A DNA stretch of 64,000 nucleotides from Ostrinia nubilalis (taxonomy: Eukaryota; Arthropoda; Insecta; Lepidoptera; Crambidae). Every line of letters starts with the position of its first letter. Position 1 is the stretch's first letter. Below the pieces are notes generated by a model. The model saw nothing but the letters and a program-made list of their open reading frames with translations. It was not told where the DNA came from and did not search any database. Below, piece after piece: positions 1 through 64,000 of this stretch. The stretch spans positions 5,339,501-5,403,500 of the forward strand of contig NC_087093.1 of the NCBI RefSeq assembly GCF_963855985.1, in the 5' to 3' direction. A program made the position numbers and the translations under genes.

Positions 1-472
1 CAACAATACATAGTATTTTTTGTGTATATTAATATGAGTCATCTTATATTGTTAATCACAAATTCAATCTGAACAACTTCAATCGTGTAAAAAGTAGTAA
101 CACGAGTCGTACCTCTTGACACAATAAAAAATTGAAAGAAGCCTCCGGTACACTTTGTTAAAAGTAGACATGTATCAATATACACGAAAGAAAACTCAAA
201 ATTGGTTCACAAAGCCTTACTTGTATCATTTGGCACAAAATTATTTTCTTTTCTATACGTCGTAGAAACATACCGATTAGATACAAAAATAGCTAATTTT
301 TCAGAGATTCACATTATGTTATAAAGTCAATTTTGATCTAAGTCGAGTTAGATCCCTTTTCACTGGGGGTACAGAATTATTGTGCTCTGCTCTACTACTA
401 GTGGAGTGACATATTCATTTTTTCTCCCACGCATCACAAACACGTCACGACATTGCAGACATAGTATTACTT

Positions 473-667
473 ACTAGCTTTTGCCCGCCGCTTCACCCGC
501 GTGAAATTTAGTTTGTCACAGATCGTCATAAATTTTAGCCTATATGTTATTCTGGGTTATAAACAATAATACTGTAGAGTTTCATCAAAATCCGTTCAGT
601 AGTTTTTGCGTGAAAGAGTAACAAACATACGAACATCCATACAAAGTTTCGCATTTGTAATATTATT
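473..667 (+). repeat. RTE-like 3' tail / SINE-like repeat
   Basis: It starts actagcttttgcccg and runs through a ccgttcagtagtttttgcg block to a cgcatttgtaatattat end. A close relative sits at 52569-52772 and shares most of its length. Such units, starting in actagct..cccg..gacttc or gcttc and ending near tataatatt, are common lepidopteran non-LTR 3' ends (family call from memory). Confidence 0.65.
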
Positions 668-690
668 CAGTTTTATTTATTTTATTCCAG

Positions 691-829
691 ATAACAGAAA
701 CCGATGGAGAACGCCTGACGATCATCCCAGCATCTCCTCAAGTGGCGGAGGGCCAGTATACTTGCGAGGTGTCGGCCGACGCGCCCTCCTTCCTCACGGC
801 ACAAGTGCACACACACATGTACGTCGTCG
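691..829 (+). CDS. beat: Beat-like exon A: end of Ig domain 1
   Basis: The acceptor is tttattttattccag/ATAACA and the donor is GTCGTCG/gtaagt. The 139-nt exon reads as 46 codons plus one base: ITETDGERLTII..., then GQYTCEVSADAPSF with the Y-x-C signature of the Ig F strand, then the G strand ending HTHMYVV. The extra G completes an Asp codon (GAT) with the next exon. This is internal coding sequence, so no start codon is expected. An RTE-like tail ends only about 25 nt before the acceptor, so the polypyrimidine tract is short but present. Confidence 0.8.
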
Positions 830-3200
830 GTAAGTGTCGCCATTGTGTCTGCTCGCCGGATAATCGGTTATTTGCCTCAACTTCGTGCTTTACCCGACTT
901 AAGTGGATAAACTGTATCCGTTCGTTTCAACCCGTTTCAACCAAAGTACGTCCATTTCTGGACAGAGACCAATTCCATAACGACCGGTCTTGCACTGCCC
1001 GCATCCAGATTTGTCCTGGTACTTTAGAAGAAAAATCGTTCAGAAGCTTTTACACGATTAAATTAAGTATATCAATCATTCTTTGCTTTTGGTAATTATG
1101 AGAGTCGTACAGTGGTTTCAGTGGAGCCTTAATAAAAATGATCTGATGACGATGAAGTCTCTTAGAAATTTGTACGTGTTATGTACTTAAAATATTAATA
1201 ACTAAAATGCGCAGAAATTGTACTTAGGTTGTGAACATATGGCATTGTTTTTAGACAGTAAAATCATGAAATTACGTAATAACCAACCACTAATTACACC
1301 ATCAATGAAAAATAACATTTATCATGATTGTTTATGTTTACTTGTCAGCCTTAGTAGGTTAGGGTCAGGGCAAAGTTTGACTTATTTATTTGTTGTAAAA
1401 ATACTAATGAATAACGTCCATTCTTATGGTCCAATACAAAAAGACCCTATAGAATGAGTTTTCTTGGCGTATTTAAAGAAAAAGTATTAGAATGATTTTA
1501 TGTCTTTTGAGGTGAAGACATCATAAATAAAGCCTGCATTAAGCACATAAAGAACAAAGCATTGTCTCCACTGCGCCAGGGCTCGGTGCCAAGACGAATG
1601 GAACTGGATTAAAAACAGGCGCATTTATTATCCAAGGAACGTCATAAATATCGCAATAATAATATAAAGAGCGTAAAAGTATCAATATAATCAAATTTTA
1701 CGAACTCATTGGGCTACTTCAAAGCCAATGGAGTCTCCATAAAACGTCAATGTACTCGAAAATCTGGGGAAAATATTTTTCGCAAGATATCTTTTCTCCT
1801 GCGTCACTGCACATCTATGTATAGCTAAAGTTCGAACTACACAGACACGCGAAATTTATTGCTTTGTGATAGTTTATCCTATAGGGATAAGGCGGAGTGA
1901 AGTCAGGCGTGTTAAGTTGAACAGTGCGCTATAACAATATCTAGTAGGTATAGGTATAACAAGAGTGGCGCCTGCGAATACTGATGTAGGAAACTTTTAG
2001 AATTATAATGAAACTTAGATTTGATCAAATCTGCATAATACTTACACGTATGCTTGCAATAAATGAAGTCTTATGCAGTTAGATTTTTCTGTTTCTTTTG
2101 TCTGTAATTACTCGTTATCTTGAAATTTACTAAAGGGGTATTCATACAACTTTCAAACTGACGAAGGTTTGTGATATAGGTAATTAAGCACACACACAAA
2201 GCCGGGTCGGGCCGTTTGTTCATTAATAAACGGAGTTATACACGATTCGGCTGTTAACCTTTGATCCCGGGCTTAGATCCTAAGCCGAACTTCGGTCGGA
2301 CAAGCAATTTATATTTTTTACAAGTCAAATATAATTTATATGTCGATCAAACTTTACAAAAATGTGTTTACCATTCCAATATCTCAGGCGATCCTTTTAA
2401 ATTAACGGTTTATGAATATACCTATTATGCGGTCAAAGACCTTTTGGGCTATGATTCAAAAGCCGTTATAACATTCTATAACATCATTAATCAATAAGTT
2501 CGTAATATGTCTCATTACCGGGGACTGAGCCTGCCGAAGGTCCCTTAAAGCGACTACACTTTAGTAATTGAATACGAATTTCAGAAATGCCACTTCAAAG
2601 TACATAACAGTAGTATGATGTATGAGAAATCACTCATAATCGCGTACTCTTATAATTGATATACTCGTACATATAATAACAATTTTAAAATAATAATTGT
2701 TGTAGACTGTGTGATACTGAAGTTTTTTCTCCTTCTTCTTTCTTCTACTCTACTGCCTTCCGAAATCAGAATTACAATAGGTATCCCAACAAACAATGGG
2801 TATGAGACCGAAATTCTCGAATTTGGCACAATCGTCCTTATAGATCCCGCAAAATGTTCTCCTGATTGAGCTTGCACAGAGAATCCTGCCTTAGGTTAAT
2901 TGCTCAGCAGTCTACAGTACCTCTAGATGGGTTCACTACTTGATAAGTCGTCTTTAGAACCCAATGCGGCCCGATCGCAAACAACAAAATGCGATGAACC
3001 GGCACGATGGCTACCGGCTTGTAACTTCTTCTCTAGACGAGTGGCAAAAAATCACCATCGAAATCGCTTCACGGTCGCTTAACTACACACAAAGAAACGC
3101 TGGAGGGAAGAGTTTTCGAAAAAAATGACACGTATTCCTACCTGTGTAATAGCAGGCCTGGCTCACTCCGCGCGGTACATCCGATAATTACCTACAGCGA
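830..3200. other. Intron sequence, no feature recognised
   Basis: This is the first part of the 6.5-kb intron between exons A and B. It is AT-rich with short random ORFs, none with recognisable domains or splice structure. Confidence 0.5.
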
Positions 3201-3202
3201 AG

Positions 3203-4278
3203 CGCCCCGCCGCACTATGTGACGAAAGGCCGATCTAGATGGACAATATTATTTGACAATATTAATTAGCTTTAAAGGCGGTATCTATTGATGATTTGAC
3301 TATATATAGCAAAAACAGTCATAATTGCATTCAGTTTTGGTACATTTAACGCTATAATACATAAACCAGTATACGTTGATACACGGTTATAAAGAATTAC
3401 TACCTGATAGGAGGTCAGCTTAAAATGGACATGTTTCTAAGAAGAAAAACAAAGCTGAATTCTTTATGGCAATTGAAAATAAATAAAAAGGATGAGTGAA
3501 TAAGAATATAGAATGCCATGCCAGGCACTTTCCAGCCAATTGTTACAACAAATTCGGGAAATGTTCATTTCAATATTTCATAACTCCTCCGTTGCCTCGT
3601 AAGTTTCGTATTTTATCGAAATATTCATTCCGCTTATTTTTTTCATTTTTGGGATATTTTATCCATTGTTCGTAGAACTCCCTTCGGGATATAAATATTA
3701 CGTATTCTGAAAAAAAAAAGAACGAAAAAAAAATTTTGCCATCAGCTTTACTAAAAAAATTGACAAGGTTCCGCACCAGTCCGCACTTTCTAATTTACTT
3801 TGAGCAATACAATATGGATGAGACTACAACATATATAAGTTGCAGCCATGGTACAACAAAGTACATGTAGTTTCTGGTCCAACAAACACAAAGTTCGCAT
3901 TAAAAATGTAATATCCATCACATTCGACAGCTATGTTTTCGGCAACTGTAAAGTTATTTGCAATGTGAATGAATAAAAATGGTAGTTCTTACCATCAACT
4001 TCACGATCCATCAATTACTTTAGCACAATTAATTTTATAAACACTTTAAAATAGCGACAGACCAAATGCAGAAAAGTGAATGATTTCTTCATGAATTCCA
4101 CCCGTAATGACACTTCAAAAATATTTATTAATTTATTGGAGGGTACTTGCACAAAATTATCACCAGAATCGTGACCTCCAGATTGTCGGCTATCGATTTT
4201 GCTAGTATTATTGGAGATTTGAGTTAACCCTTTTTGTCCATCTAGATCGGTCTTTCGTCACATAGTGCGCCGGCGGGT
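3203..4278. mobile_element. Inverted-repeat (foldback) segment next to a THAP exon
   Basis: The left arm (about 3203-3246) contains cactatgtgacgaaaggccg followed by atctagatggacaa. The right arm (about 4225-4278) is its reverse complement with few mismatches (ttgtccatctagat, then cggtctttcgtcacatagtg). About 980 bp of AT-rich DNA lies between them. The THAP-like exon at 4368 starts just outside the right arm. I read this as the 5' region of a decayed DNA transposon or its MITE derivative. The outer borders and any target duplication are not resolved. Confidence 0.5.
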
Positions 4279-4367
4279 ATTATATCAGTCGAGTGTCACG
4301 CGCGCGCCCGTCAGGACGCTGGCGTGCGTTGTAGTACCTAATTCTATGATCGAAGTATTATTACAAA

Positions 4368-4474
4368 ATGGACATAAAGAGAAAGAAATATTATTGTGCG
4401 GCGTTCGGGTGTTTAAATTCGAAAAGAAATCTACCGGATTTATCTCTTTTTTCACTTCCCAAAGATGCTGAAAG
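4368..4474 (+). pseudogene. THAP-domain first exon of a transposase-like gene (fragment)
   Basis: ATG at 4368 opens 35 codons plus two bases, beginning MDIKRKKYYCAAFGC and continuing to LSLFSLPKDAER, then a gtatgt donor at 4475. The C-x4-C pair at residues 10-15, the basic segment after it and the SLFSLPKDAER helix fit the N-terminal half of the THAP zinc finger (C2CH), the DNA-binding domain of P-element-like and some other transposases. The second half (C-x2-H) would be in a later exon, and I find none downstream. It is probably a relic of a mobile element rather than a host gene, since inverted repeats lie beside it. Confidence 0.55.
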
Positions 4475-4572
4475 GTATGTTGGCCATGTAGGTAATCAAT
4501 AATTCTTAGGATAGTATAGGAATCTAACCTACCATGACTACTGCTCAGAATGCGTTCGTTCGTTTCAGCAAA

Positions 4573-4630
4573 TTAATGACGTCCACTGCTGGACAAAGGC
4601 CTCTCCCAAGGTTTTCCATAATGAATGCGT
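4573..4630 (-). repeat. RTE-type LINE 3' scrap
   Basis: On the minus strand it encodes GEAFVQQWTS followed by a stop, the usual C-terminus of lepidopteran RTE-type endonuclease/reverse transcriptase ORFs. The + strand reads gacgtccactgctggacaaa. The same motif occurs at 51813-51962. Confidence 0.5.
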
Positions 4631-5174
4631 ACTTACCTACATACGTATCTCATTACAAATAAGTATTATTAATTATTTTTTTACTAGACACTACTAGACA
4701 GCAACCCTAACAGCGTAAGAAGAGTTCAGAGGCACGCGATAGAAAGAGACAAAACTTGTAGGTGAATAAAATTGTAGGTACGTAGTGCTGTGCGAGCTGA
4801 ATTCCACTGTATCGCGTCGTAGCAAGACTCGCATTTATTTAAATCGTCTTGCGGAGTAATCCTTCTGTACCTGTACTATTACTTATTCTGTGGTAATAGG
4901 TTTGTTACCAGACAGTCACTACCCTACCTGGTTAAAGCTGGTGAAACTTTAACAAGCACTGGTTCATCTAAAACAATAACAGGCACATTAACCTCAAATT
5001 GCAAAAAAAAATACTTGTGGCTCAGACGCGATTACTCAAACGTAGGGTAGGTACGTCGATAATATAGGAACTTAGAAATAATTCGTCTGCAATTTATCAC
5101 GGCCATTAGTAGTTTTAGTTTTACCGTTTTACTGTGATTGTCAACGGAGCGTCCGTGGCGTCAGCTTGAAATTT

Positions 5175-5296
5175 TGGCTGAGTTGCACCATCTAACTTTG
5201 ACCGTAACTTTAACGATAACCGATGTTTTTTGTATGGAATTTGACAGATTTTTGACGTTTGTGAAAGTTAAAGCAAGATGGTGCAACCCAGCCTTA
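5175..5296. mobile_element. Small palindromic MITE, TAAGGCTGGGTTGCACC family, copy 1
   Basis: The ends are ggctgagttgcaccatct and its inverse agatggtgcaacccagcc, with inverted actttgac / gtgaaagtt cores. A closely related copy lies at 44047-44170. The matching short ORFs predicted on both strands here and at 44 kb result from this palindrome and are not genes. Confidence 0.75.
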
Positions 5297-5872
5297 AAGT
5301 GCAGAATTTCTATCACTGCATTCGGTTTTAATCGATTTTGAATTGAACGCTGCAGTAACAAGTTTATATTTGCGATAACATTCCGCCTCTAGACGGAGGA
5401 CCGCAAACTGTCTGGAGACGCTTGGTGGTGTATGGCTCTCTGGGGATCTAGGCTCACAGTTTCTTGTTTCTCTAGGTATTTATTTGCTTAGCTTCACAAA
5501 TAATAAGTCTAAAAATAGAAAGCACTATTTTGCGTGTAATTTTTGTGTAAGTACGAGTATAAGTAACTAGAAATGTAGGTAAAAGCTCACAAAAAGACTT
5601 TTGTTGTTATAACGCGGACGTCAATGTATTTTCTTTTTATGTACACCTAAGTGTTATTATAATTATATTAATGTGTAAAATATACCTTTTTTTTTTCGGG
5701 GAAAAAATGCATTGAATTGCATACCTATCCTGCGGGGACAGGGTAGGTTATGTGGGGCTCACCAAGTCAGAAGGACAAAGGCATACCCACTAAAAAGACC
5801 CCGGTGCTCCGTCATTCGCCTTAAGTGGGAAGGAACTGTGGGATTCCGGACAAAGCCTTCACTACCACAGTC

Positions 5873-5992
5873 ATCTATACTTATAATAAATCTGTAAAGA
5901 GGTCAATTCTGTACATGAAATTTATTTTCAAAATAACTATCAGGGGGTGATTAGTTATCGATACTGATGCCAAAAATGCAATCAGTAAATTT

Positions 5993-6051
<59 letters not shown>

Positions 6052-6538
6052 GTCCGTCTGTATGTTCCTTATAGAAACAAAAACTACTCGACGGATTTTA
6101 ACGAAATTTGGTACAATTATTTTTCACACTCCTGGGCAGGTTATAGTATACTTAGGAATTCCCACGGTAGCGGGAATTAGCGGGAAAATCCTTTTATCTA
6201 AACCGCTTAAGTTAGACGCTTCAAATTTGGCATGTAGGTACCTTAGTAAACTTAAAGCTTAGTTATAACAAAAAATTCCCGAAATTCTCACGGGCACGGG
6301 AATTAGCGGGAAAATCCTTTTGTATGAAAAATCTAAACCGCTTAAGTTAGACGCTTGAAATTTGGCATGCAGGTATCTTAGTAAATTTAAAGCTTAGTTA
6401 CAATAGGATATTGCAAAATTCCCACGGGAACGGGAGTTAGCGGGATAAAACATTTGTATGAAAAAATCTATACCGTGTAAGATAGATGAAGGGGGTAAAA
6501 CGGGATCCACGCGTACGAAGTCGCGGGCGGCCGCTAGT
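5873..6538 (-). mobile_element. RTE-like non-autonomous element with internal tandem units
   Basis: On the minus strand it begins actagcggccgcccgcgact and ends at the typical ttataagtatagat terminus (5873). Inside are about three degenerate units of roughly 120-140 bp containing gggaattagcgggaaaatcc and accgcttaagttagacgctt, followed by a TCTG microsatellite. This arrangement is familiar from lepidopteran RTE-derived 3' ends. It has no coding capacity. Confidence 0.6.
5995..6060. repeat. (TCTG)n microsatellite
   Basis: About 16 tetranucleotide units, interrupted near the 3' end by tcta and tccg variants. It lies inside the RTE-like element and is probably part of its 3' structure. Confidence 0.95.
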
Positions 6539-7311
6539 GTAAAATATACCTAGTTTAACTAGATCATTACTATGAATCCTTAAGAAAAACACTAGCGTTC
6601 TAAATATGTTTGGGTACGTTCAGTAGTTCAACATAATATTGCACTAGTAGTTATTTTCCTTCATGACTCACAAGCCCCACTTACAAGTCAGCCGTTATTA
6701 ATACAATGACTTGTCGTTTCACCCAAAACATACATATTTCATTACCAATATCGTCTAAGCAGTAAAACTCTCATGAATATTAAAATTAGTAATCTATCTT
6801 TGGAATTTGGTTTGCAACAGAAAGAGCCCAACGCACTGCAATAAAAATTTAGTCTTCTACGTATAAATATTTTTGACCTATCAGCATCTTTCGTCCCTCA
6901 CGAAAAAGCTAGCTTAAGCTCAGGGATACTAGAGTGAGGGTCAGTCTGACAAAAACTTAAATCTGTGAATTTACATGCGACCGTTTGTTGAAAACTATTG
7001 GTATGTTATTTTCCCTCGGTAAACAATACCTACACAAAAATAAAATCAAATGTTATTGCATACGAGTATCAAATAAAGATAAGTAGATAGAAATATTATA
7101 CTCTTTATGCACCACACAAAACTGAATAATATGAATTATGAAGACAAATGAAAAGAATACAAGTTTAGAAGCGGCATAATTTAGGCGGCCTTATCGTTAA
7201 GAGACGATTTATTTCAGTCAATCCAAGAAAAGGACACATTTTTTAAATAAAAGGGACTGACGCAAAATGCAATTTAATTTACAGTATTTCATTTTTCTTT
7301 TTTTCCACCAG

Positions 7312-7445
7312 ATCTGCCAAAGAATGGTCCATCGATGCACGGGCTCAAGAGGCGGTACAAGCCAGGCATGAAGCTGAAGGTGGAATGTATCAGCAGGGAC
7401 TCCATGCCAGCCGCCAATCTCTCCTTCTTTATCAACAGTGAACCG
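7312..7445 (+). CDS. beat: Beat-like exon B: first half of Ig domain 2
   Basis: The acceptor is tttttttccaccag/ATCTGCC and the donor is GAACCG/gtaagt. With the carried-over G it encodes 45 residues starting DLPKNGPSMHG and containing RYKPGMKLKVEC (first Ig2 cysteine), then PAANLSFFINSEP. NLS is an N-glycosylation sequon. The position before FIN, where Ig domains and most Beat proteins carry Trp (LSWYIN-type), is Phe here. The exon ends in phase 0. Confidence 0.85.
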
Positions 7446-7588
7446 GTAAGTACTTACCCGACTGCAAAAAGGATCGTAATGTGCGTAGTGGGCATGTCAA
7501 GTATTTTAGTAAGTTGCCGTTTGGGAGTTTTCTATGTAATATGAACGAACTGAGTTTATACAATAAAATATAAATAGGTCAAAAGATA

Positions 7589-7641
7589 ACGGATATGTTT
7601 TAGACAATATTACCTAATAATATTGTCTAAAACATATCCGT
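7589..7641. repeat. Perfect 24-bp hairpin
   Basis: The arm from 7589 (acggatatgttttagacaat then atta) is followed by the 5-nt loop cctaa and an exact reverse-complement arm ending at 7641. It lies about 140 nt after the exon B donor, inside the large intron. It may be a short MITE remnant or a transcribed hairpin. Confidence 0.9.
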
Positions 7642-8797
7642 CAAACATTATTTTATGTTTGTTTGGTTTCTAAAGTTGCACGTGTGTGGGTAAAATAGTT
7701 TATTATTCATAAACAAACCAACTTACTAGGTGATAACTACCTTTCTAGATTTAGATTATCCTAAAAATACTGTACAAGCTGAACTAGAGAGATTGACCAC
7801 CCCTATCCCTGAAAGTTATAAATAGTTTTAAGCTCTGAAAATCTATGTCTTACCTACTTTTGACACCACGATGTGGTTTTCCTACATAGTTCTAGGATTA
7901 CACTAAATCATTTTAAGTGAAAAACCCACACGCTGCTATTTACTAAAAATATATATATTATTATCGTAAAAAAACGATTATTCGTATCTAATAATTGCAT
8001 TAGTGCAGTCGTATAAATCTCAAACCACAAAATGCCAATGATTTTACAAGCTATGAAAAAAAACAATCCACTGACCTCCACATGCAATCATTAAACGAAT
8101 CTTAATAATCTATACACCACAAAGCTCCTTTAATTAAATTAAATTCCTTCCCACATACTGACAGACCTGGAATTTAGGTTAGAGTTATTAACAGGTCGCT
8201 CTCATTGTAGGTGTATATTACAATACATACAATTAATCTGAAATCACATATTTTGGCACGTTACTAGTCTCTACATAGTTTCCAGTGAGAATTATTAATT
8301 ACCAATAACTCTGGTTTGCAATTAATAATTTACATTACATTCTGAATTACAATAATCTAACGCGTCAAGAGACATTTGCCCTTTGATATTGTTAGATGAA
8401 TTTTAATTAGTTTCTTGGCTATGGTAACGGGGTTTTCCCGTTGCTGATTTATGAGTCCAAATCGTGATTGTTGTATAAACTTCAATAAAAAGTTTTACTG
8501 GTTTCTAAGGTTTCTACTCTAGGCGACATTTATTATGTAATTCATGAGTAGACTACTTACAACTTGACGTTTCGGCCACAAAACACCATCTGTTTTGTGT
8601 TTGGACTGTGTTGTTACAACCGTTCTTACGGCTAACACCCGCCATATAATAATACCATTTTTAGTATGGAACCCTAAAAACAATTCTTTTTTTAAATATT
8701 TCAATAGTCGCATGGGTGATTCACGCTCGAGATCAGCAAGCTAGCGATTTCCTTTTCGAATCATTTTTTGTAAAGTGGCTATAGGTATAATATTATA

Positions 8798-9714
8798 CAG
8801 GTAGGAATCGATAAGTGATCTCATTCGATTATTTCTAAACTATACAAGATATTGAAAAACTGGTTACTAATCCTGTAAGTGCTTCACAAGCTCTATCCAA
8901 CGGTACCAATATTAGGTTACAGAATTACCTGGATCTATCCGAAAATTTAATGTTTTCAGCCTCCATACTAAATGTATGCCAGCCAAACAATAATAGAAGT
9001 ATTAATTTTTTTTATTAATTAATAAACACTTAAAATGAACTCGTAAATTGCATTCATATTTAAAACTAGCTGTGCCCGCGACTTCGTAAGCGTGAAAACC
9101 CGTTTTCGCAACATTTTTCATTATTACTCTGCTCCTATTGATCGTAGCGTGATGTTGTATAGCCTATAGCCTTCCTCGATAAATGGGCTATCTAACACTG
9201 AAAGAATTTTTCAAATCGCACCAGTAGTTCCGGAGATTAGCGCGTTCAAGTAAACAAACAAACAAACAAACTAACTATTCAGCTTTATAATATTAATATA
9301 GATGATTCTTGGAAAACATTGGTTTTAGGCTTTACTTGCTTTAGTATTAACACGACATGAGTGCCATGACTGCGGCTGTACTAAATGTATGGAAGCTGGA
9401 AACATTGAATTTTCGAATGGATCCAGTTTATTTTGTAACCTATTATTGGTGCCGTTTGAAAGAGCTTATGAAGCACTTTCAGGATCAGTAACCAGTTTTT
9501 GAATGTTTTGTATAGTTTTTAATATTATGTGGTTTTACTAAATGTATGGAAGCTGGAAACATTGAATTTTCGGATAGATCTAGTTTATCCTGTAACCTAT
9601 TATTGGTGCCGTTTGAAAGAGCTTGTGAAGCACTTTCAGAATCAGTAATCAGTTTTTCGATATCTTGTATAGTTTAAAAATAATCGAGTGAGATCACTTA
9701 ACGTTTCCACCCTG
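8798..9714. mobile_element. TA-flanked palindromic element with duplicated right arm
   Basis: The left end cagg-taggaatcgataagtg and the right end (reverse complement caggg-tggaaacgttaagtg) match and are flanked by TA on both sides. The left arm (about 8798-8975) matches the right side inverted. The right arm is present twice in tandem, with units starting at 9380 and 9537 and a 157-bp spacing. An RTE-like tail (9065-9303) is inserted in the middle. TA duplication and CAGGG-type ends suggest a Tc1/mariner-like or related TA-targeting non-autonomous element. Confidence 0.75.
9065..9303 (+). repeat. RTE-like 3' tail nested in the palindromic element
   Basis: It starts actagctgtgcccgcgactt, includes an (caaa)n run, and ends tataatattaatatagat. 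A near-complete copy in the opposite direction is at 57143-57375. Confidence 0.75.
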
Positions 9715-12700
9715 TATGTGCAGGAGCAAATTGTTGACGGTTATTTGCATTCAATTCAATATTCTATGGCATTTGACTATGTATATTTCTAGTTACCAAA
9801 ATAACATGTCTATTTTGATATTCATTAGGCTGGGCTGTTAATTACTTCCATACGTGATCTTTTCATTAGTACAAACCATATCAAAATTCCTTCAATAAAT
9901 GAAAATATGGTCGTAATGTTGAACTTTATAATAAAAGATAATCTTATATTTCAATTTACATCATAAAATAATCTAATGAGTTTTATTTAGAAAATAATAA
10001 ACTAAGTATGATACACGTCTTTCAGTTTTAAAAATTCGTCAGCCCACATAGGCTTAGGCGCCCACGACATTTGTTTATCTGTTGTCACTCAGAAGACAGA
10101 TTATACTGGCGAAACAATAATAAAAATTGAAAAAAAAATGCCAAAGTTCAAATTATGAAAAATTATTCTTGAGCCCCAAAAGTTACGTAATTTTTATGTC
10201 AAACATTCGTTACCTAGTACTAAATGTATTTTAATTATAGCTTTATTAATTACATAAAAAATTAATAAAACCTTGTAAGTATTAGAAACTCAAATATTAC
10301 TCATTTATCTCACTTATTTATTCAAGAAGTTGGTAAATGGTTAATTTCAAAACTTAAACTAACTAATAATCGTATGATAAACCTATTATAGTCGTCTTCC
10401 TAATACTTTCGGAGGCAACGTGTATAGTCAATGACAATCGGCATATCATTGTTTCCTCGTAACATATGGCAATACAAATAAGTTTAAGACATTACAGTAA
10501 ATAGGGACCATATGCCTACTACTTACAGGATACAAGCACGACGTTTCATACTAAATATGTATCAAGTAGTAATAAACAAACATAGTCTGTAATGAAATAC
10601 CCTAAGGACTTTGAGTACTAGGTATCAGATTAATCTAAGTAGGTACATAACATATTAAAACAAAATACTGATATGATAGGCTTACTCACTGTACCTACGG
10701 TAGAAGGTTAATTTCGTTAAGCACATAGGTTTATAGAGGTTAATATCCTGTCAGAACCTGTTAAGAAATTTAATAGTTTTGAGTTTGAATTTGCTGAAAA
10801 GCAACTTCAGCAATGAAAATATTTGTCTATTATCACGTGCCTCGAAAAAATAATATTATTAAACATATACAACTATGGAAATTAGTGTTTTAGCCATTAG
10901 CCAGCTACATGTTAATTTGAAAGCGAAATAATATTTTTTCCTATGTGGACAAAGCTCAATAACCACTAAAGCTCATATTGAGGCCTACGAAATTCAATTA
11001 CATTTGTGTCACTGTAGTGTTAGTAATTGTTCATTCCACAGTTGGTCCCATGTAAACCTACTTCAGCAGAATAACCACGTTCGCACCGCATGGCTGCCTT
11101 TTAGCCTGTGTTGTACAGAATAATTACAATCTGGCAGCACGTCGTCTCACAACCCTCGCTGTTACCTTACGCTTATATTCACAGTGTCAAATTGGATAGT
11201 TGACATTTATTATGAACATTCAAAGCTAGTCACGAAAATCCACTTGGCTTTGTAATCATTGAAAACAGCGATCATATTTTTTTGAGATTTGCAGAAATCA
11301 CTATAAACTGGTGGTTTAACTTATGGTGACAATTATTGTACAATAATTGTATGAAAACGACACGCAGCGCCGAATCTCTAGGCAATATTAAGCCTCAATA
11401 ACAATGTATTGTCATTGTGTCTAAACCCAGGCATTGTCCGCCATCTTTTTCTATTCATGCCAGAAACTTAATACCATGTGGCTAGGCGTATTTACATCGT
11501 AATTATGTATATAGCCTCGAAAATGTTATGTTTACGTAATGATATATGGCCCCTAAAAACTAACGCGTGACTCCACTTTGGCTGCTTTGCATTATCCAGG
11601 TTTGTGGATCCCGTGGGGCTTCATGAAAAATGTTCTTAACGTGAATATATTATGCGTCCACCGTAATTTTTATATTAAACTCAAACTTTATAACTTCCAC
11701 GTGGATGAAATTTCTTATAATTCATTCATTGTGAAATCACCGGAAAAAGCTACGGCATTTTTTACTTCGAGTAGCTCATTTTCATGTGCTGAGTTTTACA
11801 AAGTCCGCGAACATCAATTTAAATAAGCAACGTTGTTGTATTATTCACGAAGAGAATAATAAACCTAAGATTAAGCTTTAACATTTTCCACTACAATGTT
11901 ACCTAATCGATATATCGATCGATATATATCCTAATAAAAAATTTACGATAAGAATAACAATACGGTTGACATTCACAAAAACTAATCTGACATTTTGTTG
12001 AAGCTAAGTCAAATTCTTCGATAATTTGATCGGATGGATGTAATTCTACTCAAAATATAGAGCGGGTACAATATTACACACAAGGGACATACGACATACA
12101 TACAAGGGAACAAGGGGATATGATGGTTTCTGTAACCGCTTTTTACAGAAACTTTAAATATGTTTCAATAATAAAAGTAAGCTAAAAAGCATCTAAAACA
12201 AACGAAGAATATACTACCAGTGCGTTTCAGTCATCATTTAAAATTAATATTTGTAATTTTATGTTATCCACCGACGTTATATTATCAATTTCTGAGTTGA
12301 CTGATTATTATCAAAATACACTTTTGTTTCATCTGTCAAGTGGGCTGTTACCACTGAGTTCATAAGCCTGGCGTCAGGCACTTTGAGCCCCGTAGACGTC
12401 TGACGTCGCTTAAACTAATCGACCGGCTTAATGTGTACTCCTAGAATCCTCCTACAAACACCGAGCTACTACCAATTAGGCTGATTCAGCTTCTTTAATC
12501 AATTAGAAACATGATCTTACATATTATGTCTAGAAGTCGGAAGCTGTTATTTAAAAGATCCGAAATCTGGAGGCGCGTCTAAAAACTCTGTAACAATCAC
12601 AAAGCGTGTCGTGCAAAACTTGAGTCAATGTTTTCCAACTTCAGTACTTACAACGGCATTAAAACTGTGTCAGCATCGCGAACGTATATTATCGGATCTA

Positions 12701-15700
12701 CTAAGCCACGGACTTCCACTTGGCTCGAACTACCCGCAGTTTTAATCCATTAGCAGTTTGGTGCACATAATCTGCCGGCCCCGTTCGTGTGCAATTGGAA
12801 TTCCCCGCGACCAGATATATGGAAATGCTGTTTGTTTGGGCGGCGACGATAGCGGAATACCAAGTCTAACGTGACGTTATCCGAACAGATGAACAAAAAT
12901 ACTGTAGCACCCAAAACCCGGGCAACCATAACGTCGTTAAATCTCGCGGTGACGACCATTTGTGAAATATTGGTTCATATCAACCAACGTAATTGAAGTA
13001 AATAAACACAATATTTTTAAATCTGCGCAAACTATTGCACTGTTCGTGATTTTGTGTTTAATTAAGTTGGCCCAAACTTTACTACTCTAATAAAATCCTC
13101 GAGTCGAGTCGAGAATATCTTCAAGGATTCTTTCATTGTGCAGTCCAACACATGTTCAGAGGAATCCACTATAAAATCACATTAATTGTGCATAACACTG
13201 GAAAAAAATGGTCTCATGTATTGTCTTATCAATGTTATCAAAATAGTAGTTTCATTTATGCTACATAAGGTACATAACTTGTGTAGGAGTACGTTAAAAA
13301 GTGTAATAACCGATCCGTTGGTCTATAACAGCAAGAGTAGACAGAATAAATTGTGCCAATAAATAATGTCGTACCGATTCAAGGAGAGTTTGAAAAAGAG
13401 GTCGTACCCTAGTTGTTATGTAAGATTGATCTCAATCTTACAAGTAGGTACACGTGGATAGGTGTATCAACAAACGGATAAGTCCTTGACACTATCAATA
13501 AAAAGCTTTTTATACAAAAAGAGGCTCGTTGGCAAAAGTTAAGTAATGAACTCAGACTATGTCGTTGAGTTGAAAACATGTAGGTAGAATTTTCCTAACA
13601 AAAAGGTTTTCCAGTTCTGCAAAGTTTTTCATATACTTACCTACATTATTGCGGTACATATTAATGATTTAGATAAGACAATAGAGCAGTAAGTACCTAC
13701 CTACTAGGTACCTATCATACAGTGTTATGCTAAAGAAAATTTTTTTACCGCCTACTCCTATCTTAACGAAAGCCCGCCACTGTATGAAATTAAATTACGT
13801 TTTCCTCTAGAGCCAATTAATTCGACTTACCTTGTGAATAATGATGTTAATCCAGTTGAGTGAGATATGGTAATTTTTTATTGTGTTTATCAAAGCTGGG
13901 AACGGGCAATTTTGTGAGAAATTCAGAACCTAAATGAAGATTAGCGGCGAAGATTTAGTTACTTGTGTGAGATGGGTTAATAAGTAATAATCTTTGTACA
14001 TTATGTTTTCATGTTACGTTATTAATGTGACGTGGAACATACTCGTATGTCATTTAATTTAGGTAGGTTGAAAAATCATATAAGAAATAAGGCATAAAAT
14101 GCCATTGTTTTTAACTTGTTGTTCCGTCTTAGAAGCAATGTGAGTAGGAAAAAACATGTGACATGCTTTCAAAACCATGAAGTTGCCTTTTTCCTGGGAA
14201 ATTTATATGTTGCCAATTATGAGGAAACTCCTTTTGCTCACGATATGGCTCATTAAAGAAATTACATGGTACAAGCTATTACATACTTCTTTCTACCGCA
14301 ACAACCACCATTAATAGAGAAAATTGTTTTTAATATGTAGTTCCCGCTAAATAGTTCTTCCGTCACAATTCAAGCTTTTGGAGAGCTTTTATTCTGTGAT
14401 AGCCTTTTCATTTGAAATATAAACTGAGAATAACTTTTTCATGCAAATCTTGTTAAATTAATGTAGTAATGAGAATTATTTTTTAATAAAATGCTAATCT
14501 TAACCTTCTTTAATTAAAGTGTCTGATTGATTCACACAGCGTTGTAATAATTAAAAATCGTGTTATTGCAAAGCCGTTTCTACAGAATCTTAGTAAGTAA
14601 TAATTTGTATAACTTTTTATTGAAATTCTGAAAATGTATATATCAACCGGAGAGGTAAGATAAACTACATTTTGCGCGAAATTTTAAAGATAAACATCAA
14701 ATGATATTCATGTGACAAAGAGACAGAAACTCAAACTTCTATTTTGCGGAACCCCAAAAACCACGTCTACAGCAACATTGTATTCAGAGTGATAAATGAT
14801 ACGTGTCAGACCTAATAAGCAAAAGCTTATTATAAGTACAGAACTACACCCTTCGGTAAGCTGTCAGCGAATTTTTGCCGCGCGCCCCAGTATTACTTTA
14901 TTTCCATTATTGCTTCGATAGCTCCTACCAATGAGAACAAACGATCCGGCGTGGCACACTCATCACGGATACGGATTGATTGGCGAGATTATACGAGCTA
15001 TCAAGCTATGAAGACCGTAGCGAAAATCGAATGGCGCAAATAGAGAGATCACGTAGAAGAGATGTGTTCTGTTGCACTAGCTCTGCAAGCTTTTGAATAT
15101 TGTTGGAGCTATGCAATATTATTCAAACATTTTAAATTTAGAGTCTCTGATAAAGCCTGAAAATTCAAAGCATGTAGCTCCTAAAATGATGTGCAACATA
15201 ATCTTTCTGTGACGTCCGCATTCCACCCGAGCGACTGCGGGTGAAACAAGTTTATCCAGGAAACATTTAATTTTACACTTAATTATGTTCATTATCATAA
15301 AGTCACTTTGTACTCACTTTCAACAAACCCGCATTAAACCTCCAGTCAACGGAGATTAGGTTAATCCATAACTGTAATTGAAATTCGGGGTAGATTGTTG
15401 TGATAGGTATGTAATACAAAGCTATGGGCATTACACAGACGCGTCTAATACGAATATTGTCACTCATAAACTGATTGTTTGTTAATTTGGTTCTAAACTT
15501 TGTGAATGCTTTTAAATCTAATTGGTTAAGTCACAGTCTAATGTACTAACTTATTAAGTTAGCTTTTATCTTGACAGGTGAATTCACTGACTAATGATTT
15601 CTGTTTATTATGTTTTTCTAAATTGTAATATGTTTATAGAGATAAATGTGCTTTAAAGGGTAAAATAGAATCTTCATTTTATTGTACTTAATGTGAAATT

Positions 15701-17180
15701 ACATTACAGTAAACGTCGTTACGGCGACATAATATACGTTAGCGTGGTGGCTTTTGGTTACCCACATTTCCCAGATGAAGATCTGTGCGATTGTTTTTCA
15801 ACCTTTTTAGATTAAATTGTGGTAAAGTTATTATGTTACCCAGAATTAACTGTATTATTTTACAATAATACCCAGAGGCTAACAATAAAGTTACTTACTC
15901 GTATTTAAAATTATAAAAATAACTATTGAACATACAATATAAAAAATAAATACTGTAGCATCTTATGAAGTTAAAACAGATGCCATTCTGCAGTAAAAAT
16001 TGACTAAATTACATATAGGCTGGTATATTTATGGTCGACTCTACGTTAATTTAGCCCATTCTCTTATGTGCCGTTTTTTTCCTAAAATCTTTAACTTATT
16101 AACCGAGAGACAGTCTTGCCTGATAAGTCTAGGCATTTTTCCTCCAAATCACAAATAATTGTGAATTTGCATATTCATTTCTTAAATCCTCCGGCAAGTT
16201 TCACTTCCATCCAGATAAATATTATATGCTAAACATGACATCTTCCATATACATAGTTATTGAAAATTGAGTTAGGTTTATGAATATTCAGTCTAAACGT
16301 AATATTTAGTTAGTATATGTGAACCACTCTCGTTGCTTACGCAAATTCGTCAATTAGACAAATATTAATCCCTCCGCAACTTCTAACGCGTCGAGTGTTG
16401 ACGCCTAAAATCAGTCTGAGAATTCATTAATTTAAATATCATACCTATAATTTGCACATCTATTTTAATGGATTTTGAACTTTACTCCAATAAATGACGT
16501 TAAAAAAGGATGTAGGTACTAATTACATTCTCATTTTGTGTCTGTATATGTAGGTTAAGTGTAGATTTAGGGTTTACTCTGTACTTGTCTAATGCGTGTC
16601 TTGTCTTTTCGAGGCCTAACTAGGCCATTGTGTTCTGAGCTGGTTTTAAGAGATAGCAAGATTATACACATATACCATACATACCACAGCTAGAATAGGA
16701 CAATCTTGCCTGCCTCGAGCGATGACGAAGTAATGGTCTGTTTGTCTGCTCTAGGTTGTGTAGGATTCGGATATTGCCGACAACGAATATTCTTCATGGC
16801 GGTGATGACTCATCTGCTGCCTTATTCTAAATAAGTATTAACGTCACTTTAAACTCATGATGACGTCACAATCAAATTGAGCAATTTAAACAGTCTGTAT
16901 AAACCCTTTTAGACTGAGATTCCACTAGCGCTCATATTGTTAAGCAGTGCGCCTGAAAATACTTAAGCTACAAATAGGATTACTACGTTTTCCTAGTATC
17001 ACAAGTGACCCGAACTGAGCTTTGGACAAAAAAGGGTTTAGTTAAGCGAGATCTTTATACAAACGGCGCTAATGGAATATGTTTACAAAGAGACCTATGT
17101 GTAGGATGCTCAAAGTCTCAACGACAGTATTCCATACTGAATTCCTCTACTTATTCACTCAACGCAAAGATTCTACGAAC
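9715..17180. other. Large-intron DNA, no feature recognised
   Basis: About 7.4 kb of AT-rich intron without supportable genes. A locally GC-richer patch lies around 12740-12960. A possible regulatory role for it is unproven. Confidence 0.45.
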
Positions 17181-17557
17181 TTTCGTTCAAACGGATTACT
17201 AATGTTTGGCCAAAAAACGTTTCCCAAATTATCACATCGCAAACAACGTTTCGCAAATTTTCATTTGGCAAATTCTCATTTGGCAAAACAACTTATTGCA
17301 AACTTTTAATTCGCAAATGTCGTTTTTGGCATATTATTGTTTAGCCAATTATTGTTTGGCAAAGTATGTTTTGCCAAATGTTTCATTTGGCAAAAATATT
17401 TCACGGTAAACTATTTACAAAATAATTTGATTGGTGCATAGAATGGAATACAAATTAGCTTGTGGTTATTATTTTGTTTAGTTAATATAAAATTTGTTCT
17501 AAATTAATTTTCTTATTTCATTCTTTTTATCGAAATTTCCAAATGATTCATTAACAA

Positions 17558-17730
17558 CTAGCTGACCCGGCGAACTTCGTACCGCCTTAGCGTAGAGATT
17601 TTCTTTATATTTTTTTCCGTAAAAACCTTGTACAGAGTATTAGAAAACTACAAAAAAAAATCAGCCAAATCGGTCAAGCCGTTTTCATGTTATGTCGTGA
17701 CAACGGAAAACGGGTTTCATTTTTATTAAC
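17558..17730 (+). repeat. RTE-like 3' tail
   Basis: It starts actagctgacccggcgaact, contains aaatcggtcaagccgtttt, and lies directly before a second tail of another subfamily. Confidence 0.65.
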
Positions 17731-17732
17731 AT

Positions 17733-17926
17733 ACTAGCTTTCCGCCCGCGGCTTCGCCCGGGGTTTTCCCGGAAATTATTCGAACTTTTCTCGCCTTAAA
17801 AACCATCCTTGAACTTCAACGAACATTAAAAAAAAAGAATTGGTAAAATTGGTCCAGGCGTTGTTGAGACATGCGCTTACCAACACATTTTGCGATTCAT
17901 TTTTATATTATAGATATAGATAGAGG
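17733..17926 (+). repeat. RTE-like 3' tail, second subfamily
   Basis: It starts actagctttccgcccgcggc and ends atattatagatatagat. It is in tandem with the preceding tail. Confidence 0.65.
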
Positions 17927-18186
17927 TGATTCTAGCGCTCGGCGGCCGCTACCGCGGCACGCTTCGCTCGCCTTCCTAACCTAACCTACTATTTTCTGCA
18001 ATACCTACTTTTTGCAACCATACTATTTTCTGCAATTCTTTGTTTTACATAAAATTCTTGTGAAAACCATGATCATATGCCTTATGCTTTGATTTGTGAG
18101 TAACGGTGGGTAAGTATGTGAAGTGTCAATTTGACCAAACAAATTATTTGGGATATAATATTTGGCAAAATAAAACATTTGCTATA

Positions 18187-18450
18187 CAGGGTGTTAGGTA
18201 AATGGGTATATGAGCCGACACTAGCCCATGTTAACATGGGCATATAAATGGTATGGTGAAGTCAGAAATTTGATATCATCATTTTAATTTTTTTAATCTT
18301 CATACAAAATAAATTTTATAAAATCCGATTTGTATGAAAAATGAAATAATTAAAATGAAGATATCAAATTTCTGACTTCACCATACCATTTATATGACCA
18401 TTTTAACATGGGCCAGTGTCGGCTCATATACCCATTTACCTAACATCCTG
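18187..18450. mobile_element. Palindromic MITE, CAGGGTGTTAGGTAAATGGG family, copy 1
   Basis: The ends are cagggtgttaggtaaatggg and its inverse cccatttacctaacatcctg, flanked by TA. Nearly the whole 264 bp is self-complementary around an AT-rich centre. Relatives lie at 20110-20310, 20313/27968 (split), 28620-28878 and 54932-55176. Confidence 0.9.
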
Positions 18451-20109
18451 TATAAACATTTGCCAAGTAAAATTTTGCCAAATGATAATTTGACCAAATG
18501 AATTAGTTGCGAAAAGTACAGTTGCTAAAAGTTCATTTGGGAAATGAAACTTTGGCGATAAGTTGTTTGCGAAGTGAAATTTGGCGAAAAGTAATTTGGC
18601 CAAACGGAAGGATACCCGTTCAAACTCATACTCTGCTGCGCAGGTTTTCTAATCATCTTAGCAACGCAGCTGCCTCGCGGTCTTTGCTGGAACGCAGTCC
18701 TAAAATATTATGCAGATATGCTGCTTAAATTCGTGCCACTGCTCGGCGAGGATTCGCGCTTAACCCTCATTATGATCCACCTGGATTTAATAACGCAGCG
18801 TTAGAATACACGACGTGCTTAATTCCAAGGTTTGTATCATAGAAACAAAGGACGTTACGGAATACGAGTGTGTTACTCAAAATGCATTGTTTTAAAATTT
18901 GACTTTCCAAATACAACGTGCTCTTTTTGATTTCTTTAACTAGTTTTTATTTATAGTAGGTAATTTCCGGAAAACAAAAGGAGCACGTTGTATAATTGGA
19001 TAGCTCAATTCGTAATAATGCAAAGTATGCCTTTGGAGCAGAAAAATATTAACTAAATCATTACGATAGGTCGTACTTATTTGCATAGCAGATGTTTTGC
19101 TCAAGGCAAGTTTTAATAAGCCTATAATATCATAGTCTACTAAAGCAAGACCCTCCTGAAAACTTTGACAAGTTAGCGCTCCTGCACACGACGCCGCTAC
19201 CGCGCCGCGCCGCGCCTTTGCATTTTTTAAACTCGGCCCAGTGTCTACGTCCAACTTCAGTTTGAGAGACAAGTACCTACTTCCCAAATCAACTCAAGAA
19301 TATCCCACAGGTATTAGAAAATGTCAATCCAAAGAAAGCTACCTACTTACTAAGTAATAAACTAAGTCTAAAGCTCACTAATTATTTGTAACAAGAATTC
19401 GATAGAGTACAAAAATAGTATAAAATATTGTTAGGTAAATAAGTAAAAGCGAAAGTTTGTAGATGGATGGCTGTTTGTAGATGGATGGCTGTTTGTAATT
19501 CTATCATGCAAAAACTAAGTACTAGACAAGTTTAATCAATCTTTACAGTTACATAGCTATTGATTTATTTTTGCTACTGCAAAGTCAAAATTAAATAACG
19601 GTAAGACTCGTCAGAATCAGTTAATCAACAACCAGTCAATATCTTTACATCGTTTTGTTATTTTTTTTAATTTGTAAAATTCTATTGACACGGACTTGTG
19701 ATACGATACGCAAGCATTACATTTTGGCTTAGTGTTTATTACAAGAGGGAAGAACAACTTTTGTCACATATTTATTTGTTTTCAAATGTAAATACATTAA
19801 AAAAATAAAATCTAGTTACATTAACAATCATCAATAAAATAAGCTTTTTTATTTATTTCTTCAGAAATAACGCTATTTCATTAAGATCTTATCCTTACTT
19901 AGAAACATCTCAGTTTGTTAATTAGGTCACAAACCCATTCCAAGTAACAAAGCTCTGTGGTCATAGTATTATTAGAGCTAATTTCCGACATAATAGTTAT
20001 TTCTGAGTTAGAGTATGTTTCCCAGAACGGTTCATTGCTAAGAAATCTCATCTCTCAGAAAAGTCGGAAAGCTGAAAAACAAATATACTACACCTCATCG
20101 TTGATTGTC

Positions 20110-20310
20110 AAACATGAGTTGCCGACTCATATTAGCGAAGCGATTTCATACAAATCTGATTTTATAAATTTTATTTTGTATGAACAAATGAACATTTAAA
20201 AAATTAAAATGATGAAATCAAATTTCTGACTTCGCCATACCATTTATATGCATAATAATATGTTAACATGGACTAGTGTCGGCTCGTATACCCATTTACC
20301 TAACACCCTG
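20110..20310. mobile_element. Partial copy of the CAGGGTGTTAGG MITE
   Basis: The right half is well conserved (ccataccatttatatgcata, ..., cccatttacctaacaccctg). The left half is decayed, with only a gccgactcatattagc-like trace near 20123. It abuts a second, split copy at 20313. Confidence 0.7.
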
Positions 20311-20974
20311 TAGATGAAAATTAATAAAATTAAAATGTTGATATCACTGACTTCACCATACCAATCCCGAGTAGCATTTTACTCCATTTAAGAGTTCACA
20401 TTTAGTTCCAATGTGTACTTAAAGCATTAGTACAGTTCACTCGTGATGTATAAGCTGTATTATTGCAATTAATTACACCTATACCTGTCTAAGGGACTTA
20501 TAGGAGTGTAGACTAGTGTAGAGTTATACTTTTATACGATTGTTGGTGTTATAATACTCTAACAACTATCCTTTAGTCAGCCGTCTGACTAAGAGCATTA
20601 TAGGAGGGTAGAGATACGGCAATCGCTGTTTAACGGCCTACTTGTACGATGTTATAGAGCTAGCATTTTAATAGAACACACGTGGTCATTTATAAAGCCA
20701 AAGGCTGTTATGTTTACTTGTTTTAGACTGTTATACAGCTAGTAGCTGTAGTAGGACTTGTTTGTGATAATTAAATAACCTTTTTTTACTATCTGTACAA
20801 AAGTGTTTCAATGGTTCGCATGTGCACTGTAGGCTGTTAAAAGGACTATATGTGTTGTCCATTAACATCAATAGCAGTTTATTTGTCCACAAGTACTACT
20901 CTTATTTGCTTTAAGCTGAACATGAATGTGAATGTGATATTCTATTACACTTTTCCCCAAGCCTGTTTTTAGTT

Positions 20975-21235
20975 GTTCATGGTGGTTCTGTACATGATGC
21001 AGAGGAAAATATTATGCCTGAACCTGAAAGTTCCCTTCAAAATATACAGATATCAGAGTGTGATGATTGCAGTTCTAGTGATAGTGAATACAATTTTGAT
21101 TTGGACAATTATTTATTTAACCTTTCGCAAAAAAATAAGAACATGGGCTATTGAAAATCGTATTCCTCATTCCGCTTTGAATAAATTGTCAGGCATAATA
21201 AAACGGGAACACTACCGTCTGATGCTTTAGGTATT
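20975..21235 (+). pseudogene. Decayed transposon ORF with a WAIENRIPHSALNKL motif
   Basis: Three frames together give an acidic segment (EENIMPEPESS...ISECDDCSSSDSEYN), then KIRTWAIENRIPHSALNKLS, then LPSDALGIHT, so at least two frameshifts separate the pieces. The order (acidic stretch, WA-x2-N-x-I-x-HSALN-x-L helix, LP-x-DA) resembles the N-terminus of uncharacterised transposon-encoded proteins I have seen in insects and cnidarians. That resemblance is from memory. I assign no function. Confidence 0.4.
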
Positions 21236-22935
21236 CATACTTGACTATTAGTAGCTGGGCTAGGCGATTTAACGGACATTAATATTTTTTATTGCGGATC
21301 TCTAAAATTTCAGTATTTGAAAGAATTAAAGATACACAATTGACCTGAACTAGGTACATCTTAAAGCTGTACATAAGTTCACATTAGAATAAATTTATAG
21401 ACATTAGCGCTGTAGTGGTACAAATGTGGAACTTCATATAGATAACAGCATTCTAACAGAACACATGTGAACCTAATATACGCTCACCGCATTAAATCGG
21501 AGTTATAACAGTTCACATAGCCGTATTTCATTTCCACCATTTTGTTCTACATAACCTAAAATATTTACCAAATAAATCTCCAAAATTAATGCAGATTTAT
21601 TACAAAATTCGCAGATAGAGCGATTGAGTTTTGGTTTCATGTTATAATTAATTACCGTAATATAATTATAATGCCAATACAATATCAAAAACTGAAAATT
21701 GTAGATTTCCTCTCAGCCAGATTTAAATATTTTAAAATGAATATCGCGTTTTTACAGAGGCGCGTAAATATTTTAGCTGTAAATATGTATACATTTCACG
21801 ATAAAGTTGCATTCCCAATGGCATTAACATTATTAAGTATTTAAAACCCGTGTTATTATTTGCATAAATGATTATCCGCCCGAGTTGTTTCCCTCTTGGC
21901 ACTCACGTACAAATACCAAAGTTATAGCGCGCGATGTTTTACCGCGAACCAGGAGTGCTGTCTGTGTCTCCCGTGACTGCCACTAGCCCGCTCCGCCGCT
22001 CGCCCCGCCTACGCACACTGCGCTCATAAACTCCGGCGCCCCTCGTCGGCCAGTCCGTCTCAGAAAGGCAAACGGTGCGCGCGTCACGAGCCGCGGGGCC
22101 GGCGCATTTTGTTTCTCACTGTTTTCTTTTGTCTTTTCTGTTTTCTAATTTGTAAAATCTACTTGTGTCACGTTTTTTTCAATTGTCTATAGTGAATAAA
22201 CCATTTAAAACCTACTTATACGCCTATAAAGTAATATTAAAATGTGGAAATAATTTAGGACACACGTGAACTTTATGTAGCATTGGAGTACTTTTGTCGG
22301 ACTTTATAACTTTGAAAGCTGTGCATTTAGCCACTTGTTACTCTTTATTACACTCACGTACGTTGTATGGTTCACACTGCGTCCCATATAGTGCCGTAAG
22401 TCAGCCTTAAGTCCGATGTTACTACTTAAACTGCTATTATAATGCTATTATACTGCTAATGTGTGCAAATTGCAAATTTTTCTGTGTGTGGCCACACTAC
22501 CGCTAACAGCTGATTTGAACTTGTCCCAATTTATTTACTGATTTTTATTATATTTAATATTGTAAAAGGTCTCTAAACTCATCACTGTTACTGTTTTATG
22601 TAATTATATGTGAAATATCGTTTAAATCTGTGTATTGCATTGTGTTTATGGTGCAAATTGTGCAAATACTTAGGACCGATTTGACAGTGCAATTTCGAAA
22701 ATATTACGTTGGATTTTGTTAACATTGTTCTATCTTTGGAAACAGGTACCTATTTGTTTTATATTTACAACAGTAGTGCATATTTTAGAAGCGAAATACT
22801 ATTAGTGTGACCTTATACTGTCACCCGCGTAAGAGGTTATACCTATTTACCTACAATTTTATTAACCTCCAATTATTGATCAATTGATCCTTTGGCATTT
22901 ACTTTCTAATACTTTATTATTTACCAAAAGCAACA

Positions 22936-24507
22936 ATGCTTACACGTAAAGCCTTTGCTCGCCGGGAGGAGTCCCAACTCCAACTGGCTTTGAGAGATTT
23001 GAAGGCAGCCAAAGACTTGATTGAGCAATTAAATAGGGAAAGAGAGGACAATGAGAGGGAGCTGATGGATGTGTGGGATAAAAACAAGCATTTAAAGAAA
23101 GAGATGGCTGAGCTGCACACCAACTATGAGACAATTGTAGAGGAACGGAATAGGCTACAATTAATCATTGACGGGTTTGGTGAGTGCAATGAAGAGTACG
23201 TACACAACCTCAGACGTATGACCATCATGAAACAAGACCTTTATGATGCTCACAGCCATATCGAATTAATGGAAGCTGAAAGAGAAGCCTGCACAGCCAC
23301 CAAAACCCAAATCATGTTTGACGAGTTAGTCGGTAGTGCGCCCAGCCTGACCCAAACTGCATCTGACAAACAATTAATTACCATAGACCTAACTTGTGAT
23401 AATACTTTAAACAATACTCCTGTATGTGGTAAGATTGTCAGATGCAGTAAAAATAAATTTAAAAAGTATGTAAAAATTAGTAATTATATTAAAAAAACAA
23501 ATAAGTTGATTAAAAAACAAAAATGCTTATACAACAAAGTAAACTATATAAATGAGAGACAGCGTCTAAAGAATGAGCTTGACATATGTTCCACAATGTT
23601 AGAGAATAGTGTACTGAAATATGAACATGATGTCGAAAACCTAGAATATAAATTATGTAATCTTAAGAAATCTTTGAACACAATGTCTGAACGGTATCAA
23701 TGTACAAAAAAAGAGTGTGATGAACATTTCCAGGCTTTGAAAAAATTTATATCTAATTGCAACTGTCAAAATTCTATCCTATTGGATGAATCTTGTACAG
23801 ATAGTTTTCAGTCTGGTTGTGAGTCACCACCTACTCTAAACACCCTAAACAAAGACTACTGTCCTAGGATATCACACACATTTACCAGCGGCTCCCCAAC
23901 TAAAAATATTGAAAAAACCAACATAGTAATGTTCAGTGATGAGTTAGGCAAAAATATGGGCCAACTTATTAATAGTTACTTGGGACAAAGTGTAATCAAC
24001 CATTGTTTACCGGGTGCTTCCTATTTACAATTTATGAGAAAAATAACAAATTATTCGTTCTCAATAAATACCACATTAGTAATTTTAATAGGAAATAGGG
24101 GCAATGTAGGCAAAAAAGACCTACTAAATATTTTTGATAGCTTATGTTTACTTAATGTAGATAAAATAATTTTGTTCACATTCCCCTACAGTAGAAGCTT
24201 GCCACAGGAGGAAAATAATTTAAGATATAAATTGAATTTGACATTGAATACACTGACATATAATCAATGCAAATTCCATGTAATTGACATTAACAATTAT
24301 TTAAAAAATAAATGTTTATTGACAATAGATAAATATAATTATCTAAATAAATATTGTAAAAGACGAATAGCGAATTCGCTATCATATTTTATTAAATATT
24401 TAGCCATTAATTTGGCTAGCCAAACTGCTTTTATTGAGCAGAACATGGATGTTCGACCCTTGGAATCTGTTCCAAATCATAATTTAAATTACATCGTAAG
24501 ACAATAG
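22936..24507 (+). CDS. LINE ORF1: coiled-coil and SGNH-esterase-like protein
   Basis: The ORF is intact, 523 residues. Residues 1-80 and about 205-265 are heptad-rich and charged, consistent with coiled coils that multimerise ORF1p on RNA. A short Cys-rich stretch (NCNCQ) follows near 280. From about residue 328 it resembles the esterase-like domain of CR1-type ORF1: MFSDELG (Ser334, block I), GNRGN (386-390, block III) and a C-terminal DKYNYLN segment where an active enzyme has D-x2-H. The His position appears to be Tyr/Asn, so catalysis is doubtful. There is no CCHC knuckle. The ATG follows ccaaaagcaaca. Its survival while ORF2 is broken may reflect recency. Confidence 0.8.
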   Translation: MLTRKAFARREESQLQLALRDLKAAKDLIEQLNREREDNERELMDVWDKNKHLKKEMAELHTNYETIVEERNRLQLIIDGFGECNEEYVHNLRRMTIMKQDLYDAHSHIELMEAEREACTATKTQIMFDELVGSAPSLTQTASDKQLITIDLTCDNTLNNTPVCGKIVRCSKNKFKKYVKISNYIKKTNKLIKKQKCLYNKVNYINERQRLKNELDICSTMLENSVLKYEHDVENLEYKLCNLKKSLNTMSERYQCTKKECDEHFQALKKFISNCNCQNSILLDESCTDSFQSGCESPPTLNTLNKDYCPRISHTFTSGSPTKNIEKTNIVMFSDELGKNMGQLINSYLGQSVINHCLPGASYLQFMRKITNYSFSINTTLVILIGNRGNVGKKDLLNIFDSLCLLNVDKIILFTFPYSRSLPQEENNLRYKLNLTLNTLTYNQCKFHVIDINNYLKNKCLLTIDKYNYLNKYCKRRIANSLSYFIKYLAINLASQTAFIEQNMDVRPLESVPNHNLNYIVRQ

Positions 24508-24509
24508 AG

Positions 24510-26531
24510 GATAACTCTGGCATACAAAATTCGGGTACAAAGAAATTTAACGGTTTTAATTTAGTGCATCAAAATGTACAAGGCTTCTCCGGCAAAGACT
24601 TGGAAATTGAGTTATTTATCCAAGAATTGAATATTCATGTCTTATGTTTAACGGAACATTGGCTCAGGCAATATGAACTAATGCTGAGCATTAATAGTTA
24701 TAAGCTTATTAGTTCATTCACTAGAGAGTTAGCTATTCGTGGAGGGTCACTAATATTAATCAATGATAAATTAAAATGTAAAGAGCGTAAAGATATTGTA
24801 TCTCTCTCTGTTGAGCGAACTATTGAGCTGTCATGTGCAGAACTGGACGACTATGTTATTGTATGTGTATATAGACCCCCATCTAGTAACTATGAATTAT
24901 TTGAAACCACAATGGAAGAGGTACTTAGAAGAGTGTGTAATAGTTCAAAGAAAGTAGTTGTATGTGGAGACTTTAATATCAATATAATAGAAGATTCCTC
25001 TCTTTCAATACGGTTTTTAAATTTATTCAAATCTTTTAACTTGTTAAATCTTTTCTCTGAACCAACTAGGGTGACTCCAACATCAGCTACTTGCTTAGAC
25101 AATATATTCTGTAACTGCTTAGTGCTAGAGAAATCAATAATAAATTTTGTTAATTCTGATCATTGCGGTCAAATAGCGTCATTTCAACACCATTTTGTGC
25201 CATCGAGCAAGGAAATAGAATATAGACCAGTCACTGCATCCCAGAAAGACAAATTTAAATCTCAAATATCTAATAAGGTCCCACTTTTGCATTATTTTAA
25301 CTGTAGTATAAATATTTTATATGAGCAATTATTTGAATTAATTAAAAATGAGTTCAATAAAACTTTTCCTAAGAAAACAATTATTATTAAAAACAATAAA
25401 ACTAAATTCAGTGACTGGGCTACAGTAGGTATTTATATTAGTAGGAAAAAAATGTTTGAATTATATGGTAGAAAAGCCTATAGTAGCGACCCGGACTTTA
25501 TAGAATATGTAAAAAAATACTCAAAAGTTTTTAAACAAGTTTGTACTATGGCAAAATCTATTTACATACGTGACAAAATTAAAAACTCTGGCAACAAAAT
25601 TAAAGCTACTTGGAATTGTATTAATAAAGAAACTTGTAGAATTATATCTCGGGATGACACATTCGCATTAAAAATTGATAATAAGTATATTAAATGCAAT
25701 GATAAGGTAGCAAACGCATTCGAAGGTTACTTCTCAAATGTACCAATCATAACAACAAGCAATCTTAATTCATGTTCATATCAGGCAATGTCTCTTCTCG
25801 AGGGTTGTGTTGATGTTTGCAATAGCCCATTAAAATTTAGACAAATAGACCCCATAGTTATTATAAAAACTTTCAAAGAACTAAATATAAAAAAGACAGA
25901 GGATATATGGGGCATATCAACAGACATAATAAAACCCATCATTCCTCTTATAGCTCCCCATTTAGCTCATACCTTTAATGAATGTATTAACGAAGGTCAG
26001 TTCCCTACCCTGATGAAACATAGTAAAATCATACCATTATTTAAAGCAGGAGACAAAAGTGACCCATCCAACTTTAGACCTATATCGATACTACCTGCGC
26101 TCAGTAAAATATTTGAAAAAATTATTTTCAATCAACTACTGTCTCATTTTAACTTAAATAAACTGTTTCATGAAAAACAATATGGGTTCACAAAAGGGAA
26201 AAGTACGACCGATGCAGGGGTTGCTCTTATCAAACACATTTTCGATGCTTGGCAGGAGAAAAAAGATGCTATTGGTGTATTTTGTGACTTATCGAAGGCG
26301 TTTGACTGTGTTGATCATCAAACTCTGTTATTTAAGCTAGAACATTATGGCGTATCAGGCAAGGCCTTAAGCCTATTACACTCTTACCTCTCAGACAGAT
26401 TACAAAAAGTAAATATTCACGGAACTAACTCTTCGGGCGCCCCCCTAAAAATGGGAGTGCCCCAAGGCTCAATACTGGGACCATTGCTCTTTCTGATTTA
26501 TATAAATGATCTACCTTTTTATTCAAAGAAC
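24510..26531 (+). pseudogene. LINE ORF2, 5' part: endonuclease and fingers/palm of RT
   Basis: The frame is open from the end of ORF1. The first recognised residues are FNLVHQNVQGF (GTG at 24564 taken as residue 1). Endonuclease motifs follow: LTEHWL, YRPPSS, GDFNIN (135-140) and SDH (198-200). RT blocks follow: FRPISILP, QYGFTKGKSTTDA, DLSKAFDCVDH (KAFD 578-581) and GVPQGSILGPLLF (PQGS 633-636). Homology stops after YSKN (residue 656), just before the expected FADD catalytic block. No ATG precedes the endonuclease motif in this frame, so translation would need reinitiation after ORF1 or a lost start. The ORF runs on to a stop at 26645 through unrelated SINE sequence. Confidence 0.8.
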
Positions 26532-26540
26532 CTTTTTTTA

Positions 26541-26731
26541 AAAAAGATTATTAGTAATTTGTTATTACACAAATTACTAATACTCCCGTTAGCCCCTCGT
26601 ACTAAGCTAAATATGCTTGTGTCACGAGTGAGCTCACCACAATAGTCGAGCGGCGGCGGGGACCGAACCCGCGTTCCCCGGATCACGAGTCGGCCAGTCC
26701 GACCCCTTCACCGTTCGGCTATCGTGGCTTT
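26541..26731 (-). mobile_element. tRNA-derived SINE inside LINE ORF2
   Basis: On the minus strand from 26731 it reads agccacgatagccgaacggt (A-box-like) ... cgcgggttcggtccccgcc (B box), then a body containing ctcactcgtgacacaagc and a tail with a 13-bp hairpin (26550-26581, loop tattac). This is a pol III tRNA-type head followed by a non-tRNA body, as in lepidopteran SINEs. It lies between the QGSILG and WFTTNN segments of the LINE RT. Confidence 0.75.
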
Positions 26732-27493
26732 TGGTTTACAACTAATAATTTGCTATTAAACGCAAAAAAAACTAAATGTTTAAAATTCACTATGCCTAAT
26801 GTCAAACAAGTTAATACTAATATTACAGTAAATAATGAACGCATTGAACTGATAAACTCTACTGTCTTTCTAGGTATTACCCTAGACTGTAAATTACAAT
26901 GGGGCCCCCATATTGCTGCCTTGGCGGGAAGACTTAGTTCAGCTGCCTTTGCGGTGAGAAAGATCAGAAACTTGACTGATGTTGAAACAGCAAGGCTTGT
27001 ATATTTTAGTTATTTTCATAGTATTATGTCTTATGGTCTTTTACTGTGGGGCTCAGCAGCAGACATAGAATCAATTTTCATTTTACAGAAAAGAGCTGTC
27101 CGGGCAATATACGGTCTTAAACCACGTGACTCGCTTAGAGAAGTTTTTAAAGAAATCAATATATTGACTGTGGCTTCGCAATACATATTTGATAACATTA
27201 TGTATGTCCGTAAACATATACATTTATTTACTAAGAAAAGTGACGTCCACTCATTTAACACGAGACATAAGAATAAACTTGCTGTTCCATCATTTAGGTT
27301 GCATAAGATAGGTAATTCATTCTTGGGGAAATGTATTACCATATTTAACAAAATACCACACAACCTTGTCGAATTGCCAATAAACAAATTTATGATACAT
27401 ATAAAAAATACCCTTATGTCCAAAGGGTACTACAAGGTTCGAGACTATATTGATGACAAGGATGCGTGGTCAGTTCAGTCTGCACATATTTGA
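26732..27493 (+). pseudogene. LINE ORF2, 3' part: RT thumb and C-terminus
   Basis: It resumes at WFTTNNLLLNAKKTKCLKF, then FLGITLDCKLQW (RT thumb block), then SYFHSIMSYGLLLWG and LQKRAVRAIYGLKPRDS, the usual C-terminal region of CR1/Jockey ORF2, ending at TGA 27491-27493. It is in a different frame from the 5' part (offset +2), and roughly 30 residues including FADD are absent. No start codon belongs here; this is the continuation of one broken ORF. Confidence 0.8.
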
Positions 27494-27970
27494 TGTACTT
27501 AAATTTGACTATTCTTACCGTTAGATAATTCCTGGCAATAAGTGGTGACTGAGTTTGTTCCGGCGTTTCTTCTCAGCACTTGCCATATGTTTGTCTCGAA
27601 GCGCTGGTAGGGCCCAAAAGATAAGGAGACATGTAAAGTGCCCCATAAGGGCTACCTTTTCTTTTTTTTATTATTTTCTTGACGTTCATAAGTGCCACTT
27701 GTGGTCTAAACTGAATAAATATTTTTGATTTTGATTTTGATTTTTTGATAATGTACAGCCATAGTGAACTTAAGGCTGTCTAATTTGTGCCCAAACTGGT
27801 TCTATAAAAGCATTATAGCAAGCTATACAGCTCGTATACAGCTGACATACACAGCTTGTGGAGTACATGTGAACGACTAGTAAACTCTTAAATGGAGTAA
27901 AATGTTACTTGGGATATGCATAATAATTATGTTAACATGGGCTACAGCTAACCTAATCTAACACCCTGTA

Positions 27971-28617
27971 TAAATAGTTAGTTGTAATTATTTTTATAAA
28001 AATAAAAGAGCGCTTACTGTTACAAAAACAACACATCGTCCGTTTATTACTGTGTCACATTCGCGACACCCCCGACTTTTGCATGTCGAGCGCATACCGA
28101 GATTTGAATTTCGAAGGAAAGCTCGCGTTTCGTCCGTTTATATGAAGTAACAATACTGTATACCTAATAGATAGTATGTATTACCGTGCCTCTCTCTGAT
28201 CCAGTGCTGTTGACAGATCCTTAATTTTTTTTTAAATCTAGTAGTTTTTAATTTTTCAGCCAGAGTCACTCTAGATTCTTTCTTAGTAAAATTGTGTAAC
28301 CTTTTTTGACATATCCAAGACCTGACCATATTTAAAAAGAAAAAGAAGACTTTGACATTAAAGTGTCATTCTCGACAATGCGTTAGGGGTGGTAAGCATT
28401 GCACCGCCTATGTCACGGTAATACTATCATACAGTATTGTAACTTCATATAAACGGACGAAACGCGAGCTTTCCTTCGAAATTCAAATCTCGGTATGCGC
28501 TCGACATGCAGAAGTCGGGGGTGTCGCGAATGTGTCACAGTAATAAACTGACGATGTGTTGTTTTGTAAACAGTAAGTGTTTTTTTTTTATAAAAATAAT
28601 TACAAGTAAACTATTTA
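27971..28617. mobile_element. Foldback element with about 215-bp arms
   Basis: The arms at about 27971-28191 and 28404-28617 are inverse copies: one contains cacccccgacttttgcatgt and the other acatgcagaagtcgggggtg, and both carry agctcgcgtttcgtccgttt or its complement. The loop is about 210 bp. The inner ends share caatactgtat...tattaccgtg. MITE copies of the CAGGGTGTTAGG family abut both outer ends, so the whole locus is symmetrical from about 27914 to 28680. No coding potential. Confidence 0.8.
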
Positions 28618-28619
28618 TA

Positions 28620-28878
28620 CAGGGTGTTAGGTAAATGGGCTTATAAGCCGACACTAGCCCATGTTAACATTGTATGTAAATAGTAGGTATGGTTGGTGTA
28701 GTCAGTGATATCATATTTTTTTAATTTTCATACAAAATAAAATTATTAAAATCAGATTTGTATGAAAATTAAAATGATTAAAATGCTAATATCAATTTTC
28801 TGACTTCACCATACCATTTATATGCACACGTTAACATGGGCCAGTGTCTGCTTATAAAGCCATTTACCTAACACTCTG
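28620..28878. mobile_element. CAGGGTGTTAGG MITE, copy flanking the foldback
   Basis: It starts cagggtgttaggtaaatggg and ends cccatttacctaacactctg-like, flanked by TA. Its centre is palindromic and close to the 18187 and 54932 copies. Confidence 0.9.
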
Positions 28879-28879
28879 T

Positions 28880-31050
28880 ATAATAAATCAAGCATTTTGT
28901 ACGCCTCAGTCGAGGCGCATACATTTTACGGTCGCAAATTTATAATATTTGTCACTAAATCTTAACACAAATATATTTTTTTAGTTAAATCTACTAATGA
29001 CAAGACAACATGCATTTTTATCCTATTTCATTCACAAAGTATTTTGTTTGTCAAAATAAAATAAAAAATTACAATCACAAAATACATTCACAAAACTAGA
29101 TAGAAATTCTTAGTAGGCAGATGTAGTGAAAATAGGGTCTGCAGGTGGGCAGCCCTATCGCATGTTGTCATAGGGTGACGTACCGCGCGGCTGTTGACAT
29201 TTATTTAAAAAATATGGCCGAGTTGGAATACTGTATAGATAGTATTACCGTGCCTATGTCTATGTTTATGTTCCACGCGAAAATATGGAGGTAATATAAA
29301 TAATTAATTTCTCAGCCATTTCTTGATGGATTTCAAGAATAACTTCACCGGCTTTAGTTTTGGTCTATATTTTAATCCCATTCAGTGAAATCTAATGTTT
29401 TCAACATCACGAAACTTGTCCATTGTATAATATTCTAAGCAAATCCTACCTAATTAATAGACAAATATTTCGGAAACAACTAGGTACACCATCCACGACT
29501 TACTAATCAGAATTTCAATAATTACTCTTGAGACAGAATACAATTCGTCGGCCGAACAAGAAGTGCTTCTCAAGCAAACTCTGTTACTCTGGACTAAGCT
29601 TAATTGCTGGTTCAGATAACGGATAATGGTTTTCTAGTTTTGTAGTTAAATACTGTTTTTGCTCGTTCGTGACCTTTCACTGAGCTGTTGGATTTAAGGC
29701 TAAATAGGATTGTTGTAAATCGACTTCACGGGCCAATTTATTTTAATTGGAAATGGCGCAATCGTGAACTTAATTCGCTTAACATCTTCAGTATTAAGAA
29801 ATCATACTCCTATTCTATGGAAATATTGAATTATCTCAAAACCTTTTTTTTTTTTCATTGAAGTAATATTACTACGTAGTACATTATAACTCAATGTTTT
29901 TTTTAAATAACATAAAATAATTATAAGAAGTTAAAAATTATTGAAAAACTTGAAGTTTCCAAATAAATATTAAATTGATATATTATATTAGTTATTATGC
30001 TCTATGTCTACGAATTTCATCAAATAAATATCCTACGAAATTATTATTTCCAATATTACATAATTATTCAATATTATATTCAATGTATAAGCTTGACTCT
30101 TCGAGAGACACAGTCTTCTTTGGTTGTTTGGCGAGATTCTAATTAGAAACAAATTATAACTTCTGAACCCGTCAAGTTGAAGGTCCACGTGGAGTGAAAA
30201 TATGGGCATATTACACCAGCAGTTAGAGCAAGTTCTACTGAAACATAACACAAGCGGCATGCAATGAATAAGCCAGTGTGGGTCCGTGTTATGCGAGCGG
30301 GTGCGGTGAAATTCAGTATAACGGTAGCTCAACTTGAATCGGTAAACTATGCTCTTAGCCATTGTAATTCGGACTTTGTAATGCTATTCGCTTTGGTCAA
30401 AATCAAACTATTGGCATTTCAGCTCAGCTTCAAGTAGCAATAATGATAATCGACCGATAAAGACTGTAAAAATTGAAAAAAAAAGTAAAAATGTTATGAA
30501 ATTTAAAAATTATTTACTTGTGATTTAATGTCATTTTTTTCATACAAAAATAATTACGTTTTAATTGATAAGAAAATACGAACATTGCCAGAAGTGGAGT
30601 TAACAGTAAAATTAAGATGTTGTAGGATATCTTTGCTTGCAGCACGAAACAATAAAAATACATCATTGTTACATTTTCATAAAATATGTTGAACCACCGT
30701 CTAAGCTAGAACAAGCTTAGAACTCTGTTTACAATCTTTTATTCAGCTTCACCTGTCCCGGTGTCTTTCTGTATCATAAAATTTTAGACGCTTCCCAGAG
30801 TTTAAATAAAATGTTGTATACGCAGGTTACCTTTTCCTGAATAGCAATATACAATGAATTTTTGTGCAGGGCTCATGATGCAGATGGTTGCTAAAGTATC
30901 GTTTGTACCTATTAAATTATAATGTAGTCTAGCGTTACTTTTCTGTCTTACCTGGTTCTGGATGCTTAATTACCTGGTTACAGCTACTTTACGAGAATTG
31001 CCAAATTATGGGTATGTATGCACATGCTATAACTGTTTTTTTTTTGTCCA
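28880..31050. other. Rest of the large intron, little recognised
   Basis: Around 29225-29255 an actgtat-agatagtattaccgtgcc motif repeats the inner-arm end of the foldback at 28.2 kb. Otherwise this is AT-rich intron ending in the tttttttgtccacag acceptor of exon C. Confidence 0.45.
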
Positions 31051-31053
31051 CAG

Positions 31054-31173
31054 GCACACTCACAACACGTGCTGCACAGAGTGGACGGCAAGACGCCGGG
31101 CGGACTCATGACCGCCTACAGCACCATCCAGTTTATAGTCCAGAAACACCACTTCATTCGAGGGAAAATTAAG
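31054..31173 (+). CDS. beat: Beat-like exon C: middle of Ig domain 2
   Basis: The acceptor tttttttgtccacag precedes GCACACTCACAA and the donor is ATTAAG/gtaagg. It is exactly 40 codons, phase 0 to 0: AHSQHVLHRVDGKTPGG..., then the hydrophobic strand STIQFIVQKHHFIRGKIK. It supplies the middle strands of Ig2 between the two cysteines. It is separated from exon B by a 23.6-kb intron and from exon D by only 254 bp. Confidence 0.85.
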
Positions 31174-31427
31174 GTAAGGCATCTACAGGTGGATAATTTG
31201 CATAAATTGTTCAACTGTCACACTAGTTACCTATTCCTAACTAAGGGTTGGTAACGAATCTTTCTTCTTCACAGTCGTTACACTTTTGATTCAGTGGTTG
31301 TGGTCATCATTGGTAGTGATTTTTAAAGGGTGGATCTTTGCTCAAATTAAAGAAAAAAGTTTTTACAAACGTCTGGGCCAAGCGGCTGCCAATTTGTTTT
31401 TTTTAATAAATATTTATTTCCACACAG

Positions 31428-31572
31428 ATACGGTGCACGGCGAACATGTACACCATATACCTTCAGAGCCTCGAGAAGAGCGCGGAGGAGGAACGGGTGC
31501 CCACCACGCCCACCAGCCCGCCCGAAGTGCACGAAGCCATCGTCTACTCCATACACCGCCTGCCCGAGAGCA
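31428..31572 (+). CDS. beat: Beat-like exon D: end of Ig domain 2 and linker
   Basis: The acceptor is atttatttccacacag/ATACGG and the donor is GAGAGCA/gtaagt. The exon encodes IRCTANMYTIYLQSLEKSA (second Ig2 cysteine and G strand), then an acidic and Pro/Thr-rich linker (EEERVPTTPTSPPEVHEA) and IVYSIHRLPES. It ends one base into a codon (A), which exon E completes as Asn. Reading through the donor would give only SKYF and a stop, so splicing to the hydrophobic tail exon is the better model. The exon is more GC-rich than its surroundings, as are the other coding exons. Confidence 0.8.
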
Positions 31573-31659
31573 GTAAGTACTTTTGAACTAGTGTATAATA
31601 TAGACCCGGTTTCTGAATTAAGATTTTTGGTTTGAGCGTGCTCATCAAGTATGAACTTT

Positions 31660-31850
31660 TTATATGTGAGCGCGTGGATCCCGTTTTACCTCCTTAGGGA
31701 TTGAATTTTGTAAAATCCCGTCTTAGTGAGCACCTAATACGTTCTAAAAGGAACCCCCATGCAAAATTTGAGACTCCCTGGCACTTGTAGTTTCTGAGAT
31801 TTCGTGATGAGTGAGTCAGTCAGTGACCTTTCGCTTTTAGTATAGATTCA
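31660..31850 (+). repeat. RTE-like 3' tail in the intron after exon D
   Basis: It contains gtggatcccgttttacctcc, a gtagtttctgagatttcgtg block and gtgagtcagtcagtgacctt, and ends cttttagtatagat. This is the usual order in lepidopteran RTE-derived 3' ends. Confidence 0.65.
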
Positions 31851-31999
31851 TTCTTTACTAGAAGATGAACACGCTCAAGCTGTAATTATAAGCCGCAGAC
31901 TCTTCTCTGATAGCTTTTAGAGCGGAAAGGTTATCACGTGGTGACCAGGCACCGAAAGACACTTGTCTTGGTAATGCAGCGGACAGCAGGCATCCCACT

Positions 32000-34050
32000 C
32001 GATGGAACTATCTTCTTCTTGTCGCGTCGACAACAAATCTACACAGTGCCAGCCCAAAACTCTGCTACAAGAGTGGCGTCATGATGAAACTATGATCTCG
32101 TGAAGGTCACAAAGTATGAAGAGAGAGATCTTTGGGCGGGGCGGCTGAAAAGTAGTCTGTCATGAAATAATAAAGTACTTACGTTAGTTTTCAGATTAAG
32201 CAGATTTGTTGATGACCACCTCATACTAAATTACCAATTCTCTCTGAAATAAAAAAGAAACTCAGAAACTTTTCATTAGTTTTCCGAGATCGTTAAATAT
32301 GTATTAGGTACTACGCTCTACAATCCCTAACGAGCACAAAGATGTCACTGGAGAATAATAAAGAGATTTGATCTTTTAAAGTTACAATGCTTACATTTTT
32401 TGTACTATTAAAGTGACTTTTTACCTGTCTGTTCCGACAAACTGACAGTCTAATTAGACGTTTTTACAAGCATTATTTTCATCTACCCACCTCACGGCAT
32501 CTTATTTGTCATTTCCCTGTATTTAACAACCTGGGTATAGTACGGGTCTAATCGTGTCAAAGAGGTTTTAGTATGACTTTGTGGCTCTTTTGAGGTAGGT
32601 ATAAAATATAAGCCCCACAAAATAAAGTTACAGATCCTTTGAATTTATCTTCAAATTACATGACAATAGCATCACTTTAAGATGCTCTATGCGTGAGCAG
32701 CTCTGATATAAAACCAAACAAGTCCTATAAAGTCAAAATTTAACAACATACTCTTGTTTGTTAAAGGAAATATTGAGCTTCTTGTTTTTACTGCCAAAAA
32801 CTTTCCCGCGGAACAAAGCTTATTTTATTTCGTCAAAAACAATTAAGTACCTTATCTTGGGAACTTCTGTATCCAGTACGTATTATTTTTCACTCTTTTC
32901 GTTCAAAGTACTGACATAAAAAGTGTTTTATGTCTTGAGATGGAACAAAAACTGAACTGTATTGTACCCAGTTGCCTTTTTGTATTCAGCCCCTACTATA
33001 ATAATTTACATTTTGCGGTTAAGATTACAAGTTGAAAAGAGCTTCGAGCAATGCTCAAGATTTTTATTAGTAATAATATTGATTAATTTCACCTGTTATG
33101 AATATTAAACTTTATGAATATCCGGGAAAGGTCATACTGTTATAAATGGACAGACCTTTTTTTTCTTTATCCCTGTTTATGATATTTCACAAGTTGTAAT
33201 TTTAATTGTATTAAATTAAATCTATTGTAGTAATTCCTAAATCACATGACCACATGATAATAGTTGCTTGTAGATATATTATTTTTAGCAAAAGCTCATA
33301 TGTACTGGTTAGGCAAATGAAATTTGACACTATTTGAAAGCCAACTGACCTAAAAAAGAATTTTATGTTGTGAAAAGAGCAGGCCATTTATCCCCAACAT
33401 CAATTCCACAAAAGGAATATTTTTGATTCTCGATTCAAAAATATATTTCGGTTTCATTGCTTTTAGCCCAATCCCATAATAGTGTTACCTAATTTGTCAA
33501 CCTTATCTAATCTCATTAAATAGACATAGTTACCTAAACTAGTGCTACTTTACGTTGGTATTCAATATTTTAAGTGCCAATTAGCAAAACAAAAGACGAT
33601 CCTTGGGTTGAGATCCGTCCACAATGCGGATTTTCGTTAATTAATCATCGACACACCATTAACATTTCACAATAGACTTCATCGCTTAGACTGTCGACCG
33701 TAAATTACGCCTTGTTTTAAAACTAGTCATGCCTGGGTCTGCAAGTCTTCGGTGTAACTTTACACTCGCTTCAAAATTCAATTTTCGAGCTGGATTAATA
33801 CGTTGTTTAGGTGTTAGGGTACCTAAGCTCGCGATGAAAGCGAGGCTAGTGTCACGATGCCTCCACTCTGTGACGCGACTTTGAAAGTTGCCAAGAGTCG
33901 TAGCTTTGTCACATCTAATCTCGCAGCTTAACAAACTCCTGTTCAAGTTTAAATATTATCGTGTTAAGTGTACTTATAAACAGGAAAACCTTGGATACAG
34001 AACGCGTTAATTTATGAAATACCTCACTTTACTTTGGATTGAAACTACTC
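32000..34050. other. Intron between exons D and E, no feature recognised
   Basis: AT-rich intron sequence. The ORF-like stretch around 33690-33950 has no recognisable domain. Confidence 0.4.
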
Positions 34051-34059
34051 CTTAGAACG

Positions 34060-35520
34060 TAGGGCTTGCAAAATCGGATAGTTTTCAATTCCGGAACAGA
34101 TTTCCGATATTGGGCACTCAACTCCGGAATTCCGGAACTAGTTCCGGAGTTGGTTAAAAAAAGAAAGCGCCACCCGACAAACATGTAGGTACACGTATGT
34201 GGCATCCACTTCAGGACCTTGTCCCATCGGCCGTCTGTTCTACGTACTATGTGCCCTGCCCATTGCCACTTCAGCTTGCAAATCCGACCGCTATGTCAGG
34301 CGACTAGTAATCTCCACATTTCTGGTTCGATCTCGAAAAGAAACACCGAGCATTAGCCCTCTTCATAGCACGCTGTGCGACTTTGAGCTTATTATAAGGC
34401 CTATTTATAGAGAGAGGCCACGTTTTCAAAACATAATGTCATCACTACTGGTAACACTCACTAATTGTAGACTTTCGTCTTTGAGTACTGAGGTGTTTTG
34501 GTTGAAAAGATGTTATGTAGTTTCTCGTACGCTCCCCAGCCGAGTTGGATTCGACGTATTATAACGTAATATAGAATCGCCCTCGTGCTCAGCCAGGCTC
34601 AAAGACCTTCTAATAGTCCAAGAACGCCAGTCATAATGGCAAGTTAGACTCTTCGGTCTTCTGTATAACCTGCCGTAGCGTATAGATGTGGTATATGGTA
34701 CTGTTAACCTTTTCGATAACCGGCTTCCTCGAGAGGCTATAAGTCATCGAACCTACGCGCGAGACTATTCGTGATGACTCTCAAAAACAGCTTGTAGACA
34801 TGACTCAGAACCCAGATGGGCCTGTAATTCCTTAATAAGGCTTTTACCCCTGTCTTGAAGAAAAACACCACTACTCCTCTGTTCCATGCCTCTGGCATTA
34901 TTCCCTGGAGAAGACGAAGTTACAGAGTCTCTGAAGGACTTTCAGTATCGGTTTTCCACCCGCCGCGATCAGAAGCTCCGAGGTTATTCCATCATCACCC
35001 GGTGCCTTGTTGTTTTTTAGTTGTATGAGAGCCATCCTAATCTCGTATAGGCTGATGTCCGGGATATCTTCGATATATTGTCGAGTTAGCTTAGCTCTTG
35101 GTGGAACTATCCTGTGGTTGAGCTATTAACAGGTTAGGTGACCGTGGTATATAGCTGTCCATAAAAACTTTTCGATCTCTCCCAGAACCCTTTGTTGATG
35201 TTACATTACCGTCCGCTGTCTTTAGCTTCGTCAGCTGGCTTTGCTAGAGTTGTCTCTTGCGAACATTTTGGAGCTTTGATTCTTCTCTATCGCCTCTTTA
35301 ATACTATTAGTAATAAAATTGCGAATACATGACTGTCTCGAGGACTTCCTTATAGAAGGACCGATTTGGATAAAAATCATTTTGAAAACTTAAAATAATT
35401 TATGAAAAATTTCAATATCGGAATGCGATATTGGCTTCAGTTCCGGAATTGAAATATCGGAAAACACCTATCCGGAATTCCGGAGTTACGAAATTCCGGA
35501 ATTCCGGTATTCAAGCCCTA
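34060..35520. mobile_element. hAT-like element with exact 8-bp target duplication
   Basis: TTAGAACG flanks both sides (34052-34059 and 35521-35528). The ends are tagggcttgcaaaatcgg and, inverted, tagggcttgaataccgg. The first and last 100-180 bp carry repeated ttccggaatt / ttccgatatt motifs, like transposase-binding subterminal repeats of hAT elements. The middle is occupied by a minus-strand RTE-type LINE fragment rather than a transposase. Confidence 0.85.
34190..35260 (-). pseudogene. RTE-type LINE endonuclease/RT fragment inside the hAT element
   Basis: Minus-strand translation with several frame changes and stops gives NNKAPGDDG-like text, then GIMPEAWNRGVVVFFFK, LLRNYRPIWVLSHVYKLF, ARRFDDL and near the end LGVSLRDRTRN, KLKWQWAGH-like text and RRTDGRWDKVLKW. 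These are landmarks of the lepidopteran endonuclease-reverse transcriptase family (RTE-like). The catalytic DD block is not readable. It is truncated at both ends and long dead. Confidence 0.7.
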
Positions 35521-37472
35521 TTAGAACGCCCCGCTTTAACTTACTTTTAAAGCAGTCCCGGAACGAAAACTGAAAGCTCTATAAAACTCTATATCTCTAA
35601 ATAAACATTAAAGCAGTTTATGGTTTCATAGATTTTACCCTCACACTTTCTGATAGGTATTACCTACGTGTGTATTACGTAACCGCTAATGACTTCGAAA
35701 TAGTATGATTGATTTCGATGTGCTATTAATATTAGAGAAGAAAGATTAACGATCAATTAACCTTGCAAGATTCCCAATGTTAATTACGATATTCTATACT
35801 AAAACTCAAATGATATTGTTTTATAGATAAAACTTACATATAATGTTGGAAAATTTTTGCATAAAATACCTACTTAGACACCATTATTCTACGAACTATG
35901 AAAGCCAGGTTACATAATTGGTCAAGGCCACAACCGGCGGCCTGAAGATAACCTCTGGGACTCAAACTCACGTCCCACGGGTGCAAGATAAGCATTCGGA
36001 TGGAGTGTCAAGGTTCTTCTTCGTATATTTCAGAATTAACGAACGAGTTCAGGCATCCTAACCACGACTTAGCAGCGAATGTTTCAGCCTTAATGGGAGT
36101 TGTTTGATTTCCTCGGGGAGCGGTAGGCACCCCTACTTGGGGCACGCTAATTTCACTGGACCATTACGTGGTTGCGTTGAGGAGGAAACGCAAAAAATAC
36201 GTCGATGTAATGACACTTTGCTGTTAATTTTGTTGACAAAACAAAAATTCCTTTTCTCTCTTTTAGAGTAAAACTTAGAAAGAGCCATGTATGTTACAAT
36301 ACATATCCATATCCATTCACCAATATGAGAGCTCATAGCAATACTGATATGGCGACGAAAATTCAAAATTAATTACCACTGCTTATGAGGTAATAATTAC
36401 CATTGAGGGTATAAACACACCTTTATAGCCTTCGTCATTGTCCAATAATCACCGTCCTTAGTCTACTAATATCCTTCGATCATGCGATAGACATGTTTGA
36501 CAGGCTCTACCGAGGGTTCAATACCGTTATATTGCTAAGGCCAAATTGCATAATATCCTAGACCAGCCGGGTGAGGCAGCTAATCCGTCACCTACCTGAG
36601 ATTGATCCCGCGCGTTATTTAGTCGGGTGATCGATAATAGTTCGCCACATGCCAAGAATTCTATGTCTAATACCTCTACTTGTGTAACGATCAAAGTTTA
36701 TTAGGTATTTCTGGAGACCTCTAACTAAGTCTTATAAAGTAAATTATCTTGTTTTGTGTAAGTACCAAGAAAAACAAAAAACACATTGCTTGGAACCGAA
36801 TCCAAGTACTTACTCGTAGTACCGAAATCTCATTTGAATGAGAGAGTGCTTCAATAGTGAATATTTGGATTTAAATAATTCGTAATTCTCACGTAATAAA
36901 TTGAAATATTCACTAAATGTACAAAGCCTGGCATAGCATTGAATTTAGTGTAATAATGTATCCGGATAAATGTAACACTATGGTTGCTGTACATTTAAAT
37001 GAGATTAAGCGTTATTAGTGTCGCAATGAAAATATATAACTTAATGGTGTACTAATTTATATGCAAAATTTATAAAGAATGCAAAGAATTGAGCTCAAAA
37101 TGTCCTGTTTTCCTTTTTCTTCCGCGCCTCATTGCCCGTGTCGACTCTATTAGTCTTAAATAATTCGCTATTCCTGGCGATCACAACAACAAATAGCGTG
37201 CCAGTCATTGTTGTTGTGATTTCGACCTTATTGTTTTCAAAATAAATGGCAGCGTGTATTATGTACTGAAAAATTCAATTTGCGTTATGTAGCGTAACGT
37301 AATTTTTCGTATGATTTGTCAGCGGTTAACGAGGCATGCCGGCTTAATTTCGTCAAACAACTGTTTGTCTAAACCTTTTAGAAAACAATTATAACCGTGA
37401 TGCCAAAATAAGCTAAATTTTAATGTTCTTGAGTTTAAAGTAACAAATAAAAACTCAGTTTCTTTTTTTCAG

Positions 37473-37555
37473 ATTCCGGGCCCGTTTCATCTCCATCCAC
37501 AATCTTCAGGATGCTATTAATCGTAACTTCATTTCTTCCGACTGTGTTTAGATAA
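37473..37555 (+). CDS. beat: Beat-like exon E: C-terminal hydrophobic (GPI-like) tail and stop
   Basis: The acceptor is tttctttttttcag/ATTCCGGG. With the A from exon D it reads NSGPVSSPSTIF, then the hydrophobic stretch MLLIVTSFLPTVF, then R and TAA (37553-37555). Small residues (NSG) followed by a spacer and a short hydrophobic end is what a GPI-anchor signal looks like, so the product may be tethered to the membrane. The exact phase match, strong polypyrimidine tract and downstream AATAAA support this as the last exon. It is short, so chance similarity to a tail cannot be excluded. Confidence 0.65.
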
Positions 37556-37580
37556 CTCATTAATGTAATTATGTAGCTAC

Positions 37581-37586
37581 AATAAA
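37581..37586 (+). promoter_or_regulatory. Candidate polyadenylation signal AATAAA
   Basis: A canonical AATAAA lies 25 nt after the TAA of exon E. It would give a very short 3' UTR. More distal signals may also be used because the flanking DNA is AT-rich. Confidence 0.45.
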
Positions 37587-38707
37587 TTAATGTAAAGCAT
37601 TTTCTACGTGGTGAAGTGGAATCGAAAACATCTGATTAATGTTAGCAATGAACATTCCTTATGCGGGTCATCTTAAGCCTCTGGCAAACACCGGGCTAAC
37701 GTTATATTTGACAAAGGCGATCGTGTGTTCAAAATTTTATTTATTATTACGTGTATTTTTGAAATATTTGAACTCAAAATTACATTCGGCCTTGCACAAG
37801 TCAGCTACAAATTCCTAAAAAATACTAATTTTGAATTCCTTCCGGGAACTCAATCGAGAAACGACATCAAAAGAACGGATTAATTTTATTACCATTTTGA
37901 TACACGTTCCGTTCCACGAAGTCTTTTGATTAAAAACCGGTAATGGATCACAATTTATGAGAAATTGAGTTCCGTTATTTGTTTTTTTTTTCTGCATTAA
38001 AATGTAAAAGAGTTTAAAAATAAATGTTTTGAAGATAAAACCTGCTTTCTATTGAAAGGTAAATATAAATGTATAACATTAGGTTTAATATAGGTTCTCA
38101 ATTATTTTAAGGTTTGAATGTACAATTTAATCGTGTCGGATGTAAAATTTGAGTGCTTTTCTAAGATATAGTGGTTTTAAAAAAAACGATGCGCTTAGCT
38201 CACTCTACGCACTCTACTACGAGTAGGTACGCCCGCTGTGTGCCAGATACTTTATTGATAATAATCCAAGTGCTTTTTAATTGCAATTTCTAATCTCACG
38301 AACACTATCTACTTCGGTGATTTCGATTCCACCCGGTGTATCTATTTATCAAAAAATATATCAACCCGCAAAGTGGGCACTTCTTTCTGAACACTGAATA
38401 CTAAAACGATTTTATATTATTGTCATGTTGTAGATTAAGTTGTCTAGTTTGTAACTGGACGTTAAAATAAAAAATTAAATTGATATAAGTGATGAATCTG
38501 AGAGTGTTTATGTAAATAAAATCATTAAATTTTAAATAGTTGTTTACTATAAGTAGCTCGACCAAATGTTGTTGACCCTTCGTTGATCTCATGAGTAAAC
38601 AAATAATATTAAGAGGTCTTCAAAATGTTTGGTACCTAGATAAAGATATTCCACTTAAAAAGAACCAAGTTTAAATGATTAGCCAAAATTGTAAATTACA
38701 AGCTTAA

Positions 38708-38800
38708 GATATTGCAAACCACCTCTGGTGGTGCACTGACCCGCGACGTTGTAGTTGCGGGTTCGATACCCGCCGAGGGCAAATGTTAGATGGAATTCTT
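38708..38800 (+). repeat. tRNA-derived SINE fragment
   Basis: It contains ctggtggtgcactgaccc and a B-box-like gcgggttcgatacccgcc followed by gagggcaaatgttaga, the layout of lepidopteran tRNA-type SINEs. The A box is degraded. Confidence 0.55.
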
Positions 38801-39096
38801 GAATTATGTGTTATTATTTCATGGACACTACTATTTTTTGACGGTCTTCTTCAAAACTTACTCGTATTATGACTACATAAATCGTCTGATCCTTTAGTAG
38901 TTTACAATACCTATTTTAAAGCCACGTTTAGATCTGTAGTAGAACTTCCAGATCCAAGACAGACTTTAAACCAACCATTACTTAGTTGTAAAGGAACTAC
39001 CATTTCGAACTCTCTTAAACTATTCGTTTGTTTCCTTTAAGTCTAAGTATTTATTATATTTATAAACAAAAACGTTTTCCATTTTGACTGTTTTAG

Positions 39097-39188
39097 GACC
39101 TCTCCAGTTTCAACTGCACAGTGAAGGCCTTCCACAACCCCAAATACCTAGTTCAATGCCCAAACTTTCCCCTCCTTCCTCAATATAG
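39097..39188 (+). other. Exon-like 92-nt open segment, unassigned
   Basis: Preceded by gactgttttag and followed by gtaataat, it is open in two frames. One reads DLSSFNCTVKAFHNPKYLVQ..., and the other, if joined to exon D, adds about 30 residues to a stop at its last codon. It lies 1.5 kb after the likely last exon. It could be an alternative terminal exon, a relic, or chance. Confidence 0.2.
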
Positions 39189-39547
39189 GTAATAATAATA
39201 TTAGCTATGATAGTCAGTGGTGTAATGGACTATAAATTGAATATAACGAAGTATTCATAAGCTAATATTGCCTTGTATATTATTATAAACAAACAAAATG
39301 TATCAGCAATGTACATTTCGTATTATCTATGTGTTTAATGTTATATTCTCCTGTATTTGTTAAAAGCTATTATACTAATTTATTAATACTACTTACCGAA
39401 ATCTCAAGTCTTTTTTTCTACTCAAACTTTATAAATGATGGATTGTGAAGAAAAATAAATGTTCTTTATTGTTTTTATCATCTTTAGATTTAACTAGATA
39501 TCTGCGCTTTGCATCCCAACCTCCGTATCTCCTTAGAACAGGTCTCA

Positions 39548-39690
39548 TCAAATCAAATCAAATCATTTATTTCGCTTGAAAGTGATACGTTACATGTCAG
39601 TACTTAGATGGTAAAGTAAATTAGAATAGGATCACACATCTCAATTCTCAACTTAAGAAACAAGAGAGAGCATGGGTTAATACATTTCAA
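39548..39690 (-). repeat. LINE 3' end with (TGATTT)n tail
   Basis: On the minus strand a gaaataaatgatttgatttg stretch ends in a short hexamer-like repeat, as at the 3' ends of CR1/Jockey-type elements. The upstream part is too short to classify. Confidence 0.4.
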
Positions 39691-39999
39691 TAATTTTTGC
39701 CATACAAATATTTCTCTATTTAAGTATCAAATTCAGTGTCGAAAGAAATTACTTTTGTATTCCAACTATCACTCCCTTCTCAAAGATTATCCGAATGTCT
39801 GAGATGAATTAACGAGAGAGCACTAAAGCCCCGCGTTAGGTTTCTGTACGGGCTCTTTTTGGTTTTCATTTAAGAAACGAGAAATTACAGGATCCAACAA
39901 TCAAACGTCTATAGTATTAAATTAAAAGTGGTGGATCTAATTTTATAAATAAAACACCGGATGATAATTTAACTTCCACTTCTATTTCATTAGTAATTT

Positions 40000-42900
40000 T
40001 CAAACTATGTCACAATAATTAACATGAAAGCATGAAATAGCGTGTGCGACGTTACTCCTACGTTTACCCCTGAAATATCATCTGTCATTAGTGACCTGAC
40101 ACTGGGTAGCACTAGGTTGCAGTCCATTGGCCACAGATCATAAAAAAACTTGAATATTCAGATTTTTAACGTTAACACTAGCAATATAAGTGGGTAAGTA
40201 ATCTAAAATTATTTCCGTCGACATTACCGAGTGTAAAAGTGCCGTAAATTACAGGTGTGATATACACGTTCCAGGAATAGCGACGCGGACACTTTTATGA
40301 ACGCATAGCCATTTTGTGAAATATAACATACAGTTGCATTTTCGCTACTTTTCACTTCAACTACGGTAATTTTCCAGCGTTACGACCACTTACCGAGCAA
40401 TAATAGAGAATGCTCCAGCAATAAATTTACTTTTAATAACTCTTTAGGAAGATGGCGTCAATTTTTATTTTATTTCAAAATACCTATCATATTATTTTTT
40501 TAAATATTAGCCATGGTGCCAATTATCTTCTTTTTTTTATTTTTTTTTATTTGTGGCAACCAAACCTCTCTGGGAGGTTTATTTCTGCCAATGTCGAGTG
40601 AAAAATATTGACATAGTTATCAATAGAACGTGGGTGTTTCAGTTCTATTGATTTTTCATGGATTCCGTGGAGTTAAGTATGCCCGTAAGCAGGTTTCGAG
40701 ACGCCACCGGGTCCAAAGCGGGTTGTTCATTCGACAACCCACTCGACACTCGATGCGCGCTCAAATTCGAAGTATTTCAATGTTTTTTATAATTTATCAC
40801 TTCACTGCACTTTAGAACACAAAATAACACCAAATTTGTACACTAAAGTCCATTAAATAATAAATTGAAACCATTAAAACAGATCGACCATGCTTCCCGT
40901 TCAACTACCCTCCACGGAATCTCATTATCTTCTTTGTTTCCGGAAAATTATTACAGTCATTATCTGTGGGTTGCACTTAGTGTGCTTGTTATTATTGACT
41001 ACACAAATATTTTATTCGTGAAGGGAAGGATTTTTAAAATGTCTAAGCATCTTATTACCTACCTCGAAAAAAACTACTGTAACATTCTAACTGAAGTCTA
41101 TGTGAGCCGCAGGCGTGTAGTGCATAATAGAGAGCCACTTCCATCAGTTAAAACAAAGGTATGTGTTTGCAAATTCATAAATTATACAAGTGCAATCAGC
41201 TAAAGGAAATTATTTCAAAGTAATTACCTACTATACGTTTTCATAGCATATAACAAATAATCGTTTTCAAGTGCATGATCAATATGATCATAATATTAAT
41301 TTACCAGTTTTTTATGTTAGTTACTAACTAATTTAAGTATGTATTTATTTTAAGACTGAGTATTTAAAGTTATCCAGCTACTTAGGCATCTAAAATAAAA
41401 GTTTTAAGTAGAATCAAGTCAATTTCTGTTAAATCGCAAATTACACTAGCAGAAAGACGCTAACGCAATAATCCAGTATAACTACGCTTATAATATATAA
41501 TTACGTTTGAGAACATCTTTGAAAACTGTTCAAAGTTATTCGTACAACGACATTCAGTGACATTCAGTTGGCAAATACCAGTAGACGACTTATGATCGAT
41601 AATAATATACTGGTGTCTTGCCACCGCTAACTTATAAGATATGGATACTGTTTATTCAAGATATTTACCATCCGAAAAGGTCTCTGTACAACCGACGGCA
41701 CATCGAATGTAACTGTTAGATCGCGAAAATCGCTCATAATTCGGGGGAAATAAAGGCCAGTGTATTGTGTATTTGTGTATTGTACATAACAACGGAATGA
41801 AAATGCTATATTGGGTATGAAGACTCAACTCCCGGCAGAGGAGTGATAGAGTCTGAAATGAGCACACGACGATCATTCAAAGTGGGTCCGATTTGTAATA
41901 AGATAACGAGAGGTTAACGATGACACGGGTTTAACAAAGGTGAGGAGAAGATGACAAGTTTAGCGATAATCGAGTATATTAACAAATCAATCTAGTTAAC
42001 TACTTATATTCTCAACCCTCTTCCTTTATAAATACAGCTTTTCATATAAGTCATCTTAGGATAACGTGTAGACAGTTTATTAAGTATTATTACCGAATCT
42101 GAAATTAGTTAAATTTGAGAATATGATCAATTACTTTATTCTCACGTATACATTTATGTAAATTTATCTATAGTTACATTTGTATTACTTATACCAAGTC
42201 TAAAAGTAAAACGAAGTGAAAAGTTCACTGCACGTTCCACCGGTAGTAACAGGCGCTTTATGTCTTCTAAAACGTAGAGCTTGTTAATGCTTAAATGTTT
42301 TCCACAAAATGGCGAAGTTGTGAAATGTTTGTCGATATTTAATATCTGTTAGGGTCAGTCTGTTCGTGACTCCGAAGTGCCCACAAGAGCGGTTGGAATA
42401 TTTTTTCTTTCGAGAGCCGAGACCCTATTTCTACGACTGACGAATTCTTCACGTATTTTCACTGTTAATTCTTTATTGTTGTGCCAACCCGAATTTATGT
42501 ATTTCATTAAATGAATTACTGAAATATGTGTTCGTTTTAATTTGTAGTTCATTGTTCCTTATGAAAGATTGAAAATTCCGAGGAAATCTGAAACAAGTGG
42601 CTATAATATTTCCTTAATTGTTGTGAAGATAAAGTTTAACTTTGATGTTCAACTTTAGTACATTAATCAAAATTATTCAAATACTTCAAAACTTTACCTA
42701 AATACTTACATTTGTTGATATTTATTGTCTGCTGCGGTTACGCACCTGCGCTACGAACAGATTACAGCTTATTAACAGTGAATAATGAAAATTGCCGGGA
42801 TGAAAATTGTTTTACTATTTTATTTACCTTAGCGATAAACCGCTTAAAATGTAGGTTTAAGCTCCATTTATTTACTGTAGAGACTGTCCACTTAGTGTGA

Positions 42901-43990
42901 TTTATAATAAAGAAATACATTTGTTCAACCTAGTTGCAACATAATATCCTTACAGAACATCATATTATATCAATACACTCAACCAAAACCGTGAAACAAC
43001 TGTATCTCTTATTCTACGAAAAGATTCCTCATTTCGCGGTAATTTAATATTTTATCATATTAATTATTCTGATTTATTAATGTAATTTTTGAGAAGACAC
43101 TCATTTGGTAGCTTTCCTTAATGACTAAAGGAAGGAGATTGATATTTAGAAATGGCTTGTGTGGCCTCAGGCTTTACTTTAGGTACGATGCCCTCCATAT
43201 CTCTGTGAGTTTAGTAAACAATTACTTCTGAAGCCATGAAAGGGTAAAATCAAGTAAGTTCCATAACAACTTATTAGTGGAAAATAAACTAATGCGAAGT
43301 TATATTTATACGATTTTAACCTTTATTTATCGCTGAAATAATTTGTTATTTACAGGAATAATAACTGAGTAACAAAACGTTCTCGCCTCATAAAATATTT
43401 CTAAGTTTTGAATGAACAAGCTAGGTTTTATTTTACAATTGTTAAGCGCTTACTGTAATAGGTACTATTTAGGTAGCATACGTTTTGTTTGAAGTTTTTC
43501 ACTCCTCAATTATTCGATAGTTATTCATACAATTAATAAAAGTCGCTATCTACAGCAGTTGTTCAGGCACGTTTTTATGTAAAGCTGGATTAAAACAAGT
43601 TTTAAGGCTGATAGATTACATGCTTAAAACTAAAACAACACCAACACGATCAACAGTCACAGTTAACATTATTATACTGAGTACCTATAGCAATAAATCG
43701 AAGCAACCTTGAAACTCAGTTGGACCGATAAATAACTTTGATAAACACAGAACATTTGCCATTACTGTAAAATAGTTAAGAACTCACGTAATAGATCCCT
43801 TTTAATTGTATTAATCTTGGTGCTAATCTGGTTCTACTACCTAAGGATTAATACCATTGTTAGTGATCTGTATTTGCAATTAGAGGAAATTTATATAATA
43901 TTCTTCGACCTATATACTTCAAACTAATTAGATTCGTGCTCTCTGCTCACACACACACACTATCTGTAGTACTTATGTCAAAGTCTGGGA
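40000..43990. other. Downstream DNA, no gene recognised
   Basis: AT-rich with only short ORFs. Weak inverted motifs (gattccgtggag at 40660, ctccacggaatc at 40909) are the only structure noticed. Confidence 0.4.
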
Positions 43991-44046
43991 CTAATGCACT
44001 ATTGCTTTTTGTATGAATGGCGGACGGGCTTTACAGTGATAATGAC

Positions 44047-44170
44047 TAAGGCTGAGTTACACCACCTAACTTTGACCGCAACTATAACGATAACCGGTGC
44101 TTTTTGTATGGAGTTTGACAGATTTTTGACGTTTGTCAAAGTCAAAGAAAGATGGTGCAACCCAGCCTTA
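44047..44170. mobile_element. Small palindromic MITE, TAAGGCTGGGTTGCACC family, copy 2
   Basis: The ends are taaggctgagttacaccacc and gatggtgcaacccagcctta, with the inner palindrome actttgac / gtcaaagt. It is 124 bp. The terminal TAA/TTA would fit the 3-bp target preference of Harbinger-like elements. Confidence 0.8.
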
Positions 44171-44575
44171 ATATACAAAGGTTTCAGCGGTGGGAACGAG
44201 AAATGAGAATACAAAGTTAACATCGTGCCAGTTAGCGTGCGCCTGAATAAGAGTACGAGCAGTCCTATATGATTCACTTGATGGAGAAAATCTTTAACAA
44301 ATCTCAAGAACTAAGTAAAAATTTGAGATTAAATAAAAATAGGTGCCTATAATATATTATTTGTAGTAATTATTTAGTTTAAATGTAGTTTTCATTCTGT
44401 GCATATTTAAAAAAAATAAGATTTCATGGTTTTCTTTCCTTTCATTTGATTTATCAAAGTTAGAACTAACAAAAATGCAGGGTTTAATTTTTAACAGATT
44501 TTAGTCGGTTCGATTCCCGGATGTTGCAAGATAATTTTCGGATATATTAGAATACGGTTTTCATTTTTATAAAAA

Positions 44576-44774
44576 ACTAGCTGACCCGGCGAACTTTGTT
44601 CCGCCTTAATGGCAATAAATAAGCAGACTTTTTTTTTTCGAACGGGATAAAAAGTATCCTATGTCCTTCACCTGGCTCTAAACTACCTCCCTGACAATTT
44701 TCAGCTAAATCGGTTCAGCCGTTCTTGAGTTATAAGTGGAGTAACTAACACGACTTTCTTTTATATATATAGAT
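44576..44774 (+). repeat. RTE-like 3' tail
   Basis: It starts actagctgacccggcgaact, contains aaatcggttcagccgttctt and ends tttatatatatagat. It is the same subfamily as 17558-17730. A B-box-like ggttcgattcccg lies just upstream (44507) and may belong to a degraded SINE. Confidence 0.7.
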
Positions 44775-45079
44775 GAAGGAATGTTTTCTTTGAGTAAAGT
44801 TTTCTCTACAATATTTAGAGCACTTTCCCTCCAGGTGACATTACAAAATTCCACCCTGTATACCAACACGAAGATGTCACACGTCTTGTAATTTTCCTGT
44901 TTTCTCATAAATGTGCAAGCACACAGTTCTTATTTAATGGATAGATTTATGCAAAGTGCTTATACAGTATGCATGAGGTTGAGATAAAAGTAACTGAAAA
45001 TACGATTTAATATATTTTTATATTTCGGCTGGTCTTTCCTCCCTTAGCAATTTGCAAGTTATTGCTGTTGGCTTAGAAA

Positions 45080-45185
45080 TCAGAATTCTTATTCCTTGTA
45101 GGTACGGAACCTGCCGTGTCTTATGGTTCGCACACTTCGAGGTCTGCAAGCGGTTGCAGGTTCGAATCGGTTGGCATAATGTAAG
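45080..45185 (+). repeat. Possible degraded tRNA-type SINE
   Basis: A gttgcaggttcgaatcggtt segment resembles a pol III B box, followed by ggcataatgtaagtaaatg. No convincing A box or cloverleaf can be formed by eye. Confidence 0.25.
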
Positions 45186-46720
45186 TAAATGAGAATGGAC
45201 AGAAACAAACACATTACTGAAAACGTATTAATATTTATTGATTTAATTACCAGCATATTAATGAAAAATACGTAAAAATATCAAGCCTAAACGATTACTA
45301 AAAAAACATAATAACTAGAATGTTATAATAATACAGATAAGTATTGTTTTAATAAAGTAATTAACAAAAAAGTGCAAAACAAACGTTCAGTGATTACGAA
45401 CTCTAAAAACCTTTGCGAGCATGTTCTGGCAACAACAATGGCTGATAAATCCTTTGTAAGCTCATTAATAACTTTACCCTCTGGAATGGTAAACATATAA
45501 TTTAATTAATCATAAAAATGTTTAAATTACCACATTGCGAAATTCTGAATTCTGACATTGACGCTTCATTTCAAAACGTTGGAACCGGTTGGTTACCGAA
45601 AAATGCTGATCGTAAAAATCCTTAATTAGATTTCTAAACTTGTTACTTACTGGTCTGGATAAAGAAAGATTATAGACAATATTGTTTTCACCAAGTAAAC
45701 AAAAGAAACTAGTTTTATTATTCTTGGTCTACGATTAATATCACGTTACCAAATTACTGTCGTCGGGCTAGAAGTTTCTATTTGATTGTTACGAACTGAT
45801 GAATCCAAACGAGTCTCATCTAAGTTACAGAAAAAGAGATAAAATAGGTAATTACAAAAAAAAAGAAACGATAGACGACAGATTCATTATTACAGCTTAT
45901 TGAAAGCTTTTACAGAAACTACATAATGTATAACAATGGTTACGACAGACTCCGAAATTCACGGCCGCAAGTCCGATTTACTTATAAGTCACTTAATACA
46001 CTTATACGAAAATTTTCTCCAAAATAACCAACATTTCCATTAAAATAAGCTGAAAAACCATCAAGTTGATGACAAAACAGCAGCGTATTAGGATTCAAAG
46101 AGGCACGAGTGTGAGTTCCATTTCCCGCTTGCGACAATATAGTCTCTGCCTAATTGTTTATTATTCTCTCTCGTTTACTCCGAGCAATAAGGCGTATCGT
46201 CACGTACACCCATTCCCACCGACATTCATATGATTTCTTAATAAAGTGCGACCCGGCCGGGGCACCCATATCAATAAGAGAGCGAAGGAATTTAATGAAA
46301 TTCCCTTCTGAAGAATTCTCCCGGCTCTTAGGTGGGTAGATTCCGGCACCATACCCTTATTATTTTAAATTGCCATCGGGTATACAAGGACTCCTGTTAA
46401 TTATTTTTATTATAGCAAGCACTTGTGCCTCGCTAATTGTACGGCATTTACTTATCGATTTCCATGTTTGTAGCTCTCGAGTAATTTTAGAAGCTATTCA
46501 GAATGTGAGCTTAGTACGTTATGGTTTGTTGGCTTGAACCCATTTATTTTTTAAATTCTGTTTAATGAATTACGAATGTCTGACAACAATAAACTAATAT
46601 ATTTTCTTTAAGAACATTATTTTGAAATCACATTAGTGTGACATTGGAAATTTCATAAATATTATCTACTTAGACCATGTAGACCCGAAGCATCGGTAGG
46701 GTTATACTGGGACGTGTTAA

Positions 46721-48129
46721 CCCTTTATAATTCAACAACTATGATTTCTTTAAAAAGTTGATTTTTTAATAGGTTTTAGTAAATAACTAAACACGTATTT
46801 TTTATTTTTGTTATTTTTTAATTATGAAAGTAACAAAATTACAAAATAGGGAGTGTGACATATCTGTTACACTGTCTTAAAAGCGTTTCATACGTCTTAA
46901 TGTTTTCTTTAAGACGTATGAAACGCTTTGAAACAATTGTTTTGTTTGTTGTAGCATAATGCTACGCCCCACTTTTCACATAATGTTTGTGATACGCCAG
47001 CGCAGTTAGGGTACTTGCAACGAATCCTCTTTTCTGCCCATACAGGCCAATGCCCTACTTGGTCCTGTCGCACAGCTATCGGAGGGACATATTGGGCTGG
47101 ACCTTTTCGTTTTTTGGCCTGAATTTCAGGTTCAATGGTTCGCCGTGTTGTGTTCGCTTTGGTACCAATTTTGCACAATATTGTAGCAATCTCTTCGCGA
47201 AAATCTGCTGAAGACAACAGCTGCGCATCTTGCGGGTTATTCGCCTTGCGTACCCTTTTATATAAAATCCAGGCATTAGACATGACAAGGTCCAAGAAAT
47301 TTTTTTCCAGGCGACTGTGGATATCTCCGATTCTTCTACACTGCCAACATACTCAACCGAGTAGCGATTCGTTGTAAGTTTTTCTTTCTCCATCGTACAT
47401 TCAGTTTAGGCTTGCTTTGACGACGAGCTGATGGTCCTGGCTGAGAAGAAGATTCTTTGGTAGCTGAAGGCTGAGAAGTACTTACATTGTGCTCTAAGTT
47501 CTCAATAATATCATCGATATCTAATCCTTCAACCACTTCAACAGCATCATCTTCGAACGGGTGCTCCAGATCTGGAATAAAGTCAGGGTCCACAACGCTG
47601 TCGTCATCATCTTCATATCCGTCCTCGCTGACCTCATAATCAAAGAGATGTTGCTCAATGTCTTCTTCTCTTAGACTCCGAGAAGCCATTCTGTCAAATA
47701 ATAAAACAAAGTTCAATGTACTGCACTAAGGGAACATTACAACGCAATGTAACAGAAATGTCACAAACAAATATTCGATGAATTTATCAAGAATTACGAA
47801 AGATTATGCGTTACTAACAACAAATAGTCATAATCATAAACTTACCTACTAGATTATACAACAGCTTCGTAGTTTACTTCGATATCGTATTTTTTTTCGA
47901 TTTTTCCATTTACGACTCGCGAAAGGTTCTTACAAATTGGCGGGAAGTGACTTTCGTCCAACTTTTGATACAAGTAACGCCATCTCGTATGCACAAAAGG
48001 CACTAAAATGCATAGAACGGTTTGTCACCGTCGTGCGACATTGATTTAAAATAGAATAAAATTTATGTTTGGAATTTTATGACGAAGTAATTGGTTTGTA
48101 ACTGTTATGTCACACGGTGATATAAAGGG
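46721..48129 (-). mobile_element. piggyBac-like element, internally deleted
   Basis: TTAA lies on both sides (46717-46720 and 48130-48133). The terminal inverted repeats start CCCTTTATA and end TATAAAGGG. Subterminal gtgtgacatatctgttacac at 46854 echoes atgtcacac near the other end. At 1409 bp it is shorter than autonomous piggyBac-like elements, in line with a missing transposase centre. Confidence 0.9.
46909..47689 (-). pseudogene. piggyBac-like transposase remnant (N- and C-terminal parts only)
   Basis: Reading on the minus strand, ATG at 47689 starts MASRSLREEDIEQHL, then a very acidic region (EDDDDSVVDPDFIPDLEH), then KPKLNVRWRKKNL. This resembles the acidic N-terminus of PGBD transposases. 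In another frame (from about 47330) it continues HSRLEKNFLDL, VMSNAWILYKRVRKANNP (the usual end of the catalytic domain) and a Cys-rich tail RCKYPNC...LCEKWGVALCYN...CFKAFH, the C-terminal zinc-binding domain. About 250-350 residues, including the DDD/DDE catalytic core, are missing at the junction near 47330-47350. Confidence 0.85.
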
Positions 48130-48134
48130 TTAAA

Positions 48135-51100
48135 AGAGCTTTCTATAAGTCTACTTGCAAAATAAATTAATTTTTATTTGAATTACACTGAAATAGCATT
48201 TATAGCATTATTCCTTATAGACTTCAGTGAAACAATGTAAGCACATCACACATTTACTTTCTACATTATTACTTCTTGCAAAAACAAAATACCCACATTA
48301 CAAAAGACCCAAACACTGACAAATGGGCTGGGAGAGCGTCTTAAAACGTTCTAAGAATGCGTGTCTCTCAAAAGCAAAGTTAATGAAGAAATACTTGGTG
48401 CGTTGACAAATACATATAAACACTTACGAAATCTCCAAGGAACACACAAGGAAGCCTCATCTGTTCTTTTGAATTGCGACAAAAGCTTTAACCGGAATAC
48501 GAAACTTTTATGGCAGGAATAAAAGAACAATTATTTTAATTAATTGTATAAATGTAGCGGGGTTTCAGTGTTATTTAAGATTGTTTATTTTGCTTTCTGT
48601 AAATATTTGTGGAGGTACTTCAATACTGCAAATATTTTCTTTTTATTCAGCTAGTAATCCATAAAGTATTAATATTATTTTGAACGCGCATGGCACTTCG
48701 GTTGAAGAATGCAATAGTCTCTTAGACTAGTCTGCCAATAATACTCATCCGCACAGACAGTTCAGTATTTCAGTGGTCATGACGCGTATAGAAATTTAGA
48801 AAGCCCGATGATAAAGAGTTTCAAAGTGAGTAAGCTCACAGCTTAAATAAAATTGAAATATTTATTTATTGTTTAGTCCTTAAGCTACTTAGCTAAATGT
48901 TTTATTGCCCACTATACTTACATAAACTACGCCCACGGTCACAAAATTTAGTTATGTATAAGGATAGCAATATCCCGGGGTGAATAAAAAGCAATAACTG
49001 CAAATCTTGATGACTTCACCGGAATAAGAACTAGGACTTGGTATTTATGAAGCTGAAATGTGTTTCTTTATTCCCGAGGCGGGTCCGGACGCGCAAACCC
49101 TATCCACCAATGTTAAGGATTAAATTGCAATAATACGAAGCACTACAAGTGGTTATCGTACACCGCAGCCTAAATGCATTATTGCTTTATGGACCGTATA
49201 CTGTGAGCAGTAAAGGTGCGAGTGGTGTGTAGGTTTCTATGGTGCCATTAACAGTGAGATCGTACAAATTGAGCAAAGTTATGACTTGGCATAAAGATCT
49301 GGTGGAAATACTCCGGTGGCTTGTAAATTTGTGAGCTGAACGTCGAGGGGGATGATAGATGGCGGCGCCCGCGGCGGTCATTAGCTCATTATTGTGATGG
49401 AAATGAACATTTCAATTCCTGACTTGCAGTTTCAATACTGGTAAATAAGTAAATATCACCTGCTGCAGTCGTGAATAGTCAGATGGGGATCTCGTTTAAC
49501 AAGCTACCCGGTGAATAGGCGAAAGATTTAAAGGTAAGTTTTGAAAAGAAACTAGATTCACGAGTCAGGTCGGTGGAGATATCTGTGGTAAAAAGGAGTA
49601 CCTAGGTCTGATTGCTCCCGATTTGAGTAATATTCAAATGTTTTATTTATGCATGAATATAAATTTCGTAACCGGATTTGTATTGTGCATTAGTACCGAG
49701 AGATAGGCACAATGATGATGCATTATTGTCAGAAGTAAGAAACCCAACATCATACTCGTAAATTGATCTGAAATGAAATATTTGAATATTGAAAAATGCC
49801 AATACTTTTTATGTTCGCAATAATTTCAATTGAGACGCAGGCACTGAGTGTTTAATCTAGGCTAGATTAAGGACGGCGGGATTAAGCTTCCGAAAAACAA
49901 TTCCTCACTTCATCCATCACAGCACCGACGGCCGTTTGCAACGTCTCAGTAATTTTTCAAGCGGCAACACCTGAACAATCAGTCCCTTTTTTATTTACAT
50001 AAAAGTGAGACTATTTCGTGGCTATTCTAATAATAAAACCAGTACATATTCCCACTTTCGTGCCAATATTTTCCGCGTTTTCAATTCAACCACTACAATC
50101 AGAACGAATCGAATTCAAATAGATTTTGTAAAAAACGGTTTAATTTCACTCGAACCGAAATGGACGCATTTTATTCGCAAAAAACTAACATCAATCTGTT
50201 ATTCGATACTAAACACTGAACAAAATTAAATCCAAATACTTTATCCGACTACCAAATGCACCGATACTCGTATTTCAGCTATTTGAATAGTAATTGCATT
50301 CGGTCAGATTGAGCTCTAAGCCTTGATTGAGCTGAAAACGTGTCGTTATGCTCACTCTTACGATACTAAGTGATGTTGGAAAGAGACAGAGCGGGTTTGA
50401 GATGAATCTCTGAGAGAGACAGAGTAACGAGACAGTGTACGTGAGCGACATAGATATAAGTAGAGCGTATGCAAGCCACGGATACAAGCTAACAATCGAT
50501 GTGAAACAAATGCTATTGTACTTTTTTATTGTTGTAAGAGCCACTTAATGGCAATATTTACATTTGTGAATGAAAATCTGGATTTACCGAGGCGACAATC
50601 ACACGATACGAGGATCAGGGAATGCACCTTTCGAGCCTAAAAGACCACAAAATGTGAATTGTATTGTCAAATGTACAATTTTTGAAATACAAATATGTAA
50701 TTATAATGTTGACGCGTACCATAATCATCCTTTACGTCCTTGCTAAAACATGTCCATATACATCTGATATGTTATTTAGTCCAGTCCCTATCACGCTCTA
50801 CTTCACGCTAGCGCTTACTCCACGCTTACATAAACGCGTGTTAAATTAACTTCATTCAACGCAAGAGATGCTTAATATTTCTGCGATTTAAATCACAATA
50901 CAATTTTTATTCTTATTACTTTGAACATGTTAAAGGTTTAAAAGTAGATCTAAAATAAAAAGAAACAGAACATTGCTTAAAGGCAACGCAGGTAGGTAGG
51001 TACGTTATATCGCCAGGCCTTGACATAAACAAATCAAGTAACACCATAGGTAAGTACATCGTTTTAACTAAAGATTACGATTTTACCGTCATTAGTAACA

Positions 51101-51800
51101 ACAAGAGTCATGCGATGCCGACTGCTAACGTCGATACAGGCAGAAAACTTTGCCTATAACCGCCACCTGTTGTCCAAAATGGGTACTAGCAGTAATCACC
51201 GTTTAATCTATGCCGGGTCCTCGTAACTCCGCTACCTACTGTTTAAACTAAGGCCTCATTTACATTAGTTATGTTAAATTCTTAATGGCAAGCAAACAAA
51301 TGCATGCAAAATTCTCGCTTGCTTGCTAAACCCACTGATATTATTTCTTTTGTTACTGAGAAAAAAAATAGAAATTAATATTTTATGTGTCCAAAATATT
51401 AATCCATATTGGTTTTACTGATGGCCAGCAAAATAAATTCATACCCTGGGATTAGCCCTGCACAGCACAGCCCATATTAAAAAGAATATTTAATTTTAAT
51501 AAAAAGCTTTGCTTTCACGCAATACCTGCAAAGTTCGGCACAAGCAGGTGGGCCGACATAAAATAATTACGTAAAACTCGCTGAAAATACACCGCAATTT
51601 CGTTAATAATTATCGGTAATAACCTTAATACTCAACACGTGCCAGTAAGCATCAAATAAATATTTAAAGGAATTGGACATAAGAGTACATACTCAATATT
51701 ATTTCAAAAATCTGTGGTTTACTCTTCCAAAGTTTATTGCCAATGCCAAACAGCCGTTTTTAACGAAATAAATGATGATAAAATAGGAGTAAGAAACTTC
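48135..51800. other. Downstream DNA, no gene recognised
   Basis: AT-rich with short ORFs only. Nothing with domain or splice support. Confidence 0.4.
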
Positions 51801-51812
51801 CGCTAGGAATGT

Positions 51813-51962
51813 GAGTCATCATCATCATCATCATTTCAGCCATAGGACGTCCACTGCTGAACATAGGCCTCCCCCAATACTTTCTATGTTGATCGATTTG
51901 TAGCGGCCTGCGTCCAGCGCTTCCCTGCTACCTTTATGATCTCGTCGGTCCACCTCAGCATA
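51813..51962 (-). repeat. RTE-type LINE 3' end with (ATG)n tail
   Basis: Minus-strand translation gives RWTDEIIKVAGKRW, then QAATNRS and GEAYVQQWTSYG plus a stop, followed by a (ATG)n run at 51813. This is the ordinary C-terminus and 3' end of lepidopteran RTE-type elements, 5' truncated here. Confidence 0.8.
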
Positions 51963-52568
51963 ATCTCGTAAAATTGTTGAAAAGGAGATAAACAGTCATT
52001 CGGAGATGTCATTAATAAGAGAGGCTGCAATTGACTTAGTTACGTTTCACTGCTTATCTCAGCACTATACCTAGTATGTGTCTAAGTTAAAATGTAATAT
52101 TACTTCAATGGTATGTGTAGTACCAGTTAGTTTTGCAGGGCAATCAAAACTGCCTCTCCATGGGGCCAATAATACACTCCAAATACACCCCATACATGCT
52201 GCTGTTCATAAGCTAACTTACTAAAATAAATATGTATGCTAATAATAAAATTTTAAACTGCTCGTAAACCAAACTATCATTGTCCATAAAATATCGGATC
52301 AGTGTTCTGAAAACTTCACGTCAGTGGACTTGCCCTGATTCACCCGTGTTTGCTGTCTATGGTCGGTCGTAAAAACCCGTGTGTACGCATCCTAACAAGA
52401 TTGAAGCAGATAGTGAGATGTTGGTTTAGGCCCACGCTCGCGTGATCACGGCTTATTATTATAATCTGGGCGAACAATCACTTACAAGCATAACATTAGG
52501 ATGCGTAGTGGCAGAATTTACGACCCACATATGAGATTATTTTCGTGTTGACACTGAATTTATTTTAC

Positions 52569-52772
52569 ACTAGCTTTTGCCCGCGGCTTCACCCGTGTGA
52601 AATTTAGTGTCACAGATCGGCATAAATTATAGCCTATATGTTAATCTGGGTTACAAACAATAATACTGTAAAGTTTCAACAAAATCCGTTCAGTAGTTTT
52701 TGCGTGAAAGAGTAACAAACATCCAGACATCCAGACATCTAGACATCCAAACTTTCGCATTTATAATATTAT
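52569..52772 (+). repeat. RTE-like 3' tail beside the foldback
   Basis: It starts actagcttttgcccgcggct and is a close relative of the repeat at 473-667. The tail contains a degenerate repeat (acatccagacatccagacat). A TA-targeting foldback sits at its AT-rich 3' end. Confidence 0.75.
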
Positions 52773-53338
52773 ATTATACAGGGTGTCCCGTAATGTAACG
52801 TCAAGCCGGAACTGGGTGTTGAGGCAAGTTATGCTGGTTATCAGAAAAATATTAAAAAAAATCTATGTGGCATATTTTCAAAATAATGGGCATTTAAAAA
52901 AAATCAAAAATTTTTACTCCAGGTGACGGTCTTTTTACTCGGGTTGCCACAAATCTTCACTTTTTCCAAATTTTTTTTTGTTATGTAACCCTGAATAATG
53001 CTTCTCTAAATTGTTATCAAAATTACAAAACCAGCTGCTATAACTTGGATGAAAAAAATACATTATTCCCAAAAAAATTTTCAAAATAAAAATTTTTCCT
53101 AGTTTAAACTGACTGTACTGAAAAAAAATGTACTACGCGAGTGTGGCAAGTGACGTCATAATTTGGCGCATTTAGTAAGGATTCCAAAATGGTATAACAC
53201 TTGGTAAATTCTTGCTGCAATCTACCTTAGTTAAAAATTATTATTCTAATGTGCCCAAAATTCAAGTTTCTGGCTTAAATGAGGTGGAGAAGCCATTTTA
53301 AAAGGTATGAGCGAAACGGAGAGGGCCATCTTACCAAG

Positions 53339-53909
53339 CAGGGATGTTATGGATATCCGTAACCGTAACCGAAACTATCGGATATCCGAAATAAAAAAAT
53401 ATCCATAACCGTAACCGAAACTGATTCAAAAGTTACGGATAGTTTCGGAGAAAGGCGGAGTCTAAGGGTACAATTATTCCAAACTGCAAAACTCTATGAA
53501 ATCTGCAGTATACACGCCGCAGCAGCAATGCCGCGCTGCCGATTTCATAGAGTTTTGCAGTTTGCGGTCTGCGGCCCGTCTTGGAATTGTACCTTAAATC
53601 TTAATATTTGTTACCAACTTGTCTGGCATTCCCTGGCACCATCTAATATGCCAGCCTGTTTAACCTTTATCATACATAGGTGTCCTCTTAGTTGGTACAT
53701 AAAGTAGCTATGTGGGTCACGCAGCATCTTGCTATTTGAATTATACCTACATTTTTGAAATTCTAATAATTCCGTAACCGAAATTATCCGAAACTTTCGG
53801 ATAATCTGAAATGATTTCATATCCGTGACCGTAACCGAAACCGGTATAATATTATTGTAATATCCGTAACCGTATTCATAACCGAAACTTCATATCCTTA
53901 TTATCCCTG
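53339..53909. mobile_element. hAT-like MITE with 8-bp target duplication
   Basis: TTACCAAG occurs at 53331-53338 and 53910-53917. The ends are cagggatgttatggatatcc and, inverted, cagggataataaggatatg. Both ends carry repeated ccgtaaccgaaac / ggatatcc motifs. A third palindromic element sits inside it. Confidence 0.9.
53462..53596. mobile_element. 135-bp palindromic MITE nested in the hAT-like MITE
   Basis: The ends are taagggtacaatt and aattgtacctta. Inner arms caaactgcaaaactctatga and its inverse tcatagagttttgcagtttg flank a GC-rich centre. TAA/TTA ends would suit a Harbinger-like 3-bp target. Confidence 0.8.
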
Positions 53910-54009
53910 TTACCAAGTACAAGTGCAGGCAGAGCAGGTAGTAACGGCGCGCACGCACGGGTGCCTTTTGTCACAGTATGTCAACTACTAATTACTGTCA
54001 TTGTGACAA

Positions 54010-54052
54010 AAGTTTCTGTGACTGACTGTACGGTAGTCAGTCACAGAAACTT
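54010..54052. repeat. Perfect 18-bp hairpin
   Basis: aagtttctgtgactgact, loop gtacggt, then the exact inverse arm. It lies at the inner end of the right foldback arm. Confidence 0.9.
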
Positions 54053-54931
54053 GAATTTTGGGCACATTAGAATAATAATTTTTAACCAAGGTAGATAAAG
54101 TTAAAAACGGGATTATTTCCAAAAAAAACAAAAATTGTCGACAATTACAGCAAGAATTTACCAAGTGTTATACCATTTTGGAATCCTTACTAAATGCGCC
54201 AAATTATGACGTCACATGCCACACTTGCGTAGTACTTTTTTTTTTTCAGTACAGTCAGTTTAAACTAGACAAAATTTTTATTTTGAAATTTTTTTTGGGA
54301 ATAATGTATTTTTTTTATCCAAGCTGGAGCAGCTGGTTTTGTAATTTTGATAACAATTTAGAGAAGCATTATTCAGGGTTACATAACAAAAAAAAAATTT
54401 GGAAAAAGTGAAGATTTGTGGCAACACGAGTAAAAAGACCGTCACCTGGAGTAGAAATTTTTGATTTTTTTTAAATGCCCATTATTTTGAAAATATGCCA
54501 CATAGATTTTTTTTTATATTTTTCTGATAACCAGCACAACTTGCCTCAACACCCAGTTCCGGCTTGACGTTACATTACGGGACACCCTGTATATTATTAT
54601 TATATTAAAATATTAAATATTAATATTAATAAATATTTAATATTAAGTAGGATTTACACCGCGAAGCCATGAAAGAGTGCTGAAATGTTTGAATTGGGAT
54701 TATTAAAATTTAATCTGATTCATGCTATTTTAAAAACAAAAGTATCTATACCTACCTACGGATAGTATTTTCGCATCACATTTGTATGTAGAGCAATCAA
54801 AATCCAGGTTTAATTTCAATGTGACTATCGTGTTATTGTTCAATTCAGCTAAATAATTTTAGTCAGCTGCAAGCAATATCTATTATCAAATGCATTTCGA
54901 ACAACCACAGCGGCGCGTAAACGCCGATATA

Positions 54932-55176
54932 CAGGTTGTTAGGTAAATGGGTTTATAACATAATATGCATATAAATGGTATGGTGAAGTCACAAAATTGA
55001 TACTTATCATCATTTCAATTATTTTAATTTTCATACAAATCTGATTTTATAAATTTTATTTTGTATGAAAATTAAAAAATATTAAAATGATGATATTCTG
55101 ACTTCACCATACCATTTATATACATATGTTAAAATGGGCTAGTGTCGGCTTATAAACCCATTTACCTAACACCCTG
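54932..55176. mobile_element. CAGGGTGTTAGG-family MITE, downstream copy
   Basis: The ends caggttgttaggtaaatggg and cccatttacctaacaccctg are flanked by TA. It is self-complementary through most of its length, and about 343 bp downstream of the large foldback. Confidence 0.9.
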
Positions 55177-55179
55177 TAA

Positions 55180-57140
55180 GTATGTATTTGGTACCCTCAA
55201 AATAAAACGATTGAAGGATTTCCGCAAAGTTGAGAAAAACTACATTTCAAATTACCCAACTTCACATGGTTATTAATATGTAATACTACTTACATATTAA
55301 TAACCATATTAATAACCACCTACTTATTATATTGCACAAAACCCATATTACAACTTCATTGTCTTTTACAGGTCCAAGTAAACGTTTTCATCAACTCTAT
55401 CTCCAAAATAGTCTTATTACCTCTATCCCTTCTTAAGAAGAAGGATTTTACCAGACAGGCAGACAGACAACGACCTGAGGACAACTTAATCCAATTATAA
55501 TTGAATTTACATAGCTCTAGTGCCTACAAAGTCCACTGCACAGCACTAGGCAAGGAAACTAGAGATAACATTAAATATTTACTTTAATTTGCCGATAGAA
55601 CAACATTTAGTATCGGTGGGTATTCTGAGAAAACAGCAGAAGCTACGGCACTAAATTAGCTTTCAATGCTACTTGCGCCCGTAAGCGTTTGCGAATGCAA
55701 TTTGGCGCAATGTATGTAAATAGGTTACATAAACTGGCCGTATAATGTACAGACCTACGCGATAGCTTTTAGTGGTGGGAATGGGAAGGACCGAAGTCCT
55801 TTGGAGTCCTTTTTTTGGAGACCCAATTGGAATCAAAATGTCTCTAAGCACGGTTATCGAATACTCAATACCTACTTACATAAAAGTACTTTAGAACAAG
55901 TTATTTTGAATTGAAATTTCATTTTTAAATAAAATACAAATGACACACATTCAGTGCAAAATCTATTGTCTTCTTCTTTGAGTAGGGAGGTTGTTTACAT
56001 CTTTAAAAACATGAGCAGCTTAGACGAAATGTCGGTTCAAATTAGAATTCAGAACTCTTACTTAAAATTATACTCAGAGTTGGAGTCTCGCAAACTCTGC
56101 CGAAATTAGTTCAGTCTTCAATAGTATTCAAAGGCCGCTTTCCCAACACTAACAGTTTGTGAACCTATTTACAAACAGTTTCAAACTGCTTATTGTTTCA
56201 CTTTTTGTGCTGAATGAGTAATGGCCATGCTCATAAAGCATTTGAATAGTCAAATGCTAAATACATTTTGTCTATTCATCACTTTTCAGTAGAATAATAT
56301 TCTGAAAATTTATCACGAAAAACAATTTCGCAGGCAATGAAACACATTTTTGCGTAGTATTTTTTTATATTTACAAGATTCGGAAGTCCACGCGAGCTTC
56401 CCTCGGGAGATGGAAGCTTCAAAAGCAACTGCTAACACATTCAGCATCGTCCAATCGCAACCACCTGGAAGAGAAAAATCTTTGACTTCAAAAAGAAAAT
56501 CTTCATTATTAGACATACATACCTACTGATATAAATTGTTCAGAACATCATTGAGACAAAGAAGCCCAACAAAATAGTTTTTTTTTTTTTGGGCTATATT
56601 TCAATTCGAGATGTAACTTGAACCATCTGACCGTACACGTCTCAGACCCATATAAATAAAAGGTCTTGGTTGACTCATCGAGTACTAGCCTAACTAGAAA
56701 ACTTTTTACAACACCAAGTTGCAGGAACTGCTATTTTTAAATAATCAAAGTAATTTAAACTGAAATCCAACCAAAAAGGAGTCACCTTGTTGGACTACCA
56801 TGAATTTCATTGTGGCTATGATTATATCCATCAAAGAGTGAGTTTTTACAGTTTCGTTATTGAAAATTCAGGTGCTATAAAATATTCCCGGCTTACAAAA
56901 AAGAGATTTAATATTTTTAAATGCGTTTTATGTGCACAAAATAGAATCGACGTTGATGACGACTGAAAATGTTCCATCGCGTACCTACCTTAAAATAACC
57001 TACTGTTTTTGTTTTAAAGGCCTATGCAAACATTTTTTTTTTACATTACAACGAAACGGATTCACAGTTGAAGTATGAATACAGATAAATGTTGAAAAGC
57101 AAAAACAAATAGTGACCATTATTTACTTTAATTTCTATGT
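55180..57140. other. Downstream DNA, no gene recognised
   Basis: AT-rich with no supportable ORF or RNA gene. Confidence 0.4.
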
Positions 57141-57142
57141 GA

Positions 57143-57375
57143 ATCTATACTAATATTATAAAGCTGAAGAGTTTGTTTGTTTGTTTACTTGAACGCACTA
57201 ATCTCAGGATCAACTGGTCCGATTTAAAAAAAATCTTTCAGTGTTAGATAGCCCATTTATCGAGGAAGGCTTATAGGCCATATTCCATCACACTACGAGT
57301 AATAGGTGCAGAGCAAAAATGAAAAATATTGCGAAAACGGGTTTTCACGCGTACGAAGTCACGGGCACAGCTAGT
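57143..57375 (-). repeat. RTE-like 3' tail, inverse of the 9065 copy
   Basis: From 57375 on the minus strand it starts actagctgtgcccgtgactt and ends aatattagtatagat at 57143. It matches the 9065-9303 repeat along its length. Confidence 0.8.
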
Positions 57376-57379
57376 AAAT

Positions 57380-59425
57380 AAATAAAATAGAGAACTAAGA
57401 ACTTTGAAAACTGTGACAACTAAATACATACATAAAGTTGTATGTATGTTGTAATCAAAGTAATCGTAAACTCAAAGATAGGCAATTGTAGTGTAACTGT
57501 GTATTAATTTTGTAATTGTTTTAGTAACAGCCACAGGAAGAAAACATTTTTTTTGGTTCCTAATGTTAGATCATTGGTGAAGTCAGCATTCTTATTATTC
57601 CTCTATGATGACTTCATAATATTTTTAATACAATAACTTTTTTATCTTTTGCGTTGTCCAAACAAAGCTGGATGGAGAATTCTTGAAGAAGAAATTTTGA
57701 CAACGTTGGTCCTCGTCTTCTAGCAGCGTTACCATCAAAAGTAGCTTAGTTTTAAGCTCATATTTCAAAACTGCAAAACTTTGGATTATATTGACGAAAC
57801 TTCATTCAAACTATCTACTACATACCTCTTTTTAAGAAAAGATAAGTCGCTACTTTGATGCCTTTGCCCAGCTTGTACCAGTGGATACTTAAGTAGGTTT
57901 CTTTTTTCTGTTATGTATAAATCCTTATTTGACGAAATTAAAAGTATATTTTCATTGTTTTTTTTTTTCATTGATTGTTTTCAGTCATATTTAAACGGTT
58001 GAACATAAGCCAGTAAAACCAAAGCTGCGTGCACAGCCAGATTTACATAAATATCAAGCTTCCCTAGGAACATGCCCGCCGAGAAAAAAGAAGTTATTTT
58101 CACTCGGCGAAGTCGTAGATTACGCAAATACGTAGTTTCTGGGCCCCGCGAGCATTTATCACACTTTGGTAGCAAAACTTTCGCTCGGATGCATGATCGA
58201 AACCGCCCTATTAAACCCGCGCTCACCCTATTTGTATTTCGTAAAGAAATATGTCCCGTTTTCTTGAATAATTAGGTACTTGAAACCTTTCAACTTGAAA
58301 CATTCTACCTACTCGCTCGTTAATGAATAAATCAAATGAACGCGTCTAATGAAAGTTAATAATAGGTATTCGAAAGCCCTTCGAGTAGGTACTTGAATGT
58401 GGTGTTAACATTTCGTAAAGGATAACGCTCAATATATTTTATTAACTTAACGCCAAATTCAATTATTATTATATGCTACGAGTAACGTTATAATCAAAGG
58501 AATCCATAATTATTAAAACCTGGTTATTTGTAATTATCTGCCTAAAACAAAGTTTCCGCAATAATAACAACTGATTGCTTTAATTAAAACTCCCGTGTAT
58601 AACTATACCTAATAAATAAATTATAAATATTAACTGAACACTTAAAAACATAAATTAATATTTAAAATTAAATTCATGTTGTAGTCCCAAGTTCTAACTT
58701 GTTTGTGAGAACAATTTGTAATTTATTTTATGTAACTTAGTTAAATTAATTGGTTAGCACACATACAGTAAGTGCACGTAATAATTATTTGGACCTAAAT
58801 AGATTATGTTTTATGTATGTTTATGTTATTTTTACAATATTTCACATTTTGGCCTAGCACTCCCACTTGACATTCATGATGAAATACAACAACAGAATAG
58901 GTATAATAAAGTTAGCAAGGCAAAAACTTCAAACCTTACACTCGCTCAAGCGTAACCCCAACTAGTACCCGAGTAGGGGATAAAAGGAAGGACAACAACT
59001 TGTCCATGTTCCTAAATAATTCAAGTGCGGTCATTATTGTGTGATAAAATTAAAATAAAACATACTGCTCTGTTATCTGTGACGTTTGTCTTGTCGGTGT
59101 AAAAATGGCGAATGTTTAAACCGAATCTCGTTACACGCCGTATATTGTAAGCTTTGGCGGCAACTTATTTATGGTGGGGTGCCAAACTCCCCCCAAAGAG
59201 AAAAATGTTTCCAATGCTGGGCCCGCAGTTACGATATATTAAATTAAAGCAATTTATAAGTCGGCTTACGGCACCCTCGGAAACTCGCCCGCAATGCGAC
59301 TAGAGGGATTCGCCATTTACAAGCGAGGAGGGGCCTTAGCGTCCGCGACAAATTAGGAGGTGTTTTTTGCTTGTTTATTTAGTACTGTAATTAAAAAAAA
59401 TATTTTCGAAGAAATCGTCAATATA
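57380..59425. other. Downstream DNA, no gene recognised
   Basis: AT-rich except a GC-richer patch at about 59130-59360 with no convincing reading frame. Confidence 0.4.
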
Positions 59426-59430
59426 ATATA

Positions 59431-59779
59431 CAGTGTGTCCGGGCATGTAGTGAAAAACTTTAAGGGCGTAATCTATGGACAATTTTATCGATGAAAATAC
59501 TTCAAATTTATTAGTCTACGTCTATTAGTTTCGACGTAATTGTTGAACAAACATACCCCTTCCCAGCGGTTTCCATAGTAATCGGAATAGGTTGTGTGAT
59601 TCTTTCAGGCAGTGCATTTTCGCATGTCGCGTGCGCTTTTAAAAACTAAAAATTAAAAACTTAAATCGATGTAATTTTTCGAGAAATGGGTCAGGCCCCA
59701 AATTTGAAGTATTTTCATCGATAAAATTGTCCATAGATTACGCCCTTAAAGTTTGATCATTACATGCCCGGACACACTG
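59431..59779. mobile_element. TA-flanked MITE, CAGTGTGTCCGGGCATGTA family
   Basis: The ends are cagtgtgtccgggcatgtag and the inverse tacatgcccggacacactg, with TA on both sides. The arms are about 80 bp, including a shared aagggcgtaatctatggaca. The 190-bp centre is non-repetitive and non-coding. Confidence 0.9.
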
Positions 59780-59784
59780 TATAT

Positions 59785-62700
59785 TTTATTATTTGGTCCA
59801 ATGTGTTGAGCTGCTTTTACCATTTATGACATTAATAAAAGTTGTTAGATAACATTGGATGCCACTCTACCAGAAAAAAAATGTAGTTCTATAGTTATGA
59901 AGGTACATAGTTTAAAATTACTGTAAAAACTTTAGCGAGTGTAATGTCTTGTGTTTTCACGTCAAATGACTCTACTATCTATTTAAAATAATATCTATCT
60001 AAATTTACACTACAGTTGCTACTAAAAATATTAAATATGTTAACATAAAATCGCTGTAAATGGAGCCATACCCTAGCATTATGTTGAAATATTATACTTA
60101 GTCCATATCTAAACACGCGTATTGTTTCGGATTTCGGTCAACTTCATGAAAGCGCCTCCCTGAAGTTAAGCTAGCTTAAGGTCTTGGCTTGACGACCGGC
60201 AAAAAACATGAACGTTTATTACGTTTTCCCTATAATTTCTAAATTAATAATTCAAATATCTTTAGTAATTTAGTTTTTATTTTTTCAATACAACCTACCC
60301 GTTTTTTGGTTGGGTAGGTATCGTATCGGTATGATAGTTATGATTTCATTATTTATTAATGCTTGAATATATTCCACTGTCTGTCTTAGAAGGCTTTTAA
60401 AGTTGTGGAAAATAAACCCCAATTACTTTTCCATCCAATATTTACATAACCATACTTTGGATTCAAGGAAATAAAGAATCTGTAGGCGTCATCTCATTTT
60501 GTGCCATCGATATTTGAGTAGATGGAAAGTTCGCCACATCATGCAGGGTAAGCTTCTCATATTCCTACATTCTTGTTGTTTGGAATCAGGAAATTCAGTG
60601 TGAGTCATCTCACTCAGTGATTTCCGGAAATTTCGAAATTTCGACGGTTGGAAAGTTGGAATATAATAAATACTTTGAAACAAGCATTTGCCTTTCAAAT
60701 TGGGCAAGTCAAAAGTGGAATGACGAGCGGCTATAAAGTGAATGCCGCCATAACCGAATAACTTTTATATTACTGGGATATCAGTCTCGAACTGACTGGA
60801 TCTGAATCATAGGCACATTTGGCTAAATTATTCAGTCTAGACTCGAGGTAATAAATAAACACTCTTGTTATGACGCCTGTAGGTGCGGATGTGAATCCAA
60901 GAAAGGGGCAAAAAGTACGTCAAGTAAGTAGGTACGTTTTGAATTTATAAAGACATTGATTTTTATACAGTGAGACTTTATTTAGATACTTACTAAACTC
61001 ACGTGCTAATGACACTTCCAATAAGTTTTAATGATCAAGGTACCTACCAAGCTACTTCCAATTTTTGGGGTTAATTAAATTACAAAAAATAACTTCCGGC
61101 GGTAACGGAAATTTTATTTCATGAGGTTGATGTTAACTTAATTATGGCGTTCACCGCGTTCCTTATTGGAACACTGACCAAAATTAATATTTTTATCAGT
61201 AGGTAATTAATATCCGCAAGTTCCACCCTGACTATGGGGAGTTTCGACCTTTATTCATCGTCTTGTATTTCTGTTTTCTATTAATTTAAGTAGAATTAGA
61301 AGGACATCTTGGCATCATTGTATTCATTTTGAGCTGTTCTAATCAAGCTATATATTTTCACACGTAATTTTTAACTGGTGTTTTGTTAAAACTCATCTAA
61401 CAATAGCTTGCATTATACAGCCCGGCTATTGAATATTATGCCAATGATACAAAGCATGAGTCAGCACAAAAGCAGCTGTTATGCCAAAGACAAATTCAGC
61501 TACGGCCGCGGCGCCGTCTAGGCGGGTGGCTGGGGCGGGCCGCCCAGAGTAACCGGACCCCCACTAATAGTTCAAACCGCCCGGGGACAATACCCGATGT
61601 AGCAGATAAGACATCTCTCCCGGTTCATCACATTCTGGACGAAGAATGTTTATTTTTATCCTTGCCAACTATGCATCGAGGTTGTGACTTGTGGGGTAAG
61701 ACACAGGGGTGAATCGCGAGCGCGGAGAGTTGCAAGAATTCCGATATTTCACAATCACAATGTTATCTGTTATTGAACGATATTTTATTGGTTCTTTAAA
61801 ATACATGTGTAGCCTTTCTAGTGGCTTCCACTTTAAAGCTCGTTATTATCAAAAGAGTGGAATATTATCCACTTCGTACTCAAAACGGTTTTGAAGAATT
61901 TGTATGATATTTGCATCAAGTATACAGAGAATTTAACCTCCTCGATCCAGAAGTCCTGAGTTGAATTCTCAGACCTTTCATCTTAAATTGAAAAATCGTT
62001 TTAATTTGTGAATAGTTGTGTAATAGTTTGGTTGGAACATTGCTGAGTTGCCCCAAATTTCGTTAAGCCATTCATTCAATTGTTTCATTACGACGCCAGA
62101 AAGTCTGACACTAGGGTTGTGACCTCAGTTGTTACATCCTACACGATGTAGGAGTAAAATAAATGCAACTGGCACGTCGTTGCGACTGCGCCATTGCGTC
62201 ATGCCACCGTGACAAATGCGTCAGCCCGTAACGCTGGTGAGTCTGCCAGTTCGCGGCACCGATCAATCGAGAAAGACAGAAATGCATTTTTATTTTAAAA
62301 AAGTAATCGAGCTTTAAATATGTGACCGAGTGTGAGATTACATTTGCAAAATTACCTAGTTTTTTTAAAACTGGAAAAATATCCTTCAACTTGAAATTGT
62401 TATTTTTTTTTTCAATCTATCACACTTGCTGTCGAGGAAAGGTTACTATAAATAGCAATCAACGTAATTTTGTACTCAAGCTTTCTTAACATAATAAAAT
62501 ATTACGAGGCACAGGTATATTACGTCGCCTTCAAATGAGCAAAACATTACACACTTATTACGCTGCGAGTACCTACCTCTATTTTCGTGCCTTTGTTTTA
62601 TAATTGGTATTATTTACATAAAATAAGTATTATTTTAAAAAATAATGATGTGCTTAAAACCTTAAATATTAGGAGCGTCTCGCTGCGAGAAGTGCAACTC

Positions 62701-64000
62701 CAACCTTAAACCGGCTCATTATTTAATCTGTGGGCACAAAAGGCACTTGCAAAGTAAGATAAACATATTCTTGTGTGCGCAGAGGCCGTGATTACGCGTA
62801 ATGAAACTCGCGTAACGACTTCTTGACACATCTAATGGAGGATTTATCTCAACAACGCGAAGAACAAAGGCTTATCCCATTCCACGAGGTATGATGAAAA
62901 GACGTTACACGCCGCTTTTGTGAAACTCAGGCTATTCAGAGTACCTAGTTTAGGGCACTAGAGTGTATAATGTACATTGTACATTGTATGCTATTATATC
63001 ACGTACCGACAGCAATTCGTTAAAAAGGTAGGTACCTAGGTACCTAGTACAATACGAAATTACGTAAGTTTGCTAAAGATTTTAAGGCTGATTTGGTGAT
63101 TGTTATAATATACACACGGTAAACCTAAAGTGTTCAAACTACAAAACACTCAGTAAATACTTCAAATAGTGGTCTACAACTTAATAACTCTTTAACATGA
63201 GCTAATTTTGCAGGGTGAATGACTAGTCCACTTTTATGAAAGTTTTCAAGTCTAGAACAGCATAATTGTTGTAAGTTTATAATAACTATTTCCAAGTTTG
63301 ACAAAATGGAGCAAGTCACTTTTCTCCCAAGCATTAAGGACTTTGCTTTCGGTCCCAAATGACATGCTTTAAGTAAAGCCGAGACAAAAAGCTAATTTGA
63401 ATCTCCCAAACGTTTAAATATTCAGCCATAAAGAGCAATTATGAGCAATATTGCTACAACTGCCTCAATTTATGTCGTTTATAATATTGCTTCTGTTTTA
63501 TCCGTAATATCCGAGTGTTCATTGTTCAGATTAAGTAGGTAATGTATCGCGTAAATGTAGAATCTGAAGTTACTTTGTGTTTTATAAAGCATTGTACTAC
63601 CTCGTGCTTAACTTATTAGTCCTACACTACATTATATATTTTCTTTGAGAATTAAAGAGAGACATAAATAAATCCGTTTTAATTACATGTTAATATGAAA
63701 GTAAAGGCTATTAGTATCAAAGTGGAGTACCAAATTATATTAAACGACTAACATATTATGTAAGTACCTTGACACACTTCAAGTCTTCTTCATAACTCCA
63801 AGTGGTTAACAAGCTTGCATTAAGGACAAACTTAAAAGCCCTTTAAAGCTCGTTCATTTGCTAGGCGCCTGTAAAATCATATTAACTTACTTTAATTAAA
63901 GAAATGTTAATTTTACCGCTGTCTGGAATTCTAATTCGTTTATTTACGGTATACTTACTCGTTTAAAGGCACGCAAGGTAATATAATATAACTACCTATA
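59785..64000. other. Downstream DNA, no gene recognised
   Basis: AT-rich with short ORFs only. A GC-rich block at about 61495-61630 stands out but has no exon signature I can defend. Confidence 0.4.

Follow-up and report, generated by a model that had tools for sequence, protein, structure and literature searches.

Five transposable element types nested at one locus of Ostrinia nubilalis, read against copies elsewhere in the same genome

How a stack of mobile elements lying one within another was assembled, and whether its nesting dates the families involved, is the question raised by positions 20313..28880 of the 64,000-nucleotide stretch of Ostrinia nubilalis DNA analysed here (the window). 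The first-pass annotation described a four-level nest, with a SINE in a LINE in an unknown terminal inverted repeat (TIR) element in a MITE. Comparison with copies at other loci of the same genome confirmed the nest itself and showed the MITE cut points (20365/27914) to be exact to the base. The four levels stand, but a fifth insert, a solo LTR at 21923-22227, had been overlooked, and the range was drawn too long at its end, since 28616-28880 is a separate, uncut MITE. We regard the locus as a record of successive ordinary insertions (probability about 0.9), in which five element types, each of a kind already known, share one nest (Table 1).

Table 1. Features of the nested locus, in window coordinates
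Feature	Position	Strand	Basis or remark
MITE A: middle and right half of the CAGGGTGTTAGG MITE, without left half, adjoining MITE B	20144..20312	+	83% identity to 55029-55178
MITE B, left piece, including first copy of the 2-bp duplication AT (20364-20365)	20313..20365	+
TIR element, CACTA superfamily, TRC type, non-autonomous	20366..27913	+	genome copies, 2-bp duplications, sibling alignment
Left terminal inverted repeat (CCCGAGTAGC...)	20366..20399	+
Transposase relic, frame-broken, without catalytic domain	20972..21226	+	residues ~49-135 of a 666-aa relative
Solo LTR, 305 bp	21923..22227	+	flanked by AAAGT (21918-21922, 22228-22232)
CR1-like LINE with both ORFs and TTTTGA-unit 3' tail	22463..27748	+	flanked by TAATGT (22457-22462, 27749-27754)
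LINE ORF1, 523 aa	22936..24507	+	N-terminal half helical, C-terminal half possibly esterase-like (low-confidence model)
LINE ORF2, endonuclease and reverse transcriptase	24483..27493	+	broken at 26535-26731
tRNA-type SINE (A and B boxes, hairpin, T-run, short A-tail)	26535..26731	-	stands in place of 105 bp of LINE in which the RT FADD motif lay
Right terminal inverted repeat (...GTTACTTGGG)	27880..27913	-
MITE B, right piece, opening with second AT	27914..27968	+	alignment to MITE halves

The cut in the MITE is real, but the element that was cut is only a half-copy (20313-20363 plus 27914-27968). Seven MITE halves in the window span the cut point and align with the joined sequence 20313-20363 plus 27914-27975, with one 3-bp gap there, and the flank requires a 3-bp deletion on top of the AT duplication. 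No left half of MITE A was found in the 344 bp upstream of it, where the top match covers 13 bp at E 0.13. TA adjoins all eight of the MITE ends printed, from three full copies and two half-copies, and with their terminal inverted repeats the MITEs are of Tc1/mariner type. Moth MITEs of this type, as described in PMC9033116, measure about 250-270 bp, carry inverted repeats and have TA at their flanks, and the MITEs of the window are alike in all three respects.

The DNA that fills the cut has inverted ends which match in 33 of 36 bases counted from 20364 (the best of 60 dinucleotide shuffles reached 23), and its genome copies begin at 20366, with CCC, and finish at 27913. The 31-bp repeats had been described as the ends of a separate element, on the understanding that genome copies might instead assign them to the MITE or to the LINE, with no TIR element at all. 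The probability of this alternative is now close to nil: all 40 scored matches start at the left repeat or at most 2 bases away from it, the flanks differ among the 18 siblings read, among the 40 scored right ends only the window's own has the LINE junction, the other 39 being without the LINE, and MITE copies pass through the cut point with no TIR element. Twenty siblings were fetched and both ends were found in 18; since the search used window-like ends, ends were selected and flanks were not. Target duplications of 2 bp were found in all 18 of these, that of the window being AT, and a CCC beginning, a feature subject to the selection of ends, is common to the window and the same 18.

What had been called an unknown element can be placed by its CCC termini, 2-bp duplications and transposase relic in the CACTA superfamily, TRC type. 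TRC elements, as described in PMC1636069, are the animal members of the CACTA superfamily (SmTRC1 and elements of Tribolium and Aedes) and have CCC termini, a 2-bp duplication and a Transposase_21-type transposase, features in which the window element resembles them; it departs from them in its length of about 1.96 kb, which is that of its family, and in having a transposase fragment only, which makes it non-autonomous. Its first 11 bases agree with the published Tribolium TRC terminus at 10 positions on the left and 9 on the right, and beyond these the two TIRs diverge. The plant-type CACTA core is absent at the TIR, which begins CCCAAGTA or CCCGAGTA. Scans of viral contigs with pattern and protein gave no locus, and 14 matches of an 18-mer TIR pattern in prokaryote contigs were taken as chance.

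No intact transposase is present in the window copy, where a frame-broken remnant is all that was found. Against Spodoptera and Chilo proteins the relic shows 82-83% identity across about two thirds of the query, and its extent is the same in five of six siblings examined, the sixth (L047) having a shorter first stretch. Among 30 transposase relatives, hand-picked from match lists in which 7 were already labelled PF02992, Transposase_21 was detected in 19 and DUF4218 likewise in 19 (Pfam, E<=0.01); for one relative, P0003, the values were 0.038 and 4.4e-4 respectively, both under the curated cut-offs. By the relic and these domain matches, the family has a transposase of Transposase_21 type. 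With the LTR and the LINE subtracted, each with one duplication copy, the element's own length is 1946 bp, and all 40 scored genome matches (the window's own included) are 99-100% identical. The family is therefore young as well as non-autonomous. An old age for this copy, suggested by its unlike TIRs and broken transposase, is ruled out by these nearly identical siblings, which have the same relic and most of the same TIR difference.

Two retroelements lie within the TIR element, and both are missing from the 13 siblings that could be aligned across their sites (13/13 in each case). Attempts made before sibling copies were available to guess the LINE and LTR ends from the flanks alone led nowhere; sibling alignment and the genome copies of the LTR rule out 21923-22227 as a LINE 5' UTR, and the start of the LINE is corrected to 22463. 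The LTR has 15 genome matches, its own included, four pairs of which are spaced 5280-5288 bp start to start; by this spacing they would be LTR pairs flanking longer elements. TG...CA ends were not found on the LTR, which ends TATAGCG...CGCCTAT.

The LINE, described earlier as CR1-like, does lie inside the TIR element. Its ORF2 contains APE and RT domains (Pfam Exo_endo_phos 2.2e-10, RVT_1 1.4e-25) and differs from the protein P0004 at 6 of 910 residues, and among the best 120 of 215 protein matches, all 10 that carry an organism label are from Lepidoptera. For ORF1, Pfam and PDB gave no match of note, and its single-sequence model, with a pLDDT of 41, was too poor for a structure search. The copy, which no longer has the reverse-transcriptase motif FADD, is taken to be dead. 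TTTTGA-like tail units occur in the window and in the majority of 16 printed sibling ends. The 6-bp TAATGT duplication is seen in the window, and as a rule of the LINE family it is not established: ten siblings were tried, one had no recognised tail, and of the nine tested, which are 5'-shortened copies, at most one (L093) has a plausible duplication. ZfL2-1 is treated as a representative of the CR1 clade in PMC3905857, and 5-bp duplications are reported for its inserts in PMC4245944, compared with 6 bp here. With CR1/L2-type retrotransposons so described the window LINE shares two ORFs, APE and RT, and a short repeat tail; it differs in the missing FADD motif, and its clade is a probable one.

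Since a cut-and-paste element could carry cargo, nesting alone does not settle whether the TIR element landed before or after the LINE entered it. The empty sites observed are all in copies at other loci of this genome, none being orthologous. Such elements move whatever stands between their ends, so that the TIR element may have jumped with the LINE and the solo LTR already in it, the composite moving whole and the order failing to describe the landing event. Some siblings that keep their ends intact and have 2-bp duplications also hold large inserts (L047, at 5.5 kb, is one), which is in keeping with this, though they may equally have received their inserts later; the private substitutions of the TIR copy and the LINE overlap as well. 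We nevertheless consider it very unlikely, as the LINE junction is missing from the other 39 scored right ends and 13 of the 18 siblings with both ends measure 1.91-2.09 kb, and therefore most known moves are of the short form. The age order proposed earlier is thus kept as the order that nesting gives, qualified by the chance that the TIR element jumped with cargo inside.

The SINE was reported as interrupting the reverse transcriptase of the LINE, and its place within RT is borne out by 17 of 19 LINE siblings, in which the place of the window's 197-bp SINE is taken by exactly 105 bp; the SINE thus sits in a 105-bp deletion. Genome copies are many and dispersed and have an A-tail: 40 near-full matches at 98-100% identity, its own included, were obtained among 3411 candidates. 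Motifs of the A and B box consensus are present, and the Rfam tRNA model scores 19.7 bits (E 0.13), short of its gathering score (29); ARAGORN called no tRNA gene here. Since no duplication flanks the window copy, its junction may conceivably have undergone a later deletion. PMC3272025 describes the lepidopteran tRNA SINEs HaSE1 and HaSE2, two of seven HaSE2 elements being without obvious duplication; by description only, the window SINE is like them in its tRNA-like head with A and B boxes, and it differs in ending in a T-run plus A-tail and in that its sampled copies have no duplications above chance.

Target duplications of at least 6 bp were found in 3 of 29 SINE copies, against 10.5% of mismatched pairs, which is not above chance. 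This family, very abundant and very young, might integrate with no target site duplication and sometimes delete target DNA, as with the 105 bp here, a reading that we put forward tentatively. It is also conceivable, if rather unlikely, that the SINE inserted in the normal way and that a later, independent deletion took the 105 bp of LINE together with one duplication copy. No target deletion is seen for three other SINE copies situated in repeats of which a second copy was available for comparison, and the A-tail is 7 A long here, where 28 of 29 siblings have 10-60 (the remaining tail could not be parsed); both points favour two events. On the other side, the insert covers the full-length SINE from end to end as matched in siblings, the siblings too have no duplications above chance, and one event is simpler than two. 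A single event, with loss of target DNA at this locus, accordingly stays as our preferred reading.

Nested-insertion (interruption) analysis, as in PMC2517846, derives relative age from younger elements lying in older ones; the same logic is used here, at a single locus, whereas that work concerns mammalian genomes. Alignment to genome copies, recommended earlier as a means of dating, was carried out for the TIR element, the LINE and the SINE and gave 4 private substitutions in 1951 positions for the TIR element, 3 in 2800 for the LINE and 0 in 183 for the SINE. The TIR element and the LINE do not differ (Fisher p = 0.46) and all three confidence limits overlap, so that these rates leave the inner three inseparable. 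The mutation rate in Heliconius is reportedly about 2.9e-9 per site per generation. Because private substitutions are few in the TIR element, LINE and SINE, whose families are all very young, the MITE alone among the elements of the nest is clearly old, and the earlier suggestion that the locus dates activity of the families holds only weakly, the three inner families being very young with overlapping confidence limits, and nesting by itself giving no landing order for the TIR element and the LINE.

The following sequence of events is proposed. An old TA-flanked MITE would have been reduced to half before any further insertion. A cut-and-paste CACTA/TRC-type element, probably mobilised in trans by a transposase encoded elsewhere, would then have entered the half-MITE, its staggered cut leaving the AT duplication that is seen. 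An LTR retrotransposon would have entered the TIR element, where its 5-bp duplication remains, and may have collapsed to the solo LTR, as the paired copies elsewhere suggest. Target-primed reverse transcription is the integration route of LINEs, and by it the CR1-like LINE would have entered the TIR element, either before or after the LTR, with the 6-bp duplication and TTTTGA tail that are seen. Last, the tRNA SINE appears to have been copied into the RT gene of the LINE with the loss of target seen against siblings. At the break the + strand ends CCTTT, from which priming on the SINE A-tail would be possible.

For general biology the locus is ordinary. It offers a record, readable at base level, of five element types, in which genome copies reveal gains and losses and the host LINE has lost its catalytic motif to a SINE, and it reveals the recent amplification of three families in one genome: a non-autonomous CACTA/TRC element, a CR1-like LINE and a tRNA SINE. 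The one lead worth specialist time is the SINE family without detectable duplications, which, if the tentative reading is true, would suggest a partner enzyme, or a second-strand cleavage, unlike the usual LINE-type staggered cut.

The first-pass annotation of this locus was right in what it observed, and its main reading, a SINE within a LINE within an inverted-ended element within a MITE, holds with corrections. The nesting places the MITE before the TIR element, the TIR element before both the LINE and a solo LTR, which is here added to the series, and the LINE before the SINE; it gives no relative order for the LINE and the LTR.

Nested elements and full MITE copies
Feature	Position	Location	Remark
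Full CAGGGTGTTAGG MITE	18183-18455	window	TA beside each end
Full CAGGGTGTTAGG MITE	28616-28883	window	TA beside each end
Full CAGGGTGTTAGG MITE	54928-55178	window	TA beside each end
TIR element	20366-27913	inside cut MITE	
Transposase relic	20972-21226	inside TIR element	protein matches
Solo LTR	21923-22227	inside TIR element	
LINE	22463-27748	inside TIR element	
SINE	26535-26731, minus strand	inside LINE ORF2 reverse transcriptase	

The MITE is indeed cut at the proposed point, which seven window halves cross uninterrupted when aligned with the rejoined copy (87-112 columns, 70-84% identity). The cut copy is none of the three full ones but a right half (20313-20363 and 27914-27968), lying directly downstream of another MITE half (20144-20312). 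Since a short insertion is common to these two neighbours and absent from the other six alignment rows, the pair may have arisen by an old duplication in tandem. A palindromic element (27969-28617, arms of about 190 bp, 93% matched) fills the gap between the right end of the cut half and the left end of the next full MITE, and its inverted match extends into both bordering MITE ends. Another palindrome (18138-18508, 83% self-inverted) has a full MITE at its centre and adjoins 15-bp TTTGGC-type repeats. The window also contains an inverted repeat of about 460 bp with 95% identity (52762-53221 and 54144-54604).

The ends of the TIR element match at 33 of 36 bases, the best of 60 dinucleotide shuffles reaching 23. 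The best 40 scored matches to its left 337 bp, among 350 candidates and with the window's own included, are all 99-100% identical; 24 start exactly at 20366, six one base before and ten two bases before, where the query itself begins. Twenty sibling stretches were fetched from the same genome, and both ends were recognised by script in 18, which have the termini CCCAAGTA...TACTTGGG and, in every case, identical 2-bp flanks (AT, TT, TA, AG, CA, CG, TG or AA). These copies bear out a separate element inside the MITE. With five of the 18 excluded on length, the alignment comprises 13 siblings of 1914-2094 bp, whose mean pairwise identity is 99.27%. The window copy measures 1946 bp once the LTR, the LINE and one copy of each duplication are subtracted; against these 13, its private substitutions number 4 over 1951 columns. 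Siblings L032, L034, L045 and L047 carry other inserts of their own, of about 0.7 to 3.6 kb.

According to passages of PMC1636069, SmTRC1 and its animal relatives are related to CACTA elements: they have CCC at their termini, a Transposase_21 domain and 2-bp duplications (7 of 14 SmTRC1 copies analysed). The same source prints a Tribolium TRC terminus. The first 11 bases of the latter agree with the left end of the TIR element at 10 positions and with the right end at 9; among 734 CCC-starting 11-mers on both strands of the window, 5 reach at least 9 and 1 reaches 10, counts that include the element's two ends. The transposase relic has its nearest matches in Spodoptera exigua and Chilo suppressalis proteins. 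It consists of two stretches separated by a frame step. Of six siblings examined, five have both stretches, and L047, which is itself interrupted, has a shorter first one. Among 30 transposase relatives picked by hand from protein match lists, mostly longer ones and 7 already marked PF02992, Transposase_21 and DUF4218 were each found in 19 (Pfam, E<=0.01). Given its CCC termini, 2-bp flanks and relic, the element formerly called unknown can be assigned to the CACTA/TRC group as a non-autonomous member. It lacks the catalytic part and so presumably moved in trans. The predicted structure of P0003, a relative of the relic (30-sequence alignment, pLDDT 83), has 32 PDB matches at E<=0.001, all of them RAG or Transib (best E 2.8e-9). 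As modelled, this insect CACTA/TRC transposase resembles the RAG1 core and Transib transposase. Elsewhere, two minus-strand ORFs (46909-47725), which we take to resemble piggyBac transposase ends, have no Pfam match.

The 305-bp LTR is absent from all 13 aligned TIR-element siblings. AAAGT stands on both its sides and the siblings have AAACT at the same place, so the change in the window copy probably preceded the insertion. Among the 15 genome matches of the LTR (window's own included) are four pairs whose starts are separated by 5280-5288 bp, the spacing expected if each pair bounded a complete LTR element.

At the LINE site, TIR-element siblings have an empty site with a single TAATGT, between CTGC and ACAGCC, and in the window TAATGT flanks the LINE on both sides. 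Among the best 40 scored right-end matches of 1157 candidates, the LINE junction occurs only in the window's own. For LINE positions 26240-26534, the best 40 scored of 292 candidates (own included) are all 100% identical after rounding, the 39 others scoring equally, 5 bits under the window's own. The window copy has three private substitutions over the 2800 alignment columns in which 10 or more of the 19 LINE siblings are represented, and its ORF2 and P0004, an independent protein, disagree at 6 of 910 residues. All 10 reverse transcriptase relatives with an organism given, among 120 listed of 215 found, are from Lepidoptera. A plausible target duplication in only 1 of 9 siblings (L093) counts against regular duplication; the tenth of the 10 readable at the 5' side is without a recognised tail. 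An esterase in ORF1 would support a CR1 affiliation and is a candidate only, as neither Pfam nor PDB offers a convincing match to ORF1 and the structure model of the protein is poor. Such ORF1 proteins are placed in only two vertebrate groups in a passage of PMC4120745 and in many animal phyla in one of PMC3905857. A probable second LINE relic lies at 34707-34907 on the minus strand, where similarity to the LINE reverse transcriptase is weak (E 2e-4 with P0004, 2e-6 with P0005, a further query).

The SINE did insert into the LINE reverse transcriptase, as first proposed: 17 of 19 LINE siblings are SINE-free, with exactly 105 bp between the flanking points (L091 and L099 are rearranged in this comparison), and in an anchor comparison 16 of the 18 siblings with both anchors in range, out of 19, are identical. 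It also replaced these 105 bp, and the 35 residues lost include FADD. The best 40 near-full matches (own included) of 3411 candidates stand at 98-100%, and the window copy has 0 private substitutions in 183 columns against 29 siblings. On the plus strand the LINE is broken immediately after CCTTT, and this end may have served as a primer on the A-tail of the SINE. Duplications were sought in a non-random sample, the 30 best-scoring matches (L051-L080, window's own included). A strict scan found at least 6 bp in 1 of 30. A looser scan, excluding L056, whose tail was not parsed, found at least 6 bp in 3 of 29 versus 10.5% of 1406 mismatched flank pairs, and at least 5 bp in 5 of 29 versus 14.2%. 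Three of the 29 siblings sit in repeats with an uninterrupted copy for comparison; the overlap is 6 bp in one and 2 bp in each of the others, give or take about 2 bp, and none has lost target sequence. The sampled copies therefore have no target duplications above chance, and a 105-bp target deletion is not the rule among them; individual copies, such as L068, may have a true duplication.

Private substitutions amount to 0.205% in the TIR element (95% Poisson limits 0.056-0.525), 0.107% in the LINE (0.022-0.313) and 0% in the SINE (0-2.0), with no difference between TIR element and LINE (Fisher p = 0.46). At 2.9e-9 per site per generation, a Heliconius figure that may not be the host's, the TIR element would be about 0.7 and the LINE about 0.4 million generations old, the limits spanning at least an order of magnitude. 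The MITE differs by 16-30% from its window relatives and is alone clearly older. Since the TIR element is cut-and-paste, the nesting dates the LINE against the element and not against its landing in the MITE. The LINE junction is found in the window copy alone, which makes the simple order of MITE, TIR element and LINE likelier, without proof. A literature search with the element sequences found no relevant paper; nested insertions have already been used for relative age, as a passage of PMC2517846 describes. Nests of this kind are common, and the present one is well resolved.
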